Positions 1 to 64,000 of a stretch of 64,000 nucleotides of DNA are shown piece after piece. The translations under genes and the position numbers were made by a program. The stretch is taken from the NCBI GenBank assembly GCA_028284905.1, contig JANQQU010000035.1:62001-126000 (forward strand), written 5' to 3'. Source of the DNA: Calditrichia bacterium (GTDB lineage Bacteria; Calditrichota; Calditrichia; RBG-13-44-9; J075). The notes under the pieces are model-generated. The model did not search any database. It had not been told where the DNA came from and saw nothing but the letters and a program-made list of their open reading frames with translations. Every line of letters begins with the position of its first letter. Position 1 is the first letter of the stretch.

Positions 1-10
1 GAACATGAAG

Positions 11-1048
11 TTATGAGTTAAATGTCTTTTTTATATTCTCCCGGTAAGGGGCGGTGATAATACCTTTTTCGGTAATAATGCCGGCGATAAGCTCCGGCGG
101 TGTGACGTCAAACGCCGGATTCCAGCAATCAACATCGGGAACGGAAATACGGGTTTTGTCGAATACCTTCCGGATTTCATCGTTCGGTCGTTCTTCGATC
201 GGAATATTTTTCCCTTCGGAAATAGCCATATCGAAGGTCGATAGCGGGGCAGCGACGTAAAAAGGGATATTGTGAAAATTGGCCAACACGGCAAGATTAT
301 AAGTGCCGATTTTATTGGCAGCGGATCCATCTGCGGCGATGCGGTCTGCGCCAACAATAATTAAATCGACGCCTTCCTTCTGCATCAATGCCGCAGCCAT
401 ACTGTCACAAATTAATTTCACGGGAATATTGGCGGATGCCAGCTCATAAACCGTTAAGCGGGCGCCCTGCAATACCGGGCGGGTTTCATCAGCATATACC
501 AGGACATTTTTGCCATTTTGATGTGCCCGGTAAATAACCCCGAGGGCAGTACCGATACCGCCGGTCGCTAGCGCGCCGGTATTGCAATGTGTTAAAATCT
601 TCGCATTTTCCGGAATGACTGCCTGGCCATGGTCAGCCATATCGTCGCAGCGTTGGCGATCATCACTATGTAAATCTATCGCCAGTTTTAACAAGAGTGA
701 TTTTAAATTTTCTACGGAAGTTTCCTGGGAGTTAAGCAAGGAAGTTTTTAGTGCTTCCAGGGCCCAGAAGAGGTTAACTGCTGTCGGACGGGCTTCGGAC
801 AGATAGGCGATGTGTTTATCGAGCTGCTGAAAAAATTCCCGGTTATCTCCGGAAAAGTTCCGCATGGCAATATATAACCCATAAGCTGCGGTAATGCCGA
901 TTGCCGGCGCACCTCTTACCCGCAACTTTCGTATTGCCTCGAATACCGCTTCAACTGTGTCCAGCTGAATATATGTCGTTTCTTCTGGCAAAAGCGTCTG
1001 ATCGATAAGCGTTAATTGATTTTCTTGCCAGGATACTGCTGATAACAT
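11..1048 (-). CDS. mtnA: S-methyl-5-thioribose-1-phosphate isomerase
   Basis: This 345-residue protein has the usual MtnA length and belongs to the eIF-2B alpha/beta/delta-like aldose-ketose isomerase family. It should convert methylthioribose-1-phosphate to methylthioribulose-1-phosphate in cytoplasmic methionine salvage. Visible family motifs are RVRGAPAIG near residue 43, CNTGALATGG near 155 (carrying the catalytic cysteine) and GADRIAADGSAANKIGT near 235 (carrying the catalytic aspartate). The ATG start has AGGGG about nine bases upstream. No other salvage genes lie next to it; the next gene on the strand is an unrelated SDR. The family also holds ribose-1,5-bisphosphate isomerases, but length and motifs favour MtnA. 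Confidence 0.93.
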   Translation of the reverse strand: MLSAVSWQENQLTLIDQTLLPEETTYIQLDTVEAVFEAIRKLRVRGAPAIGITAAYGLYIAMRNFSGDNREFFQQLDKHIAYLSEARPTAVNLFWALEALKTSLLNSQETSVENLKSLLLKLAIDLHSDDRQRCDDMADHGQAVIPENAKILTHCNTGALATGGIGTALGVIYRAHQNGKNVLVYADETRPVLQGARLTVYELASANIPVKLICDSMAAALMQKEGVDLIIVGADRIAADGSAANKIGTYNLAVLANFHNIPFYVAAPLSTFDMAISEGKNIPIEERPNDEIRKVFDKTRISVPDVDCWNPAFDVTPPELIAGIITEKGIITAPYRENIKKTFNS

Positions 1049-1139
1049 ATGCTTCGTCCCCTAAAGGCTTAAACAACCGGAAAATTTATGGTCTGTGCGC
1101 TAATTATTCAAGACCTTTATATTTTTCAATGCTTTTCTG

Positions 1140-1874
1140 TTAAGCAATAGAGCGGCCTCCATCCACTTTTATATTAATGCCAGTGATGAAATCGCTGCCT
1201 TCAATTAAGAATAAAACCGCATTTGCAATGTCTTCCGGTTGGCCGATTCGTTTCAGTGGGGTGCCGTCAGTTAGCTTTTTGAGACTGGCAGGATCGTCCT
1301 CAATGCCCTCGAGAACGGTGCCGGGAGAAACGGCATTGACACTAACGTGCGGCGCTAAAGTTTTTGCCAGGCCACGGGTGAGTGCCAATACACCGGATTT
1401 CGAAACACAATAAGGGATATAGCTGGGCCAAATCGTTTCTCCGGAAATATCGGCAATATTGATGATTTTGCCGGACTGTTGCTTAACCATGATTTCTCCG
1501 AAGATGCGGCTGCCGAGATAAACACTTTTTAGATTCACATTCATAAAATTATCCCATTGTTCTTCCGTGGAAGATAGGAAGGGCGTTTTATAAATGATCG
1601 CAGCATTATTGACCAGAACATCGATTCGGCCATAGTGCTTTATTATTTCATCGCGCATCCGCAGCCAATCCGCTTCCCGGGATATATCCCCGAAAGTCAT
1701 AATCGCATCAGATCCGAGTGCTTTAGCCTCGCTAACAGTCTCTTCCGCTTTTTCAGGTTTGCTACGGTATTGAATCACAACATTGGCGCCTTTGGCGGCA
1801 AGCGTAAGCGCGATAGATTTACCGACACGTTCAGCGCTGCCGGTTACAAATACAACACAATTTTTTAGGGTCAT
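1140..1874 (-). CDS. SDR-family oxidoreductase, pteridine-reductase-like
   Basis: This 244-residue protein is a classical-size short-chain dehydrogenase. The N-terminal cofactor motif reads TGSAERVG, with an arginine as in PTR1 and FolM pteridine reductases, which prefer NADPH. NNAA follows near residue 88. The catalytic YxxxK is YCVSK near residue 155. Thirteen residues before that tyrosine there is an aspartate (NIADIS) where most SDRs have serine. This Asp-Tyr-Lys set is the PTR1/FolM signature. The likely reaction is NADPH-dependent reduction of a dihydropterin or dihydrofolate. Substrate is inferred; a general 3-oxoacyl-reductase-like SDR is the alternative. No clear SD is seen before the ATG. 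Confidence 0.75.
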   Translation of the reverse strand: MTLKNCVVFVTGSAERVGKSIALTLAAKGANVVIQYRSKPEKAEETVSEAKALGSDAIMTFGDISREADWLRMRDEIIKHYGRIDVLVNNAAIIYKTPFLSSTEEQWDNFMNVNLKSVYLGSRIFGEIMVKQQSGKIINIADISGETIWPSYIPYCVSKSGVLALTRGLAKTLAPHVSVNAVSPGTVLEGIEDDPASLKKLTDGTPLKRIGQPEDIANAVLFLIEGSDFITGINIKVDGGRSIA

Positions 1875-2048
1875 AGGCGGGTTGGATGGGTGTTAAAGAG
1901 GAATTTCACATTACTCTCGAAGAACTCATTCATTAATAATTGTCGGGGAAATATAAATACTGCATAACGTTTCACCAACAGTTTTTCCAGCATTCTTAAA
2001 ATCTTTATAAAAGAGTATTATAGGCGAAAGCCCCATAAAATAAATAAA

Positions 2049-2087
2049 CCGGCAAAAACCTCACTGAATAATTGTGGTTTTTGCCGG
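2049..2087 (-). terminator. Intrinsic terminator after the zinc-ribbon/TPR gene
   Basis: A perfect 12-bp inverted repeat (CCGGCAAAAACC with GGTTTTTGCCGG, 15-base loop) lies 28 bases beyond the stop of the minus-strand gene ending at 2115. On that strand it is followed by a T-rich stretch (TTTATTTTAT). Confidence 0.7.
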
Positions 2088-2114
2088 CAATCGGATAAGG
2101 AATGAAAAAATATA

Positions 2115-3719
2115 TTATTGGAAAACGATAACTTCTGTGCACTTGAAACGAGCGGGTTTGCCCAGATAAGTTGCCGGTTGATAGCGATAATCGCGAATGG
2201 TTTCCATAGCGAGCTGATTGAGCACTTCATACTCGGAGCGCTCAGCCAGTTTGATGTACTCAACAGTGCCGTCAATGCCAATAATGCACTTGGCCCGTAT
2301 GCTTTCCACTTCCGCTAATCTTAAGCTATCCGGCGTGGAGGGCAAGGTGCGGTAAACATATTCCCGCTTACCACCGCCGTCAATCAATGCCTCAATTACC
2401 AGCTGGGCTTCCGCTGCAATCGTTCGGGAAGTCTCCTGCTGCGTTTGCTGATTGCTCTCGACAATGCTGGTACTATCAGCCGAAGAAGATTCTTTCGACT
2501 CCTCGGATGATAAGGTGGTTTGTTGCTGCGCTTTCTCTACTACTTTTTCTGTAGAATTAGTTGCATTACCCTGCTTTTCTGACAACTGCTTACTGCCACT
2601 ATCCGCCGTCGATTTCTCAGATAAAACATCCTGAATTTGCGATAATTGGTTGAGGGCAAAAACATTGTTGGGACGAATCTTCAGGATATTCTGGTATGCC
2701 TTAATCGCTGCCGGGTAATTGCGTTGATCGGTCGAAAGCATCGCTTCAGCGAGAAATTTGTCAGCGATTTGATCCAGCATCGCAACTGCAGAACGGTTTT
2801 CCGGATCCAACACCAGTAGCTGCTGAAGGTAGAAGAAAGCGTCTGACTCATCTTCACCAACATATTCCTGGCGATGAAAAGCTGCCGTCGCCTGGGTAAA
2901 TAAAGCATTTATCTGGCTTTCCCGGGTCATGATCTTCTTCTTTACCAGGTCGATCTTCTGATCAATCGATTGAATCGAAGGATCGTTTGGATATTGCTGC
3001 TTATAGGAGGTAAATAAAGCCAGGGATTCGAGATATTTGCCGGATATGTAGAGCGTTTCCGCCTGCGAATACAGATCCGATCGGGTATCGTTATCACCCA
3101 GAATAAATGCATGCAGCTGTTGCCAGTTTAAAGCAACACTACCAGCGATTAAAAGGATAATCGTTAAGGCATAGAAAAATGAACCGGGGCCGGATTTCTG
3201 ATTGGATATCTCCGGCTCCGGGATGTGCTCTTCCTGGTCGAATGGTGTTTCGGGGAAAGGCGCCTGAGAGAAAGGTTGTGCCGGTCCTCTGGCCTGCGAA
3301 TGCGGAATATCGTTTTTTGGCGATTCTTCAAGACGCGCCTGTGTTTCCGGTATTTCCGGTGAAACCACTGGTGCCCCATTTCTCGTCGGTGCGGATAGTT
3401 GTGGATTCTTGCCGCCCGGAAGAACACGCCCACCATTGAGCGGTGGTGTAATAGCGGATCGTTCTGTAGAAACCTGGTTTTCGTACATTGAATGAGAAGA
3501 AAGGTCCGAGACCAAAATCCCCTTGGTTTGATGCAGGGGACATATCGGGGTTTGCATAATGTCTGCACACATTTCACAGTAATATGCTGAAAAATCCGGA
3601 TAACTGTTGGCCTGGTAGTTTCCTGTATTTCTAAATTTTGAAGTATCCAGCGCATGGCCGCACGTGGGACAATTCGTTCTTTTATTGCTAACATAGGTTG
3701 AACAATGGTCACAAAACAT
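2115..3719 (-). CDS. Zinc-ribbon, single-TM, TPR and TonB-C-like domain protein
   Basis: Unrecognised 534-residue protein with a clear modular build. Residues 1-25 hold a zinc ribbon (CDHC and CPTC), and a second Cys/His cluster follows around residues 47-63 (CEMC then CPLH). A proline-rich linker leads to one transmembrane helix near residues 180-196. The next 200 residues look like TPR-type helical repeats, followed by a Ser/Gln/Glu-rich linker. The last 85 residues resemble a TonB C-terminal domain, ending in the pattern YRYQPA then VIVFQ. The predicted topology puts the zinc ribbons in the cytoplasm and the TPR/TonB-C part in the periplasm. AGGAG lies seven bases before the ATG. The function is unknown; coupling a cytoplasmic signal to an envelope partner is a guess. 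Confidence 0.7.
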   Translation of the reverse strand: MFCDHCSTYVSNKRTNCPTCGHALDTSKFRNTGNYQANSYPDFSAYYCEMCADIMQTPICPLHQTKGILVSDLSSHSMYENQVSTERSAITPPLNGGRVLPGGKNPQLSAPTRNGAPVVSPEIPETQARLEESPKNDIPHSQARGPAQPFSQAPFPETPFDQEEHIPEPEISNQKSGPGSFFYALTIILLIAGSVALNWQQLHAFILGDNDTRSDLYSQAETLYISGKYLESLALFTSYKQQYPNDPSIQSIDQKIDLVKKKIMTRESQINALFTQATAAFHRQEYVGEDESDAFFYLQQLLVLDPENRSAVAMLDQIADKFLAEAMLSTDQRNYPAAIKAYQNILKIRPNNVFALNQLSQIQDVLSEKSTADSGSKQLSEKQGNATNSTEKVVEKAQQQTTLSSEESKESSSADSTSIVESNQQTQQETSRTIAAEAQLVIEALIDGGGKREYVYRTLPSTPDSLRLAEVESIRAKCIIGIDGTVEYIKLAERSEYEVLNQLAMETIRDYRYQPATYLGKPARFKCTEVIVFQ

Positions 3720-3958
3720 TGCCGCTCTCCTGAGTATCTAATTACTGAAACATGTTTTTATCCAGCCCATATAGAACAAAAACTGTACCGAAAAATAAAT
3801 GTTTGCTGTGGTGAGAGATAATTCAGGAGTGTGTGTTTATAGTGAGAAAAAATAACGGATTTTGTATGTTTTTAATCAGCGGTCTTTAGCGGCTACATAA
3901 GCCAGGAACAGAGTGTGCAAAATCGGCACAAAAACGCGGGGTAAGGATGATGAGAAAG

Positions 3959-4513
3959 TTAGCGCCAAATGTCCAATACCTGGGAAAGCGCCAGCAATAC
4001 CAGGGAATGACGCATCTCTCCATTTTTGATTGCTGTGCGTAATTCCTTCATTGAACAGGTTTGTACTACCAGATCTTCTCCGGCGTCAAGCGAAAGCTCG
4101 TCTGTTAACTGAACATCTTCCGCCAACCATTGATGACAGTAATTGTTGCGGATTGCCGGGTTCGGCTCCACATAACCAAGGTAAGTCCATTTATTACTCG
4201 TGTAGCCAGTCTCTTCCCGTAATTCCCGAATCGCAGCAGCGCGATGCGCCTCACCAGGATCAACTAAACCGCCGGGAATCTCCAGGGTCATTTTTCCAGT
4301 GCCGAAACGGAATTGCTTAACCGTGACGATCTCTTTATCCGGCGTTAGCGCCACAACATTGACCCAATCGGCAGATTCCAGAATTACACAGTCCAGCTGC
4401 TGGCCGTTGCGGGGATTCTCCCGTTGGTCATAACGAACTTTACAAATGCGTAAATCCGGCCCGGACCAGGAATCCAGCAACGGCCAGGGCTTTGGGGAAA
4501 GATCATCACTCAT
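3959..4513 (-). CDS. NUDIX hydrolase
   Basis: This 184-residue protein carries a full Nudix box beginning GGLVDPGE and continuing to RELREETGY near residues 80-102, matching GX5EX7REUXEEXGU. The layout resembles ADP-ribose pyrophosphatase and related nucleoside-diphosphate-sugar hydrolases (ADPRase/NudF type), with an N-terminal beta domain before the box. Such enzymes hydrolyse NDP-X compounds using Mg in the cytoplasm. The gene starts three bases after the stop of the upstream CYTH gene, with GGGAGAAA as SD, so the two are probably co-transcribed. Exact substrate cannot be told from the sequence. Confidence 0.85.
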   Translation of the reverse strand: MSDDLSPKPWPLLDSWSGPDLRICKVRYDQRENPRNGQQLDCVILESADWVNVVALTPDKEIVTVKQFRFGTGKMTLEIPGGLVDPGEAHRAAAIRELREETGYTSNKWTYLGYVEPNPAIRNNYCHQWLAEDVQLTDELSLDAGEDLVVQTCSMKELRTAIKNGEMRHSLVLLALSQVLDIWR

Positions 4514-4516
4514 CGC

Positions 4517-4990
4517 TTATTTCTCCCAGGTGTTGTAAGGATTCTGGATTAAATTGACGTTCAGATAACGAGGATCTTCCGTAACTTCATCCCCAACCCA
4601 ATCGGGTAATTCAACCGTTTGCGATTCGTGGGAGAGTTCGACTTCTGCCACAAAAAGACCGGCATTTTCACCCAAAAATTCGTCCAGTTCCCAAACCATC
4701 CCAGCGAACGGGATTTTGTAGCGATATTTTTCGATAATCGGGCGATCGCAAAGTTTGTCGAGTAATTCGTTCGCGTCTGCCAGGGGGATTTCATATTCAT
4801 ACTCCAGGCGAACCAGTAACTTTTCCTGCCTGCCTTTGATCGTTAAAAATCCTTTTTCCCCGATGACCCGGACGCGAACAGCACGATTTTCATCCGTCGA
4901 GATATAGCCCTGGCGGTATAGCGTACCTTCTGCTAACCCACGCCATTGCTCATTTTTCAAGAGAAATTTACGTTCAATTTCTTTGCCCAT
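4517..4990 (-). CDS. CYTH-domain phosphohydrolase-like protein
   Basis: This 157-residue protein opens with the CYTH signature ExExK (GKEIERKFL, residues 2-10), followed by the alternating charged strands of the triphosphate tunnel fold (TIKGRQ, RLEYEYEIP, WELDEFLGEN, VAEVELS). The family includes bacterial tripolyphosphatases, thiamine triphosphatases and class IV adenylate cyclases. A longer in-frame extension upstream to 5080 was rejected because the family begins at the ExExK methionine. The gene sits between ftsX and the NUDIX gene on the same strand. Both neighbours CYTH and NUDIX hydrolyse phosphoanhydrides, so a shared nucleotide or polyphosphate clean-up role is possible but unproven. 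Confidence 0.85.
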   Translation of the reverse strand: MGKEIERKFLLKNEQWRGLAEGTLYRQGYISTDENRAVRVRVIGEKGFLTIKGRQEKLLVRLEYEYEIPLADANELLDKLCDRPIIEKYRYKIPFAGMVWELDEFLGENAGLFVAEVELSHESQTVELPDWVGDEVTEDPRYLNVNLIQNPYNTWEK

Positions 4991-5057
4991 AATTCGTCCT
5001 ATTGATAAAAGATGAGAATTGCGGATGGTATGGTTTAAGGTCAGGAAATATAACGAA

Positions 5058-5915
5058 CTAAAACCGTAAATATTTCCCAACGGAAAAATAGCTGCCGATT
5101 AATCCCAGAAAAATACCGGTGATAATCAGGAAGATGTAATAGAACCAGGGAACGGCAAAAGTTGTTGCGAATAATGCCGCCAACAAGCCACTGATTAACC
5201 ATAATCCCAGACAGGCGATTAAACTGCCGATTAATCCTTGCAGCACGCCTTCGAAAATAAATGGCGCTTTAATAAACGATTGCGTCGCCCCAACCAGGCG
5301 CATAATTTCGATAACGGATTTTCGGGAGTGAATCGTCAGTCGAATCGTATTGAAGATCAGTATTGCCGAAATCAAAAATATTGTTGCCCCGAAAGCAATT
5401 GCGGTTACTGTGCCGGCGAAGAAATATTCATTAACCAAGCGCACCAACTGTTCCTGGTAGACAATTTCATCTACGGAGGAAATCGCTTCAATCTTCTGCT
5501 TGACCTGCTGAATTTTCTCCACATCGGCATAGTCGCTTTTCAGGGTTACCCGGAAAGATGGCTGGAGTGGGTTTTCGCCGTCCAGCACTTCAACCATATC
5601 CTCTCCAAAGCTGGACTTAAAGGATTGCAGCGCTTCTGTCGGAGAAATATAGCGAACGGCCTCAACAGCATCCATGCTGCTTATTTGGGTTTGCAGGTCG
5701 GTTATTTGGCTGGCGGTAGCGGTGGGGTCGACATACACTTCCAGGTTAATGCGGCTAAACGTTTTTTTGAACCCATCGGATAAATGATAAACGACAAGAC
5801 CAAAAAGACCTATCAGGGTAAGGGAGAGGCTGATTGTCAGGATTGTAATGAGTGTCGCCAGGCGAGCCCGCCGAAACCCTAAAAAGCCTTCTTTTATCAG
5901 AAATAATAGCTTCAT
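5058..5915 (-). CDS. ftsX: Cell division protein FtsX
   Basis: This 285-residue membrane protein has the FtsX plan: a short cytoplasmic N-terminus, a first TM helix near residue 20, a large periplasmic domain of about 120 residues, then three TM helices toward the C-terminus. The motif SRKSVIEIMRLVGAT before the third helix is typical of the family. With FtsE it forms an ABC-type complex that couples cytokinesis to activation of periplasmic peptidoglycan hydrolases. It lies just downstream of ftsE. I chose the ATG at 5915; an in-frame TTG at 5924 is an alternative start. Confidence 0.92.
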   Translation of the reverse strand: MKLLFLIKEGFLGFRRARLATLITILTISLSLTLIGLFGLVVYHLSDGFKKTFSRINLEVYVDPTATASQITDLQTQISSMDAVEAVRYISPTEALQSFKSSFGEDMVEVLDGENPLQPSFRVTLKSDYADVEKIQQVKQKIEAISSVDEIVYQEQLVRLVNEYFFAGTVTAIAFGATIFLISAILIFNTIRLTIHSRKSVIEIMRLVGATQSFIKAPFIFEGVLQGLIGSLIACLGLWLISGLLAALFATTFAVPWFYYIFLIITGIFLGLIGSYFSVGKYLRF

Positions 5916-5938
5916 TCTTCTCAACCCGAAAAGGTGAA

Positions 5939-6613
5939 TTAATCAAGATCTTCCGGGGGGATTTCCCGGGATAAACGGCCATTCTCCAAAACCAAAGTGC
6001 GATGCGGATACTGGCGGATGAGATCATAATTATGTGTTGCCATCAGGATCGCAGTGCCACTGCGATTAATGCTTTCCAATAAGGCCAGGATGTCTTTGGC
6101 GACTTGCGGATCAAGATTCCCGGTTGGCTCGTCTGCTAAAAGAATAAAAGGTTTATTGATCAGTGCCCGGGCAATCGCAACCCGCTGTTTTTCGCCCCCG
6201 GAGAGACGTTGCGGCATTTGATAGCGTTTGTGGTGTAATCCCACGCGGGTCAGCACCGATAATGTGCGGGCTTTGATTGTTTTTTGGGGAGCGCCGATAA
6301 CTTGCATTGCGAAGGCTACATTCTCGAAAACATTCCTGTCTGGCAACAGCTTAAAATCCTGAAAAATAACCCCGACTTTTCGTCGCAAAAAGGGGACATG
6401 CCGCTGGCGGATAGTCGAAGAACTGTAACTATCGATAATGACATTACCCCGATCCGGAAAAACATCCATGTAAATCAAGCGCAGCAAGGTAGTTTTCCCA
6501 GTGCCGGTTTTGCCGATCAGATACACAAACTCACCCTTGTTGATCTGCAGGCTCACCTGGTCCAATACACCTCTGTGTCCCAGTTTTACGGATACATTAA
6601 AGAGTTCGATCAT
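5939..6613 (-). CDS. ftsE: Cell division ATP-binding protein FtsE
   Basis: This 224-residue ABC ATPase shows Walker A (GKTGTGKTT near residue 34), the signature LSGGEKQR near 137, Walker B (ILLADEPTG) and the switch histidine in MATHNYDL. It is the ATPase partner of FtsX, which follows 23 bases later, at the inner face of the division septum. Its ATG overlaps the stop of the upstream methyltransferase gene (ATGA), indicating translational coupling. The length matches FtsE closely and the adjacency to ftsX settles the call over other small ABC ATPases such as LolD. Confidence 0.94.
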   Translation of the reverse strand: MIELFNVSVKLGHRGVLDQVSLQINKGEFVYLIGKTGTGKTTLLRLIYMDVFPDRGNVIIDSYSSSTIRQRHVPFLRRKVGVIFQDFKLLPDRNVFENVAFAMQVIGAPQKTIKARTLSVLTRVGLHHKRYQMPQRLSGGEKQRVAIARALINKPFILLADEPTGNLDPQVAKDILALLESINRSGTAILMATHNYDLIRQYPHRTLVLENGRLSREIPPEDLD

Positions 6614-7392
6614 GCCGGCTTATCATCTTTTTTTAGGATAAAGTGAATGCGACCACTCTTGGGGGTTGCCGGGTCGTCAGAAAAATCTTCAAACGCTTCG
6701 ACCTGAAATGCCGTATTCTCGCGAATCATATTTAGGATTTCATCATAAGAATAGATGCGTTGCTGGTGCTCTTCTTCGATAATATGATCGCCTTTGTAAA
6801 TCCGCACCCAATTGTACTGAACCTGTTCGCCGGCATCATAGTAGCTTTCCCGGGAATAGGCAAGCTCATTTGAGATGACCTCGCTGTCGGAATAGTTCTG
6901 AAAAAACTGCCGGCAGTGTGTTTCGCTAACGACATCAAAAATAAAAATACCCGGGGTGGTTAAAACATCGTAGGCTCTTTGCAAAGAGCGAATGAAGTCC
7001 TCCTGGGTCATGATGTAATTCATGCTGTCATACAAGCAGGTTAACACCGCATAAAATTGACTTTCAACGTTTTTTAAGCGGGGGAAGCCATCGAGAAAAA
7101 TGCGATTGTTGCCAAGGCGTTTTTGGGCAACAGTCAACATGCCCTCTGCTGGTTCACAACCGTCGCCATGCCAGCGCAGGCGGTTCATTTCCTCAAGAAA
7201 TCGGCCAGTGCCGCAGCCAATATCCAGCAACGGATCAACCTTCTCAAAACCACGCAGTTGCAGCAATCCGGAAATGTATTTGGCCCATTTCGGATAATTT
7301 ACATGCATCATCATACGGTCGTAAATTTCGGCCATATGAGTGTATGGAGGCGCTGGCTGGGGTGTATCATCTTTCGAGAGGAGATGCTTCAT
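6610..7392 (-). CDS. Class I SAM-dependent methyltransferase
   Basis: This 260-residue protein has the SAM-binding motif I LLDIGCGTGRF near residue 55, and a later DGFP/LTCLYDSMNYI segment typical of class I Rossmann methyltransferases. The start MKHLLSK at 7392 was chosen because the longer frame to 7530 runs into the end of icd. Substrate is unknown. Overlap with the ftsE start makes it the first gene of a three-gene unit with ftsE and ftsX, so an envelope or division-linked role is conceivable, but nothing in the protein shows it. Confidence 0.8.
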   Translation of the reverse strand: MKHLLSKDDTPQPAPPYTHMAEIYDRMMMHVNYPKWAKYISGLLQLRGFEKVDPLLDIGCGTGRFLEEMNRLRWHGDGCEPAEGMLTVAQKRLGNNRIFLDGFPRLKNVESQFYAVLTCLYDSMNYIMTQEDFIRSLQRAYDVLTTPGIFIFDVVSETHCRQFFQNYSDSEVISNELAYSRESYYDAGEQVQYNWVRIYKGDHIIEEEHQQRIYSYDEILNMIRENTAFQVEAFEDFSDDPATPKSGRIHFILKKDDKPA

Positions 7393-7458
7393 TTGGTTGT
7401 TACTTTCGTTGATTGAATGCCGTTGAAATAAAGCGGACGACGGCAGCACAATAAAGTT

Positions 7459-7487
7459 TCCAGCCCGGGGGTAAATTCCGGGCTGGA
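7459..7487 (-). terminator. Intrinsic terminator after icd
   Basis: A perfect 10-bp stem (TCCAGCCCGG with CCGGGCTGGA, 9-base loop) lies just past the icd stop. On the minus strand it is followed by AACTTTATTG, so the T tract is short and imperfect. Confidence 0.65.
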
Positions 7488-7501
7488 TGAGATATTCAAG
7501 A

Positions 7502-8743
7502 TTAGAAATTGTCGATGATTGCCTTGCCAAACTCGGAAGTCTTCAATGGCTTTACATTGCCATCCATTTGTCTGGCCAGGTCGTAAGTAACACGCTTCTG
7601 CAGAATCGCTTTTTCCAGAGCGGTTTCGATAATTTCACCAACTTCAGCCCAACCCATGTACTGAAACATCAACACACCGGAAAGAATCACTGAAGAAGGA
7701 TTCACTTTGTCCTGACCGGCATATTTCGGTGCTGTACCGTGTGTCGCTTCAAAAACGCCAAGCTCATCACCAACGTTGGCACCCGGTGCAAGACCAAGGC
7801 CGCCAACCTGCGCGGCACAGGCATCACTGATGTAGTCGCCATTGAGGTTCGGAGTTGCAATGATGTCATACTCGTCGGTTCTGGTCAGGATTTGCTGCAG
7901 CATATTATCTGCGATACGATCCTTGATCACCCGCTTGCCAGCCGGAACCTTGCCGTCAAAGTTACTCCACAGATCATCTTCGCTGATCAGTTCATCGGCA
8001 TATTCCTCACGGGCCAACTCATAACCCCAATCCTTAAAGGCGCCTTCGGTGAACTTCATGATGTTACCTTTGTGCATCAGGGTAATATTGTCACGGCCCT
8101 GGGCAATAAGGTAATCGATTGCTTTGCGAACCAGGCGTTTGGTACCGGTAATACTAATCGGTTTGATGCCAATACCGGAATCAGGAAGAATATCTACGCC
8201 AAGCTCTTGCTTCAGGAAGGCGATTAATTTGGCCTGCTCGTCGGTACCCTGGCGGAATTCTACGCCGGAATAAACATCTTCAGTATTCTCGCGGAATACA
8301 ACCACGTTCATACGCTCGGGGTTTCTGACCGGACTGGGAACACCCTTGTAGTATTTTACCGGACGAATACATGCATAAAGATTGAGAATTTGACGAATAG
8401 CTACATTTAAACTACGGAAACCACCGCCAACTGGTGTCGTCAAAGGTCCTTTGATGGCGATATAGTGCTCGCGAATAGCGTCGAGAGATTCCGCCGGCAG
8501 CCACTCGTTGTAGAGCGCCTGTGCCTTTTCGCCGGCATAAATTTCCGCCCAGGCCACTTTACGCTCGCCGCCATATGCTTTTTCCACGGCTGCATCGAAA
8601 ACCATCTGCGAAGCATACCAAATATCCGGTCCAATACCGTCACCCTCGATAAAAGGAATGATCGGTTTGTTCGGCACCACATATTGTCCGTTTTCCATCG
8701 TTATTTTTGCACCCCATTCCGGCACCTTGATATGCTTGTACAT
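7502..8743 (-). CDS. icd: NADP-dependent isocitrate dehydrogenase
   Basis: This 413-residue enzyme oxidatively decarboxylates isocitrate to 2-oxoglutarate in the TCA cycle. The substrate-phosphate region reads RSLNVAIRQ near residue 111, with the serine used by E. coli Icd. The Mg-binding region includes [30 protein letters not shown] near residue 342 has the Lys-Tyr pair that selects NADP over NAD. Length matches the bacterial homodimeric type. A strong SD (TAGGAGGAAAC) precedes the ATG. The gene appears monocistronic, with a terminator downstream. No other TCA genes are adjacent. Confidence 0.95.
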
Positions 8744-8803
8744 TGTTTCCTCCTAGATTCATTGGTTAAAGCGGATTAAAGTTGTCGTTGATTAGGCAGT
8801 CAC

Positions 8804-9121
8804 TTAGGACTTGCTGGAAGTATCGGTTTTCTTTTTGCTCTCGGGCTTCTTCGTTTCCTTTTTCGGTTCAGAAGAATTTTGAGTTGCGCTGCTGCTTGCT
8901 GTTGTTGTTTTGCTGGAAGAGTTATCTGAGCTATTCTTGTTGTCCTTATAGTCGGTGATGTAAAAGCCGGAACCTTTAAAAATCAGGCCGGTGCCACCGC
9001 TGATCAGGCGGTAAACTTCGCCTTTGCATTGCGGACATTCTTTTAATGGATCATCGCTCATTCTTTGAAAAGCTTCAAACTGATGATTGCAGGCTTTACA
9101 TTTATAATCATATGTCGGCAT
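8804..9121 (-). CDS. FmdB-family zinc-ribbon protein
   Basis: This 105-residue protein begins MPTYDYKC and has two CxxC pairs (CKAC and CPQC) within the first 35 residues, as in the FmdB/CxxC_CXXC_SSSS regulatory-protein family. The segment LISGGTGLIFKGSGFYITD is the family hallmark. The last 45 residues are a Ser/Lys/Thr/Glu-rich low-complexity tail. FmdB was linked to regulation of formamidase and amidase genes in Methylophilus, but the role of most members is unknown. AAGGAG precedes the ATG. It stands alone between icd and the cold-shock gene. Confidence 0.85.
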   Translation of the reverse strand: MPTYDYKCKACNHQFEAFQRMSDDPLKECPQCKGEVYRLISGGTGLIFKGSGFYITDYKDNKNSSDNSSSKTTTASSSATQNSSEPKKETKKPESKKKTDTSSKS

Positions 9122-9198
9122 TGTTCGCTCCTTGTTGATTGCGAATTTTTTGCCAGTTATTGGGAAATAACAAATGTGGCAAAAAAATAAAATGTCTG

Positions 9199-9223
9199 CA
9201 GGGAAAGCCCCGGGGCCTCCCTG
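9199..9223 (-). terminator. Probable terminator after the cold-shock-domain gene
   Basis: A GC-rich imperfect hairpin (CAGGGA / TCCCTG outside, GCCCC / GGGGC inside) lies about 85 bases past the minus-strand cold-shock gene. On that strand a T-rich stretch (TTTTATTTTTTT) follows the stem after a few bases. The distance from the stop makes it less certain than the other terminators. Confidence 0.5.
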
Positions 9224-9307
9224 AGAGATGTAAATTTAGCAGCCTAATGTAACTAATTTTTATTCTCAAACAATATAGAATCTATTTAAATCGGTTGGGA
9301 GCAGTTA

Positions 9308-9514
9308 TCAACCGAGAATGCGTACATTTACTGCCCGGTCACCACGTTGCTCTCGCTTAAAATCAAACCCGACTTTTAAACCCTCTCTCAGTGTCGCATT
9401 GCGAAACTTGGGTTGAATGTCTGATTCGGAAAAATACAATTCGTCATCATCCTCGGAAACGATGAAGCCAAATTTTTTGTAGGGATCATACATTTTAATA
9501 TAGCCACGTGTCAT
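9308..9514 (-). CDS. Cold-shock-domain (CspA-like) nucleic-acid-binding protein
   Basis: This 68-residue protein has the size and strand pattern of single-domain cold-shock proteins, which are RNA chaperones. It opens MTRGYIKMYDPYKKFGFIVSE, in which the RNP1-like segment is KKFGFIV instead of the usual KGFGFI. The RNP2-like segment is LYFSESDI, lacking the usual VFVH histidine. The family C-terminal strand appears as GDRAVNVRIL. The start at 9514 is fixed by AGGAG about seven bases upstream (ATCAGGAGTAAATTTATG); a 45-residue upstream frame has no family similarity. A promoter candidate lies 29 bases upstream. Confidence 0.82.
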   Translation of the reverse strand: MTRGYIKMYDPYKKFGFIVSEDDDELYFSESDIQPKFRNATLREGLKVGFDFKREQRGDRAVNVRILG

Positions 9515-9868
9515 AAATTTACTCCTGATTAGTTTTGATAAATTTATAACATGGCAATGCAATTTTGCAATACCCAGTTGAATTCTAAATATGTGCGATA
9601 TGATTTCTCTTAATTGGGAAATTGTCCAGAGCCGCATTTCTGCCAGCACAATGTATATTTGGAAATTTACTTTTACTTAAGTGTCTGTTTTCGTGGCGTT
9701 TAATCTTCTTCTGTCGAAAAGTCTTTTCAATGAAGTGATTGAAAATCTTAACGATCTTCAAGGAAATGAAAACACAGTGCATCGTTCCATGGCAAAGAAA
9801 AGTAATAATTTTTTTTTTTTTGTTGTTTTCGCAAAATCGTGTTTTAAATTTGGTGGCTGTTTCTGAAT
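9515..9868. other. Divergent intergenic region (354 bases), no gene
   Basis: This AT-rich region separates the minus-strand cold-shock gene from the plus-strand tRNA cluster. It contains a good minus-strand promoter candidate near the cold-shock gene and a run of 13 T residues at 9809-9821. No convincing ORF, RNA gene or plus-strand promoter could be fixed by eye, although a promoter for the tRNA-tuf unit is expected here. Confidence 0.6.
9543..9570 (-). promoter_or_regulatory. Sigma-70-type promoter candidate for the cold-shock gene
   Basis: Read on the minus strand, TTGCAA (9570-9565) and TATAAA (9548-9543) are separated by 16 bases. The predicted transcript would begin about 20-25 bases before the SD. 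Confidence 0.5.
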
Positions 9869-9941
9869 GCTGATGTAGCTCAATTGGTAGAGCAGCTGAT
9901 TTGTAATCAGCCGGTTGGGGGTTCGATTCCCTTCATCAGCT
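9869..9941 (+). tRNA. tRNA-Thr (anticodon TGT)
   Basis: A full cloverleaf is visible: acceptor GCTGATG/CATCAGC, D-stem GCTC/GAGC, anticodon stem GCTGA/TCAGC with loop TTTGTAA, and GGTTCGATTCC-type T-arm. The anticodon TGT at 9902-9904 reads ACA and related threonine codons. The 3' CCA is not encoded. Confidence 0.96.
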
Positions 9942-9951
9942 CACCCTGAAT

Positions 9952-10034
9952 GGGGAGGTAGCGAAGTGGTTAAACGCAGCAGACTGTAAATCTGCCCTCT
10001 AATGAGTTCGATGGTTCGAATCCGTCCCTCCCCA
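9952..10034 (+). tRNA. tRNA-Tyr (anticodon GTA)
   Basis: A class II tRNA of 83 bases with a long variable arm. Acceptor GGGGAGG pairs with CCTCCCC, and the anticodon GTA is at 9986-9988. The 3' CCA is not encoded. It lies ten bases after tRNA-Thr, clearly in the same transcript. Confidence 0.96.
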
Positions 10035-10100
10035 CAAGATAGCTTAGCTCGGCTAAAATGAGTTACGGGCAAGGAGTTGGAAAGAGGAAAAATTACATAG

Positions 10101-10173
10101 GCGGGAGTAACTCAGTTGGTAGAGTCACAGCCTTCCAAGCTGTTGGTCGCGAGTTCGAGTCTCGTCTCCCGCT
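10101..10173 (+). tRNA. tRNA-Gly (anticodon TCC)
   Basis: Acceptor GCGGGAG pairs with CTCCCGC. The anticodon stem ACAGC/GCTGT encloses loop CTTCCAA, with anticodon TCC at 10134-10136 (reads GGA). The 3' CCA is not encoded. Confidence 0.95.
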
Positions 10174-10226
10174 CAGATAAGGAGGTTCTTCGGATGTAGA
10201 AGGATCGTCCTTTCTTGTTTTATGAA

Positions 10227-10299
10227 GCCCACGTAGCTCAGTCGGTAGAGCACATCCTTGGTAAGGATGAGGTCACCAGTTCAATCCTGGTCGTGGGCT
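10227..10299 (+). tRNA. tRNA-Thr (anticodon GGT)
   Basis: Acceptor GCCCACG pairs with CGTGGGC. The anticodon stem CATCC/GGATG encloses loop TTGGTAA, with anticodon GGT at 10260-10262 (reads ACC and ACU). It is the last of four tRNAs just upstream of tuf. The Thr-Tyr-Gly-Thr-tuf order is an old arrangement found in many phyla. Confidence 0.96.
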
Positions 10300-10402
10300 C
10301 TTTTTTATGTACTGGGTTTGGTAAAAGAAAATTGTGGTTCGGTTGTAAACGTTAAAAAAAGAAACCCTGCTTAATAATTAAATCGCTTGGAGGATTTTCC
10401 TA

Positions 10403-11593
10403 ATGGCAAAAGAAAAATTTGACAGATCTAAACCCCACGTGAATGTGGGAACAATTGGCCACGTGGATCATGGCAAAACAACATTAACTGCTGCGATTAC
10501 TCAGCATCTGGCGAATGTTACCGGTGGTGAGGCGCGTTCCTTTGATAGTATCGATAACGCACCGGAAGAGCGTGAGCGTGGTATTACTATCGCAACTGCA
10601 CACGTAGAGTATGAGTCTGCTGAACGTCACTATGCACACGTTGACTGTCCTGGTCACGCTGACTACATCAAGAATATGATTACTGGTGCTGCTCAGATGG
10701 ACGGCGCTATTCTTGTAGTAAGTGCTGCTGACGGCCCGATGCCGCAGACGCGTGAGCACATTCTTCTGGCTCGCCAGGTAAACGTTCCTTATATCGTAGT
10801 ATTTATGAATAAGGTTGACCAGGTAGATGACGAAGAGCTGCTCGAGTTGGTAGAGCTGGAAATTCGCGAACTGCTGAGCAGTTATGATTTCCCGGGTGAC
10901 GACTTGCCGGTTGTTAAGGGTAGTGCACTGAACGCCCTGAGTAACCCTGGCGATGAGGCTGCCAATGCATGTATTCAGGAGCTGGTTGATGCAATTGATA
11001 GTTACATCCCGACACCGAAAAGAGATGTTGAGAAAGACTTCTTGATGCCGGTTGAGGATGTTTTCAGTATTACAGGTCGTGGAACTGTTGCTACCGGTCG
11101 TGTTGAAAGTGGTATCGTTAAGGTCGGCGAAGAAGTAGAGTTGGTCGGTATGGGCAGAGATCGTAAAACGACGGTTACCGGCGTTGAGATGTTCCGTAAG
11201 TTGCTTGATGAAGGTCAGGCTGGTGACAACTGTGGCCTCTTGCTCCGTGGTGTTAATAAAGACGAGATTGAGCGCGGTATGGTTATTGTTAAGCCCGGCT
11301 CAATTAAGCCGCATACGAAGTTCAAGGCGGAAGTATATGTATTGAAAAAAGAAGAAGGTGGTCGTCATACCCCGTTCTTTGCTAACTATCGTCCGCAGTT
11401 CTATTTCCGTACAACTGACGTTACCGGAAGTATCGAACTTGATGCCGGCGTAGAAATGATCATGCCTGGTGATAACACTCAGATTTTTGTAGAGCTCGGC
11501 AAGCCGGTCGCAATGGATAAAGAGTTGCGTTTCGCGATTCGTGAAGGTGGCCGTACTGTTGGTGCTGGTGTTGTTACCGAGATCGTAGAATAA
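10403..11593 (+). CDS. tuf: Translation elongation factor Tu
   Basis: This 396-residue GTPase delivers aminoacyl-tRNA to the ribosomal A site. G motifs are GHVDHGKTT (residues 18-26), DCPGHADY near 80, and NKVDQVDD near 135, where E. coli has NKCDMVDD. The effector region [12 protein letters not shown] and the C-terminal barrel segment [16 protein letters not shown] are typical, the latter resembling FCB-group EF-Tu. The start has TTGGAGGA as SD. It follows the tRNA cluster and precedes rpmG; there is no tuf copy next to fusA in this genome segment. Confidence 0.98.
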
Positions 11594-11623
11594 GTTAACT
11601 ATAATTGACCTCAGGGGGTTGAT

Positions 11624-11773
11624 ATGCGCGATAAAATAATCCTAGAATGTACTAAATGCAAAATGAGAAACTACAATACAACTAAGAATAAACGCTTGCA
11701 CCCCCAGCGAGTTGAATATAAGAAGTATTGCAGTAAGTGCAACAAGCACGAAGTTCACAAAGAAACAAGATAA
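11624..11773 (+). CDS. rpmG: 50S ribosomal protein L33
   Basis: This 49-residue protein is the zinc-binding (C+) form of L33, with CTKC at residues 9-12 and CSKC at 36-39. It begins MRDKIILEC and has the family run of basic residues ending in KHEVHKETR. It sits on the outer surface of the large subunit near the E site. An AGGGGG SD lies seven bases upstream of the ATG. It falls between tuf and tRNA-Trp, as in many bacteria, and is short enough to be missed by simple ORF scans. Confidence 0.95.
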
Positions 11774-11789
11774 GTTTTTTGTGTGGCAC

Positions 11790-11863
11790 AGGCCCATAGC
11801 ACAATTGGCTAGTGCGTCGGTCTCCAAAACCGAAGGTTGGGGGTTCGAGTCCCTCTGGGCCTG
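11790..11863 (+). tRNA. tRNA-Trp (anticodon CCA)
   Basis: Acceptor AGGCCCA pairs with TGGGCCT. The anticodon stem TCGGT/ACCGA encloses loop CTCCAAA, with anticodon CCA at 11824-11826 (reads TGG). The 3' CCA is not encoded. It lies between rpmG and secE, a widely conserved position. Confidence 0.96.
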
Positions 11864-11908
11864 CTAATTCTAAAAGGGCAGGGTACATAAACCTAATAAG
11901 AGTGCAAA

Positions 11909-12109
11909 ATGATCGGCAAGTTGATAGACAAGATTAAGAGTTTTGTTGATGATGTGGTCCGGGAGATGAAGAAGGTTTCTTGGCCTGAAAGAGAGCAGTT
12001 GGTGAGTTCTACTTTCGTAGTTTTTGTTATTTCCGTCCTGTTTACAGTGTTTATCTGGCTGGCGGATTTATTACTCTCCAATCTTGTCAATTTATTGTAT
12101 GTAAACTAG
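11909..12109 (+). CDS. secE: Preprotein translocase subunit SecE
   Basis: This 66-residue protein is the short, single-TM form of SecE. The amphipathic helix with the conserved EMKKVSWPER segment (residues 20-29) is followed by one TM helix at about residues 37-60. It stabilises SecY in the inner-membrane translocon. It is 11 bases upstream of nusG, in the conserved secE-nusG-rplK order. Confidence 0.95.
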   Translation: MIGKLIDKIKSFVDDVVREMKKVSWPEREQLVSSTFVVFVISVLFTVFIWLADLLLSNLVNLLYVN

Positions 12110-12120
12110 GAAACACTATT

Positions 12121-12657
12121 TTGGAAAAAAAGTGGTATACATTGAGAGTTTATTCCGGTCAAGAGGCGAAAGTTAAAGCCCATCTTGACAATGCGATTCT
12201 CTTTAAAAACATGGAAGAAGAATTTGGGCGAATCGTTGTGCCCTCCGAGCCTGTGCTGGAGATGCGTAATGGTAAAAAACGCCTGAAGAACAAGGTGTTT
12301 TTTCCGGGATACATTCTAATTGAAATGGCATACAATACAAGAACTGCACACCTCGTGCAGGAAACACCCGGTGTTTTGGGATTTATTGGCCCGAAGAACA
12401 AGCCGGAGGCGGTTCGCCCGGAAGAAGTTGAGCATGTGCTTCGAAAGGTTGAGCGCCAGGAGGGAGAAGTCGAGAAGGTCGAAGTGCCGTTCCAGATTGG
12501 GGATGTCATTCGGGTTGTCGATGGACCTTTCGCAGACTTTACCGGTGTGGTAGAAGAGATAAACGAAGAAAAGAAAAAAGTGAAAGTGTCTGTAAGTATT
12601 TTTGGTCGACCGACCCCGGTTGAGTTGGATTTCTTGCAGATACATCTGGAATCATAA
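12121..12657 (+). CDS. nusG: Transcription termination/antitermination factor NusG
   Basis: This 178-residue protein starts at TTG ([15 protein letters not shown]) and shows the NGN domain, with [10 protein letters not shown] near residue 60 and TPGVLGFIG near 82. A C-terminal KOW domain ([16 protein letters not shown]) follows. NusG binds RNA polymerase and links it to Rho or to the leading ribosome through S10. It is directly followed by rplK after a short 16-base gap. The TTG start is supported by homology, since the family begins at this residue; the SD is weak. Confidence 0.96.
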
Positions 12658-12673
12658 AACTGCAGGGTTTGAC

Positions 12674-13099
12674 ATGGCTAAGAAAATCTCTGGTTTTATA
12701 AAACTTCAAATCCCCGCTGGACAAGCGAATCCGTCCCCACCGGTCGGTCCTGCACTGGGTCAGCATGGCGTTAATATTATGGAGTTTTGTAAGGCGTTTA
12801 ATGCGCGAACTCAGGATAAAATGGGATACATTATTCCAGTTGTTATTACTGTGTATGCGGATCGTTCCTTTAGCTTTATCACCAAAACACCACCGGCCTC
12901 GACACTGTTGCTGAAGGCTGTGGGTATCGAGAAAGGCTCATCTGTGCCGAACGTCGATAAGGTTGCGAAAGTTACTCGGGAACAATTGGAAGAAATTGCG
13001 AAAACAAAAATGCCGGATCTGAACGCGATGGATATTGATGCTGCCGTAAATATTATTGCAGGTACTGCTCGCAGCATGGGAATCGACGTTGTAGACTAA
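12674..13099 (+). CDS. rplK: 50S ribosomal protein L11
   Basis: This 141-residue protein has the usual L11 length. The N-terminal proline-rich motif [19 protein letters not shown] near residue 20 and the C-terminal rRNA-binding domain ending near [12 protein letters not shown] are both present. L11 binds the GTPase-associated centre of 23S rRNA with L10 and L12, and takes part in the stringent response. The ATG at 12674 is chosen over an upstream frame start at 12602 that overlaps nusG. Confidence 0.97.
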
Positions 13100-13115
13100 G
13101 TGGGTGAGGAAATCC

Positions 13116-13814
13116 ATGAAAAAAAGAAGTAGAAGATATCGTGAAGTTGCAAAGCTGCTGGAAGGGAAAGAGTATTCCCTGGATGAAGCAGTTGAGCTTG
13201 TGAAGAAGACTGCCTCGGCTAAATTTGACGAAACTGTAGAGGTTTCCATACGTCTGGGCGTGGATCCGCGTCATGCTGATCAAGTAGTTCGTGGCACAGT
13301 GTCCTTGCCGCATGGTCTTGGTAAGGAAGTTCGGGTGCTGGTGATCGCTAAAGGCGAAAAAGCATCCGAGGCTGAAGCTGCCGGTGCAGATCATGCCGGT
13401 TATGAAGAATATATTGAAAAAATTCAGCAGGGCTGGCTGGAATTCGATGTTATCGTTGCGACTCCGGATGCGATGCGCGATCTGGGTAAATTGGGACGTG
13501 TATTGGGACCGCGCGGTTTAATGCCGAATCCTAAAAGTGGCACTGTAACAATGGATATTGGTCCGACGGTTAAGGAAATTAAAGCTGGTAAAATCGATTT
13601 TCGTGTAGATAAAACTGGTATCGTTCATACGAGTGTTGGTAAAGCTTCTTTTGAAGAAGGCAAGCTGAAGGACAATATTAAAACCCTGATGCAAACAATT
13701 ATTCGTTTGAAGCCTGCTGCTGCAAAAGGTACCTATCTGAGAAGCATTAGTGTGTCCAATACAATGGGGCCTTGCATTCGTATCGTGCCAAGTTCAGGTG
13801 AGTTTCAAGACTAA
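13116..13814 (+). CDS. rplA: 50S ribosomal protein L1
   Basis: This 232-residue protein forms the L1 stalk that helps release E-site tRNA. Family motifs include the [14 protein letters not shown] run near residue 130 and [14 protein letters not shown] near 157. The ATG at 13116 has GTGAGGA immediately upstream; an in-frame GTG at 13104 lies inside that SD and is not used. L1 often represses its own operon by binding mRNA near rplK; no such site was resolved here. Confidence 0.97.
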
Positions 13815-13860
13815 TTATTGATGAGTTTAAAGTTTCAGATGTTATGAAAGGTGTTGTGAT

Positions 13861-14379
13861 ATGCCTACACCACAAAAAGAAGCAGTTGTTCAGGAAATGA
13901 CCGAAAAGTTTTCCAACGCATCCAGTATCTTTGTTACCGATTTTACCGGTATCGATGTGAACAGTGTATCCGATTTGCGCAGAAGCTTCCGGGAAGCGAA
14001 TGTTGAATATCGCGTCGTGAAAAACACCCTGGCCAGAATGTCTTTGGATAATGCCGGAATTAGTGGTATGCAGGAAAAGCTTGTTGGCGTCAACTCCTAT
14101 GCAATCAGCTACGAAGATCCTACAGCACCGATTAAAGTGCTTGAGAAATTTAAAAAAGATACCAAGATCGAAATCCCGATTAAGCTTGCTTATTTCGAAG
14201 GCGATATTGTTGATAGCGACAATATCGCTGCGTTGGCGAAACTGCCGAGCAAAGATGAACTTTTAGGACAGTTTGTTGGCATGATTCAGTCACCGCTCAC
14301 GAAATTTGCTGGTGCATTAAGTAATAGTATGCAAAAAGTTGCCGGCGTATTGAAATCTTTGGAAGAATCAAAGCAGTAA
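13861..14379 (+). CDS. rplJ: 50S ribosomal protein L10
   Basis: This 172-residue protein is the L10 base of the L12 stalk. The N-terminal rRNA-binding domain carries FVTDFTGIDVNSVSDLRR and YRVVKNTLA, and the C-terminal helix that binds L12 dimers is present (residues 145-172). Only 46 bases separate it from rplA, too little for a classical L10-leader structure, so feedback control, if any, acts elsewhere. Confidence 0.96.
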   Translation: MPTPQKEAVVQEMTEKFSNASSIFVTDFTGIDVNSVSDLRRSFREANVEYRVVKNTLARMSLDNAGISGMQEKLVGVNSYAISYEDPTAPIKVLEKFKKDTKIEIPIKLAYFEGDIVDSDNIAALAKLPSKDELLGQFVGMIQSPLTKFAGALSNSMQKVAGVLKSLEESKQ

Positions 14380-14447
14380 ATAATTGTATTATATAGATTT
14401 TAACTTGATACCCAAATAAATAGACCATTAATGGAGGTATTTCTAAA

Positions 14448-14831
14448 ATGGCTGATATTACTCGTGCGGACGTTCTTAGCTATCTCGAAAAAGCAACAAT
14501 GCTGGAGATCTCTGAACTTGTTAAAGAGGTAGAAGAAAAATTTGGTGTAACCGCTGCTGCGCCGATGGCTATGCCGGTTGGTGCTGTTGCAGGTGCCCCT
14601 GCTGAAGCCGCAGAAGAGCAGACAGAATTTGATGTAGTGCTGAAAGAAGTCGGCTCCCAGAAAATTCAGGTTATTAAAGTAGTGCGTGCTATCACAGGTC
14701 TTGGATTAAAAGAGGCTAAAGAGGTAGTGGAAGGCGCCCCGAAAGCAGTAAAAGAGGGTGTTGCCAAAGCAGAAGCTGATGACCTCGTGAAGCAGCTGGA
14801 AGAAGTCGGCGCTACTGCAGAAGTAAAATAA
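14448..14831 (+). CDS. rplL: 50S ribosomal protein L7/L12
   Basis: This 127-residue protein has an N-terminal dimerisation helix, an Ala/Pro-rich hinge (residues 35-60, around [16 protein letters not shown]), and the C-terminal factor-binding domain with [20 protein letters not shown]. It recruits and activates translational GTPases. GGAGG precedes the ATG. The 68-base gap from rplJ is usual for a gene that needs extra expression. Confidence 0.97.
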
Positions 14832-14930
14832 CTAATTTTTTTTTCACCCGATTATTAAGTTCAGTTTTACCTGACGGGCTTATACTCGTGTGCTTGACAC
14901 ATATTCATCAAACAATGAAGAGGTGCTTCT

Positions 14931-17900
14931 TTGAAAAACGAAAGCTTGTTAAAGCGTCAAACTTTTTCAAAGATTCCCACGACTGTTCAATATCCTAATT
15001 TGCTGGATGTTCAATGTCGTTCTTTTGCGGAATTTTTACAGGAAGAAAAAGCACCCGATCAGCGAAAGAATAAAGGCTTACAAGCTGTTTTTAACAGCAT
15101 ATTTCCCGTCATCGACAGTCGAGAAAATTTCATTCTCGACTTTGTTGAATATTACATAGATAAGCCTAAATACTCTGTCAAAGAGTGCCGTGAAAGAGGT
15201 TTAACTTACGCGGCACCTTTGAAAGCCAAGCTTCGTTTGTCTATCAAAGATCCTTCCGGGGATACTGATGACTATACGGATACCATTGAACAGGATGTTT
15301 ATCTTGGTAATATGCCGTACATGACGAACCGCGGTACCTTTATTATCAATGGCGCTGAACGGGTTATTGTTAACCAATTACACCGTGCCCCTGGTGTTTT
15401 CTTCGATGAAAGCATCCATCCCAATGGCACTAAAATCTATTCTGCCCGCATTATCCCCTTTCGGGGTAGCTGGGTAGAGTTTATGACTGATGTAAACGAC
15501 TGTTTGCATGTTTACATTGATCGTAAGAAAAAATTCTATGTGACATCTTTCCTGCGGGCGATCGGTTTCATGAGTGATCATGATCTCCTGCAGTTATTCG
15601 AATTAGCCGATGAAGTCGACTTGAAAAAGGTCGACGTTTTGTCGTTGGTCGGCCGCAAGGTCGTTGGTGATATCGTCAGCGAAAAAACCGGTGAAGTATT
15701 AGTAGAATCCGGTGCTGTGCTGGACGAAGACCTGATTGATGCACTGAAGAAGTCCAAAGTGAAAAAACTTCAGATGCAAAAAGCCAATGATCCGACAATG
15801 CCGAACGTCGTTTTGAATACACTTCAAAAAGACCCGGCAAAAACGGAAGAAGCTTCCCTGCGGCTCATTTATGAATTGCTTCGTTCCGGAGAGCCGCCCG
15901 ATCTGGATACAGCACGGGATCTCCTGAAGAAGATGTTTTTTAATCCCAAGCGTTATGAGCTTGGTGATGTTGGTCGTTATCGCCTGAATAAGAAATTGGG
16001 GCTGGATATCGACTACGAAACAACTGTTCTTACCCAGCAGGATTTTGTTGAGATCGTTAAATATCTCATCGACTTGCGGGAAGGTAAGCGCAGCACGGAC
16101 GACATTGACCATCTGGGCAATCGCCGGGTTAAGACGGTTGGGGAGCAGCTTGCTGCTCAGTTCAATCTCGGTTTAACCCGTATGGCACGTACCATCAAAG
16201 AGCGTATGAATCTTGGTGATGCCGAAACGATTACGCCGCAGGAATTGGTGAATGCCCGTGCGATTACTTCCGTGATTAACACTTTCTTCGGCACTTCACA
16301 GCTCTCTCAGTTTATGGATCAAACCAATCCACTCTCTGAGTTGACTCACAAGCGCCGTATGAGTGCATTAGGACCCGGTGGTTTGACCCGTGAGCGCGCC
16401 GGCTTTGAGGTGCGTGATATTCACTATACTCATTATGGTCGCCTCTGTCCGATTGAAACGCCGGAAGGTCCTAACATCGGACTGATCTCTTCTTTAAGTG
16501 TTTTGGCGAAAGTGAATGACTTCGGTTTTATCGAAACACCTTACCGTATGGTTAAAAAAGGCGTTGTTAGCAAAGATCTCGAATATCTTTCCGCGGATGA
16601 TGAAGAGCGCGCTGTTATCGCACAATTCAATGCGCCGATTGATGTGGACTCTAATAAGTTCACAAATGAATTGGTGAAAGTGCGTAAGCGTGGCGACTTC
16701 TTGGTAACACCGCCGGAAGAGGTTCAATATATTGATATCGCATCAAATCAGATCCTTTCCGCATCTGCATCGCTGATTCCTTTCGTTGAACATGATGATG
16801 CAAACCGTGCGCTAATGGGATCGAACATGCAGCGTCAGGCGGTGCCGTTGATTGCACCGGAAACCCCGATCGTCGGTACTGGTATTGAAGGCAAAATTGC
16901 CGAAGATTCCGGCGCGCTGATCGTTAGTGATGTTAATGGCGTTGTTGAAGAAGTAGATTCGAATCGAATCGTAATTCGGGTAGATCCGGGTGATGTGGAT
17001 GATCCACGTCAGGTATTAACCGGTGAAGCTCAGCGTGTTGAATATGAACTGATGAAATTTGTTCGTACCAATCAGAATACCTGTATCAACCAAATGCCGG
17101 TTGTGCGGGAAGGTATGCATGTCGAAAAAGGACAGGTGCTGGCAGATGGTCCTTCTACGGATCGTGGACAGCTGGCGCTTGGCCGTAATGTGCTGGTGGC
17201 ATTTATGCCCTGGAACGGATACAATTTCGAGGATGCAATTGTTATTTCCGAGCGATTGGTTCAGGACGATTATTATACATCGATTCATATCGAAGAGCAC
17301 GAAATTCAGGTTCGTGATACAAAGCGCGGGGAAGAAGAATTGACCCGCGAGATTCCCAACGTTAGTGAAGATGCAACCAAAAATCTCGACGAAAACGGTA
17401 TCATTCGCACCGGTGCAGAAGTGAAAGCCGGCGATATTCTGGTTGGTAAAGTAACCCCGAAAGGGGAGACGGAGCCGACACCGGAAGAGAAGCTGTTGAA
17501 AGCGATCTTTGGTAATAAGGCTGGTGATGTGAAAGATGCATCGCTGAAGATGCCGGCCGGTACTCAGGGAATCGTTATTGATACGAAACTCTTCTCCCGG
17601 AAGAAGAAAGACCCGAAAACCAAAAAAGAAGACAAGAAGAAGCTTGAACTTCTTGAGAAGGAAAGCGATGAGCAAACGGAAAAAATCCGTTATCGCCTGG
17701 CTGCTTTTCTTCATGAGCGGTTTGGTTCTACAGCAGTAAGTAATCCGGTTGAAACCCGTTCTGGTAAGGTCTTGCTGAAAGCCGGCGAGAAAATCAGTAA
17801 AACAACCTTCGACAAAATTGAGCTGGATTTGGTGGATTATAATACGCCCTGGTTCAAGAAGGACAAAGACAATGAAACGGTGAAGCAGTTGTTTGAGAAA

Positions 17901-18710
17901 TTTCGCAGTTTGCTGCGGGAAATAGATAACGACTTGAGAACCGAGAAGCATAAGATCATGATTGGCGATGAATTGCCTCCGGGTATTGTTCAGCTGGCAA
18001 AAGTTTATGTTGCCCAAAAGCGTAAGCTGAAAGTTGGTGACAAGATGGCTGGACGTCACGGAAACAAAGGTGTCATCGCGAAAATCGTTCCGCTCGAAGA
18101 CATGCCCTTCCTGCCGGATGGCCAGCCTGTGGATATCGTTTTGAATCCGCTTGGTGTACCTTCCCGTATGAACCTGGGGCAGATTTTTGAGACAACCCTC
18201 GGCTGGGCGGGCCGAATTCTGGACAAATACTATGCGACACCAGTGTTCGATGGTGCTACTTTTGAAGAAGTGCTCAGCGAGCTGGAAATGGCAAACTTGC
18301 CGACGAGCGGTAAAATGTCATTGTTTGATGGACGCAGCGGTGAGAAGTTTGCCCAGAAGGTGACTGTTGGATACATCTACATGATGAAATTATCTCACAT
18401 GGTAGATGATAAGATCCACGCCCGTTCAATCGGACCTTACTCGTTAATCACTCAACAGCCGTTGGGCGGTAAAGCGCAATTTGGTGGACAGCGTTTTGGT
18501 GAAATGGAAGTGTGGGCACTGGAAGCATATGGTGCTGCGCATACTCTCCAGGAAGTGCTGACCTATAAGAGCGATGATGTACATGGCCGCACAAAGGTTT
18601 ACGAATCCATTGTTAAAGGTGATAACCTGCCGGATGCAGGTCGCCCGGAATCGTTTAATGTATTGGTGAAAGAGTTGCAAGGTTTGGGGCTTGATATAAA
18701 ACTGGATTAA
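14931..18710 (+). CDS. rpoB: DNA-directed RNA polymerase subunit beta
   Basis: This 1259-residue subunit is somewhat shorter than the E. coli protein. It starts at TTG with AAGAGGTG as SD. The rifampicin region near residue 460 reads [20 protein letters not shown] then SALGPGG, keeping all the main contact residues (E. coli Q513, D516, H526, S531 equivalents), so the enzyme is predicted rifampicin-sensitive. The core motif [12 protein letters not shown] near 1043 and the C-terminal clamp segment [23 protein letters not shown] are also present. It is separated from rpoC by a terminator-like hairpin. Confidence 0.98.
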
Positions 18711-18718
18711 AGATTCAT

Positions 18719-18755
18719 GCTGGAATCTCGACCAGGGATTCCAGCGTTGTTTTTT
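18719..18755 (+). terminator. Terminator-like hairpin between rpoB and rpoC (likely attenuator)
   Basis: A perfect 9-bp stem (GCTGGAATC with GATTCCAGC, 9-base loop) begins nine bases after the rpoB stop and is followed by GTTGTTTTTT. It has the form of an intrinsic terminator but sits inside a unit whose downstream gene is essential, so partial read-through or a processing role is likely. Confidence 0.6.
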
Positions 18756-18804
18756 ACTGGCTCCCATTGAACCATCAAATATAAACTCTGAAGGAGTGAG
18801 TAAT

Positions 18805-21800
18805 TTGGATAATTTTCAATTGAAAGGCCAAATTTCCCGAATTTCAATTGGTTTAGCATCTCCAAATGCTATCCTGGAAAGAAGTTTTGGAGAGGTCACT
18901 AAACCTGAAACGATCAACTATCGTTCTTTTAAACCCGAAAAAGACGGTCTGTTTTGCGAAAAGATTTTCGGACCGGTGAAAGACTGGGAATGTCATTGCG
19001 GGAAATATAAAAGAATACGTTATAAAGGTATTATCTGTGATCGTTGCGGCGTAGAGGTTACTACCAAGAGCGTTCGCCGTGAACGGATGGGACATATTAG
19101 TCTGGCTGTGCCGATTGTGCACATCTGGTATTTCAGATCAACCCCGACCAAAATCGGGTATTTGCTGAATATTGCCCCGAAAAACCTTGAAAAAATTATT
19201 TATTACGAAGCATATGTGGTTATCCAGCCTGGGAACACCGGATACAAGTCCGGCGATCTGTTGCTGGAAGACGATTATATGAAGACATTAGATGGCCTCA
19301 GTCAGGACGAGCTGGAGCTGCCGGACGATCATCCCGATAAGTTTATCGCGATGATGGGGGGTGAAGGTATTCGCGAGATGATGCGCCATATCGATGTTGA
19401 AACACTTGCTGATGAATTGCGGACCACCCTGAAAACCGAAAAGTCCCAGCAGAAAAAGCAGGACGCATTGAAACGGTTGAAGGTTGTGGAAGCTTTCCGT
19501 ACTCGCGAAAATGGCGAATACAAAAACAAGCCGGAGTGGATGGTGCTGGATGTAATTCCGGTAATTCCCCCGGAGCTGCGTCCGTTGGTGCCGCTGGAAG
19601 GTGGCCGTTTTGCAACGAGTGACCTGAACGATCTCTATCGCCGGGTAATTATTCGTAATAACCGTCTGAAAAAACTGATGGACATCAAGGCGCCGGAAGT
19701 GATTCTGCGTAATGAAAAACGCATGCTTCAGGAGGCTGTCGATGCCTTATTTGATAACACCAAGCGCACCACCGCTGTAAGAAGCGATGGTAACCGTCCG
19801 CTGAAATCTCTCTCAGATATGTTGAGAGGTAAGCAGGGACGTTTCCGCCTGAACTTGCTTGGTAAACGTGTGGATTATTCCGGCCGTTCGGTTGTTGTTG
19901 TCGGTCCAAAGCTGCGTCTCTACGAATGCGGTTTGCCGAAAGAAATGGCTGTGGAGCTGTTTAAGCCGTTTATTATCAGAAAGTTACAAGATCGCAAGAT
20001 CGTTAAGACTGTGAAAAGCGCCAAGCGCTTTGTCGATAAGCGTGATGCTGTTGTTTTCGAAATCCTTGAGGATATCGTCAACGATCATCCGGTAATGCTC
20101 AACCGTGCACCAACATTGCACCGCCTCGGTATCCAGGCATTCCAACCGGTGTTGATCGAAGGAAAAGCGCTGGAAATTCATCCGCTGGTCTGTTCCGCGT
20201 TTAATGCAGACTTTGACGGTGACCAGATGGCTGTGCACGTGCCGCTGAGTTTCGAAGCGCAGATGGAAGCACGTCTGCTGATGCTGGCATCTCACAACAT
20301 TCTTTCTCCGGCAAGTGGTCGCCCGTTGGCGATTCCTTCCCAGGATATGATTTTGGGATGTTATTACATTACGAAAGAGTCGATCGACAAAGAAGGTGAA
20401 ATACCGATCTACTCTTCTACTGAAGAAGTAAATATTGCATATAACGATAATAGAAGTCATTTGCACACCAGAATTAAGGTGCGCTTCAACGACGAGTTGA
20501 TTGAAACTACTGTTGGCCGGGTATTATTCAATAATATTATCCCGGACGAAATGGGGTTTGTTAACGAGTTGATGACCAAGAAGACGCTGGAGCGTTTGAT
20601 TGGCCGTATTATGTTGAAAATTGGTAATTTGCGCACTGTTGAATTCCTTGACAATCTGAAAAAGGTTGGCTTTGGATTCGCAACAGTTGCCGGTGCCAGT
20701 ATTGGTTTGGATGATGTTGTCGTCCCGGATAAGAAGCCGGACTTCGTCGCTAAAGCATATGATGAAGTTAGATTGCTGGAAGACCAGTATCGGATGGGTT
20801 TTATTACCGACGGTGAGCGTTACAACAAGGTTATCGATATTTGGACACGTGTAACGGATCAGGTGTCTGCGGAATTGTTTACGATTCTTCAGGACCACCG
20901 TGAAGGTTTTAACTCCCTTTACATGATGTCCAATTCCGGTGCGCGTGGTAGTAAAGAGCAGATTCGCCAGTTGGCCGGTATGCGTGGATTGATGGCGAAG
21001 CCGCAAAAAACGTTGACAGGTCAAACCGGTGAGATTATCGAAAACCCGATTACCGCAAACTTCTTCGAAGGATTGTCGGTTCAGGAATACTTTATTTCTA
21101 CCCACGGTGCTCGTAAAGGTTTGGCGGATACTGCGCTGAAGACAGCGGATGCTGGTTATCTGACGCGTCGTCTGGTTGATGTTGCCCAGGATGTTATGAT
21201 TAATGAATATGATTGCGGTACTATCCTTGGCATCGAAACCGGACCGATCAAAGAAGGCGAGAAAATTATCGAGCCGCTCTCTGATCGTATCGTTGGTCGT
21301 GTATCTTCTGATGATGTATACGATCCGATTGGTGGTGAATTGCTGGTGAAAGCCGGGCAAATCATCGATGAAGACGTTGCCGGAGCAATTGATAATTCCG
21401 CAGTAGAAACGATTAAGATTCGTTCGGTGCTGACTTGCGAAACTGCGCGCGGTGTTTGTGCACTGTGTTATGGTCGTAATCTTGCGACTGGACGCTTAGT
21501 CGACCTTGGTGAAGCAACTGGTGTAATGGCTGCACAGAGTATCGGTGAACCGGGAACCCAGCTGACGCTGCGAACCTTCCACATCGGTGGTACTGCCGGC
21601 CGTATTGCTGCACAGTCTGAAGTCGTATCCCGCTTTAAGGGCACGATTAAGTATGAAGAATTACGTTCGATTAAAACAACAATGATTGAAGATGATGTTG
21701 TGCAGGAAGTGGATATCTGCGTTGGTCGTAATGGTGTAATTCATGTCAATGATAGTAAAGGACGTTCCCTCAATAATTATAATGTGCCTTATGGCGCCAA

Positions 21801-23046
21801 ACTGTTGGTTCAGGATGGTGAGTCCATTGAAAAAGGCAAGATATTATTCGAGTGGGATCCCTACTCCTCTGTGATTCTGACGGAAAAACCGGGCCGTATT
21901 AAGTTTGTTGACCTGGTTGATAACGTAACGACCCATGAAGAGCTTGATGAGCAAACGCTTCAGAAACAACGCGTCGTAATTGAATCGCGGAATAAAAATC
22001 TCAGTCCGCATATTTCTGTTGTGGATGAAAATGAGCAGGAAATCGCTAACTACATTCTCCCTGTAAAGGCCCATATCTTGGTGCCGGATAAGGAAGAAGT
22101 CGGCGCTGGCCGGATTCTCGCCAAGATTCCCCGCGAAATCGGGAAAACCCGTGACATTACCGGTGGTTTGCCCCGTGTTGCGGAATTGTTTGAGGCGCGG
22201 AAGCCAAAAGAGCAGGCAGTGGTTAGTGAAATCGACGGTGTTATCCAGTTCGGAACCATTAAACGTGGTATCCGGGAAATTATTGTGGAAGGCGCCCTGG
22301 AGAAAAAGAAATACATGGTTCCCTACAGTAAGCACGTTTTAGTGCACAGTGGTGACTATGTTAAAGCCGGTGAGATGTTAACCGATGGCGCTATTTCTCC
22401 GCAGGACATTCTGCAGATTCTCGGTCCCGGTAAAGTTCAGGAATACCTTGTGAACGAAATTCAGGAAGTATATCGTCTGCAAGGGGTAAGTATCAATGAT
22501 AAGCATATCGAAATCATCGTTCGTCAAATGATGCAACGTGTGAAGGTAATTGATACTGGTGATACCAGATTCCTTGAAGGTGATACCGTTAATAAATTTG
22601 TCTTTAAAGATGAAAACGAGAAGATTCGTAATAAAGTGATCATTACTGAAACGGGCGGATCCCGTTTCAAGGCAGGTCAGCTGGTTGATCGCGCTAAGTT
22701 TGAAATTACGAATCGTCAACTTGCCAAGAATGAAAAGCCGTTGGCAGAGAGTCGTCCCGCAGAAGGGGCAACAGCCGAGCCGATTCTGCTTGGTATTACC
22801 CAGGCAGCCCTGACAACTGACAGCTTCATTTCGGCCGCTTCCTTCCAGGAAACGACCCGGGTATTGACGGATGCTGCAATTGCAGGTAAGGTCGATCATC
22901 TCTATGGCTTGAAAGAGAATGTAATTGTTGGAAATCTGATACCGGCAGGTACCGGATTAACCAAGTACAAACAGTTGCAAGTTGATTATAAAGAAGAAAG
23001 TGGACCGGTTGAGGAAGTTACGGAAGAAGAGACCGTAAAGAACTAA
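18805..23046 (+). CDS. rpoC: DNA-directed RNA polymerase subunit beta'
   Basis: This 1413-residue subunit begins at TTG (MDNFQLKG), eight bases after GAAGGAG; an in-frame GTG at 18796 overlaps that SD and was rejected. Motifs include the N-terminal zinc site (CHCGKYK and CDRCGVE), the catalytic [12 protein letters not shown] near residue 470, the trigger-loop region, and the second zinc site [11 protein letters not shown] near residue 876. It forms the active centre of RNA polymerase. A strong hairpin terminator follows. Confidence 0.98.
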
Positions 23047-23094
23047 GCTGATTCTGAAATCTTCGCTTGTTTTTATAAGCAATCTTTAAGCTGG

Positions 23095-23126
23095 CCGGCT
23101 TCATGTCTGTTTTTGCATGAAGCCGG
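23095..23126 (+). terminator. Terminator of the rpoBC unit
   Basis: A perfect 11-bp inverted repeat (CCGGCTTCATG with CATGAAGCCGG, 10-base loop) lies 49 bases past the rpoC stop. The T tract is short (TTTAAG). Confidence 0.65.
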
Positions 23127-23210
23127 TTTAAGCGTACAAAGCAGTGAATGTAAAACACGTGATCATTTGTGCGCTAATTAAGAAATTGGAAAGTTTTTTT
23201 TAAAATGTTA

Positions 23211-23239
23211 TTGACAAAACAGCACCGGTTTAATAACTT
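23211..23239 (+). promoter_or_regulatory. Sigma-70-type promoter of the str operon
   Basis: A perfect -35 (TTGACA, 23211-23216), a 17-base spacer and a -10-like TAACTT (23234-23239) lie between the rpoC terminator and rpsL. The predicted leader is about 30 bases long and ends with the SD AGGAGGA. Confidence 0.7.
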
Positions 23240-23277
23240 GGGAGTCTGTGACTTTTTTACAATCTTAGGAGGAAGTT

Positions 23278-23652
23278 GTGCCGACAGTTAATCAATTAAT
23301 AAGAACCGGGCGCAAGAAAATAGTTAAGAAAACCAAATCCCGCGCCTTGGGAAGTTGTCCCCAAAAACGTGGGGTATGTACAAGGGTTTATACAACAACC
23401 CCGAAAAAGCCGAACTCAGCGCTCCGTAAAGTTGCTCGTGTGCGTTTGACGAATGGCATAGAAGTAACTGCTTATATTCCTGGTGAAGGGCATAATTTGC
23501 AGGAACACTCGATTGTTATGATTCGTGGAGGTCGTGTTAAAGATCTTCCGGGTGTTCGTTATCATATTATTCGTGGTACGCTGGATACTAGTGGTGTAGC
23601 GGATAGAAGACAAGGGCGCTCGAAGTATGGCGCGAAAATGCCTAAGAAATAA
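23278..23652 (+). CDS. rpsL: 30S ribosomal protein S12
   Basis: This 124-residue protein starts at GTG after AGGAGGAAGTT and begins [12 protein letters not shown]. It is a decoding-centre protein. [18 protein letters not shown] carries the lysine equivalent to E. coli K42, and [14 protein letters not shown] the one equivalent to K87, both wild type with respect to streptomycin resistance. It opens the str operon behind its own promoter, followed by rpsG and fusA. Confidence 0.98.
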
Positions 23653-23669
23653 ACAGCAATTGAGGTTGA

Positions 23670-24140
<471 letters not shown>

Positions 24141-24175
24141 CGCGCGAGCGGAGATTTTGATATAAGGTAATTGAC

Positions 24176-26263
24176 ATGGCAACGAAGAAATACGCATTAG
24201 ATAAAACGAGAAATATTGGCATCATGGCACATATTGATGCTGGTAAGACGACTACAACTGAGAGAATTCTTTATTATACTGGTGTATTGCACCGTATGGG
24301 TGAGGTTCACGAAGGTTCTGCAACCATGGATTGGATGGAGCAGGAAAAAGAGCGTGGCATCACTATTACTTCTGCAGCAACGACCTGTTTCTGGCAAGAC
24401 CACCGCATTAATATTATTGATACCCCCGGACACGTAGATTTTACCGCTGAAGTAGAGCGCTCCCTGAGAGTGCTGGACGGCGCTGTTGCGTTGTTTTGCG
24501 CAGTGGGTGGCGTTGAGCCGCAGTCCGAGACTGTCTGGCGTCAGGCGGATAAATACGGTGTGCCGCGAATCGCTTTTGTAAACAAGATGGATCGCGTTGG
24601 TGCAGACTTTTATAATGTATTGGAGATGATGCATCTGCGCCTTGGGGCTCACCCGGTCGCGATTCAACTCCCGATTGGCGACGGTGAAATGTTTACCGGT
24701 CTCATCGATCTTATTAAAATGAAAGCAGTTATTTTTGACGAAACATCCCTGGGCATGAAGGTTTATGAAGAAGATATCCCCAGGGATTTGCATGATAAGG
24801 CTGAAGAGTTCCGGACAAAGCTGATTGAAACCGCTGCCGAATACGATGACGAGTTAATGGAAAAGTATCTCGAAGGCGAAGAGGTTGCCGAAGATAGTAT
24901 TATTGAGGCGATTCGCGCCGCAACGCTTCAAAACAATATTGTTCCGGTGTTTGTAGGTTCTGCATTCAAGAATAAAGGTGTGCAGCGTCTGCTGGATGGT
25001 ATTATTGAATTCCTGCCTTCCCCGAAAGATGTTCCCCCGATTGAAGGTGAAGATCCGCGTAGTGGCAACACTGTAGAAAGAACTGCCTCTGATGATGAGC
25101 CGTTCACTGCGCTGGCTTTCAAGATTATGACCGACCCTTATGTTGGTAAGCTGACATATTTCCGTGTATATAGTGGTAGTGCAAAGTCTGGTAGTTACAT
25201 CCACAACGTAAGTTCTGACAAGAAAGAGCGTTTGGGGCGTTTGCTGCGAATGCATGCAAATACTCGTGAGGATGTTGAAGAGGTATTTGCCGGTGATATC
25301 GTTGCTGCCGTTGGTTTGAAAAATACCCGTACCGGACATTCGCTTTCTGCGCCGGACAAGCCGGTAATGTTAGAGTCCATGAAATTCCCCGAGCCGGTAA
25401 TTTCTGTCTCTATCGAGCCCAAAACGAAGGCTGATGCAGATAAGTTGAGTCAATCTCTGATGAAGCTTAGCGACGAAGATCCTACTTTTCGCGTGTCTAC
25501 TGAAGAAGAGACCGGACAGACGCTGATTAGCGGTATGGGCGAGTTGCATCTTGAAATTATTGTTGATCGTTTGTTGCGGGAATTTCGTGTGGATGCACGG
25601 GTTGGTAAGCCGCAGGTAGCCTACAAGGAAACGATTTCCAAGGAAGTTCGCGTGGAAGGAAAGTTTGTGCGCCAGAGTGGTGGCCGCGGACAGTATGGCC
25701 ATGTTTGGCTGGAAGTCGAGCCGAATGAAAAAGGTAAAGGCTTTGAGTTTGAAGATAAAATTGTCGGGGGTGTTGTTCCCCGGGAATATATAAATTCTGT
25801 TAAAAGCGGTGTGGAAGATGCCTTGAAAAATGGTGTCTTGGCCGGTTATCCGGTGGTTGACGTTCGGGTAAAACTGGTTGACGGTTCTTATCATGATGTC
25901 GACTCGAATGAGATGGCATTCCGCATTGCTGGTTCTATGGGAACCAAAGAAGGCTTAAGTAAAGCGAAGTCTATTTTGCTGGAACCGATGATGGATGTTG
26001 AAGTCGTCGTTCCGGAAGAGTATCTGGGTGATGTGATTGGGGATTTAAATTCCCGCAGAGGCAAGGTTAGCGGTATTCTGCCTCGCAAGGATGCGCAAGT
26101 AGTAGAAGCTTTTGTACCACTTGCTGAGATGTTTGGCTATGCCACATCTTTACGTTCCGTAACACAGGGTCGTGCGGTATACAGTATGCAGTTTGATCAC
26201 TACCAGCCGTTGCCGCAGAGTGTTGCGAGCGAATTAATCGATAAACTAAAAGGTGCAAGTTAA
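24176..26263 (+). CDS. fusA: Translation elongation factor G
   Basis: This 695-residue GTPase drives ribosomal translocation. G motifs are [13 protein letters not shown] near residue 18, DTPGHVDFT near 84 and NKMDRVGAD near 138. Domain IV shows [18 protein letters not shown] and [22 protein letters not shown]. This is the housekeeping type by length and motif. It is followed 17 bases later by rpsJ without an intervening tuf, joining the str and S10 operons. Confidence 0.97.
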
Positions 26264-26280
26264 GCAAAGGGGACACAACC

Positions 26281-26589
26281 GTGCCAGGTCAAAGTATACG
26301 TATTAAGCTGAAAGCTTACGATCATCATCTGATCGACAAATCGTCTGAAAAAATTATTACCACTGCCAAAACAACCGGTGCATTAATTTCCGGTCCGATA
26401 CCTTTACCAACTAAGCGTAGTGTATTTACGGTGCTCAGATCACCGCATATTGATAAGAAGTCTCGCGAGCAGTTTGAAGTTCGCATTCATAAGCGCCTGA
26501 TCGATATTCATAATGCGACAAACAAGACTATCGATCAATTGATGAAGCTGGAATTACCGGCTGGCGTTGATATTGAGATTAAAACCTGA
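26281..26589 (+). CDS. rpsJ: 30S ribosomal protein S10 (NusE)
   Basis: This 102-residue protein begins at GTG ([19 protein letters not shown]). It has the long loop [21 protein letters not shown] near residue 40 and ends with the family pattern [10 protein letters not shown]. Besides its place in the 30S head it binds NusB and the NusG KOW domain. It is the first gene of the S10 operon. There is no clear L4-type leader in the 17-base gap before it. Confidence 0.97.
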
Positions 26590-26621
26590 TTATATCATTA
26601 GAAACGATTTTGGAGAAAATA

Positions 26622-27245
26622 ATGAGCGGTTTACTGGGAAAAAAAATTGGTATGACTCAAATCTTCGATGAAGAAGGTAATGTTATACCGGTTACCGTGT
26701 TGAAGGTCGGTCCCTGTTATGTGACTCAGATAAAAACGGCTGAAAACGACGGCTATGAAGCGATTCAGTTGGGCTTCGACGTCAAAAAAGAGAAAAATAC
26801 CACCAAGCCAGTGCTTGGGCATTTGAACAAGGCTAAGGCGCCAGCGCTTCGCATGTTGAAAGAATTTTCGAAAGATCATGATGCTGAAGTTGCACTCGGT
26901 GATGTGGTTAAAGTGGATATTTTTCAGCCTGGTGAAGTTGTTAAGATTTCCGGTTGGTCCAAAGGACGTGGTTTCGCTGGTGTTGTAAAGCGTTACAACT
27001 TTGGCGGTGGCCGGAAGACGCACGGACAGTCAGACCGTTATCGTCACCCTGGTTCTATTGGCCAGAGTTCTTATCCCTCAAAAGTATTCAAAGGGATTAA
27101 GATGGGTGGCCGGATGGGTGGAAAATACCTCTCCGTAAAAGGGATTACCGTTGTGAAGGTTGATGAAGAAAACGATCTTCTCTTTGTTAAAGGTGCGGTT
27201 CCCGGCGCCAGAAATAGTTATGTAGAAGTTTATAAACAATCGTAA
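26622..27245 (+). CDS. rplC: 50S ribosomal protein L3
   Basis: This 207-residue protein reaches the peptidyl-transferase centre. MSGLLGKKIGMTQIFDEEG at the start and the run RKTHGQSDRYRHPGSIGQ near residue 130 are family features. The ATG at 26622 has TGGAG seven bases upstream; an in-frame TTG at 26610 lies inside that region and was rejected. Confidence 0.97.
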   Translation: MSGLLGKKIGMTQIFDEEGNVIPVTVLKVGPCYVTQIKTAENDGYEAIQLGFDVKKEKNTTKPVLGHLNKAKAPALRMLKEFSKDHDAEVALGDVVKVDIFQPGEVVKISGWSKGRGFAGVVKRYNFGGGRKTHGQSDRYRHPGSIGQSSYPSKVFKGIKMGGRMGGKYLSVKGITVVKVDEENDLLFVKGAVPGARNSYVEVYKQS

Positions 27246-27269
27246 AGCGGCTAACGAGCGAGTATAGTT

Positions 27270-27896
27270 ATGAAATTAGATATTTATAAAACCGATGGCT
27301 CTAAGACCGGAAAAAAAGCCACACTTAGTAAAGACGTTTTCGGAATTGAGCCTAACGATCATGTTTTGTATTTAGCTGTTAAAGCCTATCTGGCAAATCA
27401 GCGTCAAGGTACCCATAGTACAAAAAACCGTTCTGCCGTCGCTGGTGGTGGCCGCAAGCCTTTTCGTCAGAAAGGTACCGGTCGTGCCCGTCAAGGAACG
27501 ATTCGTGCACCGCACATGGTTGGTGGTGGCCGGGCTTTTGGTCCGCAGCCGCGTGACTATCGCCAGGATTTGCCCAAGAAGGTAAATCGTTTGGCGAGAA
27601 GATCTGCACTGTCGTATAAAGCAAAAGATAAAAAGATTGTGGTTGTAGAAGACTTTCAGTTTGAAGGTCCGAAAACCAGCCAATTCATGGATTTGCTTGC
27701 CAATTTAAAGGTCGATGATCGTAAAGTGTTGGTTTTGACTGCTGAATATGATCAGAACCTGTATAAGTCTGCACGGAATGTGCCTTATAAATCTGTGTTA
27801 AAAGCGCCGCAGTTCTCAGCCTATGATGTGCTGAATGCAAATGTAGTGATTGTTCAAAAGGGCGCGGTTGAAATTCTTAACGAGGTATTAGGGTAA
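27270..27896 (+). CDS. rplD: 50S ribosomal protein L4
   Basis: This 208-residue protein has the basic extended loop of L4 (FRQKGTGRARQGTIRAPHMV near residue 65) that lines the exit tunnel, and GGGRAFGPQPRDY after it. Its stop codon overlaps the rplW start (TAATG), showing coupling. In E. coli L4 also regulates the S10 operon; whether this one does is unknown. Confidence 0.97.
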   Translation: MKLDIYKTDGSKTGKKATLSKDVFGIEPNDHVLYLAVKAYLANQRQGTHSTKNRSAVAGGGRKPFRQKGTGRARQGTIRAPHMVGGGRAFGPQPRDYRQDLPKKVNRLARRSALSYKAKDKKIVVVEDFQFEGPKTSQFMDLLANLKVDDRKVLVLTAEYDQNLYKSARNVPYKSVLKAPQFSAYDVLNANVVIVQKGAVEILNEVLG

Positions 27897-28198
27897 TGAA
27901 AGATCCGAGAGAAATAATCATACAACCCTTGTTGTCTGAAAAAGCACTCCGCTTGAACGAGGAATCCAACCAGTATATTTTCAAGGTGGACCCGAGTGCA
28001 AACAAGATTGAAATCAAGAAAGCAATTGAGAAGCGCTTTTCTGTTAAAGTTAAGGGCGTTCGGGTTGTAAATGTTAAAGGTAAGCCCAAGCAGCGTTTTG
28101 TGCGCCGGGGGCGGGTAAGCGGATTTACTGCTGGATACAAGAAGGCTTTTATTACACTTGCTGAAGGCGATAGTTTCGATTTTCTCGACAATATTTAA
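27896..28198 (+). CDS. rplW: 50S ribosomal protein L23
   Basis: This 100-residue protein sits at the tunnel exit and is the docking site for trigger factor and SRP. It opens MKDPREIIIQPLLSEKA, and carries NQYIFKVDPSANKIEIKKAIE and the basic loop GKPKQRFVRRG. It overlaps rplD by one base. Confidence 0.97.
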   Translation: MKDPREIIIQPLLSEKALRLNEESNQYIFKVDPSANKIEIKKAIEKRFSVKVKGVRVVNVKGKPKQRFVRRGRVSGFTAGYKKAFITLAEGDSFDFLDNI

Positions 28199-28223
28199 CC
28201 GATAGTTTTTGGAGATATAAGTT

Positions 28224-29048
28224 ATGGCGCTCAAAAAATATAAACCTACTACACCGGATTTACGCTTTCGCGTAGACGTATCCCGCGAGAACCTTTCCAA
28301 GGATCAGCCGGAGCGCTCGTTGACTGCGCCCTTAACCAGAAGCGGTGGTCGCAATAACAATGGCCGGGTAACGGCATGGCACCGTGGTGGCGGGCATAAG
28401 CGCAAATACCGTATTATAGATTTTAAAAGAGATAAAAGAGATATTCCGGCAGTCGTAAAGAAGCTTGAATATGATCCCAACCGTACTGCAAATATTGCAT
28501 TGCTTGCATATGCAGACGGGGAAAAACGATATATTCTTGCTCCGGAAGGTGTGAATGTCGGTGATAAATTGATGGCCGGTGCATCCGCAGAAGTACGCCC
28601 CGGCAACGCATTGCCCCTGGAAAATATTCCGCTGGGTATGACGGTACACAATATTGAAATGGTTCCCGGTAAGGGTGGACAGATTGCTCGTAGCGCTGGT
28701 GCCGGTGTACAGTTAATGGCAAAAGAGGGCGATTTCGCCTTGTTGAAAATGCCTTCCGGCGAAATTCGCAAAGTTCGTGTCGGTTGCTATGCAACACTGG
28801 GCACTGTCGGTAATGCTGAACATCTGAACATCTCTCTGGGTAAAGCCGGCCGGACTCGCTGGCGCGGTAAGCGTCCCCACGTTCGTGGTGTGGCAATGAA
28901 CCCGGTTGATCACCCGATGGGTGGTGGCGAAGGCCGCTCTTCCGGAGGTCGCCATCCTTGTTCCCCGTGGGGGCAGTTGGCAAAAGGGTTAAAAACCCGT
29001 AAGAAACGTAAATCTTCTGATAAACTGATTGTTAAACGTCGTAAATAA
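28224..29048 (+). CDS. rplB: 50S ribosomal protein L2
   Basis: This 274-residue protein is essential for subunit association and peptidyl transfer. The conserved histidine equivalent to E. coli H229 lies in [15 protein letters not shown] near residue 231, and [20 protein letters not shown] lies near residue 50. Length and position between rplW and rpsS are standard. Confidence 0.98.
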
Positions 29049-29059
29049 AGGAAATAAGC

Positions 29060-29347
29060 ATGTCCAGATCGCTCAAAAAAGGGCCTTTCATCGATGCCAA
29101 GCTGTTCAAAAAAGTGGAAACTTTAAACGATAACGGACAGAAAAAGGTGATCAAAACCTGGGCAAGAAGAAGCACGATTCCGCCGGAGTTTATTGGTCAT
29201 ACCATCGCTGTTCATAATGGGATCAAATTTATTCCGGTATACGTCACCGAAAATATGGTTGGCCACAAATTAGGTGAGTTTGCAATGACTCGCACCTATC
29301 GTGGACATGCCGGGAAATTGGTGGAAAGAGGATCGAGAATCAGATAA
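29060..29347 (+). CDS. rpsS: 30S ribosomal protein S19
   Basis: This 95-residue protein begins [20 protein letters not shown] and has the family run [19 protein letters not shown]. It binds the 30S head with S13. It lies 11 bases after rplB, with AAAGGAAA as SD. Confidence 0.98.
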
Positions 29348-29370
29348 CTAAGTAACCCGGGGAATTGATA

Positions 29371-29715
29371 ATGGAAGCTGTTGCAAAACAAAAATATATT
29401 CGTATGTCGCCTTTGAAAGTACGCCAGGTTGCCGGCTTGATTCGTGAGCGCAACGTGGAAGAAGCATTGAATGTATTGCATTATACCCAGAAAAGAGCGG
29501 CAAAAATCCTGGAAAAGGGTTTACGGTCGGCGGTAGCTAACTTCTATTTAAATGAAGAAGCCAGTCAAATCGCTACAGATGAGATTTTTGTGAAAAGTGT
29601 GCGGATTGACGAAGGACCGACATTGCGTAGATTCCGTCCGATGTCGATGGGACGCGTTGGACGCATCCGTCGCCGGACCAGTCATATTACGATTATTATT
29701 GAAGATAGAAACTAA
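29371..29715 (+). CDS. rplV: 50S ribosomal protein L22
   Basis: This 114-residue protein lines the exit tunnel through a long beta hairpin (PTLRRFRPMSMGRVGRIRRR near residue 85). The ATG at 29371 follows GGGGAA by six bases; an in-frame TTG at 29365 was rejected as too close to the SD. The sequence after the start, MEAVAKQKYIRMSPLKVRQV, matches the family N-terminus. Confidence 0.96.
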   Translation: MEAVAKQKYIRMSPLKVRQVAGLIRERNVEEALNVLHYTQKRAAKILEKGLRSAVANFYLNEEASQIATDEIFVKSVRIDEGPTLRRFRPMSMGRVGRIRRRTSHITIIIEDRN

Positions 29716-29745
29716 AAGAATAGTATAGAGCTTGGAGGACTAGCT

Positions 29746-30381
29746 TTGGGTCAGAAATCTAATCCCGTCGGTTATCGGCTTGGTGTCATCAAAACCTGGA
29801 ATTCCCAGTGGTTTGATGAAAAAGATTTTTCCAAAAAATTGAATGAAGACCTGCTGATCCGGCGTTACATCCGCAACCGGATGTCTGATGGCGCAATTTC
29901 AAAGATCGGTATTGAGCGTACTGCACGCCGGATCCTGATTACTATCCACACTGCAAGACCGGGTGTTGTGATTGGTAAAAAAGGCGCCGAGGTCGACAAG
30001 CTTAAGGAAGAATTGAAGACGCTGGTAAAGAAAGAAATTCAAATTAATATCAACGAAGTAAAACACCCGGAACTGGATGCTTTCCTGGTTGGGCAGAACA
30101 TTGCCCGGCAGCTTGAAGGTAAAGTGTCTTTCCGTCGCGCAATGAAGCGGGCAATCACCTCTTCGATGCGTTTGGGCGCGGAAGGTATTAAGATTCAGTG
30201 CTCGGGTCGTCTGGGTGGTGCGGAAATGGCCAGAACTGAAAGTTATAAGGACGGTCGAATTCCCCTGCACACTTTACGCGCCGATATCGACTATGCAACG
30301 ACAACAGCCCATACAACTTATGGCTGCATCGGTGTGAAAGTATGGATTTACCACGGCGAAGTAATCGGATCTAAATCTTAA
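29746..30381 (+). CDS. rpsC: 30S ribosomal protein S3
   Basis: This 211-residue protein starts at TTG after TTGGAGGACTAGC ([20 protein letters not shown]). The KH domain motif [17 protein letters not shown] near residue 75 and C-terminal [18 protein letters not shown] near 145 are present. S3 forms the mRNA entry tunnel. Confidence 0.97.
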
Positions 30382-30394
30382 GGAGATACTAACC

Positions 30395-30814
30395 ATGTTA
30401 ATGCCGAAAAGGATTAAATATCGCAAAGTGCAAAAGGGTCGCAAGCGTGGCATGGCCTTGCGTGGTAATAGTGTGTCTTTTGGAGAGTATGGTCTGAAAG
30501 CTATGGAAGCACATTGGATTACCAGTCGCCAGATTGAAGCTGCTCGTGTTGCGATGACACGTTACATCAAAAGGGGCGGGAAAGTATGGATTCGCATTTT
30601 CCCGGACAAGCCTATTACCAAGAAGCCGGCGGAAACCCGGATGGGTAAAGGTAAAGGCTCTCCTGAATATTGGGTAGCGGTTGTAAAGCCGGGCCGGATT
30701 ATGTTTGAACTGGCTGGTGTACCGGAAGATGTTGCCAAGGAAGCAATGCGCTTGGCCGCCCATAAATTACCATTAAAAACAAAGTTTGTTACCCGCAAAG
30801 AAGTTGGAGAATAA
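30395..30814 (+). CDS. rplP: 50S ribosomal protein L16
   Basis: This 139-residue protein opens [20 protein letters not shown]. The segment around residue 80 reads [20 protein letters not shown], in which the arginine equivalent to the hydroxylated R81 of E. coli is kept. L16 contacts the A-site tRNA. TAAGGAG lies nine bases upstream. A second ATG two codons in is an alternative start. Confidence 0.97.
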
Positions 30815-30820
30815 GATACA

Positions 30821-31036
30821 ATGAAAACTGCGGAATTGAGAACATTGTCTGTAGAAGACTTGAAACAAAAGCTGGAAGATTTGGCGGATGAATTAGCAAA
30901 TCTGCGAATTCAGAAAGCAACGCATCAGCTAACTAATCCCAATCGTATCGGGGAAGTTCGTAAAGACATCGCCCGCCATAAAACGCTGTTGAGCGAATAC
31001 GAGAAGGGTATTTCACAGCCAAAAAGTGAATCATAA
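30821..31036 (+). CDS. rpmC: 50S ribosomal protein L29
   Basis: This 71-residue all-helical protein begins [20 protein letters not shown] and has [20 protein letters not shown] in the middle, as in the family. It sits beside L23 at the tunnel exit. Six bases separate it from rplP. Confidence 0.96.
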
Positions 31037-31055
31037 TATCAGGTGATAGAGCGTT

Positions 31056-31310
31056 ATGGATAGAGGTATCAGAAAAACCCGTGTAGGTATTGTCGTTAGC
31101 GACAAAATGGACAAAACGGTTGTTGTTGCGGTAGAGCGACAGGTAAAGCATCCGTTGTACAAAAAATATATCAAGCAGACCTCCAAGTTTAAGGCACATG
31201 ATGATCAGAATCAGTGCGACATCGGTGATAAGGTGCGGATTATGGAAACCCGTCCTTTAAGCCGGACCAAGCGGTGGCGGATTGTAGAAATAATCGAAAA
31301 AGTAAAATAA
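31056..31310 (+). CDS. rpsQ: 30S ribosomal protein S17
   Basis: This 84-residue OB-fold protein shows [38 protein letters not shown] and [16 protein letters not shown], all family segments. It is a primary 16S rRNA 5'-domain binder. Confidence 0.97.
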
Positions 31311-31340
31311 TTACGCTAAATAAAGCAGAGGTTTGGTGTC

Positions 31341-31709
31341 ATGGTTCAAGAACAAACCCGTCTGAGCGTTGCAGATAATTCTGGCGCAAAGAATGTAATG
31401 TGTATCAGGGTTCTTGGGGGCTCTGGAAAAAAGTATGGCTCCATCGGTGATATTATCGTTGTAGCAGTAAAGAGTGCGATTCCCAACGCGCCGGTTAAAA
31501 AAGGGGATGTTTCCCGAGCGGTTATCGTTCGTACCAAGAAAGAGATTCGCAGAAAAGACGGTTCTTATATCCGTTTTGATGAAAATGCGGCGGTACTGCT
31601 GGATGCGCAGGGAGAGCCGAGAGGGACCCGTATTTTTGGCCCGGTCGCACGTGAATTAAGAGATAAAGATTTTATGAAAATTGTCTCCCTAGCACCCGAA
31701 GTTTTATAA
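31341..31709 (+). CDS. rplN: 50S ribosomal protein L14
   Basis: This 122-residue protein is one of the most conserved large-subunit proteins. It begins [17 protein letters not shown] and carries [20 protein letters not shown] and [20 protein letters not shown]. It forms an inter-subunit bridge with 16S helix 14 and is the binding site of RsfS. Confidence 0.98.
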
Positions 31710-31725
31710 GAGAAGGTAGAGTGAA

Positions 31726-32049
31726 ATGAAAAAGGTTAAAAAAGGCGATAAAGTTTTGATCATTTCCGGAAATAACCGTGGTCGTGAAGGTAAAGTGTTA
31801 AAAGTATTGCCTGACGCAGATAAGGTTATTGTGGAAGGCGTAAATATGCGCAAACGCCATACCCGGCCGACTCAGAAGTTACCACAGGGCGGTATCCTGG
31901 AAATTGAAGCGCCGATTCATATCTCCAATGTAAAAGTGATAGCGCCCAAAAGTAATGTGGCTACCAGAATCGGTGTCAAAGTTCTCAAGGATGGCAGTAA
32001 AGTAAGATATGGTAAGCACAAGGACTGTAACGGCGAAGAGATTGTATAG
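31726..32049 (+). CDS. rplX: 50S ribosomal protein L24
   Basis: This 107-residue protein has a KOW domain at the start ([20 protein letters not shown]) and the [11 protein letters not shown] loop near residue 43. It initiates 23S assembly. The ends match bacterial L24. Confidence 0.97.
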
Positions 32050-32071
32050 CTTATAATAAGGAATCAGGATC

Positions 32072-32623
32072 ATGAGTACGTATGTTCCTCAAATGAAAGA
32101 AAAGTTTCAGGCAGAAATAGCACCGGCGTTGAGCAAACGCTTTGGCTACAAAAATGGTATGCAAGTGCCGAAACTGGAAAAAATTTGCTTGAATATGGGC
32201 GTTGGTGAAGCGATTCAGGATGCAAAATTGCTGGAAAATGCAGTTGCTGATCTGACAACCATCAGCGGTCAAAAGCCGGAAATCACCAAAGCAAAGAAGT
32301 CTATCTCGAATTTTAAACTTCGTGATAATATGAAGATCGGTTGCCGGGTAACGCTGCGCGGAGTTCGTATGTATGAATTCCTGGATCGTTTTATTAATCT
32401 TGCAGTGCCGCGGATTCGTGACTTCCGGGGATTGCCGACAAACTCCTTTGACGGCAGAGGCAATTATTCCGTTGGTGCGAAAGAGCAGATCATTTTCCCG
32501 GAAATTAATGTTGATAAAATCGATAAGATTCGTGGTTTGAACATTACCTTTGTGACATCAGCCAGCACCGATGAGGAAGCATTTGAGCTGTTAAAAGGTT
32601 TTGGAATGCCATTCAAAAAATAA
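32072..32623 (+). CDS. rplE: 50S ribosomal protein L5
   Basis: This 183-residue protein shows [17 protein letters not shown] near residue 38, [20 protein letters not shown] and the C-terminal [19 protein letters not shown]. It binds 5S rRNA with L18 and touches the P-site tRNA. Confidence 0.98.
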
Positions 32624-32638
32624 GTAAGGGAGAATGCT

Positions 32639-32824
32639 TTGGCTAAGAAAGCGTTGATTGCGAAAGCAAAGAAGAAACAAAAGTTTAAGGTAAGAGAATA
32701 TAACCGTTGCGAGCGTTGTGGGCGCCCCAGAGCTTATTATCGTAAGTTTGGTCTTTGCCGGATTTGTTTTCGGGAACTGGCAAACAGAGGTGAGATTCCC
32801 GGCGTAACGAAAGCAAGCTGGTAA
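32639..32824 (+). CDS. rpsN: 30S ribosomal protein S14, zinc-binding type Z
   Basis: This 61-residue protein starts at TTG after AAGGGAGAATGCT. It is the short C+ form with CERC (residues 24-27) and CRIC (40-43) coordinating zinc, and ends [11 protein letters not shown] as this type does. The longer zinc-free paralogue is not in the window. Confidence 0.97.
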
Positions 32825-32845
32825 AATTTCGGGAGATACATTGTT

Positions 32846-33250
32846 ATGTCTATGACAGATCCTATTGCTGATTTCTTAACGCGCATCAGAAATGCGCTGC
32901 AAGCAAAACACACTACCGTCGATATCCCCGCTTCCAATATGAAGAAGCGGATGGCGCATATCTTATATGAGCACAAGTTTATTCGCAATTACATTGTGAT
33001 TGATGACGGTAAGCAGGGCACTATTCGGGTGTTCCTGAAATATATTAAAGGCAGTGCTGGTGTACCGGTCATTCATGAATTGAAACGTATTAGCAAGCCG
33101 GGCCGTCGTCATTATGTTGACGTAGATAACTTGCCGCGCGTAAAAAATAATATGGGTATTGCGATTTTAAGTACTTCAAAGGGCGTAATTACAGAGCGTG
33201 AAGCCCGTCGTGAGAATGTTGGCGGCGAAGTTCTCTGCTACGTCTGGTAA
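32846..33250 (+). CDS. rpsH: 30S ribosomal protein S8
   Basis: This 134-residue protein opens [20 protein letters not shown], has the family segments RVFLKYI and [13 protein letters not shown], and ends with [21 protein letters not shown]8 is a central-domain assembly protein and, in E. coli, the repressor of the spc operon. Met3 is an alternative start two codons downstream. Confidence 0.97.
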
Positions 33251-33273
33251 TATAAACGAAAAGAGGTGACCAG

Positions 33274-33810
33274 GTGTCTCGAATTGGAAAGTTGCCGATA
33301 GAGCTTCCCTCTGGTGTGGAAGTAAAAATGAGTAACGGGTTAGTAAATGTGAAGGGCCCGAAGGGGCAATTGGAACAGCAGATGGATCCAAGCCTCAATC
33401 TGGAGCTAAAAGATGGTGTAATTACCGTCAGCCGTCCTTCTGATGAGCGCGATGTCCGTGCCAAGCATGGTTTGACCCGCACTTTGATTAATAATATGGT
33501 AGTTGGTGTTTCCGAAGGCTTTAGCAAAACCTTGTTAATCGAAGGTGTTGGTTACAAGGCTGAAGCAAAAGGAAAAGGCGCTGTATTTTCTTTGGGATTT
33601 TCCCATATCATCTACTTTGTGCCGCCAACATCAGTGAAAGTGGAAATTCCCGCACCGACCAGAGTTGTTGTTTCCGGCATCGACAAGGTTTTAGTTGGGC
33701 AAGTTGCCGCAAAGATCCGTTCCTTCCGGCCGCCGGAGCCTTACAAAGGTAAAGGCGTTCGCTACGAAAACGAATATGTTCGCCGGAAAGCCGGGAAAAC
33801 AGCGAAATAA
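33274..33810 (+). CDS. rplF: 50S ribosomal protein L6
   Basis: This 178-residue protein starts at GTG (MSRIGKLPIELPSGVEV). It has the duplicated L6 fold and the C-terminal signature FRPPEPYKGKGVRYENEYV near residue 152. It lies near the sarcin-ricin loop. An AGAGGTGACC SD precedes the GTG. Confidence 0.97.
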   Translation: MSRIGKLPIELPSGVEVKMSNGLVNVKGPKGQLEQQMDPSLNLELKDGVITVSRPSDERDVRAKHGLTRTLINNMVVGVSEGFSKTLLIEGVGYKAEAKGKGAVFSLGFSHIIYFVPPTSVKVEIPAPTRVVVSGIDKVLVGQVAAKIRSFRPPEPYKGKGVRYENEYVRRKAGKTAK

Positions 33811-33837
33811 TTAACTTGGAAATAGGTGATTAGAGCC

Positions 33838-34176
33838 ATGAAAAAAGTTGTTCGTCGTAAAAAAAGAATTTTTGGGAGCTCAGACAAACCTCGTCTGGTG
33901 GTTTCAAGAAGCCTGAAATACGTTTATGCACAGATTATCGACGATGATAGTCAGCAGACACTGTTAGGGGCATCCGAAAAAAGCAAAGAGCTGGCTGATA
34001 AACTGAAAGATGTAGAGTCTCGGGTTGAAGCCAGCAAGCTTGTTGGAGAATACCTGGCGAAAAAAGCCCTGGAAAAAGACATTAAAAAAGTTGTCTTTGA
34101 TCGTAATGGTTACAAATATCACGGCCGCGTTAAAGCATTGGCCGAGGGCGCTCGCGAGGGTGGATTAGAATTTTAA
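33838..34176 (+). CDS. rplR: 50S ribosomal protein L18
   Basis: This 112-residue 5S rRNA-binding protein shows [20 protein letters not shown] near the start and [20 protein letters not shown] near the end. The ATG at 33838 is preceded by AGGTGA; an in-frame GTG at 33826 lies within that SD and was rejected. Confidence 0.96.
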
Positions 34177-34194
34177 AAAAATTGAGAGGATGTT

Positions 34195-34701
34195 GTGACA
34201 GATCGAATCAATCCACACGAATTAGACTTGAAAGAAAAAGTCGTTTATATCAACCGCGTCGCCAAAGTGGTAAAGGGTGGTCGCCGGTTTAGTTTTAGTG
34301 CAATTGTTGTTGTCGGTGATGGCAATGGCCATGTTGGTGTTGGCCTTGGGAAAGCAAATGAAGTTGTGAATGCTATCTCGAAAGCAACAGAGCGGGCTAA
34401 AAAAGAAGTTCGCCGGATCGACATCTTGAATGGCACAATTCCTTACCAGGTTTATGGTAAATACGGCGCCGGAAAAGTGGTTCTGAAACCAGCCTCTCCG
34501 GGAACAGGTGTCATTGCCGGTGGTGCTGTCCGTGCGATCTGCGAAATGGTCGGTATTCGTGATATCCTGACCAAGACGATCGGTTCCACGAACCCGCACA
34601 GTGTTGTAAAAGCGACGATGGTTGCTTTGGAGAACCTGGAAGATGCGATGACGATCGCTCGGAATCGTGGCCTTTCTATAAAAGAACTCTATACGCTTTA
34701 A
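34195..34701 (+). CDS. rpsE: 30S ribosomal protein S5
   Basis: This 168-residue protein starts at GTG after GAGAGGATGTT. The double-stranded-RNA-binding-like N-domain ([20 protein letters not shown]) and the C-domain ([20 protein letters not shown]) are present. S5 helps set decoding accuracy. The residues usually changed in spectinomycin resistance look unaltered. Confidence 0.97.
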
Positions 34702-34717
34702 ATATTGAGAGAACATC

Positions 34718-34918
34718 ATGGCTAAGAAAAAGAAAAGCGCAATGCTTAAGATTACTCAGGTTCGCAGCGTCATCGGTTACAAAAAAGATCAGAAGCGGAC
34801 CATCGAAGCACTCGGTTTGCGACGTATTCGTCACTCCGTAGTTCATAAAGATACCCCGCAAATCCGGGGAATGGTTCAAAAAGTCGTGCATTTAGTCACG
34901 GTCGAAGAAGTAGCGTAA
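34718..34918 (+). CDS. rpmD: 50S ribosomal protein L30
   Basis: This 66-residue protein carries [20 protein letters not shown] and [20 protein letters not shown], the L30 signature, ending [15 protein letters not shown]. Its place between rpsE and rplO is standard. Confidence 0.97.
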
Positions 34919-34937
34919 AACGACTGAGGAATATAAA

Positions 34938-35375
34938 ATGGATATAGGATCTTTAAAAAAAGCAGCGGGATCTACCCGAAAGACAAAAAGAATTGGCCGT
35001 GGTGAAGGATCCGGCACAGGATGTACTGCCGGCCGTGGGCACAAAGGGCAGCGGTCTCGCTCCGGTTCCAAGCGTCGCGCATGGTTTGAAGGTGGGCAGA
35101 TGCCTATCCAGCGTAGATTACCGAAGTTCGGCTTTCATCAGTATAGCCGGAACGTATACCAGGTGGTTAATTTAAAAGACCTCGAAGGGCTTGAGGAGAC
35201 GGAAATCAATCCGGAAGTTTTGGCGAAGCATGGCCTGGTTAAAAAAGCAGATGAACCGGTTAAGGTGCTGGGAACAGGTGATATCAAGAAAAAGGTCACT
35301 ATTCAAGTGCATGCAGTTAGTAAAACTGCCCAGGAGAAGATTGAAAAATCAGGAGGCGGTGTTACGCTATTATGA
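34938..35375 (+). CDS. rplO: 50S ribosomal protein L15
   Basis: This 145-residue protein has the extended basic N-terminus (KRIGRGEGSGTGCTAGRGHK) and the GGQMPIQRRLPKFGF motif near residue 52. Its stop overlaps the secY start (ATGA), so ribosome re-initiation couples the two. Confidence 0.97.
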   Translation: MDIGSLKKAAGSTRKTKRIGRGEGSGTGCTAGRGHKGQRSRSGSKRRAWFEGGQMPIQRRLPKFGFHQYSRNVYQVVNLKDLEGLEETEINPEVLAKHGLVKKADEPVKVLGTGDIKKKVTIQVHAVSKTAQEKIEKSGGGVTLL

Positions 35376-36682
35376 TTGAGACTTTTCGCAATATTTTCAA
35401 GATCAGTGACCTTCGGAAGAAAATTGGTTTCACAGTGTTTATCCTGGCAATCGCCAGAGTTGGTACTCACATTGTTACCCCGGGGGTAGACACCGATAGC
35501 CTGCAGGCTATCTGGGCGAATTCTGAGAACACGGTTTTTGGTCTATATGACCTTTTTGCCGGCGGCGCTTTTAGTAAAGCCGCTGTCTTTGGTTTGGGGA
35601 TTATGCCATATATTAGTGCATCGATTATCTTCCAGTTGCTGGGTGCTGTTTGGCCGACGATACAACGCCTTCAGCAGTCTGGCGAAGAAGGCCGGAAGAA
35701 AATTACCCAGTATACCCGTTACTCCACCCTGGTACTTTCTGCGATGCAGGCGTTTGCTGTTGCAGTTTGGCTGGAAAGCCAGAATGTCGCATTTTCACCG
35801 GGATTTACCTTTAAAATGGTAACCATGATTTCAATGGCTTCCGGAACAATGTTGTTGATGTGGCTTGGGGAACAAATTGATGAGCGAGGTATCGGAAATG
35901 GTATTTCGTTGCTTATTATGGTTGGTATTATTGCATCATTTCCTACCGCACTTTCGCAAGAGTGGCTGGAATTCACCAATAATAACCGTACACTCCTGAC
36001 AGAAGTATTACTGATTTTCATTGCATTTGGTATCATCGCGTTCGTTGTTGCCCTTACCCAGGGACAAAGAAAGATTCCGGTGCAATATGCAAAACGAGTC
36101 GTGGGCAGGAAAGTCTACGGTGGTGTAAATACACACTTCCCGTTGCGAGTGAATGCTTCCGGCGTTATGCCGATCATCTTCGCCCAGGCGATTATGTTCA
36201 TTCCGAACACCTTATTTTCTCTGTTTCCGGATAGCGAAACGGTTAACTGGATTGCCCAGTATTTTCAATTCGATTCCTTTTTCTATTGGTTTGTTTACGG
36301 TGTGATCATCATTTTCTTTACTTACTTCTATACTGCGATTATTCTTAATCCGATTGAAGTAGCAGACAACCTGAAGAAGCAAGGCGGGTTTATTCCCGGT
36401 GTTCGTCCCGGCAAAAAAACGGCTGAATATCTTGATAATATTCTGACCCGTGTAACGTTACCGGGCGCTATCGCACTCGCTTTTGTTGCGATTATTCCTT
36501 ACATCCTTATCAAAGGATTCAACATCAACTTCGGTTATGCTTCATTTTTCGGAGGCACCGGATTGTTGATTATCGTTGGTGTGGCACTGGATTTTATTCA
36601 GCAAATCGAATCGCATCTCTACATGCGTCACTATGAAGGTTTTAGTGGTGGTCGCGGTGGCCGCATCAGAGGCAGAAGGTAA
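35372..36682 (+). CDS. secY: Preprotein translocase subunit SecY
   Basis: This 436-residue protein has ten predicted TM helices. Recognisable segments are GIMPYISASIIFQLL in TM2, the TQGQRKIPVQYAKR cytosolic loop and the LNPIEVADNLKKQGGFIPG loop before TM9. It forms the channel with SecE. The C-terminus is a short Gly/Arg-rich tail. Unlike the common Gram-positive order, no adk lies between it and map. Confidence 0.97.
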   Translation: MIETFRNIFKISDLRKKIGFTVFILAIARVGTHIVTPGVDTDSLQAIWANSENTVFGLYDLFAGGAFSKAAVFGLGIMPYISASIIFQLLGAVWPTIQRLQQSGEEGRKKITQYTRYSTLVLSAMQAFAVAVWLESQNVAFSPGFTFKMVTMISMASGTMLLMWLGEQIDERGIGNGISLLIMVGIIASFPTALSQEWLEFTNNNRTLLTEVLLIFIAFGIIAFVVALTQGQRKIPVQYAKRVVGRKVYGGVNTHFPLRVNASGVMPIIFAQAIMFIPNTLFSLFPDSETVNWIAQYFQFDSFFYWFVYGVIIIFFTYFYTAIILNPIEVADNLKKQGGFIPGVRPGKKTAEYLDNILTRVTLPGAIALAFVAIIPYILIKGFNINFGYASFFGGTGLLIIVGVALDFIQQIESHLYMRHYEGFSGGRGGRIRGRR

Positions 36683-36689
36683 TACTGTA

Positions 36690-37454
36690 ATGGCGATTTC
36701 GATTAAATCGAATAAAGAGCTTGATTTGATGCGAGCCAGTTCCCGTCTCGTTGCGGAAACGTTTCAACATATCGCACCACATATCAAGCCTGGCGTTACG
36801 ACAAAAGAGATTGATAAGAAAGTAGAAAAATACATAACCGATAGAGGCGCTTACCCTGCATTTAAGGGATTATATGGTTTTCCGGCGAGTGCTTGCATCT
36901 CGGTAAATGAAGAAGTTGTTCACGGTATTCCTTCTAAAAAGCGTTATCTCGAAGAAGGTGACATTGTCAGTATAGACATTGGCGTGCTGCAGGACGGTTA
37001 CTATGGAGATGCAGCATTTACCTTTTCAGTCGGTAAAGTAGCAGAAGAAAAAAAAAGGTTGATGAAAGTCACCTGGGATTCATTACATTTAGGGATTGAT
37101 CAGGCCCGGGATGGCAATCGTCTGCAGGATATTTCTGCAAAGATTCAGCAGCATGCGGAATCTCATGGGTATTCGGTCGTTCGGATTTTAGTAGGACATG
37201 GTATTGGAAAAGAGCTCCACGAAGATCCGCAAATACCTAATTATGGCAAAGCAGGAAAAGGGCCGTTACTACGGTCCGGCTTTACGTTTGCCATTGAACC
37301 GATGATCAACATGGGCACTAAAAATGTCCATACACTCCAGGACGACTGGACGATCGTCACTGACGATCTGAGACCGTCCGCTCACTATGAGCATACAATT
37401 TTAATACAGGACGGGGAGCCGGAGATTTTAACGAAACATGAATTAAGTCCATAA
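36690..37454 (+). CDS. map: Methionine aminopeptidase, type I
   Basis: This 254-residue enzyme removes N-terminal methionine from nascent proteins. The metal ligands appear in order as VSIDIGV (Asp), [10 protein letters not shown] (Asp), [12 protein letters not shown] (His), FAIEPMI (Glu) and the C-terminal YEHTILI (Glu). It belongs to the short type Ia class without an N-terminal extension. The ATG at 36690 lies seven bases after the secY stop; an earlier frame start overlaps secY and was rejected. Confidence 0.97.
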
Positions 37455-37465
37455 GAAGGTGTATA

Positions 37466-37684
37466 TTGGCAAAAGAACAACCCATAGCAGTTGATGGTAT
37501 TATTAAGGAAACATTACCGAACGCAACATTTCGGGTCGAGCTTGAAAACGGACATATCGTCCTGGCGCATGTTTCCGGCAAAATGAGAATGCATTTTATC
37601 AAGATTTTACCGGGCGATAAAGTGAAGATGGAGCTTTCTCCATATGACCTGACCCGGGGAAGAATCACATATCGATATAAGTAA
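37466..37684 (+). CDS. infA: Translation initiation factor IF-1
   Basis: This 72-residue OB-fold protein starts at TTG after AGAAGGTGTATA. It begins [20 protein letters not shown] and ends RGRITYRYK, the exact family limits. It occupies the A site during initiation. The order map-infA-rpmJ is typical. Confidence 0.97.
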
Positions 37685-37698
37685 TAAGGGATTTCGAG

Positions 37699-37815
37699 AT
37701 GAAAGTACAGGCTTCCGTAAAAAAGCGTTGTGAGCACTGCAAGATTATCCGCCGGAAAGGCGTTGTGCGGGTAATTTGTAAGAAGAACCCCCGTCATAAG
37801 CAGCGGCAGGGTTGA
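37699..37815 (+). CDS. rpmJ: 50S ribosomal protein L36
   Basis: This 38-residue zinc-ribbon protein reads [20 protein letters not shown] at the start and has CEHC at residues 11-14, Cys27 and His33 as the zinc ligands (C+ form). It ends HKQRQG with a TGA stop. It is below the usual ORF-size cut-off but is unambiguous by sequence and by its place between infA and rpsM. Confidence 0.96.
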
Positions 37816-37870
37816 TAGTAACATGCAAATAAGCGTAGAGATAATATAATAAAGTTTTTAGGAGGTACGT

Positions 37871-38239
37871 GTGGCGCGTATTACAGGCGTTGATTTACCT
37901 AAGAATAAACCGGTCAGTATTGGGCTAACTTACATCTTCGGCATTGGCCGCACAACGGCGATGAAGATTTGCGAAGTAACAAAAGTTGATCCTACTACCC
38001 GTGTGCATGCGTTAACAGACGATCAAATTAAAATGATTCGGGAAACAATTCTACAGAATTATAAAGTAGAAGGTGCCTTGAAGTCTGAAATCAATATGAA
38101 CATCAAACGGCTTATCGACATCGGTTGCTATCGTGGACTTCGTCATAAGATGGGACTGCCGGTACATGGGCAAAGAACTTCGACAAATGCCCGCACCAGA
38201 AAAGGTCGTCGCCGCGCGATTACCAAGAAGAAAAAATAA
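37871..38239 (+). CDS. rpsM: 30S ribosomal protein S13
   Basis: This 122-residue protein starts at GTG after AGGAGGTAC. It shows [20 protein letters not shown], the helix-hairpin-helix [11 protein letters not shown] and the C-terminal [13 protein letters not shown] tail that reaches the P site. It heads the alpha operon block. Confidence 0.98.
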
Positions 38240-38318
38240 GCAAGTCCATTTGGGCTGATCCTTTCGGTATAGATCCGGAAGTGCATATAAATCAAGCTAG
38301 TATAAGGAGGATAGCGCA

Positions 38319-38708
38319 TTGGCTAGAAGAGGTCGCGTTGTTCGCAAGAAAAAAGAGCAAGTAGATGCACATGGTGTTGCTCATATTAAATCTACCTTTA
38401 ACAATACAAACGTTACCCTGACGGATCAAAAAGGGAACGTTATTTCCTGGGCAACTGCCGGCAAAGTCGGTTTCAAAGGGTCCAGAAAAAATACCCCTTA
38501 TGCAGCGCAGCAGGCAGCAGAAAATGCCGCCAAAGAAGCAATGGATGTTGGTCTGCGCAAAGTAGATGTAGAAGTAAAAGGCCCAGGGGGTGGCCGTGAA
38601 GCGGCAATTCGTTCCTTACAGGCGGCCGGACTGGAGATTTTGTCGATTAAAGACGTTACGCCAATCCCGCATAATGGCTGTCGTCCGCCGAAGAAACGCC
38701 GTGTTTAA
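38319..38708 (+). CDS. rpsK: 30S ribosomal protein S11
   Basis: This 129-residue protein starts at TTG after AAGGAGGATAGCGCA. The segments [20 protein letters not shown] and [20 protein letters not shown] and the tail [13 protein letters not shown] are the family marks. It lies in the 30S platform. Confidence 0.98.
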
Positions 38709-38740
38709 TACAAGAACAATTTGAATGGAGAGAAATACGA

Positions 38741-39370
38741 ATGGCACGATATACAGGACCTGTCTGTAAACTGTGTAGACGAGAAGGAACAAAACTATTT
38801 TTGAAAGGCACGCGTTGTTTTTCTGCTAAATGCGCTTTCGAAAAGCGGTCTTATATCCCCGGGCAGCATGGCCAGGGACGCAGATCCAAGCTTTCCGAAT
38901 ACGGTATTCAGCTACGTGAAAAGCAAAAAGTTAAACGGATGTACGGCGTGCTGGAATCCCAGTTTAGAAATTATTATGAAAGAGCTAGTCGCCAGAAAGG
39001 CGTTACAGGTGAAAACCTGCTGAGCATTCTGGAAAGCCGTCTGGACAATGTAATCTACCGTCTGGGGTTTGCCCCATCACGGAATTCGGCCCGTCAGCTC
39101 GTTCTGCACCGTCACTTCACGGTAAACGGCCGGCGTGTAAATGTGCCGTCGTATCGCGTAAAACCGGGTGATATCATTTCCGTGCAAGACAAAAGCCGGA
39201 AATTAACCGTCGTTCATGATTCCATGCGGAAAATGAAGGACGAGAGCCTGGTACCCTGGCTTCGTGTTGATAAAGCGAAGCTGGAAGGTGAATTCCTGGA
39301 AAGACCTGCTCGCCAGGATATGCCGATTGACGTTCAGGAAAATCTGATCGTCGAGCTTTACTCTAAGTAA
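38741..39370 (+). CDS. rpsD: 30S ribosomal protein S4, zinc-binding form
   Basis: This 209-residue protein has an N-terminal zinc site (CKLC near residue 9, then Cys26 and Cys31) and the S4 RNA-binding domain [20 protein letters not shown] near residue 92. S4 starts 16S assembly and, in E. coli, represses the alpha operon. GGAGAG precedes the ATG. Confidence 0.98.
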
Positions 39371-39408
39371 TGACGAGTTAAAAAACGAAACTTCGTTAGG
39401 AGTTTTCT

Positions 39409-40392
39409 ATGAACTGGGTAAATTTATTAATGCCGGAAAAGGTTGAACTGGATGAATCAACTTATTCCACTAATTTCGGACGCTTTGTCGTCCAACCCCT
39501 CGAAAGAGGTTTCGGGGTAACCTTAGGAAATATTTTTAGAAGAGTACTTCTTTCATCGATTCAGGGTGCGGCAATCACCGCTATTCGTATCGATGGTGTG
39601 CAGCACGAATTTGCGACCATTGATGGTGTGAAGGAAGATCTGACCAATATTATCCTGAACCTGAAGCAAGTTCGGATCAAATTATTGAACAAGCGTCCGG
39701 ACAAAGTGAATTTGCATTTGGAAGGCCCTGCAGATTTTAAAGCTGGTGACCTGGAAAAATATACCACTGATTTTGAAGTTCTTAATCCTGATCTGCATCT
39801 TGCGACTCTGAATGAGTCCGCTCAAATTGATATGGAAATTCGGGTTGGCAAAGGTCGTGGTTATGTGCCTGCGGATGAAAATAAGCCGCTGGAAGCATCT
39901 ATCGGCCTGATTCCGATCGACTCTATCTTCTCCCCGGTGCTGAACGTTCGTTTTGATGTTGAGAACGTACGTGTCGGTCAGCGGACAGATTATGAGAAGT
40001 TAGTTTTGGAAATCAAAACAGATGGTAGCCTTACTCCGGACGATGCACTGACATTCGCCGGAAAGATTATTAAAGATCATGTGCAACTCTTCATTAACTT
40101 CGACTTCGAGCCGGAAGAAGAAGAGACTCAGGAAATTGATGAAGAAGTTCTACGCATTAAGAAGCTTATGAAAATGAATGTTGATGAGTTGGAACTGTCC
40201 GTTCGTTCTCACAACTGTTTGAAAAATGCGAATATCAAAACTATCGGAGATCTGGTTCGTTTAGACGAGGCGGAACTGTTGAAATTCCGTAACTTCGGTA
40301 GAAAATCGTTGCAGGAAATTCAAGAGATTCTGGAAAGAAAAGGTTTATACTTCGGAATGGATGTGGATAAATATCTCAAAGGCGACGATTAA
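39409..40392 (+). CDS. rpoA: DNA-directed RNA polymerase subunit alpha
   Basis: This 327-residue subunit has the N-terminal dimerisation domain (RGFGVTLGNIFRRVLLSS near residue 33) and the C-terminal helix-hairpin-helix domain (ELSVRSHNCLKNANIKTIGD and LLKFRNFGRKSLQEI). The C-terminal domain contacts UP elements and activators. Length and position between rpsD and rplQ are standard. Confidence 0.98.
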   Translation: MNWVNLLMPEKVELDESTYSTNFGRFVVQPLERGFGVTLGNIFRRVLLSSIQGAAITAIRIDGVQHEFATIDGVKEDLTNIILNLKQVRIKLLNKRPDKVNLHLEGPADFKAGDLEKYTTDFEVLNPDLHLATLNESAQIDMEIRVGKGRGYVPADENKPLEASIGLIPIDSIFSPVLNVRFDVENVRVGQRTDYEKLVLEIKTDGSLTPDDALTFAGKIIKDHVQLFINFDFEPEEEETQEIDEEVLRIKKLMKMNVDELELSVRSHNCLKNANIKTIGDLVRLDEAELLKFRNFGRKSLQEIQEILERKGLYFGMDVDKYLKGDD

Positions 40393-40420
40393 TCTCTAAA
40401 TTTAACGGAGTAGAAGAATA

Positions 40421-41146
40421 ATGCGACATCGTAATAAAGTCAAAAAGCTGGGTAAAAATGCCAGCCACCGCAAGGCGATGCTGAAGAATATGGCATCGGC
40501 ATTAATTGAACATCACCAGATTAAAACGACGCTGACGAAAGCGAAAGCTGCACAGAGCTATATCGAAAAGTTAATTACTTTCGGGAAAAACGACACGGTT
40601 CATTCCCGGCGTCAGGCATTTCGTTTTCTGCAAAATCGTACTCTGGTAAAGGTCCTGTTTGACGACATCGCCTCGACTTACGAAGATCGCAAAGGCGGTT
40701 ATACCCGGGTGATCAAGCTCGGTAAGCGTCGTGGAGATGGTGCAGAAATGGCCATTCTCCAACTGGTTGGTTTTGAAAAGCTGGTTGTTGATGAAGCACC
40801 TCAGAAAAAGAAAAGAAAAACCACCAAGGCAGCGGCCCCGGCTGCAGCCGATCAAGACAAAAAAGAAGAAACAGTAGAAGAGAGCGCCCCGGAAGCAGCG
40901 GCAGAAGTAGTAGAAGAAGCGGCAGCGAAAACGGAAGCGGCAGCAGAAGCAGCGACGGAAGCGGTAGAAGAAGCAGCGGCGGAGACGAAAGCAGCAGCGA
41001 AGAAAGCAACTGAGACGAAAAAACCTGCGGAAAAGAAAGCGAAGCCGAAGGCGAAGGCAGCAGCGAAGAAAGAAGAAGATGGCGAAAAGCCGAAGAAAAA
41101 GGCAGCGCCGAAAAAAAAGGATGATGCGGACGCAGAAGACAAATAA
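40421..41146 (+). CDS. rplQ: 50S ribosomal protein L17 with long low-complexity C-terminal tail
   Basis: The first 125 residues are a normal L17 (MRHRNKVKKLGKNASHRKAM, then ALIEHHQIKTTLTKAKA). About 115 further residues follow, almost wholly Ala, Glu and Lys. The tail starts with a KKKRKTTKAAAP patch, passes through an acidic Ala/Glu stretch, and ends in a Lys/Pro-rich segment closing DADAEDK. Typical L17 stops near 120 residues. The tail has no stop or frameshift at the junction, so it is translated as one protein. Such tails occur on some ribosomal proteins in FCB-group bacteria; the function is unknown. A terminator follows. Confidence 0.95.
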   Translation: MRHRNKVKKLGKNASHRKAMLKNMASALIEHHQIKTTLTKAKAAQSYIEKLITFGKNDTVHSRRQAFRFLQNRTLVKVLFDDIASTYEDRKGGYTRVIKLGKRRGDGAEMAILQLVGFEKLVVDEAPQKKKRKTTKAAAPAAADQDKKEETVEESAPEAAAEVVEEAAAKTEAAAEAATEAVEEAAAETKAAAKKATETKKPAEKKAKPKAKAAAKKEEDGEKPKKKAAPKKKDDADAEDK

Positions 41147-41215
41147 AGAAGACAAGAAGGTCTTTTCCCAGTAGTTGCGTTTCTCTTTTTTAGTTTCGAT
41201 TCTGATAACAGAAAT

Positions 41216-41254
41216 AGCGGTGTTCGGACCTTCCGAATTCCGCTTTTTCGTTTT
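41216..41254 (+). terminator. Terminator of the ribosomal/alpha block
   Basis: The hairpin has outer stem AGCGG/CCGCT, a two-base internal mismatch, inner stem TTCGG/CCGAA and loop ACCTT, followed by TTTTCGTTTT. It lies 69 bases past rplQ and marks the end of the gene-expression superblock. Confidence 0.78.
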
Positions 41255-41263
41255 AAGGGCAGG

Positions 41264-42442
41264 ATGACCGTGCAACAACGAATGGCTTTTCGGATACAAA
41301 TCTTTCTATTTTTAATTATACTCACAGTTTGCAGCAACGCCCAGCCGCTTAAGGATATGCGGGGAATCTGGATTGTCCGTCACAACATGAAAAGTGCAGC
41401 GGATATCGAAAGATTTCTGAAAATTGCCGCTGATAACCGGTTTACTGACCTTTTTGTTCAGGTGCGGGGGCGTGGAGATGCTTATTATCAGAGTAACTAT
41501 GAACCGATGGCGGAGGGAGTAGACCCGGACTTTGACCCATTGTCATATTTGCTCGCAAGAAATAAGCATTTTAATTTCCGCATCCATGCCTGGGTGAATG
41601 TTTTTTATTTCTGGAGCAGCGAGAAACAGCCTCTCGCCAAAAATCACTTACTCTATCAAAAACCGGAATGGATTGTCTACCCGGTCGATTACGATTCCCT
41701 GAATAGCGATGACCCACTTTATATGGATCGGCGGAATGCGGAAGGACTCTATCACTCTCCCTTGCTGGCGGAGGTAAGAGAGCATCTGCTGAATGTCATT
41801 GGGGATATTGTTAATAATTATAGGGTAGATGGCATCCATCTCGATTATATCCGCTTCCCGGGAAGAGAATACGATTACAATCCGGAAATTCGTCAACGCT
41901 TCAAAGAGAAATATTATCTTGACCCGATTGACTTTCAAAAGGATACAGACAAATTTGTAGAAAGATTCGGCAGAACCGGCTACTCGTTATTTTATGAACG
42001 CTGGGCAGATTTTCTGCGGGACGGGCTTTCCGAATGTGTGGCAGCGATTGGTAATCAAATACACTATGATCATCCAAGAGTGATTGTGTCCGCGGCGGTT
42101 AAGCCGGATTTGGAGATGGCACATTGGGAGTACTATCAGGAATGGGATCGTTGGTTGCGAGAAGGATGGCTAGACTGGGCGATTCCCATGAATTATACAC
42201 CGGATTTATCTCGTTTCACCCGAAGAATGGAAACGATTGCCCAGCATTGCGATACTTCCCGGGTTTTAATGGGAATAGCTGCATACAATCAACCGGCAGC
42301 AGCTGTGGTCGAAAAAATTTTAACGGTGGAAAATCATCCCTACGTTGGTTACGTTTTATTTTCCTATGATCAGCTATTGAAAGATAAGCAATTACAGAAA
42401 CTGTATTTTAAACATCTATCAAAAACGGAGGCCGGCAAATGA
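41264..42442 (+). CDS. Secreted glycoside-hydrolase-like GHL10 family protein
   Basis: This 392-residue protein has an N-terminal signal peptide (hydrophobic residues 10-25, ending near CSNAQ). The rest is a (beta/alpha)8-barrel-like domain of the GHL10/YngK type: RGIWIVRHN near residue 37, [12 protein letters not shown] near 64, [11 protein letters not shown] near 105 and [12 protein letters not shown] near 190, where the Asp and Glu/Asp residues are expected to be catalytic. Relatives such as DigH cleave denuded peptidoglycan glycans. The envelope is the likely site of action. Its stop overlaps the hutU start (ATGA). Confidence 0.85.
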
Positions 42443-44088
42443 CACGGGTAATTCGCGCACCAAGAGGAACAAGCTTGTCCTGCAAGGGATGGCATCAGGA
42501 AGCAGCATTGCGAATGTTGATGAATAATCTCGATCCTGAAGTCGCTGAAGTGCCTGCCGATTTGGTCGTATACGGAGGATCGGGCAAAGCCGCGCGTAAT
42601 TGGGCCGCTTTTGATGCGATTGTTGCAGCTATTAAAGATCTTGAAAACGATGAGACTTTGTTAGTACAAAGCGGCAAGCCGGTTGGCATTTTTCGCACCC
42701 ATGAATATTCTCCACGGGTGATTATTGCCAACTCCAACCTGGTTGGCCGCTGGTCGAACTGGGAATATTTCCGGGAGTTGGAAGCAAAGGGATTAATGAT
42801 GTATGGGCAAATGACTGCCGGTAGCTGGATTTATATCGGTACCCAGGGAATTTTGCAGGGAACCTACGAGACATTTGCGGAAATTGCCCGAAAACGATTT
42901 AACGGAGATTTGGCCGGCACACTGACACTAACCGCCGGGCTTGGTGGTATGGGCGGCGCACAACCGCTGGCTGTTACAATGAACAACGGTGTTGTTATCG
43001 CTGTCGATGTCGAAGAACATCGTATCCAGCGGCGCCTGGAAACTCGCTATCTGGACGAGATGTCCGTAACGCTGGATGATGCATTAGAGAAAGCTCAAAT
43101 AGCAATGGCAGCAAAAACACCATTGTCGATTGGCTTATTGGGAAATGCCGCAGATATTTTTCCGGAATTCGTGCAGCGGGGCATTGTCCCGGATATTGTA
43201 ACCGACCAAACATCCGCCCATGATGAACTGAATGGATACGTTCCCAATGGTATGTCCTACGAAACAGCGCTAAAATTGCGTAACGCCGATCCGGATAAAT
43301 ACATCAAACTATCGATGCGTGCGATGGCTACTCATTGCCAGGCCATGCTGGATCTTCAGAAACTTGGTGCGGAAACGTTCGATTACGGCAACAACCTGCG
43401 CGGCCAGGCACTGGAAGAAGGCGTGGAAAATGCCTTTGACTATCCGGGATTTGTGCCGGCCTATATTCGCCCGCTTTTTTGCGTTGGCAAGGGACCGTTT
43501 CGCTGGGCGGCATTATCTGGCGATCCGGAAGATATATATCGTACCGATGAACTGGTGAAAGAGATGTTCCCGGAAGATGCAGCATTGATGCGCTGGATAG
43601 ACATGGCCCGGGAAAAAATCGCTTTCCAGGGATTACCCTCGCGGATTTGCTGGTTAGGCTACGGCGAACGTGCGAAACTGGGACTGGCGATGAATGAGTT
43701 AGTGAAGAATGGTGAAGTGAAGGCACCGATCGTGATTGGTCGCGATCACCTGGATTGTGGATCGGTGGCATCGCCAAACCGGGAAACGGAAGCAATGAAA
43801 GACGGCAGTGATGCCGTTGCGGACTGGCCATTGTTAAATGGCATGTTAAATGTTGCTTCCGGTGCTTCCTGGGTTTCCATGCATCATGGCGGTGGGGTTG
43901 GTATCGGATATTCCCAGCATTCCGGTGTAGTGATGGTAGCTGATGGCAGCGATGATACTGCGAAACGAATTGAGCGAGTGCTTACTAACGATCCCGGCAC
44001 CGGCGTGATGCGCCATGTGGATGCCGGCTACGAAGAAGCGATCGCCTGCGCGAAGGAGCGCGGTGTGCGCATCCCGATGATGAAATAA
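42439..44088 (+). CDS. hutU: Urocanate hydratase
   Basis: This 549-residue enzyme converts urocanate to imidazolonepropionate in histidine degradation using bound [23 protein letters not shown] near residue 133, [11 protein letters not shown] near 173 and the hallmark [20 protein letters not shown] near 434 are present. Length is typical. The ATG overlaps the previous stop and GGAGG lies inside the previous gene's end. No hutH, hutI or hutG is nearby. Confidence 0.95.
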
Positions 44089-44119
44089 AACTTTATGAGA
44101 AACGGTTAAAGTACGAATC

Positions 44120-45178
44120 ATGAAAATCGCAATGTTACTTTCCGGCGGGGTAGATAGTTCGGTGGCTTTACGTCTTTTGAAAGATGAAGGTCATGATCTA
44201 ACTGCGTTTTATTTGAAAATTTGGCTACAGGAAGAATTTTCCTTTCTGGGAGACTGTCCCTGGGAAAAAGATTTGGAATATGTCCGGGCAGTTTGTGAGC
44301 AGGCGGATGTGCCGCTGGAAGTGGTGCCAATGCAAACCGAATACTGGGATTCGGTAATCAAATATACCATTGAAGAAATTGAAGCCGGCAGAACGCCGAA
44401 TCCCGATATGCTTTGTAATAACTGGGTTAAATTCGGGCAATTTGTTGATAAAATTGATCCTTCGTTTGAGAAAGTCGCCTCTGGTCATTATGCCAGTGTG
44501 CGGGAAGCAAACGGGGAATTTTTCCTGGAGCGTGCACCGGATCCGGTGAAAGATCAGACCTATTTTCTCGCACGGCTTTCCCAGCAGCAGCTCTCCCGGG
44601 CGCTTTATCCATTGGGGCCTTATATGAAGACGCAAGTGCGGGATTTGGCGAAGCTCTATAATCTTCCCACCCAAAATCGCCGGGATAGCCAGGGACTTTG
44701 TTTCCTCGGGCAAATTAAATTCTCCGATTTCGTGAAAGAACATCTCGGTATTCGCAAAGGGGATATCATCAATATCGACAGTGGAGAAAAGCTTGGCGAG
44801 CATAATGGCTACTATTACTACACGATTGGTCAGCGGCAAGGTTTGGGTCTGTCCGGCGGTCCCTGGTATGTGGTGGAAAAAGATATTCCGGCGAACCAAA
44901 TCTACATTTCCCAACGAATGGATATGGAAAATAAACATCGGGATACTTTTCTGGCCGGGGATTTTCGCTGGATATCCGGTGAACGTCCTGAGAAAACAAG
45001 TTTGCAGGTGAAAATCCGCCATGGGGCTTTAATTTACGATTGTGAAGTAAAATTTGGGGAAAACGATCAGGCTGAAGTAACTCTGGACCGTCCGGATCGC
45101 GCCGGTATAGCCGCCGGACAATTCGCGGTCTTTTATGATGATATTCGCTGCCTCGGTAGCGCAGTAATTTTGAAATAA
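44120..45178 (+). CDS. mnmA: tRNA-specific 2-thiouridylase MnmA
   Basis: This 352-residue enzyme makes 2-thiouridine at position 34 of Glu, Gln and Lys tRNAs. The PP-loop SGGVDSS is at residues 8-14, the first catalytic cysteine lies in PNPDMLCNNWVKF near residue 107, and the second in SQGLCFLGQIKF near 198. The C-terminal beta-barrel is present. Both cysteines are normal codons. In selenium users its product can be turned to 2-selenouridine by SelU/MnmH, which is not in the window. Confidence 0.95.
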   Translation: MKIAMLLSGGVDSSVALRLLKDEGHDLTAFYLKIWLQEEFSFLGDCPWEKDLEYVRAVCEQADVPLEVVPMQTEYWDSVIKYTIEEIEAGRTPNPDMLCNNWVKFGQFVDKIDPSFEKVASGHYASVREANGEFFLERAPDPVKDQTYFLARLSQQQLSRALYPLGPYMKTQVRDLAKLYNLPTQNRRDSQGLCFLGQIKFSDFVKEHLGIRKGDIINIDSGEKLGEHNGYYYYTIGQRQGLGLSGGPWYVVEKDIPANQIYISQRMDMENKHRDTFLAGDFRWISGERPEKTSLQVKIRHGALIYDCEVKFGENDQAEVTLDRPDRAGIAAGQFAVFYDDIRCLGSAVILK

Positions 45179-45226
45179 AAAATTAACCCGAAAACCATAG
45201 CTCATCGCTTAACACCGGAGACAGAT

Positions 45227-45565
45227 ATGATCGAATTGATTTGCGCGAAAACATGAAGCACTTGCAAGAAGGCGGTCGCCTTATTGGATGAAAAAAATAT
45301 CGCTTATCAATACCGGGAATATTTTCAACAACCACTCTCCCGGGAAGAGATACGAGTTATGCTGAAAAAGCTGGATCTCTCCGCACAAGATATCCTTCGA
45401 AAGCGGGATAAAGCGTATAAAGAAAATAACCTGGATGCAGTAACCGACGAAGAAAAGTTAATCGGTTATATGAGCGAAAACCCCGGTCTCATCCAGCGCC
45501 CGATCGGAATCACTGATGGAAAAGCAGTGGTCGGCAGGCCGGTAGAAAATTTGTTGGACTTATAA
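45227..45565 (+). CDS. ArsC/Spx-family thioredoxin-fold protein, predicted selenoprotein (in-frame TGA = Sec10)
   Basis: The frame from ATG 45227 to the TAA at 45565 encodes 112 residues with one internal TGA at 45254-45256. The residues around it are CAKT-[TGA]-STCKKA, where the ArsC/Spx redox motif normally reads CxTC/CxxC followed by a basic pair, so the TGA stands exactly at the first cysteine. Downstream, the family hallmark LIQRPIGI and the closing VGRPVENLL match ArsC-like proteins. GGAG lies six bases before the ATG, supporting a start ahead of the TGA. A hairpin with a GGTC loop follows at the spacing of a bacterial SECIS. Likely role: thiol/selenol redox enzyme or arsenate-reductase-like protein. 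Alternatives are a nonsense mutation or sequencing error. Read as a normal ORF it would start at 45284 and lack its active site. Confidence 0.85.
45254..45286 (+). promoter_or_regulatory. Predicted bacterial SECIS element with its UGA codon
   Basis: After TGA (45254-45256) the mRNA can fold CAA (45265-45267) with TTG (45284-45286), a G/A mismatch, AAGGC (45269-45273) with GCCTT (45278-45282), and apical loop GGTC (45274-45277). The loop starts 17 bases after the TGA and opens with G. Known bSECIS elements have 16-37 bases to a small apical loop with a G in the first two positions, and E. coli fdhF also uses GGUC. Confidence 0.8.
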
Positions 45566-45575
45566 TGCCATCAAA

Positions 45576-45612
45576 AGAAAAACCTGAGCAGAAATGATGC
45601 TCAGGTTTTTTT
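45576..45612. terminator. Bidirectional terminator between the ArsC-like and M42 genes
   Basis: AACCTGAGC (45581-45589) pairs perfectly with GCTCAGGTT (45599-45607). A-rich sequence lies on the left and seven T residues lie on the right, so it can end transcription from both converging genes. Confidence 0.85.
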
Positions 45613-45642
45613 AGTTTAAGACTGTTTTTAGAAAACACTTCG

Positions 45643-46713
45643 CTAACGAATATAACGGAAATCATGCCCTTCCGGTAATTGAAGCAGGAATTCATACATT
45701 AATTTAATGACATTCTCGATATCATCGCGATGCGCGGTTTCCACGGTGGTGTGCATATACTTCAAAGGGAGTGATATCAAGGCTGAAGCGACCCCTTCTC
45801 CGGAATATGCAAAAGAATCGGTATCCGTCCCAGTCGAGCGGGAAGTCGCTTCCCGCTGGATCGGTATTTTTTGCTCTTTCGCTACATTGATGATCATCTT
45901 GAGAAGATTATTCTGCACCGCCGGCCCGTAGGTAACCGCCGGCCCTTTACCACAGGAAACATCCCCGCTTTTAATTTTATCATACATGGGCGATTGGGTA
46001 TCATGGGTAACATCGGTGATAATTGCGACATCCGGTTTGATGCGCCGGGAAATCATCTCCGCACCACGCAGACCGATCTCTTCCTGAACAGCATTAACGA
46101 TGTAAAGGGAATAGGGCAGATCAATCTTGTTCTTTTTGATTTGCCGGGCCACTTCCGCAATCATAAAACCACCGATGCGATTGTCCAGCGCTCTGCCGAC
46201 AAAATAACGGCTGTTTAATTCCATCAATTCATCTTCAAAAGTAACCACGCTACCGACATGAATTCCCAATGCTTCCACTTCCTCACGGGACTGGCAGCCG
46301 CAGTCGATAAAGATATTTTTCAATGAAGGGGCGGTTTCATTGGATTTATCCCGGACATGAATTGCCGGCCAGCCAAACACCCCTTTAACAATCCCCTCAT
46401 CAGTATGAATGTTCACACGCTTGGATGGGGCAATCATATAATCGGAACCACCGTTGCGGATGACGTAGAGGTAGCCGCTTTCGGTAATGTAATTAACAAA
46501 CCAGGAGATTTCATCGGCATGGGCTTCGATGACAACTTTATAGTCTTTACCGGGATTGATAACGCCGGCAACGCTGCCATATACATCTGTCATATAATCG
46601 TCAATGTATGGCTTTAGGTAGTCCAGCCAAAGTTGCTGTCCGGAGGATTCAAATCCTGTAGGAGAGGGGTTGTTGAGGTATTCGAAAAGAAACTTTTTAC
46701 TTTTACTTCGCAT
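45643..46713 (-). CDS. M42-family zinc aminopeptidase
   Basis: This 356-residue protein has the M42 (FrvX/TET/deblocking aminopeptidase) motifs in order: IEAHADEISWFV (first His and Asp), GRALDNRIGGF (bridging Asp), VQEEIGLRGAEM (catalytic Glu pair) and ITDVTHDT. Such enzymes are cytoplasmic, usually dodecameric, and trim peptides. AAGGAG lies before the ATG. It converges on the ArsC-like gene across a shared terminator and may be co-transcribed with the M28 peptidase gene upstream. Confidence 0.92.
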   Translation of the reverse strand: MRSKSKKFLFEYLNNPSPTGFESSGQQLWLDYLKPYIDDYMTDVYGSVAGVINPGKDYKVVIEAHADEISWFVNYITESGYLYVIRNGGSDYMIAPSKRVNIHTDEGIVKGVFGWPAIHVRDKSNETAPSLKNIFIDCGCQSREEVEALGIHVGSVVTFEDELMELNSRYFVGRALDNRIGGFMIAEVARQIKKNKIDLPYSLYIVNAVQEEIGLRGAEMISRRIKPDVAIITDVTHDTQSPMYDKIKSGDVSCGKGPAVTYGPAVQNNLLKMIINVAKEQKIPIQREATSRSTGTDTDSFAYSGEGVASALISLPLKYMHTTVETAHRDDIENVIKLMYEFLLQLPEGHDFRYIR

Positions 46714-46767
46714 GGTAACTCCTTTATCGGTCTAAAAAGAGGATGTGGTGGATAATAAATTCTTGCG

Positions 46768-47844
46768 TTATTGTCTGCCGGATTGAAGATGTAAACGACT
46801 CAAATCCCGATCAAGGTTTATCAGCAACTCCAGCATCACTTCCGATGCTTCCAGGAAAAAAGGTTGATTGATATTTTCGAAAGTATCAGTGGGCTTATGG
46901 TAATGGGCTTTGTCTTCAACTCCCAAGTATAAGAAAGGGATGCCATGGTAATAGAACGGGGCATGGTCGGAAGAATAGGTCCAGTCTTCCAGATCATCGA
47001 GGCTGTTATGCCCCTGGACAACTTTCAAAAATGAAGCCCGGGAAACTGCTGAAACATATTTGCTCAATTGGGGAAAATGGTCGGTGCCGGAAATGTAGAG
47101 AAGACTGTCAGCCGCCGGGGAAATCATGTCCATGTTAATGTTAAGAGCGATTTTCTCTAACGGAAATGGAGGATTTCGGACAAAGGCCCGGGCGCCATTC
47201 AGTCCGGTTTCTTCCGCGTCCAAAGCCGCAAAAATGATCGTATGATCGGGCAACTGGTTTGAGAAGTAGCCGGCTGCAGCGAGCATTGCGGAAACGCCGC
47301 TGCCGTTATCGTTTGCACCATTGTAAATTTCCCCGCCGCGAATGCCCTCATGGTCATAATGAGCGGTGATCAGTATCGCTAATTCGCTATTGCGCTGCCC
47401 GGGGAGATACCCAATAATATTGATACCGGTATGCGATTGTTGACCGTTTCCTGATCCATAGTTGCGATGAGAGCGGGGAACGAACTGAAATGATTGCGCA
47501 AAACCGCCGTTAAATGATTGCAAACCAAACGCTGAAAATTGCCGTACAAGAAATTGCTGAGCCCGCAGATTGCCCCTGCTGCCGGTCTTTCTACCTTCCA
47601 GGCTATCGGCAGATAGAACGGCCAGTGAGGTTATCAATTGGATTGAACTCAAACGTTGCCAGGTAGTGTTTGCACTGGGAAGTTTCAGATTTTCGAAGAT
47701 GGTGCCCTGGCGTTCCACCTGGCCCCATAATGCCCCGCTGATACAGGTAAGAAAAAGAATGAATAATATATTTTGCAGTGATTTCGCTCGTTGTCGGTGA
47801 TGTTGCAACTGTGTGATTTCCTTCCCGGAAGATGAGTTTCTCAA
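46768..47844 (-). CDS. Secreted M28-family zinc peptidase
   Basis: This 358-residue protein has a basic N-region and hydrophobic core (about residues 25-40, ending near LWGQ), i.e. a signal peptide. Zinc-site motifs are ITAHYDHEG, NGANDNGSGVSAML, ALDAEETGLNGARAF and SSDHAPFYYHGIPFLYLG, in M28 order. It is an exported aminopeptidase- or carboxypeptidase-like enzyme. The start is uncertain: TTG at 47844 has a weak SD, and an in-frame TTG at 47808 has AAGGAAA upstream and would give a more compact signal peptide. Confidence 0.88.
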   Translation of the reverse strand: MRNSSSGKEITQLQHHRQRAKSLQNILFILFLTCISGALWGQVERQGTIFENLKLPSANTTWQRLSSIQLITSLAVLSADSLEGRKTGSRGNLRAQQFLVRQFSAFGLQSFNGGFAQSFQFVPRSHRNYGSGNGQQSHTGINIIGYLPGQRNSELAILITAHYDHEGIRGGEIYNGANDNGSGVSAMLAAAGYFSNQLPDHTIIFAALDAEETGLNGARAFVRNPPFPLEKIALNINMDMISPAADSLLYISGTDHFPQLSKYVSAVSRASFLKVVQGHNSLDDLEDWTYSSDHAPFYYHGIPFLYLGVEDKAHYHKPTDTFENINQPFFLEASEVMLELLINLDRDLSRLHLQSGRQ

Positions 47845-47918
47845 TGACTGTTTCCAGCTTTTATTCGCTTCACTTTTCTACTGACTTTAGACCATCTTTC
47901 GCCTATAAATGTTACATA

Positions 47919-48899
47919 TTACTGTTCAAAATATAGTGACTTATTATACGCATCCCATCGCCAGATATTTCCCGGTGTCAGATGAACACCGCCGATCCAG
48001 CGATCGATTTCATGGCATTTCAGCCAATCCTTTTCATGCGCTAAAACCTCTCGGCCAGCATCTGTCAGGAAAAGTGTCTGTTGCTTAAAATCGTCCAGAG
48101 AAATACCGGAAGCAGGCACTTGAAAAGGCGAACCGTTTCCCGTTTTTAGCAAGGGGTATTCTCCACTGAGCAAAATTTGAATATATGACCAAAAAGACCA
48201 GTCACCAAGATAAGGTGCGGATTCCAACCGTCCCGCTGCCTGGAAAATTTCGACGGGCTGTTCTAAACCATCAGCGATCAATTGAAGAATCTGCTGTTCA
48301 TTACGGGAAAGGCCATTGTTGCGGGAGGAATATTCCTCTAAAAGGCGATTGATGCAAGCGATCATAAAGGGCAATGGATTTTCGCCGGCTTGAAAAAGAC
48401 GCAACAATTTTTCCGGAGATTCTGCAGTAAATGCCAACCAGGCCTGTCGGGCAGCTATTAATTGCGATTGAGTCACCGCTTGCCGTCCGGCAAATTCTTC
48501 CGGGAGCTCCGCCGCCGGGATTTCCGAAACAAAGCGATCTTTGCAAATAATGGTCAGATTACAGTTCTCTAACTGCTGTCCGGAGAACCAGCTGAGGAGT
48601 TGCCAAAGCTGCAATTGATCGTAGAGATCATGCTCGAACCAAAGAACGACTTCCTGATAGGAAAGTGCTGACTGAAGAAGATTGTCTCGTGAGATAAACT
48701 GATCATGCACTTCCTGAAAATCGCCCCAGCCAGAGCGGGCGATAAAACCTGCGCGTATCTCCGACAATGCCTCCAGTGTCTCGCAATGCGGTACCGGTCC
48801 ATCATGCAGTACATCCCGCCAGGGCAGAATATCTGCTTCGATATTAGCCTGTTTTATGGTCGCTGCGGCACTATCGCCATTAGTGATAATCAGACGCAT
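47919..48899 (-). CDS. DUF1835-domain protein
   Basis: This 326-residue protein begins with the DUF1835 pattern ITNGDSAAATIKQA then PWRDVLHDGPVP, and has VLWFEHDLYDQLQLWQLL near residue 88. The central and C-terminal parts are helical. Function of this family is unknown. It is cytoplasmic by appearance and lies in the same direction as, and just downstream of, the HEAT-repeat transporter-like gene. Confidence 0.8.
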   Translation of the reverse strand: MRLIITNGDSAAATIKQANIEADILPWRDVLHDGPVPHCETLEALSEIRAGFIARSGWGDFQEVHDQFISRDNLLQSALSYQEVVLWFEHDLYDQLQLWQLLSWFSGQQLENCNLTIICKDRFVSEIPAAELPEEFAGRQAVTQSQLIAARQAWLAFTAESPEKLLRLFQAGENPLPFMIACINRLLEEYSSRNNGLSRNEQQILQLIADGLEQPVEIFQAAGRLESAPYLGDWSFWSYIQILLSGEYPLLKTGNGSPFQVPASGISLDDFKQQTLFLTDAGREVLAHEKDWLKCHEIDRWIGGVHLTPGNIWRWDAYNKSLYFEQ

Positions 48900-48957
48900 T
48901 TCAGAATCCCATACTGGTTAAACTAATGAGAGAGGTTCGTGCTGGAAACGGGTTAAA

Positions 48958-51807
48958 TCAATCGGTCATTTCCATGCTGCGCAAGGCATATTCAGCCGTT
49001 TCCTTGATGATTGGCTCCCGGCTGTTTACCATGCTGCCGATAGCGTTGAGAAATGTATCCGCTTTTAATTCGGCGATGAGGAAAAGGGTGCATGCTTTTA
49101 GCCAGTCATCATGATTTTTTAGCAGTCGCTTGATACATTCTTTTTCGTTCGGCACATCGATATCAAACTCGCCCTTGCCTATTTCGACCAGAGTTTCCAC
49201 CGAACCGGATTCGATGATGGGAATAATCAGGCGCTTCAGGTTTGTATCGAGAATGTTGTCAAGAAACTCGACTGCATTGGCGCGGACATCCTGCTTCCGG
49301 CTGACAATTCCCAGGTAAGCATTGAACATATCACGGGCAGTATATTTTAAGCCAAGCAGACGGAAGATGCGCTCAAGGTTTTTATCGAGTTTTTCTTCCA
49401 GGGCCTTAATCAGCAGTTTCCGGGCGTCTTGCACTTTCGTGCCGCGTGGCTGCTCGCTAGTAACCGGTTTTCCGTTTTCAACCGCTTTTTGCTGGGCGTA
49501 TAGAACGGTGAGGATCTCCATGTAATTCCGGGATTCATCAAGGATTTGCCGCTCAATCGTTTGTTCTTCAAAATTGAGCATTGGATAATTTTTACGCAGT
49601 CGATTTAAGGCTTTCAATACCTGAAAGCGGATGAGCAGGTCGTCTTGTTTCAGATTACGAATGAGGGTATCAACCGATTTTTGAGTACCGATTTTATCAA
49701 TCACCCGGGGAATGTTAAGGCGCAACTGGCGCGGCTCCCGCAAATCGTGCAGGTAAGCATCCAATGCTTCCAGTACTGGTTCACCGAAATTCGCTAAAGC
49801 TTCGCGGGCAAACATACGGGCTTTTTTATCGTTCAGCAGGGAAATTAATACCGGCACAAATTCCATCGCGCGGGTTTGTCCAGCACTGGTTGCCGCTTGC
49901 TGGCGAACCAGCGCGTCCGGATCATTCAATAAAATATGCAAATATGGATAGAGCTCCGGCAGCCTCGCTTCGCCAATGGTTTTCGCCAGGTTCACCCGGG
50001 TGAAACGGCGCTGCGGACCTTCCTGCGGCAATTCACGAATGGACTTGAGTATCGATTCGATCCGCTCCCGCAGGTTAAATACTTTCCTCAATTCCGGAAT
50101 CTCGGCGCTGATGCGGGCGGTGCATAACAGGGCGGCAGCGCGGACCCGGTAATCGTCATGATCGAGATAGCCTTGCAGTATGGTACGGCGCTGCTCGGAA
50201 TTCTTCGCTTTCTGGAGCAGGTAGTAAATTGCTTCGATCTGGACGTCCTGATTCTTATCGGCAACCAATGATTCCACCTGTTCGGAAAGATTCGCACTGC
50301 GGTTGCGTGTCGCCATTTTTAAGGCCTGGCGACGAATATCTGCGGAATTGTGGCCCATCAGTCGTTCCAGGTAGGGAATAAATCGGTCGCTTTCCACATT
50401 CTCCAGTAAATTGAGAATGTAAAGAATCTGGCGTTCATTATTACCGTCGAGCACTTTCAGGCAGCTTTCAAAAACCGAGGCATCCTGCGGGGTAACGACC
50501 TGGTCTTCCAGGTCTATCGTGCGTTTTTCAATTGCGGTGCGGAAAGCCTGCACATATTCGCGGCGAATGTTTATAATCAAAATAATCCAGATTGCAATAA
50601 AACCGAACACCAGGTAGCTGATCGTTCCGATGCCAATATTAAAAACGGTGGTCATGACAATCAGCAGCACGCCGCCAATACCGGTGGCAAAGCTATCGAC
50701 AAATACATCAATAAACGATTTTACCTGGGGTTTGATGCTCGAGGGAATTGGCAATGCCAGTAATTCAATTCCGGATTTATTCACCGACTGCTTCAAGCTG
50801 CCATCAGCGACTTTGACAAAAATTGCTGCCCACAATTCCGGATAAACCAGAATCGATATGGCCCCGAATAGAATGCCGATGGGTAATAAAAACAAAGAGG
50901 GACCAACACCGAAGGAGCGCATTAAGCGGCCGGTAACAAATAGCTGTATCACCAAAGAAACAATGCTAAGATTCGATAACCAGAAGCCAAAAAATGCCGT
51001 CCGCTCATCTTTATCAGTAATCAATTCTTTAACCATTGCCTTGTATTGATAATCGACCAGATTAGCAACAATAACACTGACGCATACGATGCCGGCGAGA
51101 TAAAGCAGGTGGCGGGAGCTTTTTAATAATTTAAACGGGTTGCTGGATGTTTCCCCGGATTGGCTTTGCCGTTTGCGCTGCCGGGCATCACTGCTTTCCC
51201 CGTGTTCCCGCATTTTCCAGACAGCTTGCAGGATAATCAGGCAAACGACCATCAGTCCGATACAAATCAGCAGCAGATTTTCTGTGCCGTAAATTTTAGC
51301 GAGGTTGGCGAGGTAACCACCAAATATTCCCCCGGAAATTGCCCCGGCACCAACGACGCCCAACAGCCGTTTTGCCTGCCGTGCATTGAATACGTAATTG
51401 GTTAAAATCCAGAATTGCGAGGTAGCGATGACACCATAAATCGCGACCCAGGTATAAAATCCGTATAAAAACCAGCGGCCCTGCACAGAGATGTTGAAAG
51501 TAAGCAATAACCAGAAAATTATCAGGCTGATGATGATTAAAATAACCGTGCTGCGCATCAGGATATTTAGCGATACTTTCCGGGAAAATCGGGAGTAGAC
51601 CGTAGTAACGACCGCCGCAGTGAGGGCGACCAGAATAAAAACGATGGGAAGTTCGTTGACTGCCAGGCTGGCGAGAAAGAGGGATTCGCGTACCGATTTT
51701 AACATCACCAAACAGAAAATGACCGCGAAGATGTAAAAGAACATCAAAAGGGTGCGGGTTGCTTCTCCTTCGCGGATATCAAACAATTTTTGCAGCAGGT
51801 TTTTCAT
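48958..51807 (-). CDS. NTT-like (Npt1/Npt2) membrane domain fused to HEAT repeats
   Basis: This 949-residue protein has about twelve TM helices in residues 1-420, resembling the ATP/ADP translocase (Npt1/Npt2, MFS-like) family. Roughly 500 residues of alpha-helical HEAT-like repeats follow, recognisable by units such as YLERLMGHNSADIRRQALKM, YLDHDDYRVRAAALLC and LNDPDALVRQQAATSAG. The start at 51807 (MKNLLQKLFDIREGEATRT) was chosen over a longer frame lacking similarity. Transport activity and substrate are not evident. Energy-parasite NTTs lack the HEAT part, so a sensory or scaffold role is possible. It is divergent from the sigma factor gene. Confidence 0.78.
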   Translation of the reverse strand: MKNLLQKLFDIREGEATRTLLMFFYIFAVIFCLVMLKSVRESLFLASLAVNELPIVFILVALTAAVVTTVYSRFSRKVSLNILMRSTVILIIISLIIFWLLLTFNISVQGRWFLYGFYTWVAIYGVIATSQFWILTNYVFNARQAKRLLGVVGAGAISGGIFGGYLANLAKIYGTENLLLICIGLMVVCLIILQAVWKMREHGESSDARQRKRQSQSGETSSNPFKLLKSSRHLLYLAGIVCVSVIVANLVDYQYKAMVKELITDKDERTAFFGFWLSNLSIVSLVIQLFVTGRLMRSFGVGPSLFLLPIGILFGAISILVYPELWAAIFVKVADGSLKQSVNKSGIELLALPIPSSIKPQVKSFIDVFVDSFATGIGGVLLIVMTTVFNIGIGTISYLVFGFIAIWIILIINIRREYVQAFRTAIEKRTIDLEDQVVTPQDASVFESCLKVLDGNNERQILYILNLLENVESDRFIPYLERLMGHNSADIRRQALKMATRNRSANLSEQVESLVADKNQDVQIEAIYYLLQKAKNSEQRRTILQGYLDHDDYRVRAAALLCTARISAEIPELRKVFNLRERIESILKSIRELPQEGPQRRFTRVNLAKTIGEARLPELYPYLHILLNDPDALVRQQAATSAGQTRAMEFVPVLISLLNDKKARMFAREALANFGEPVLEALDAYLHDLREPRQLRLNIPRVIDKIGTQKSVDTLIRNLKQDDLLIRFQVLKALNRLRKNYPMLNFEEQTIERQILDESRNYMEILTVLYAQQKAVENGKPVTSEQPRGTKVQDARKLLIKALEEKLDKNLERIFRLLGLKYTARDMFNAYLGIVSRKQDVRANAVEFLDNILDTNLKRLIIPIIESGSVETLVEIGKGEFDIDVPNEKECIKRLLKNHDDWLKACTLFLIAELKADTFLNAIGSMVNSREPIIKETAEYALRSMEMTD

Positions 51808-51979
51808 ATGCTTTCTATTGTGATAATGTCTGCATAACATAAGGGTATGGGACCTTTTTTGCAATAACTATTAGGCATAAAGGGCTTATGAAAAACGCTT
51901 CGGATGAAGATGAAAAAAACTTCTGAATTATGGAAAAATGTTGAATAAATGGATATTTACTGGGTAATATAATTAGAAG

Positions 51980-52558
51980 ATGAAAACGATAACGCACCAG
52001 GAAACCGACAAGGACTTGATCGAAGCCTGTCAGAGCGGCAGCAAAGACGCCTTCGAACAGCTGACGCACCGCTACTACGAGAAAGCATTTGGGATTGCCA
52101 TGGTTCATTTGGGAAACCGCGATGTTGCACTGGATATCTCTCAGGAAGCGTTCGTGCGGATTTATCGCAATATCGCTAAGCTGGATGCGGAGCGCCCTTT
52201 TGGTGCCTGGTTGTATACAATCACTCGTAACCTCTGCCGGAATTATGTCGAACGCCAACGGAAGCGGCGCACTGTATTCAGTGATTTCTTTGCCGGGAAC
52301 CAGCAAAAACTGGTGGAGATTCCCCAGGAAAGCAGCGATGATCTTGAACAACTGGAGCGGAAGCGGCAATTGTGGGATGGGCTTAATCAACTCTCTGAGG
52401 CGGACCGGGAAATTATCGTTCTGAAAGATTTTGAAGATTTTAGCTACAAAGAGATCGCAGAGATTCTGGGAATACCCAATGGATCGGTAATGTCCCGATT
52501 GTATTATGCCCGGAAAAGATTGGCAAAGGCGGTTCTGCAAGCAGTGGGAAGTGAATAG
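51980..52558 (+). CDS. ECF-type RNA polymerase sigma factor
   Basis: This 192-residue sigma-70-family factor has region 2 (DVALDISQEAFVRIYRN and RPFGAWLYTITRNLCRNYVE) and region 4 (LSEADREIIVLKDFEDFSYK then EIAEILGIPNGSVMSRLYYA) and no region 3, i.e. the ECF class. It would redirect RNA polymerase to a small regulon. A putative membrane partner gene follows 130 bases later. It is divergent from the HEAT-repeat transporter gene, so both may be under shared control. Confidence 0.92.
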   Translation: MKTITHQETDKDLIEACQSGSKDAFEQLTHRYYEKAFGIAMVHLGNRDVALDISQEAFVRIYRNIAKLDAERPFGAWLYTITRNLCRNYVERQRKRRTVFSDFFAGNQQKLVEIPQESSDDLEQLERKRQLWDGLNQLSEADREIIVLKDFEDFSYKEIAEILGIPNGSVMSRLYYARKRLAKAVLQAVGSE

Positions 52559-52688
52559 GAATAAATCATTGGCAAATGGGCAAAAAAAAATTGATGATCA
52601 GGATGTTATTTATATGTTTTGCCTTACTACGGTAAGTTCTAAATGATAAAAAGTTGTAACCATAAAATGATAAACACAACTGAGATAC

Positions 52689-53141
52689 ATGACGCAGATT
52701 GAAGAAAAAATTAAGCAATTAATGATGAAACACCTCGATGGCGAAAGCACGCCGGCAGAGGAAAAGGAACTCGCTGATTTGCTGGAGAAATATCCGGCCT
52801 ATCGCGACGAACTGAATATGTTTCAACAGTTAAAGAAGGAGACTGGTGAAATGAAAAATGATATGTTACCCGAACTGGTCTGGGAAGATTACTGGCAAAA
52901 ATTATATAACAAGATGGAGCGTGGTGTCAGTTGGCTGCTAATTTCCCTTGGCACAGTAATATTGGTAAGCTTTGGCCTCTATCAAATGTTGCTCGGTATT
53001 GTCAGAGCGACGAATGCTCCCTTTCTAATCAAATTTGGTTTATTAGCGTTAATTGTTGGTGGTGTTATTCTGCTGGTATCGGTGATACGTGAGAAATTAT
53101 TACTGCGGAAGCATGATAAATATAAGGAGGTTCGGCGATGA
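52689..53141 (+). CDS. Putative anti-sigma or zf-HC2-like membrane protein
   Basis: This 150-residue protein starts with a short helical domain (residues 1-45, LMMKHLDGESTPAEEKELAD then LEKYPAYRDELN) that resembles the cytoplasmic part of anti-sigma factors, though it lacks the HxxxCxxC zinc motif. Two TM helices lie near residues 79-101 and 108-132, with a basic C-terminus. Position right after the ECF sigma gene suggests an anti-sigma role. The function is inferred from context. It overlaps the next gene by four bases. Confidence 0.65.
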   Translation: MTQIEEKIKQLMMKHLDGESTPAEEKELADLLEKYPAYRDELNMFQQLKKETGEMKNDMLPELVWEDYWQKLYNKMERGVSWLLISLGTVILVSFGLYQMLLGIVRATNAPFLIKFGLLALIVGGVILLVSVIREKLLLRKHDKYKEVRR

Positions 53142-53455
53142 TTGTGACGTCAACGGAGTTTGTGCCGGAAAAGAAAATCATAAAATCATTCGGAGTTGCC
53201 CGTGGGAATAGCATCCGCGCCCGCCATTTGGGAAAAGATATCGTCGCAGCTTTAAAAACTTTGGTCGGCGGGGAAATTGAAGAGTATACCAAATTAATTG
53301 CGGAATCCCGGGAACAGGCACTGGAACGCATGATGGAAGAGGCCCGTAAGATGGGCGCGAATGCGGTGATCAATGTGCGCTTTACGACCTCGGCAGTAAT
53401 GGCTAACGCCGCAGAAATCCTTGCTTATGGCACAGCTGTTTTAGTGGAAGATTAG
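53138..53455 (+). CDS. YbjQ/UPF0145-family protein
   Basis: This 105-residue protein matches the YbjQ (heavy-metal-binding-domain, pentamer-forming) family: IIKSFGVARGNSIRARHLGKD near residue 14, a helical EYTKLIAESREQALERMMEEA, and GANAVINVRFTTS. YbjQ proteins are small oligomers of unknown role. The ATG overlaps the stop of the anti-sigma-like gene, so it belongs to that operon. Confidence 0.9.
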   Translation: MIVTSTEFVPEKKIIKSFGVARGNSIRARHLGKDIVAALKTLVGGEIEEYTKLIAESREQALERMMEEARKMGANAVINVRFTTSAVMANAAEILAYGTAVLVED

Positions 53456-53566
53456 CCCGGGAAGGATACAGCTGCGTGCCTTGAGTGCTAAAATTAACCT
53501 CTGTTGAAATCGCTATAAATACCTTTTAAGTTAAACGAGCAACCAAAACAGATGGAGGGTAATAGC

Positions 53567-53815
53567 ATGAACTCATTGGCGACCTCAGCAACTTTTTTCG
53601 GCTGGTGCACTGTTATCAATGTAGGCATTTTATTATTTAGCCTGTTGATGATCAGTCTCTTGAAGCATTGGATCGGAACGATCAGTGCACGTTTATTTGG
53701 CATTACTGAAGCAGAGGGAAAGGCCACTTTTTTCCGGGTGTTCCAGCAATATCGATTCTCGATTGTTTTGTTCAACCTCGTACCTTATATCGCTTTAAAA
53801 ATTATGGCTGGATAA
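53567..53815 (+). CDS. Small membrane protein, DUF6868-like
   Basis: This 82-residue protein has one strong TM helix at about residues 14-38 and a second hydrophobic stretch near the C-terminus (IVLFNLVPYIALKIM). The middle contains HWIGTISARLFGIT. It resembles small DUF6868-type proteins found next to other small membrane proteins; function is unknown. The ATG at 53567 follows GGAGGG by eight bases; an ATG five codons upstream overlaps that SD and was rejected. Confidence 0.7.
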   Translation: MNSLATSATFFGWCTVINVGILLFSLLMISLLKHWIGTISARLFGITEAEGKATFFRVFQQYRFSIVLFNLVPYIALKIMAG

Positions 53816-53844
53816 CCAGGATAGCTTCTAATTTCACATTTGAG

Positions 53845-53884
53845 AAAAAAATAGCCTGATGATTAATCATCAGGCTATTTTTTT
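53845..53884. terminator. Bidirectional terminator (perfect 40-base palindrome)
   Basis: A perfect palindrome centred at 53864/53865 has stem AATAGCCTGATGA, loop TTAA, and A and T tracts on its outer ends. It lies between the converging genes at 53567-53815 and 53905-55761 and suits both. Confidence 0.9.
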
Positions 53885-53904
53885 AAATCGATAGGTAAAT
53901 TGAG

Positions 53905-55761
53905 TTAATTATTCAAACGAATAATATGGCCGAGGTTCAGTCTCAGCACGGTCAGCTCCCGGTTTACCCGCGGCGCATCTTGTTTAAAACGGATATTGGC
54001 CAATACACCTTCGTAAAGGCGGGCGTTCTCTAACCTGTCCCGCAAAGCCTCCGGCGATATTCCCCGGGAATAATTGGATAGCAGCCACTTCATGATATCA
54101 TAGCCGAGCAAATGAAATTGCTGCGGCGTTTCACGCATCTCGGTTCGGAACCGATTCATAAATGCCTGATAATTGGGAGAATCGGGATCGTAATAGCCAG
54201 CAGTTGTATATACCAACCCTTCCAGATGCTGGCGATTTTTTCTCAGCATCAGCGGATCATTCCAGCCCTCGTTGCCAATAAGTGTCGTACGGATATTGCT
54301 GAACGCGAGCTGCTTGGCGAAAAACTGGATGAAATCCGGATTTCTAATAACGATCAATAAGCCATCAATACCAGTGGAAGGAAGGTCGGTAGAATCGATG
54401 CGGGTGCCGGTGCGGCTAGGCTTAAAAATATCATTAAGATAAGTGCGATACTTCCGGCGAATAAGATCTTCACCAACAGTGGAGTCACTTTGCACAACGG
54501 AATCCCGGTAGGCCAGGTAGAATCCTTCCCGCCAGATTGCCCGGAATTGCCGGGTAAAATCCTGCGCGGTTTCGTAATACCATTGAGTGGTAATTACCTC
54601 ACTGCCATTCTCTTCTGCGGTTTTCTGGAAACTTTCGACAAAATCCTGACCATAATTATTGACCGGCGCGATAATCGCCAGACGTTTTACCGCCAATTCT
54701 TTTGCAGCATATTCTCCGAGGAATCGCCCCTTGGTTTTTGTATCGGGATTAATCTGAAAAGTGTAAGGACTAAGATTCGCCAGGCCATGCTGGGAGCTAA
54801 GCGGAACAACATACGGTTGCTTTTCATAACGGGAAACCAGCGCCAGACTGGCATTTTGATCGGTATTGAGAGGACCGATAACACAGAGCGGTTGACCCGC
54901 TTCAATCTCTCGTTCAACGGTATTCAGAGCGTTAACAACTGTCGGTTCCACATCAGTAGTGGTTAATTCCAGCTTGCTGCCGGGGTTGCGCCGTTTGTAT
55001 TCTTTCAGCGCATATTCCATTCCCGCGACCATCGCTTCGGAGGTCTTTTGCACTTGCGGCTCAAGAGATTTCAGGAAAAGGAAACGGTTGCCGCTGCGGG
55101 TAAGCGTGCTGCCAGTGTCGTCGCCACCAAGCATGCGCCGTGCTTCCTCGGTAAAGATATGATCCGGCTGCTCCCGCAGAAAGGCGCGTAGCAAACGCCG
55201 GGCTTCATTATTCTGTCCGGATTGGGCCAGCTTTCTTGCCCGGGCCAATTTGACGAGACCATCCAGCAAAGGGTTGGCATGGCGCATCTGGAATGCTTCC
55301 AGATCACCTTCGGCCACATAATTTGCCATGGTTTCGTAAATATAACCGGCGCTGATTTTACGTAAGCGTGGATCGCGGGTGGTTTTAATTACCGTAATCC
55401 ATTCTTCCACGGCTTCGTTATACTTGCGCAATTTAAAAAGGGTATTGCCGAGTAAATGATGAACATCGTCGGTATAGGCACTTTCCGGGTGCTTGGTGAA
55501 AAAATATTTACAGACGACTTCAGCGTTGGTATAATTGCTCAGTTTATAGTAGGATTTTGCCAGCATCAAACGGACCCCGGTAATGTATTGCCCATTGGGA
55601 TACTGCTGAAGCATTTCCAGAAATGTATTTTGCGCGGACTGAAAACTGCCACTTTTATACGCATCCAAACCGGCATCAAACTTGGTCTTTTCCGCGGAAG
55701 TTTGCGCGAATGCCAGTGAGAAAAATGTGAGAACCAGGAAGAGCGACATGCATCTTTTCAA
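53905..55761 (-). CDS. TPR plus periplasmic-binding-protein-fold lipid/envelope protein (LpoA/Peripla_BP_6-like)
   Basis: This 618-residue protein has a signal peptide (CMSLFLVLTFFSLAFAQ), then about 180 residues of TPR-like repeats (NTFLEMLQQYPNGQYITGVR, VVCKYFFTKHPESAYTD). A type-1 periplasmic-binding fold follows (LCVIGPLNTDQNASLALVSR near residue 290, RLAIIAPVNNYGQDFVESF near 365). The combination resembles the LpoA/penicillin-binding-protein-activator plan, in which such a protein controls peptidoglycan synthases. It may instead bind small ligands. The TTG at 55761 lies six bases after AGAGGAG; a longer frame to 55806 lacks an SD and a proper signal peptide. Confidence 0.75.
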   Translation of the reverse strand: MKRCMSLFLVLTFFSLAFAQTSAEKTKFDAGLDAYKSGSFQSAQNTFLEMLQQYPNGQYITGVRLMLAKSYYKLSNYTNAEVVCKYFFTKHPESAYTDDVHHLLGNTLFKLRKYNEAVEEWITVIKTTRDPRLRKISAGYIYETMANYVAEGDLEAFQMRHANPLLDGLVKLARARKLAQSGQNNEARRLLRAFLREQPDHIFTEEARRMLGGDDTGSTLTRSGNRFLFLKSLEPQVQKTSEAMVAGMEYALKEYKRRNPGSKLELTTTDVEPTVVNALNTVEREIEAGQPLCVIGPLNTDQNASLALVSRYEKQPYVVPLSSQHGLANLSPYTFQINPDTKTKGRFLGEYAAKELAVKRLAIIAPVNNYGQDFVESFQKTAEENGSEVITTQWYYETAQDFTRQFRAIWREGFYLAYRDSVVQSDSTVGEDLIRRKYRTYLNDIFKPSRTGTRIDSTDLPSTGIDGLLIVIRNPDFIQFFAKQLAFSNIRTTLIGNEGWNDPLMLRKNRQHLEGLVYTTAGYYDPDSPNYQAFMNRFRTEMRETPQQFHLLGYDIMKWLLSNYSRGISPEALRDRLENARLYEGVLANIRFKQDAPRVNRELTVLRLNLGHIIRLNN

Positions 55762-55957
55762 GGGAGTCTCCTCTGGGATTTGGAATTTATAGGTTTTTAT
55801 TGCCATATGTTTTTAACTGGATGATTTAATGTGGTGGAATGTCGATAGTATTCTGTAATTGTCTAAAATTTATAAAAAAACGTAAAGACTTGAAAATATA
55901 AGGCGTTCGCGGAAGAATGTCAATTTGAGATGTGTTTTTCTTGTAGTTATCCATGGC

Positions 55958-55986
55958 TTGATTCTCGATTTCGAACCCTGTATATT
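55958..55986 (+). promoter_or_regulatory. Sigma-70-type promoter of the moaA unit
   Basis: TTGATT (55958-55963), a 17-base spacer and TATATT (55981-55986) form a good promoter. The start point near 55993 places the predicted riboswitch wholly in the leader. Confidence 0.68.
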
Positions 55987-56030
55987 CAACAGACTAAAAA
56001 TAGAGAGTAATAGATTTGTAGCACAAGGTT

Positions 56031-56126
56031 AAACATCACTCCGAGCCAAAACGTCTAAGTATTCACCTGAATATAAGATGTCCGGCCGATAGGGTGATAC
56101 CGGAAACGGGATCGCCTTCCGTGTTT
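56031..56126 (+). ncRNA. Predicted Moco riboswitch (moaA leader)
   Basis: The leader contains ACTCCGAGCC (56038-56047) and the later CCGGCCGATAGGG-to-CGCCTTCC region, which match the Moco RNA motif known upstream of moaA operons. A closing helix AAACA/TGTTT (56031-56035 with 56122-56126) encloses it. A long hairpin is formed by ACGTCT pairing with AGATGT, with the inner stem GTATTC/GAATAT. CGCCTT (56113-56118) could pair with AAGG-A-GCG of the SD, giving a way to hide the moaA start when Moco is bound. The pairing scheme is by eye only. Confidence 0.72.
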
Positions 56127-56142
56127 GAAAAGGAGCGAAATT

Positions 56143-57198
56143 ATGAAGCGCCGTAATACTATAGACGGTCTTCAACAGGCAATATCCCCCCAGGAAGTCA
56201 ATTCCCCGAATACGCTGATAGATAATTGGGGCCGCCGGATCGACTACGTCCGCTTGGCTGTTACCGATCGCTGTAATTTACGCTGTATTTACTGCATGCC
56301 GGAAAAGATGCGTTTTTTGCCTCGTAAGGAAATTCTGACTTTCGAGGAAATGGAGCGAACCCTGCGCATATTGGCCGGAATGGGCATTCAAAAAGTGCGG
56401 ATTACCGGTGGCGAACCATTTGTGCGAAGAGGACTGAGCGAATTTTTGGAACGCATTAATAATATTTCCGGAATCGAACGCATCCATATTACCAGTAATG
56501 GCGTGTTGTTGCCGCCCTATCTGGACGATTTGAAGCGGTTGGGTATTGCCGGTGTGAATCTTAGCCTGGACAGCCTGGACCGGGAGCGTTTTTATAAGAT
56601 GACCCGCCGGGACGATCTGCCGGATGTGATGACCGCTATGGAAGGGATGATTGCCCGGGAAATTCCGCTGAAGATCAATGTTGTTTTGATGGAAGGGAAA
56701 AATATCGAGGATGTTATTCCGATGGCAGCACTGACCAGAAAATATCCGGTGGATGTCCGCTTTATCGAGGAAATGCCCTTTAACGGCACCGACAATGGTA
56801 AACAGCGTTTGCGCTGGGATTATAAACGGATTCTGGAAAAGCTCAAGGAATCCTATCCGGATATTTACAAACTGGAAGACCCACCGGCATCCACGGCAAT
56901 GAATTATGCAATTCCCGGTCACCTTGGTAACGTGGGCATTATTGCCGGATTTAGCCGAACATTTTGCGGCACCTGTAATCGTATCCGGATTAATGCCCGG
57001 GGAATGCTGCAGACCTGCCTCTATGGCGATGGGGTGCTGGATGTAAGGGAGTTGCTCCGTAACGGGTCCAGCGATGAGGAAGTCGCAGACTTCTTCCGCT
57101 TGCATATCGGGCAGCGCGCTAAAGATGGCTGGGCTGCAGAGAAACAACGCTTGAAAGTGCGGGAAGTAAGCACATCGATGTCCACCATTGGTGGATAA
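56143..57198 (+). CDS. moaA: GTP 3',8-cyclase MoaA
   Basis: This 351-residue radical-SAM enzyme makes the first molybdopterin intermediate from GTP. The SAM-binding cluster motif is CNLRCIYC near residue 46, and the second cluster is CGTCNRIRINARGMLQTC near residue 278. The C-terminus ends IGG, the double glycine essential in MoaA. The ATG at 56143 follows AGGAG by seven bases. It is headed by the riboswitch leader and followed by the moaC-moaB fusion. Confidence 0.96.
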   Translation: MKRRNTIDGLQQAISPQEVNSPNTLIDNWGRRIDYVRLAVTDRCNLRCIYCMPEKMRFLPRKEILTFEEMERTLRILAGMGIQKVRITGGEPFVRRGLSEFLERINNISGIERIHITSNGVLLPPYLDDLKRLGIAGVNLSLDSLDRERFYKMTRRDDLPDVMTAMEGMIAREIPLKINVVLMEGKNIEDVIPMAALTRKYPVDVRFIEEMPFNGTDNGKQRLRWDYKRILEKLKESYPDIYKLEDPPASTAMNYAIPGHLGNVGIIAGFSRTFCGTCNRIRINARGMLQTCLYGDGVLDVRELLRNGSSDEEVADFFRLHIGQRAKDGWAAEKQRLKVREVSTSMSTIGG

Positions 57199-57270
57199 AT
57201 GGAATAGAAAATCTGCAATGGGGAGTCCCTGAAAGTTTGCAGATAATGAGTTTATACAGAGAAGGAGTTT

Positions 57271-58182
57271 ATGATGATTGATGTTAGTCCCAAGTTTAAA
57301 ACATTACGGTATGCGATGGCAAAAGGTACTTTGATCACCAGCCCGGAAACAGTGAACCGGGTATTGGATCGCACTGTGCCGAAAGGCGATGTGCTGGAAG
57401 TGGCCCGTGCCGGCGGGATAAATGCTGCCAAGCGCTGTTCGGATTGGATGATATTCTGTCACAATATGCCCCTCGATTGGGTGGATCTGAAATTTGAATT
57501 TGAGGAAGATCGTATCAAGGTGTTTGCGGAGACCCGGGCGATCTGGAAAACCGGCGTGGAAATGGAAGCGATTGCGGCAGTAACTGGGGCGATGCTCAAT
57601 ATGTACGATATGTTGAAACCGCTTGATGATAATCTGACGATCAGTTCGGTTAAGTTGGTTAAGAAAAAAGGCGGAAAAGGGGATTACCGCGATGGCTTTG
57701 AGAAGAATTTAAAAACTGCTGTTCTGGTAATTTCGGATTCGACATTTGCCGGCGAACGGGAAGACAAATCCGGGAAAATCATTCAGAAGTTTCTTGAGAA
57801 CCAGCCGATCGATGTAACGAACTACGAAGTGTTGCCGGACGAAAAGGATCAAATCAGTGAACGACTGCGGCAGCTGGCCGATGATGAAGGCATCGATCTT
57901 ATTTTCACCACTGGAGGTACTGGCCCCGGACCGCGGGATGTAACCCCGGAAGCTACGGCAGCGGTTATTGTGAAACCATTACCCGGCGTTGCGGAAGCAA
58001 TTCGCAAGCATGGTAAGGATCGCACACCCTACGCGATGCTTTCCCGCGAGGCCTGCGGTATGCGTAATGATACCATCATTATAAATCTTCCCGGAAGTTC
58101 CAAGGGAGCACTGGAAAGTGTGCAGGCGATATTTCCCGGAATTCTACACGCCTTTCCGATGATGCGGGGATTTGGTCATTAA
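57271..58182 (+). CDS. MoaC-MoaB/MogA fusion protein for Moco synthesis
   Basis: This 303-residue protein joins two steps. Residues 1-150 resemble cyclic pyranopterin monophosphate synthase MoaC: GGINAAKRCS (the Lys equivalent to E. coli K51), CHNMPLDW (the expected His), and GVEMEAIAAVTGAMLNMYDM with Asp and Lys in YDMLKPL. Residues 155-303 resemble MoaB/MogA (molybdopterin adenylyltransferase): TTGGTGPGPRDVTPEAT near residue 212, and PGVAEAIRKHG. The usual CHPL after the active-site histidine is CHNM here. GAAGGAG precedes the ATG. Fused moaCB genes are known in several phyla. Confidence 0.9.
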   Translation: MMIDVSPKFKTLRYAMAKGTLITSPETVNRVLDRTVPKGDVLEVARAGGINAAKRCSDWMIFCHNMPLDWVDLKFEFEEDRIKVFAETRAIWKTGVEMEAIAAVTGAMLNMYDMLKPLDDNLTISSVKLVKKKGGKGDYRDGFEKNLKTAVLVISDSTFAGEREDKSGKIIQKFLENQPIDVTNYEVLPDEKDQISERLRQLADDEGIDLIFTTGGTGPGPRDVTPEATAAVIVKPLPGVAEAIRKHGKDRTPYAMLSREACGMRNDTIIINLPGSSKGALESVQAIFPGILHAFPMMRGFGH

Positions 58183-58219
58183 TCTGAAACGATCGCTGCT
58201 GTAAAAACTTACCTGTTAG

Positions 58220-58813
58220 TTAACGCTTCCAGGTGAGTACGAATGCCGGAGGCAGGTTGCGAAAAACCACCCGGCTGCGATGATGATTACCAAATATTTC
58301 GTCCATTTGCCGGCGAAACTTGACCGCAGGGGGCAGGCGGTAGGCATGGACATATTGAAATGTGCGAAAGATACAGCCCGGTGGCATCAGGCGCTGCAGT
58401 GTTTGCAGGATGCCCCGGCGGGTTTTTTCATTCAACACGGCGAAGGGGATGCCGGAAATAATCGCTTTCGCGGGGTCAAAACCGGAGCGTTGATAGAGCT
58501 CATTGGCATTTTCTGCCCGCCCGGCAATAAAGCAAAGCTCGGGAAAACGAGCCTGCAAATGCTGAACGAATTTTGGCTCCAGCTCGATGCCAACATATGC
58601 TCGCTTATCGGGAAGAATTTGCTGAATGTGGCGGGTAAATGCGCCGGTGCCAGGACCCAATTCGAGAATCGTCTCTCCCGGACCGATTTTAATATCTTGC
58701 ACCATTGCTTTTGCCAATTCCGAAGAACTGGGCGTAATTGCGCCTATTTTCGTTGGATTTTTTAAAAACTGCTTAAAAAAATCCAGACGAACGGTTGCTT
58801 GCTTCTCCATCAT
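58220..58813 (-). CDS. Class I methyltransferase, phospholipid N-methyltransferase-like
   Basis: This 197-residue protein has an N-terminal helix then the opening RLDFFKQFLKNPTKIGAITP typical of PmtA-like phospholipid methyltransferases, and motif I ETILELGPGTGAFTRHI near residue 44. Further segments are YVGIELEPKFVQHLQ and IISGIPFAVL. It would use SAM; a lipid substrate such as phosphatidylethanolamine is inferred. rRNA adenine dimethylases share this fold but lack the N-terminal motif. The ATG at 58813 has GGGGACAA upstream; a TTG at 58858 is further from its SD. Confidence 0.75.
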   Translation of the reverse strand: MMEKQATVRLDFFKQFLKNPTKIGAITPSSSELAKAMVQDIKIGPGETILELGPGTGAFTRHIQQILPDKRAYVGIELEPKFVQHLQARFPELCFIAGRAENANELYQRSGFDPAKAIISGIPFAVLNEKTRRGILQTLQRLMPPGCIFRTFQYVHAYRLPPAVKFRRQMDEIFGNHHRSRVVFRNLPPAFVLTWKR

Positions 58814-59031
58814 TTGTCCCCATGGTAAATGCCGGTAAAGATAAAAAGGAAATCTCAAGCGGAGGGTTCAGATAACCTCCATGTTTCCGGAATACTAATT
58901 AAGATACAAAAAATGCCCGTATCCTCAAAATAATCCACCCGGATATTTTATCCAAGAAAAATCAAGAATCACATAATGCCGTTACTTTCTCTGACAGCTT
59001 AAATGCTTGTTTTGTTGCAGTATATCTATTG

Positions 59032-59559
59032 TTAGTAGAAAATTGTTTCGGATGGGTTTTGCTTTGTCAGCAGCATATTCTTCTTACTGGCAGCTGTTTT
59101 AATGCGAACCAAATTGCGTTGCTCCTCAAAGAGTTCAAAAAAGGAAAGATGGGAGACAGTTATTTCTTTTAATTCCTCCAGGGAGATATTGTCAAAAACG
59201 CAGGTTGTGCGGGTTTTCCCAATCGATATTTCTTTCTGCAAAGAATCCAGCACCAGCGGTGTGAGATTTAATTTGATCGAGAATTGTTCCTTTAAATAGT
59301 CAAAAACTTCTTTATCTGCGGATTCAATTTGTTCCTCACGGCCGAGGTAAAGCGCTTGCCCCTTCTTTTGCTGAATAGCCATCTCCAGATCTTCAGTAAA
59401 AAGCATCAAGGTAATTTTAACTGAAGCTGCGTCCTCAGAATAGGATATATCGCAAAGACTGACATAGAGTGGATGCGCGATTAGCGTGTTCGCCGCAGAC
59501 AATACCAGCAAGAAAAAAACGATTTGTAACCTTAAGTTGCGAAATGAGAATTGCTTCAT
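59032..59559 (-). CDS. Secreted DUF6702-like hypothetical protein
   Basis: This 175-residue protein has a signal peptide (about residues 10-28, ending LIAHP). After it comes HPLYVSLCDISYSEDAASVK and later VSHLSFFELFEEQRNLVRIK, which resemble the DUF6702 family of exported proteins. Function is unknown. It lies three bases downstream of the pterin dehydratase gene on the same strand. Confidence 0.7.
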   Translation of the reverse strand: MKQFSFRNLRLQIVFFLLVLSAANTLIAHPLYVSLCDISYSEDAASVKITLMLFTEDLEMAIQQKKGQALYLGREEQIESADKEVFDYLKEQFSIKLNLTPLVLDSLQKEISIGKTRTTCVFDNISLEELKEITVSHLSFFELFEEQRNLVRIKTAASKKNMLLTKQNPSETIFY

Positions 59560-59562
59560 TTT

Positions 59563-59853
59563 TTAATCAACCAGTTGGTTAATTGCTGCCGCTAATTTGA
59601 AATCGAGTGTGGAAATGCCGCCGACATCATGCGTATCGAGATCAATTGTTACCTGGTTATATACATTAAATAAAGCCGGGTGGTGATTCATCTTTTCTGC
59701 GATAACAGCAAGTTGCGAAATAAAGCCGAACGCTTCCACAAAGTCCGCGAATCGTAATTCCCGGTGCAATTTATCGTTTTGCAGGGACCAGCCCGCTAGA
59801 TCGGCCAATCTTTCGTTTATTTCCGCTGTAGTTAATTTTTGACGCTGACTCAT
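59563..59853 (-). CDS. phhB: Pterin-4a-carbinolamine dehydratase
   Basis: This 96-residue protein has the PCD fold and the active-site run MNHHPALFNVYNQVTIDLDT near residue 52, in which His-His and the later Thr-His-Asp are conserved. It dehydrates 4a-hydroxytetrahydrobiopterin in the recycling of pterin cofactors used by aromatic amino acid hydroxylases. No hydroxylase is in the window. The DUF6702-like gene follows immediately. Confidence 0.93.
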   Translation of the reverse strand: MSQRQKLTTAEINERLADLAGWSLQNDKLHRELRFADFVEAFGFISQLAVIAEKMNHHPALFNVYNQVTIDLDTHDVGGISTLDFKLAAAINQLVD

Positions 59854-59932
59854 ACGTGTTCTCCGCTGATGTTATTTTCTATTGTCGTTCAAAGTAAACC
59901 GGGAGTTTAACGATTTCAAGTTGTTTTGGGTT

Positions 59933-60520
59933 TCATCTAAGCACCTTCTTAATTTTTTCCAGATCTCCCGGGCGGTTCACATTGGCAATCCAGTGGGGAT
60001 TATAGTTGGCAAATTCTGCTGGCAGATCAATAATATCGGCGTTTAAATCCGTGACAATTTTTCGCAGGGAATATGTTCCGCGCAATATAAACCCTTCGAG
60101 AGCGTCTGCCAGTGCTGCTGGCCAAATGGAAACGAGCGGCTCCAACCCCAGGTGAGATTGGGCGACAACTGGCACAGCGCCAGAAGAGTGAATCCGGAGC
60201 CGGGCATAAATTGTGGATGCCAACAAAGGCATATCGCAGGGGAGAATTGCTACCAGTGGCGTTTTTACCGTTTTAAGTATGGTATATACGCCACCCAACG
60301 GACCGCAATCGGGGTAGAGATCTTTACATTGTAAAACTTCACCGGTCATATTTTCTGCTGGTTGATTGATGCTAAGCATAACTGTCGGGGATATTTCCCG
60401 GGCAAGATTTAGCGCATGCTCTAAGAGGGAAATACCCTGAAAACCGGCTTTGGTTTTCGGCGAGCCAAAGCGGGTGCTTCGGCCACCTGCTATAATTGCT
60501 GCACTTAGTTTCTCCTGCAT
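59933..60520 (-). CDS. mobA: Molybdenum cofactor guanylyltransferase MobA
   Basis: This 195-residue protein has the nucleotidyltransferase motif AAIIAGGRSTRFGSPKTK near residue 7, DCGPLGGVYTIL near 72 and LPCDMPLLA near 90, the GTP- and metal-binding set of MobA. It attaches GMP to Moco to make the bis-MGD form used by DMSO-reductase-family enzymes such as formate dehydrogenase. The ATG at 60520 is favoured, with GGGG seven bases upstream; an ATG four codons earlier has no SD. Confidence 0.9.
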   Translation of the reverse strand: MQEKLSAAIIAGGRSTRFGSPKTKAGFQGISLLEHALNLAREISPTVMLSINQPAENMTGEVLQCKDLYPDCGPLGGVYTILKTVKTPLVAILPCDMPLLASTIYARLRIHSSGAVPVVAQSHLGLEPLVSIWPAALADALEGFILRGTYSLRKIVTDLNADIIDLPAEFANYNPHWIANVNRPGDLEKIKKVLR

Positions 60521-60670
60521 GTCTAACCCCATAATCGATATCTGGAAATTTAAATAGCTTCCTACTCCAAAGTCGAGAAGTAATTATCGCCGCTCACTGC
60601 GGACTTCATCTTTAAGAAAGTAAAGATTTTCGGAAACAAAAAATGGTTTGTGCTGTATGATAATCATATC

Positions 60671-60686
60671 TACTATAAATATAGTA
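60671..60686. promoter_or_regulatory. Short palindrome upstream of the PD40 gene
   Basis: TACTAT-AAAT-ATAGTA is a 6-4-6 inverted repeat 22 bases before the GTG start. It could be a regulator site or the tip of a leader hairpin. Confidence 0.3.
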
Positions 60687-60708
60687 ATAATACTAAAGGG
60701 GTAGGATT

Positions 60709-61614
60709 GTGTCTATTCAGAAAATTATTCTCGCAATTAGTTGCATAGTGTTATTCAGTATTGCACTGTTCGGGCAAGATGAAATGTCCGAACCGGCCGT
60801 GTTTGTCGAAGGTATTATATCGACGGATTCTGTCGAGTATTACCCGGCGTTTATGCCCGATGGTAAAACCGTTTATTTTGGGCGAACCGCTGGATTTACG
60901 ACGGGCGCCCGTCGTTCGATTTTTGTGTCTCATCGGAAAAACGGGGAATGGGGCATACCAGTAGTTGCGCCCTTTTCCGGAAAATATTCCGATAATTCAC
61001 CGTTCATCACCGGAGATGGAAAGCAACTCTTTTTCACTTCGAAGCGTCCGGTAGATGGCAAACCGAAAGAGGATTCCGATATTTGGATGATGGAAAAAAA
61101 CGGAGATGCCTGGGGGCCACCGGTTCATCTGGGAAGCCTGGTAAACTCGGATGAAAGTGAATATGCCCCATCAGTGACGCTTGATGGCACCTTGTATTTT
61201 GGTTCTACCCGCGAAGGGGGCATCGGTTGGGGGGATGTTTATCGCTCCCGAAAAGTGAATGGTGTTTATCAGGCACCGGAAAATCTCGGCACGGCAATTA
61301 ATACCAGTGATGGGGAATGGGGCAGTATTATCGCGCCGGATGAAAGCTTCCTGATTTTTGAAGCTTCCGGCCGCCGGGAAAACCTTTCCGAGTCTGGCGA
61401 TCTTTACATCAGTTTTAATAAAAAGGGGCAATGGTCTCCGGCGAAACATCTGGGAGAAATGATGAACAGCAGCGGCAGCGATTTGGCGCCGCGTCTTTCC
61501 CAGGATGGAAAGACGCTTTTCTATTCGCGTAGCGATGTGTATTATAAAGATGTCGATATTCTGTACATAGATTTGGAGACGGTACTGAAAATTGGCCGGG
61601 CTTCAAATCCGTGA
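60709..61614 (+). CDS. Secreted PD40/WD40-like beta-propeller protein
   Basis: This 301-residue protein starts at GTG after AAAGGGGTAGG. A signal peptide (residues 5-22, ending LFGQ) is followed by repeats of the PD40 (TolB-like) type, e.g. YYPAFMPDGKTVYFGR, SPFITGDGKQLFFTSK, YAPSVTLDGTLYFGST and LAPRLSQDGKTLFYSR. It is a periplasmic or outer-membrane-associated propeller of unknown ligand. The next gene begins 26 bases later and may be co-transcribed. Confidence 0.85.
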   Translation: MSIQKIILAISCIVLFSIALFGQDEMSEPAVFVEGIISTDSVEYYPAFMPDGKTVYFGRTAGFTTGARRSIFVSHRKNGEWGIPVVAPFSGKYSDNSPFITGDGKQLFFTSKRPVDGKPKEDSDIWMMEKNGDAWGPPVHLGSLVNSDESEYAPSVTLDGTLYFGSTREGGIGWGDVYRSRKVNGVYQAPENLGTAINTSDGEWGSIIAPDESFLIFEASGRRENLSESGDLYISFNKKGQWSPAKHLGEMMNSSGSDLAPRLSQDGKTLFYSRSDVYYKDVDILYIDLETVLKIGRASNP

Positions 61615-61640
61615 TTGCGAAAAGAGCAGAGGAAATTTAC

Positions 61641-62555
61641 ATGTATAAGTGGATCGTCTTATGGTTGTTGTTCAGTTCATTCTTGGCCGCTCAACAGGTG
61701 GCTGATACCGCCTGGATTCCGGAAATTATTCAACCGGCCTATTCATCCGGAAAAGGCCCGGTTGTCAAGATCGATGAAGCACATAATAACTTCCATAAAG
61801 CCGGCGAGCGCTACTGGGTGTTTGCAGAACTATTGCGGCGCGATGGGTATCAGGTTGCACCGTTTCAGGAAAATTTTAGTGCAAGCAGCCTGGAAGGAAC
61901 GGACATATTAGTAATTTCCAATGCATTAAATGCGGTCAATCTCGGGAACTGGTCTTTACCAAATCCTTCCGCTTTTAGCCGGGATGAGATTGCTGCCATT
62001 CGTGACTGGGTCTATGCAGGTGGTGCATTGTTTCTGATTGCCGATCATATGCCATTTCCCGGCGCAGCTGCAGATCTGGCAATGGCGTTCGGTGTTCAGT
62101 TTAGCAACGGATTTGCGATGGATACCACCAAGCGTCGACCGCCAGACATCTTCCGGCGGGATGATGGACTTCTAAAGGAACATCCGATTACAAAGGGCCG
62201 CTCATCGGAAGAACGTATTACATCTGTCGCAACATTTACCGGCCAGGCATTTCTCGGTGGTAGTAAGCTGCAACCGATACTCGAACTGAGTGATAACTTC
62301 CTGAATCTAATGCCGGAAACTGCCTGGCGCTTCGAGGAAGCAACAACGAAAACTGCTCCCGCCGCTGGCTGGACGCAATTAGGGGCAATGCAATTTGGAA
62401 AAGGAAAAATTGTCTTTTCCGGAGAGGCAGCGATGTTCAGCGCCCAGCTGGCCGGTCCGCAAAAATTTACGATGGGAATGAACCATCCCGATGCCAAAGA
62501 AAACGCCCGTTTTCTCCTTAATATTTTGCATTGGCTCTCCGGTTTGCTCCCATAA
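61641..62555 (+). CDS. Secreted DUF4350-like protein
   Basis: This 304-residue protein has a signal peptide (MYKWIVLWLLFSSFLAAQQ). The body shows a Rossmann/GATase-like layout with VKIDEAHNNFHKAGERYWVF near residue 41, DILVISNALNAV near 87 and WVYAGGALFLIADHMPFPGA near 124, as in DUF4350 and related GldG-like domains. The function is unknown. The ATG at 61641 follows AGAGGA by seven bases; a GTG at 61611 overlaps the previous stop and has no signal peptide. Confidence 0.72.
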   Translation: MYKWIVLWLLFSSFLAAQQVADTAWIPEIIQPAYSSGKGPVVKIDEAHNNFHKAGERYWVFAELLRRDGYQVAPFQENFSASSLEGTDILVISNALNAVNLGNWSLPNPSAFSRDEIAAIRDWVYAGGALFLIADHMPFPGAAADLAMAFGVQFSNGFAMDTTKRRPPDIFRRDDGLLKEHPITKGRSSEERITSVATFTGQAFLGGSKLQPILELSDNFLNLMPETAWRFEEATTKTAPAAGWTQLGAMQFGKGKIVFSGEAAMFSAQLAGPQKFTMGMNHPDAKENARFLLNILHWLSGLLP

Positions 62556-62799
62556 TTGGCATCGAAAAATATGCTGGATTTCATAATAGGAATTCCCGGA
62601 TGATGTCCAGCACCCAACTTGTTTCTCCTATCATTAGCAGCAGCGCTTCCTGCCTGTATCCTGAAAATTTAAATATCACCCACCGAAAACCTGTTTCTTT
62701 TACAATGAAAGTTGCTTAATCTGGTAATCATCCTTACAGCAAAATTCGAAATAAATTGATAAATCTATGGTTTACTACCCGTCAATAGAAAGGAAGAAT

Positions 62800-64000
62800 A
62801 TGAGGAAAAAAGTAGCGATCTATGACTGGCAAAAACTCGTCGATCGCCAGCCGGCTTATGCCCTGGTGCTGGATACCGATCTGGTAATCGTCCGTTACGA
62901 TGAAGATGTTTCTGTGCTCTTCGGGCGTTGTCTGCACCGTGGGGCTTTAATGGCTGATGGCCATGTCGATGGTGATAATCTTATTTGTGGTGTGCATCAT
63001 TGGGATTATCGTATCGATACGGGCATCAGTGAGTATAACAATGCAGAAGTGCTGCATAAATTTACCGCGATAGTCGAGGATGATCAGGTCTGGGTCGATG
63101 AGGAGGAGGTGCGGGAATTTCAGGAGAAAAACCCATTGCTGATTCCCCGTCAGGAATATTTAGGCGCATACGAAGCCACTCATCCCGCAGAAGAAGAGCC
63201 GAAAACCGCGGAAATCCATCGCCTGGCGAAATACGGATTGGAAAAAGACGGTCACCATGGCCCGGTGGGATCGATGGGCGTGGGCTCCCAACATTTACCC
63301 AGGTGGGATAATATTCAGATCTTGCCGGCCCAACTAGCACGACTCCCACTGATGGAAGATGAAGCCGTCGGTACTGAACTGGTTATCGGACCAAACGCCC
63401 GGAAACCACTGACGATGAAAATTCCGATCTTTGTTTCTGACATGAGTTTCGGAGCGTTGTCCGAAGAATCAAAAATTGCCCTGGCTCGCGGTGCAGAAAT
63501 GGCTGGTTCCGGTATCTGTTCAGGAGAGGGGGGCATGTTGCCGGAAGAGCAGGAAGAGAATTCCTATTATCTCTATGAACTGGCTTCGGCAAAATTTGGC
63601 TTCGAAATGGAGTTGATGAAAAAAGTACAGGCCTTCCATTTTAAAGGCGGGCAAGGAGCAAAAACCGGCACCGGCGGGCATCTACCCGGCCATAAAAACA
63701 AAGGGAAAATTAGCCAGGTGCGTAAGATACCGGAAGGCACTTCGGCGATTTCGCCACCCCGTTTTGCTGATTTTAACTGCGAAGATGATTTTCGCCATTT
63801 TGCTGATGCAGTCCGTAAGGAAACCGGGGGCATTCCGATTGGTTTTAAACTGTCTGCCAATCATATCGAAGAAGATATCGATGCGGCGATTCGGGTCGGC
63901 GTAGACTATATCATTCTCGATGGCCGCGGTGGTGGCACTGGCGCCGCGCCTTTAATTTTCCGCGATCATATTTCCGTACCAACGATCCCCGCACTGGCCC
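62800..64000 (+). CDS. Rieske/FMN-binding glutamate-synthase-domain protein (3' end beyond window)
   Basis: The frame opens at ATG 62800 (MRKKVAIYDWQKLVDRQPAY) after AAAGGAAG and stays open to the window end (400 codons seen). Residues 1-110 have a Rieske [2Fe-2S] site, CLHRG then CGVHHWDY (CxH...CxxH). After a linker comes a glutamate-synthase FMN-domain (GltB_2 family): FVSDMSFGALSEESKIALAR near 211, GICSGEGGM near 235, KGGQGAKTGTGGHLPG near 284 and YIILDGRGGGTGAAP near 368. The domain lacks the amidotransferase part, so it is not the classical GOGAT; substrate is unknown. Confidence 0.85.
   Translation, partial: MRKKVAIYDWQKLVDRQPAYALVLDTDLVIVRYDEDVSVLFGRCLHRGALMADGHVDGDNLICGVHHWDYRIDTGISEYNNAEVLHKFTAIVEDDQVWVDEEEVREFQEKNPLLIPRQEYLGAYEATHPAEEEPKTAEIHRLAKYGLEKDGHHGPVGSMGVGSQHLPRWDNIQILPAQLARLPLMEDEAVGTELVIGPNARKPLTMKIPIFVSDMSFGALSEESKIALARGAEMAGSGICSGEGGMLPEEQEENSYYLYELASAKFGFEMELMKKVQAFHFKGGQGAKTGTGGHLPGHKNKGKISQVRKIPEGTSAISPPRFADFNCEDDFRHFADAVRKETGGIPIGFKLSANHIEEDIDAAIRVGVDYIILDGRGGGTGAAPLIFRDHISVPTIPALA

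Follow-up and report, generated by a model that had tools for sequence, protein, structure and literature searches.

The window (the whole stretch of DNA analysed, 64,000 nucleotides) harbors on its forward strand a gene of the ArsC family that is interrupted by an in-frame stop codon. The frame opens with an ATG at 45227 and ends with a TAA at 45563-45565, and on translation its sole internal stop is a TGA at 45254-45256, corresponding to codon 10. Read with selenocysteine (Sec, U) at this codon, the product has 112 residues (MIELICAKTUSTCKKAVALLDEKNIAYQYREYFQQPLSREEIRVMLKKLDLSAQDILRKRDKAYKENNLDAVTDEEKLIGYMSENPGLIQRPIGITDGKAVVGRPVENLLDL). The redox site is U-S-T-C-K-K-A; in alignments Sec10 occupies the catalytic-Cys position of the ArsC fold, equivalent to Cys12 of ArsC from the Escherichia coli plasmid R773. 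Cys13, encoded by a TGC codon (45263-45265) that aligns with the same residue in two relatives, is the predicted resolving Cys of this UxxC motif. A Shine-Dalgarno-like GGAG (45217-45220) lies 6 nt before the ATG, and a GGAG-like motif also precedes the ATG in the two relatives. Just 3′ of the TGA, hairpin scanning and folding locate a bSECIS-like hairpin (45265-45286) with a 5-bp upper stem (AAGGC/GCCTT, 45269-45282), a GGTC loop (45274-45277) and, separated by a G.A mismatch, a lower stem of three pairs. Downstream of the gene, a probable intrinsic terminator can be read from the sequence at 45582-45612 (ACCTGAGC / GCTCAGGT, followed by a T run). Directly upstream, on the same strand and after a gap of 48 nt, lies mnmA (44120-45178), an ORF of the tRNA 2-thiouridylase family named by sequence resemblance (start MKIAMLLSGGVDSSVALRLL) and not by a profile test. 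Elsewhere in the window, an ordinary molybdenum/tungsten-cofactor riboswitch (Rfam RF01055, 73.7 bits, 56027-56151) overlaps the start of a moaA-like radical-SAM ORF (56125-57198).

Predicted decoding of the TGA codon

The initial annotation had proposed a TGA at the first redox cysteine of a frame starting at ATG 45227, a Shine-Dalgarno sequence before it and no other stop before the TAA, all of which are present. It had also anticipated that a standard caller would start the gene at 45284, and indeed the list of ORFs made with ordinary stops gives only a 93-aa ORF from a TTG at this position. This mechanical call would fit a reading in which the TGA genuinely terminates translation and the gene product is that 93-aa ORF. 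However, such a product would be devoid of the first strand and of the entire redox site. The three genomes that carry the gene also show conservation of the nine codons 5′ of the TGA (LIC.K.U), each time with an SD-like motif in front. A truncated product is thus highly improbable. Equally improbable is that the living gene had TGC or TGT, altered by a sequencing error, or that the gene is decaying. The window sequence does derive from one assembly, but two further genomes, from different genera, likewise have TGA at this codon, none of the three genes contains a second stop, and the divergence 3′ of the TGA is of the coding type. Both readings were rejected on the basis of the conserved TGA, the conserved 5′ codons and this pattern of divergence.

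The source genome (8.55 Mb in 93 contigs) contains all four genes of the selenocysteine machinery, which had been named as the first thing to look for. A profile search of its contigs recovers selA (532 bits), selB beside it and selD (389 bits), and a tRNA-Sec with a UCA anticodon scores 73 bits. The second-best tRNA-Sec match (contig C80) was discarded as a tRNA-Ser. The selA gene is split over two contig ends (C46 and C28, covering profile positions 79-454 and 1-111, respectively). The selD gene (L019, G000:C21:22816-23739) has an in-frame TGA of its own (TCAGUASKIGPGDL), and its product is a predicted Sec-containing SelD, a known kind of protein. Insertion of Sec at codon 10 appears nearly certain.

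The bSECIS-like hairpin and its conservation

Published limits for bSECIS elements are a loop of 3-9 nt with a G within its first two positions, a stem of at least 4 bp, a spacing of 16-37 and a minimum free energy (MFE) of -7.5 kcal/mol or lower (PMC13188914). The window hairpin lies within every one of them (TGA-to-loop spacing 17 nt, GGTC loop, 5 bp, -8.1 kcal/mol) and corresponds in loop, distance and stems to the structure that the initial annotation had described. Nevertheless, of 3636 in-frame codon positions taken from the neighbouring genes, 256 (7%) reach -8.1 kcal/mol, and this energy on its own is weak evidence. Hairpins that also have this kind of loop and spacing at -7.5 kcal/mol are rarer (33 of the 3636 positions). 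When the peptide was re-encoded at random with synonymous codons, 6 of 1000 versions equalled the observed hairpin. When a strict bSECIS hairpin was required together with a start before the TGA and an open frame of at least 60 codons beyond it, the TGA at 45254 was the only one to pass out of the 2107 in the window, counted on both strands. Because energy alone is common, the argument for a selenoprotein rests on conservation and on the contrast between Cys and TGA copies.

Among the other genomes compared within the phylum, orthologues occur in two of the same taxonomic family that belong to different genera (G003 and G004), with protein identities of 68% and 60%. Both have TGA at codon 10, and 3′ of the TGA most differences among the three genes fall at third codon positions. 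Their hairpins are GCAAGGC-GGTC-GCCTTGC in G003 and GCAAAGC-GGTC-GCTTTGC in G004, with MFE values of -14.4 and -12.4 kcal/mol, and were equalled by 1 and 4 of 1000 random synonymous encodings, respectively. The stem AAGGC/GCCTT has become AAAGC/GCTTT in G004, two synonymous changes having replaced one G-C pair by a compensatory A-U pair. ArsC-type and YffB-like homologues from the rest of the phylum carry TGC or TGT at the Sec position. A scan of 23 such Cys copies yielded no comparable hairpin: some have weak or differently positioned candidates, the best of which has a spacing of 23 and -4.9 kcal/mol, and the others have none. The predictions made for relatives are thereby borne out, namely that they would have TGA or a Cys codon at this position, that the hairpin would be kept only in TGA copies and that stops would not be scattered elsewhere in the gene. 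An apparent match in Caldisericota (L051) proved spurious, being a 16-residue match in a different, ribosomal-protein-like frame.

In four YffB/Spx-like copies within the phylum, a TGA likewise occupies the Sec position and a separate hairpin follows at spacing 18 (L042, L045, L046 and L069, in genomes G027, G039, G034 and G030, respectively). These hairpins (-4.9 to -6.5 kcal/mol) are weaker than the -7.5 limit. The sites read IPNU-QQIRK or VPSU-GQIRK, so that the motif is UxxI, and sister genera have closely related Cys copies. Unlike the window gene, they are without the arginine triad discussed below and occupy a separate branch of the tree. Among genomes having the family, a TGA copy is present in 7 of the 16 with selA and in 0 of the 10 without it (Fisher p = 0.017, ignoring the relatedness of the genomes). 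G039 combines a TGA copy and selA with no tRNA-Sec above the Rfam cut-off; as this genome is 72% complete, the tRNA gene probably lies in the missing sequence. The tree needs three changes of Sec state, of which the starred branches force at least two. Hence the Sec states of the window group and of the YffB-like group appear to have arisen separately, as two independent Cys/Sec switches.

Placement within the ArsC fold

The window protein scores 61.4 bits against the Pfam ArsC family (PF03960, gathering cut-off 24), but falls below the more specialized models. For TIGR00014, the equivalog of glutaredoxin-type arsenate reductases, it reaches 86.3 bits against a cut-off of 106.05 (82 and 95 bits for the relatives), and for the Spx/MgsR models TIGR01617 and NF002459 it reaches 64 against 75 bits and 63 against 123 bits. 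Residue alignment with R773 ArsC, using the letters of PDB 1i9d, places U10, R58, R91 and R104 at C12, R60, R94 and R107. All three orthologues keep the arginine triad, whereas the corresponding residues are S, R and Y in Spx; in the YffB-like group they are N, R and a residue other than R. The tree joins the window group to the ArsC clade with support 99/94, R773 ArsC and Spx being long branches. An AlphaFold model, built with Cys replacing Sec, has a pLDDT of 93, and its closest folds are the arsenate reductases 3rdw and 3f0i (TM 0.93). Relative to R773 ArsC (1i9d, 1jzw), with which the fold is shared (TM 0.89 to 1i9d), the protein has Sec10 for Cys12, Cys13 at the position of Ser15 and Cys6 for His8, and its C-terminus is shorter.

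An alternative is an Spx-type regulator whose CxxC switch has Sec as its first residue and which would bind the alpha subunit of RNA polymerase. The fold is shared with Bacillus subtilis Spx (PDB 1z3e), the CxxC of which is placed like the UxxC of the window protein, Spx structures are among the fold matches and, as noted, TIGR01617 gives 64 bits. However, the protein is under every Spx cut-off, its triad is typical of ArsC, its tree position is with ArsC and its TM-score to Spx (about 0.83) is lower than to ArsC. Spx membership was rejected on these four grounds, and a regulator of this type seems very improbable. Owing to the arginine triad, the position in the tree and the closest folds, together with the clear Pfam ArsC score, the protein is, as judged from sequence and predicted structure, ArsC-type rather than Spx-type. 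The broader ArsC/Spx label of the initial annotation therefore stands for ArsC and is dropped for Spx.

Proposed function and relation to known selenoproteins

The locus as a whole is best explained by a 112-residue ArsC-family selenoprotein that most likely acts like an arsenate reductase. That it is a redox enzyme with a Sec nucleophile is held with high confidence. In the proposed mechanism, UGA codon 10 would be decoded as selenocysteine by SelB and tRNA-Sec, directed by the hairpin just 3′ of it. R773 ArsC binds arsenate through three arginines and attacks it with its catalytic residue. By analogy, Arg58, Arg91 and Arg104 would hold the oxyanion and the Sec10 selenolate would attack it, after which Cys13, or the lineage-specific Cys6, may resolve the intermediate as an internal selenenylsulfide. 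Thioredoxin or glutaredoxin would presumably reduce this selenenylsulfide and thereby recycle the enzyme. A selenolate needs no assistance to be ionised at neutral pH, and this may have allowed Cys6 to take the place of the active-site His8.

Arsenate as the physiological substrate is a more even question. Because the TIGR00014 score lies below the curated cut-off, activity as an arsenate reductase cannot be taken for granted. The Sec-ArsC gene has mnmA as its neighbour and no arsenic-resistance (ars) gene beside it, and a profile search of the source genome gave no Acr3 above cut-off; the natural substrate is for these reasons uncertain, and from the sequence evidence the chances for arsenate appear about equally divided.

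The conserved neighbour keeps a role in tRNA thiolation possible. An mnmA orthologue (73% identity) lies directly upstream of the Sec-ArsC gene in both relatives, the distances across the three genomes being 1, 37 and 48 nt (48 in the window), and mnmA adjoins none of the other ArsC-family loci examined. The protein might accordingly have the ArsC fold without being an arsenate reductase, and use its UxxC to reduce disulfides or persulfides in general, possibly on behalf of MnmA in tRNA 2-thiolation. This arrangement of genes and the absence of adjoining ars genes fit such a role, as does the resemblance of UxxC to the motif of Trx-fold reductases. The source genome also encodes SelU/MnmH, which acts on the 2-thiouridine made by MnmA. 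On the other hand, a plain disulfide reductase would not need the arsenate-binding triad, which all three proteins keep, and adjacency within one family is weak evidence of function. This reading is thus considered unlikely, though it deserves some weight. Less probable still is a distinct Sec-ArsC subfamily within one bacterial family, characterized by the triad, UxxC and Cys for the active-site His and encoded with mnmA, that would act in tRNA thiolation or selenation (by providing MnmA with sulfur or selenium, or by reducing either of them for it) instead of or besides acting on arsenate.

Under the preferred reading, a selenoprotein that acts like an arsenate reductase, the protein joins a known group. 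Sec-containing arsenate reductases have been known since 2005, when 14 sequences of the UxxS type were described from the Sargasso Sea (PMC1088965). The GOS survey of 2008 listed 77 sequences of ArsC 1 (UxxS) and 42 of arsenate reductase 2 (cd03032, UxxC; PMC2398784), and reviews include selenoprotein arsenate reductases (PMC9312934, PMC13188914). The UxxS type (COG1393/TIGR00014; PMC1088965, PMC2398784) likewise has Sec at the catalytic Cys and a bSECIS element; by description it differs from the window protein, which has UxxC, Cys6 for R773 His8 and the mnmA neighbour. The UxxC type comprises the GOS cd03032 sequences and the Sec-ArsC family of NCBIfam, NF041106 (ArsC_rel_Se_1), and combines, as here, UxxC with an ArsC/Spx-fold protein. 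In contrast to NF041106, against which it scores 20.7 bits (cut-off 85), the window protein keeps the ArsC arginine triad. It is distinctive in uniting this triad with UxxC and an mnmA neighbour, the GOS sequences being compared by description only.

The window protein is a well-supported added member of the Sec-containing ArsC families and opens no new kind of system. Proteins like it are missed because standard gene prediction truncates them and removes the active site. A literature search by phylum name returned no selenoprotein paper for Calditrichota, and the locus adds a well-supported selenoprotein to this lineage. Within this one phylum, the ArsC fold would have undergone two separate Cys/Sec switches, with Cys and Sec copies near enough for direct comparison.
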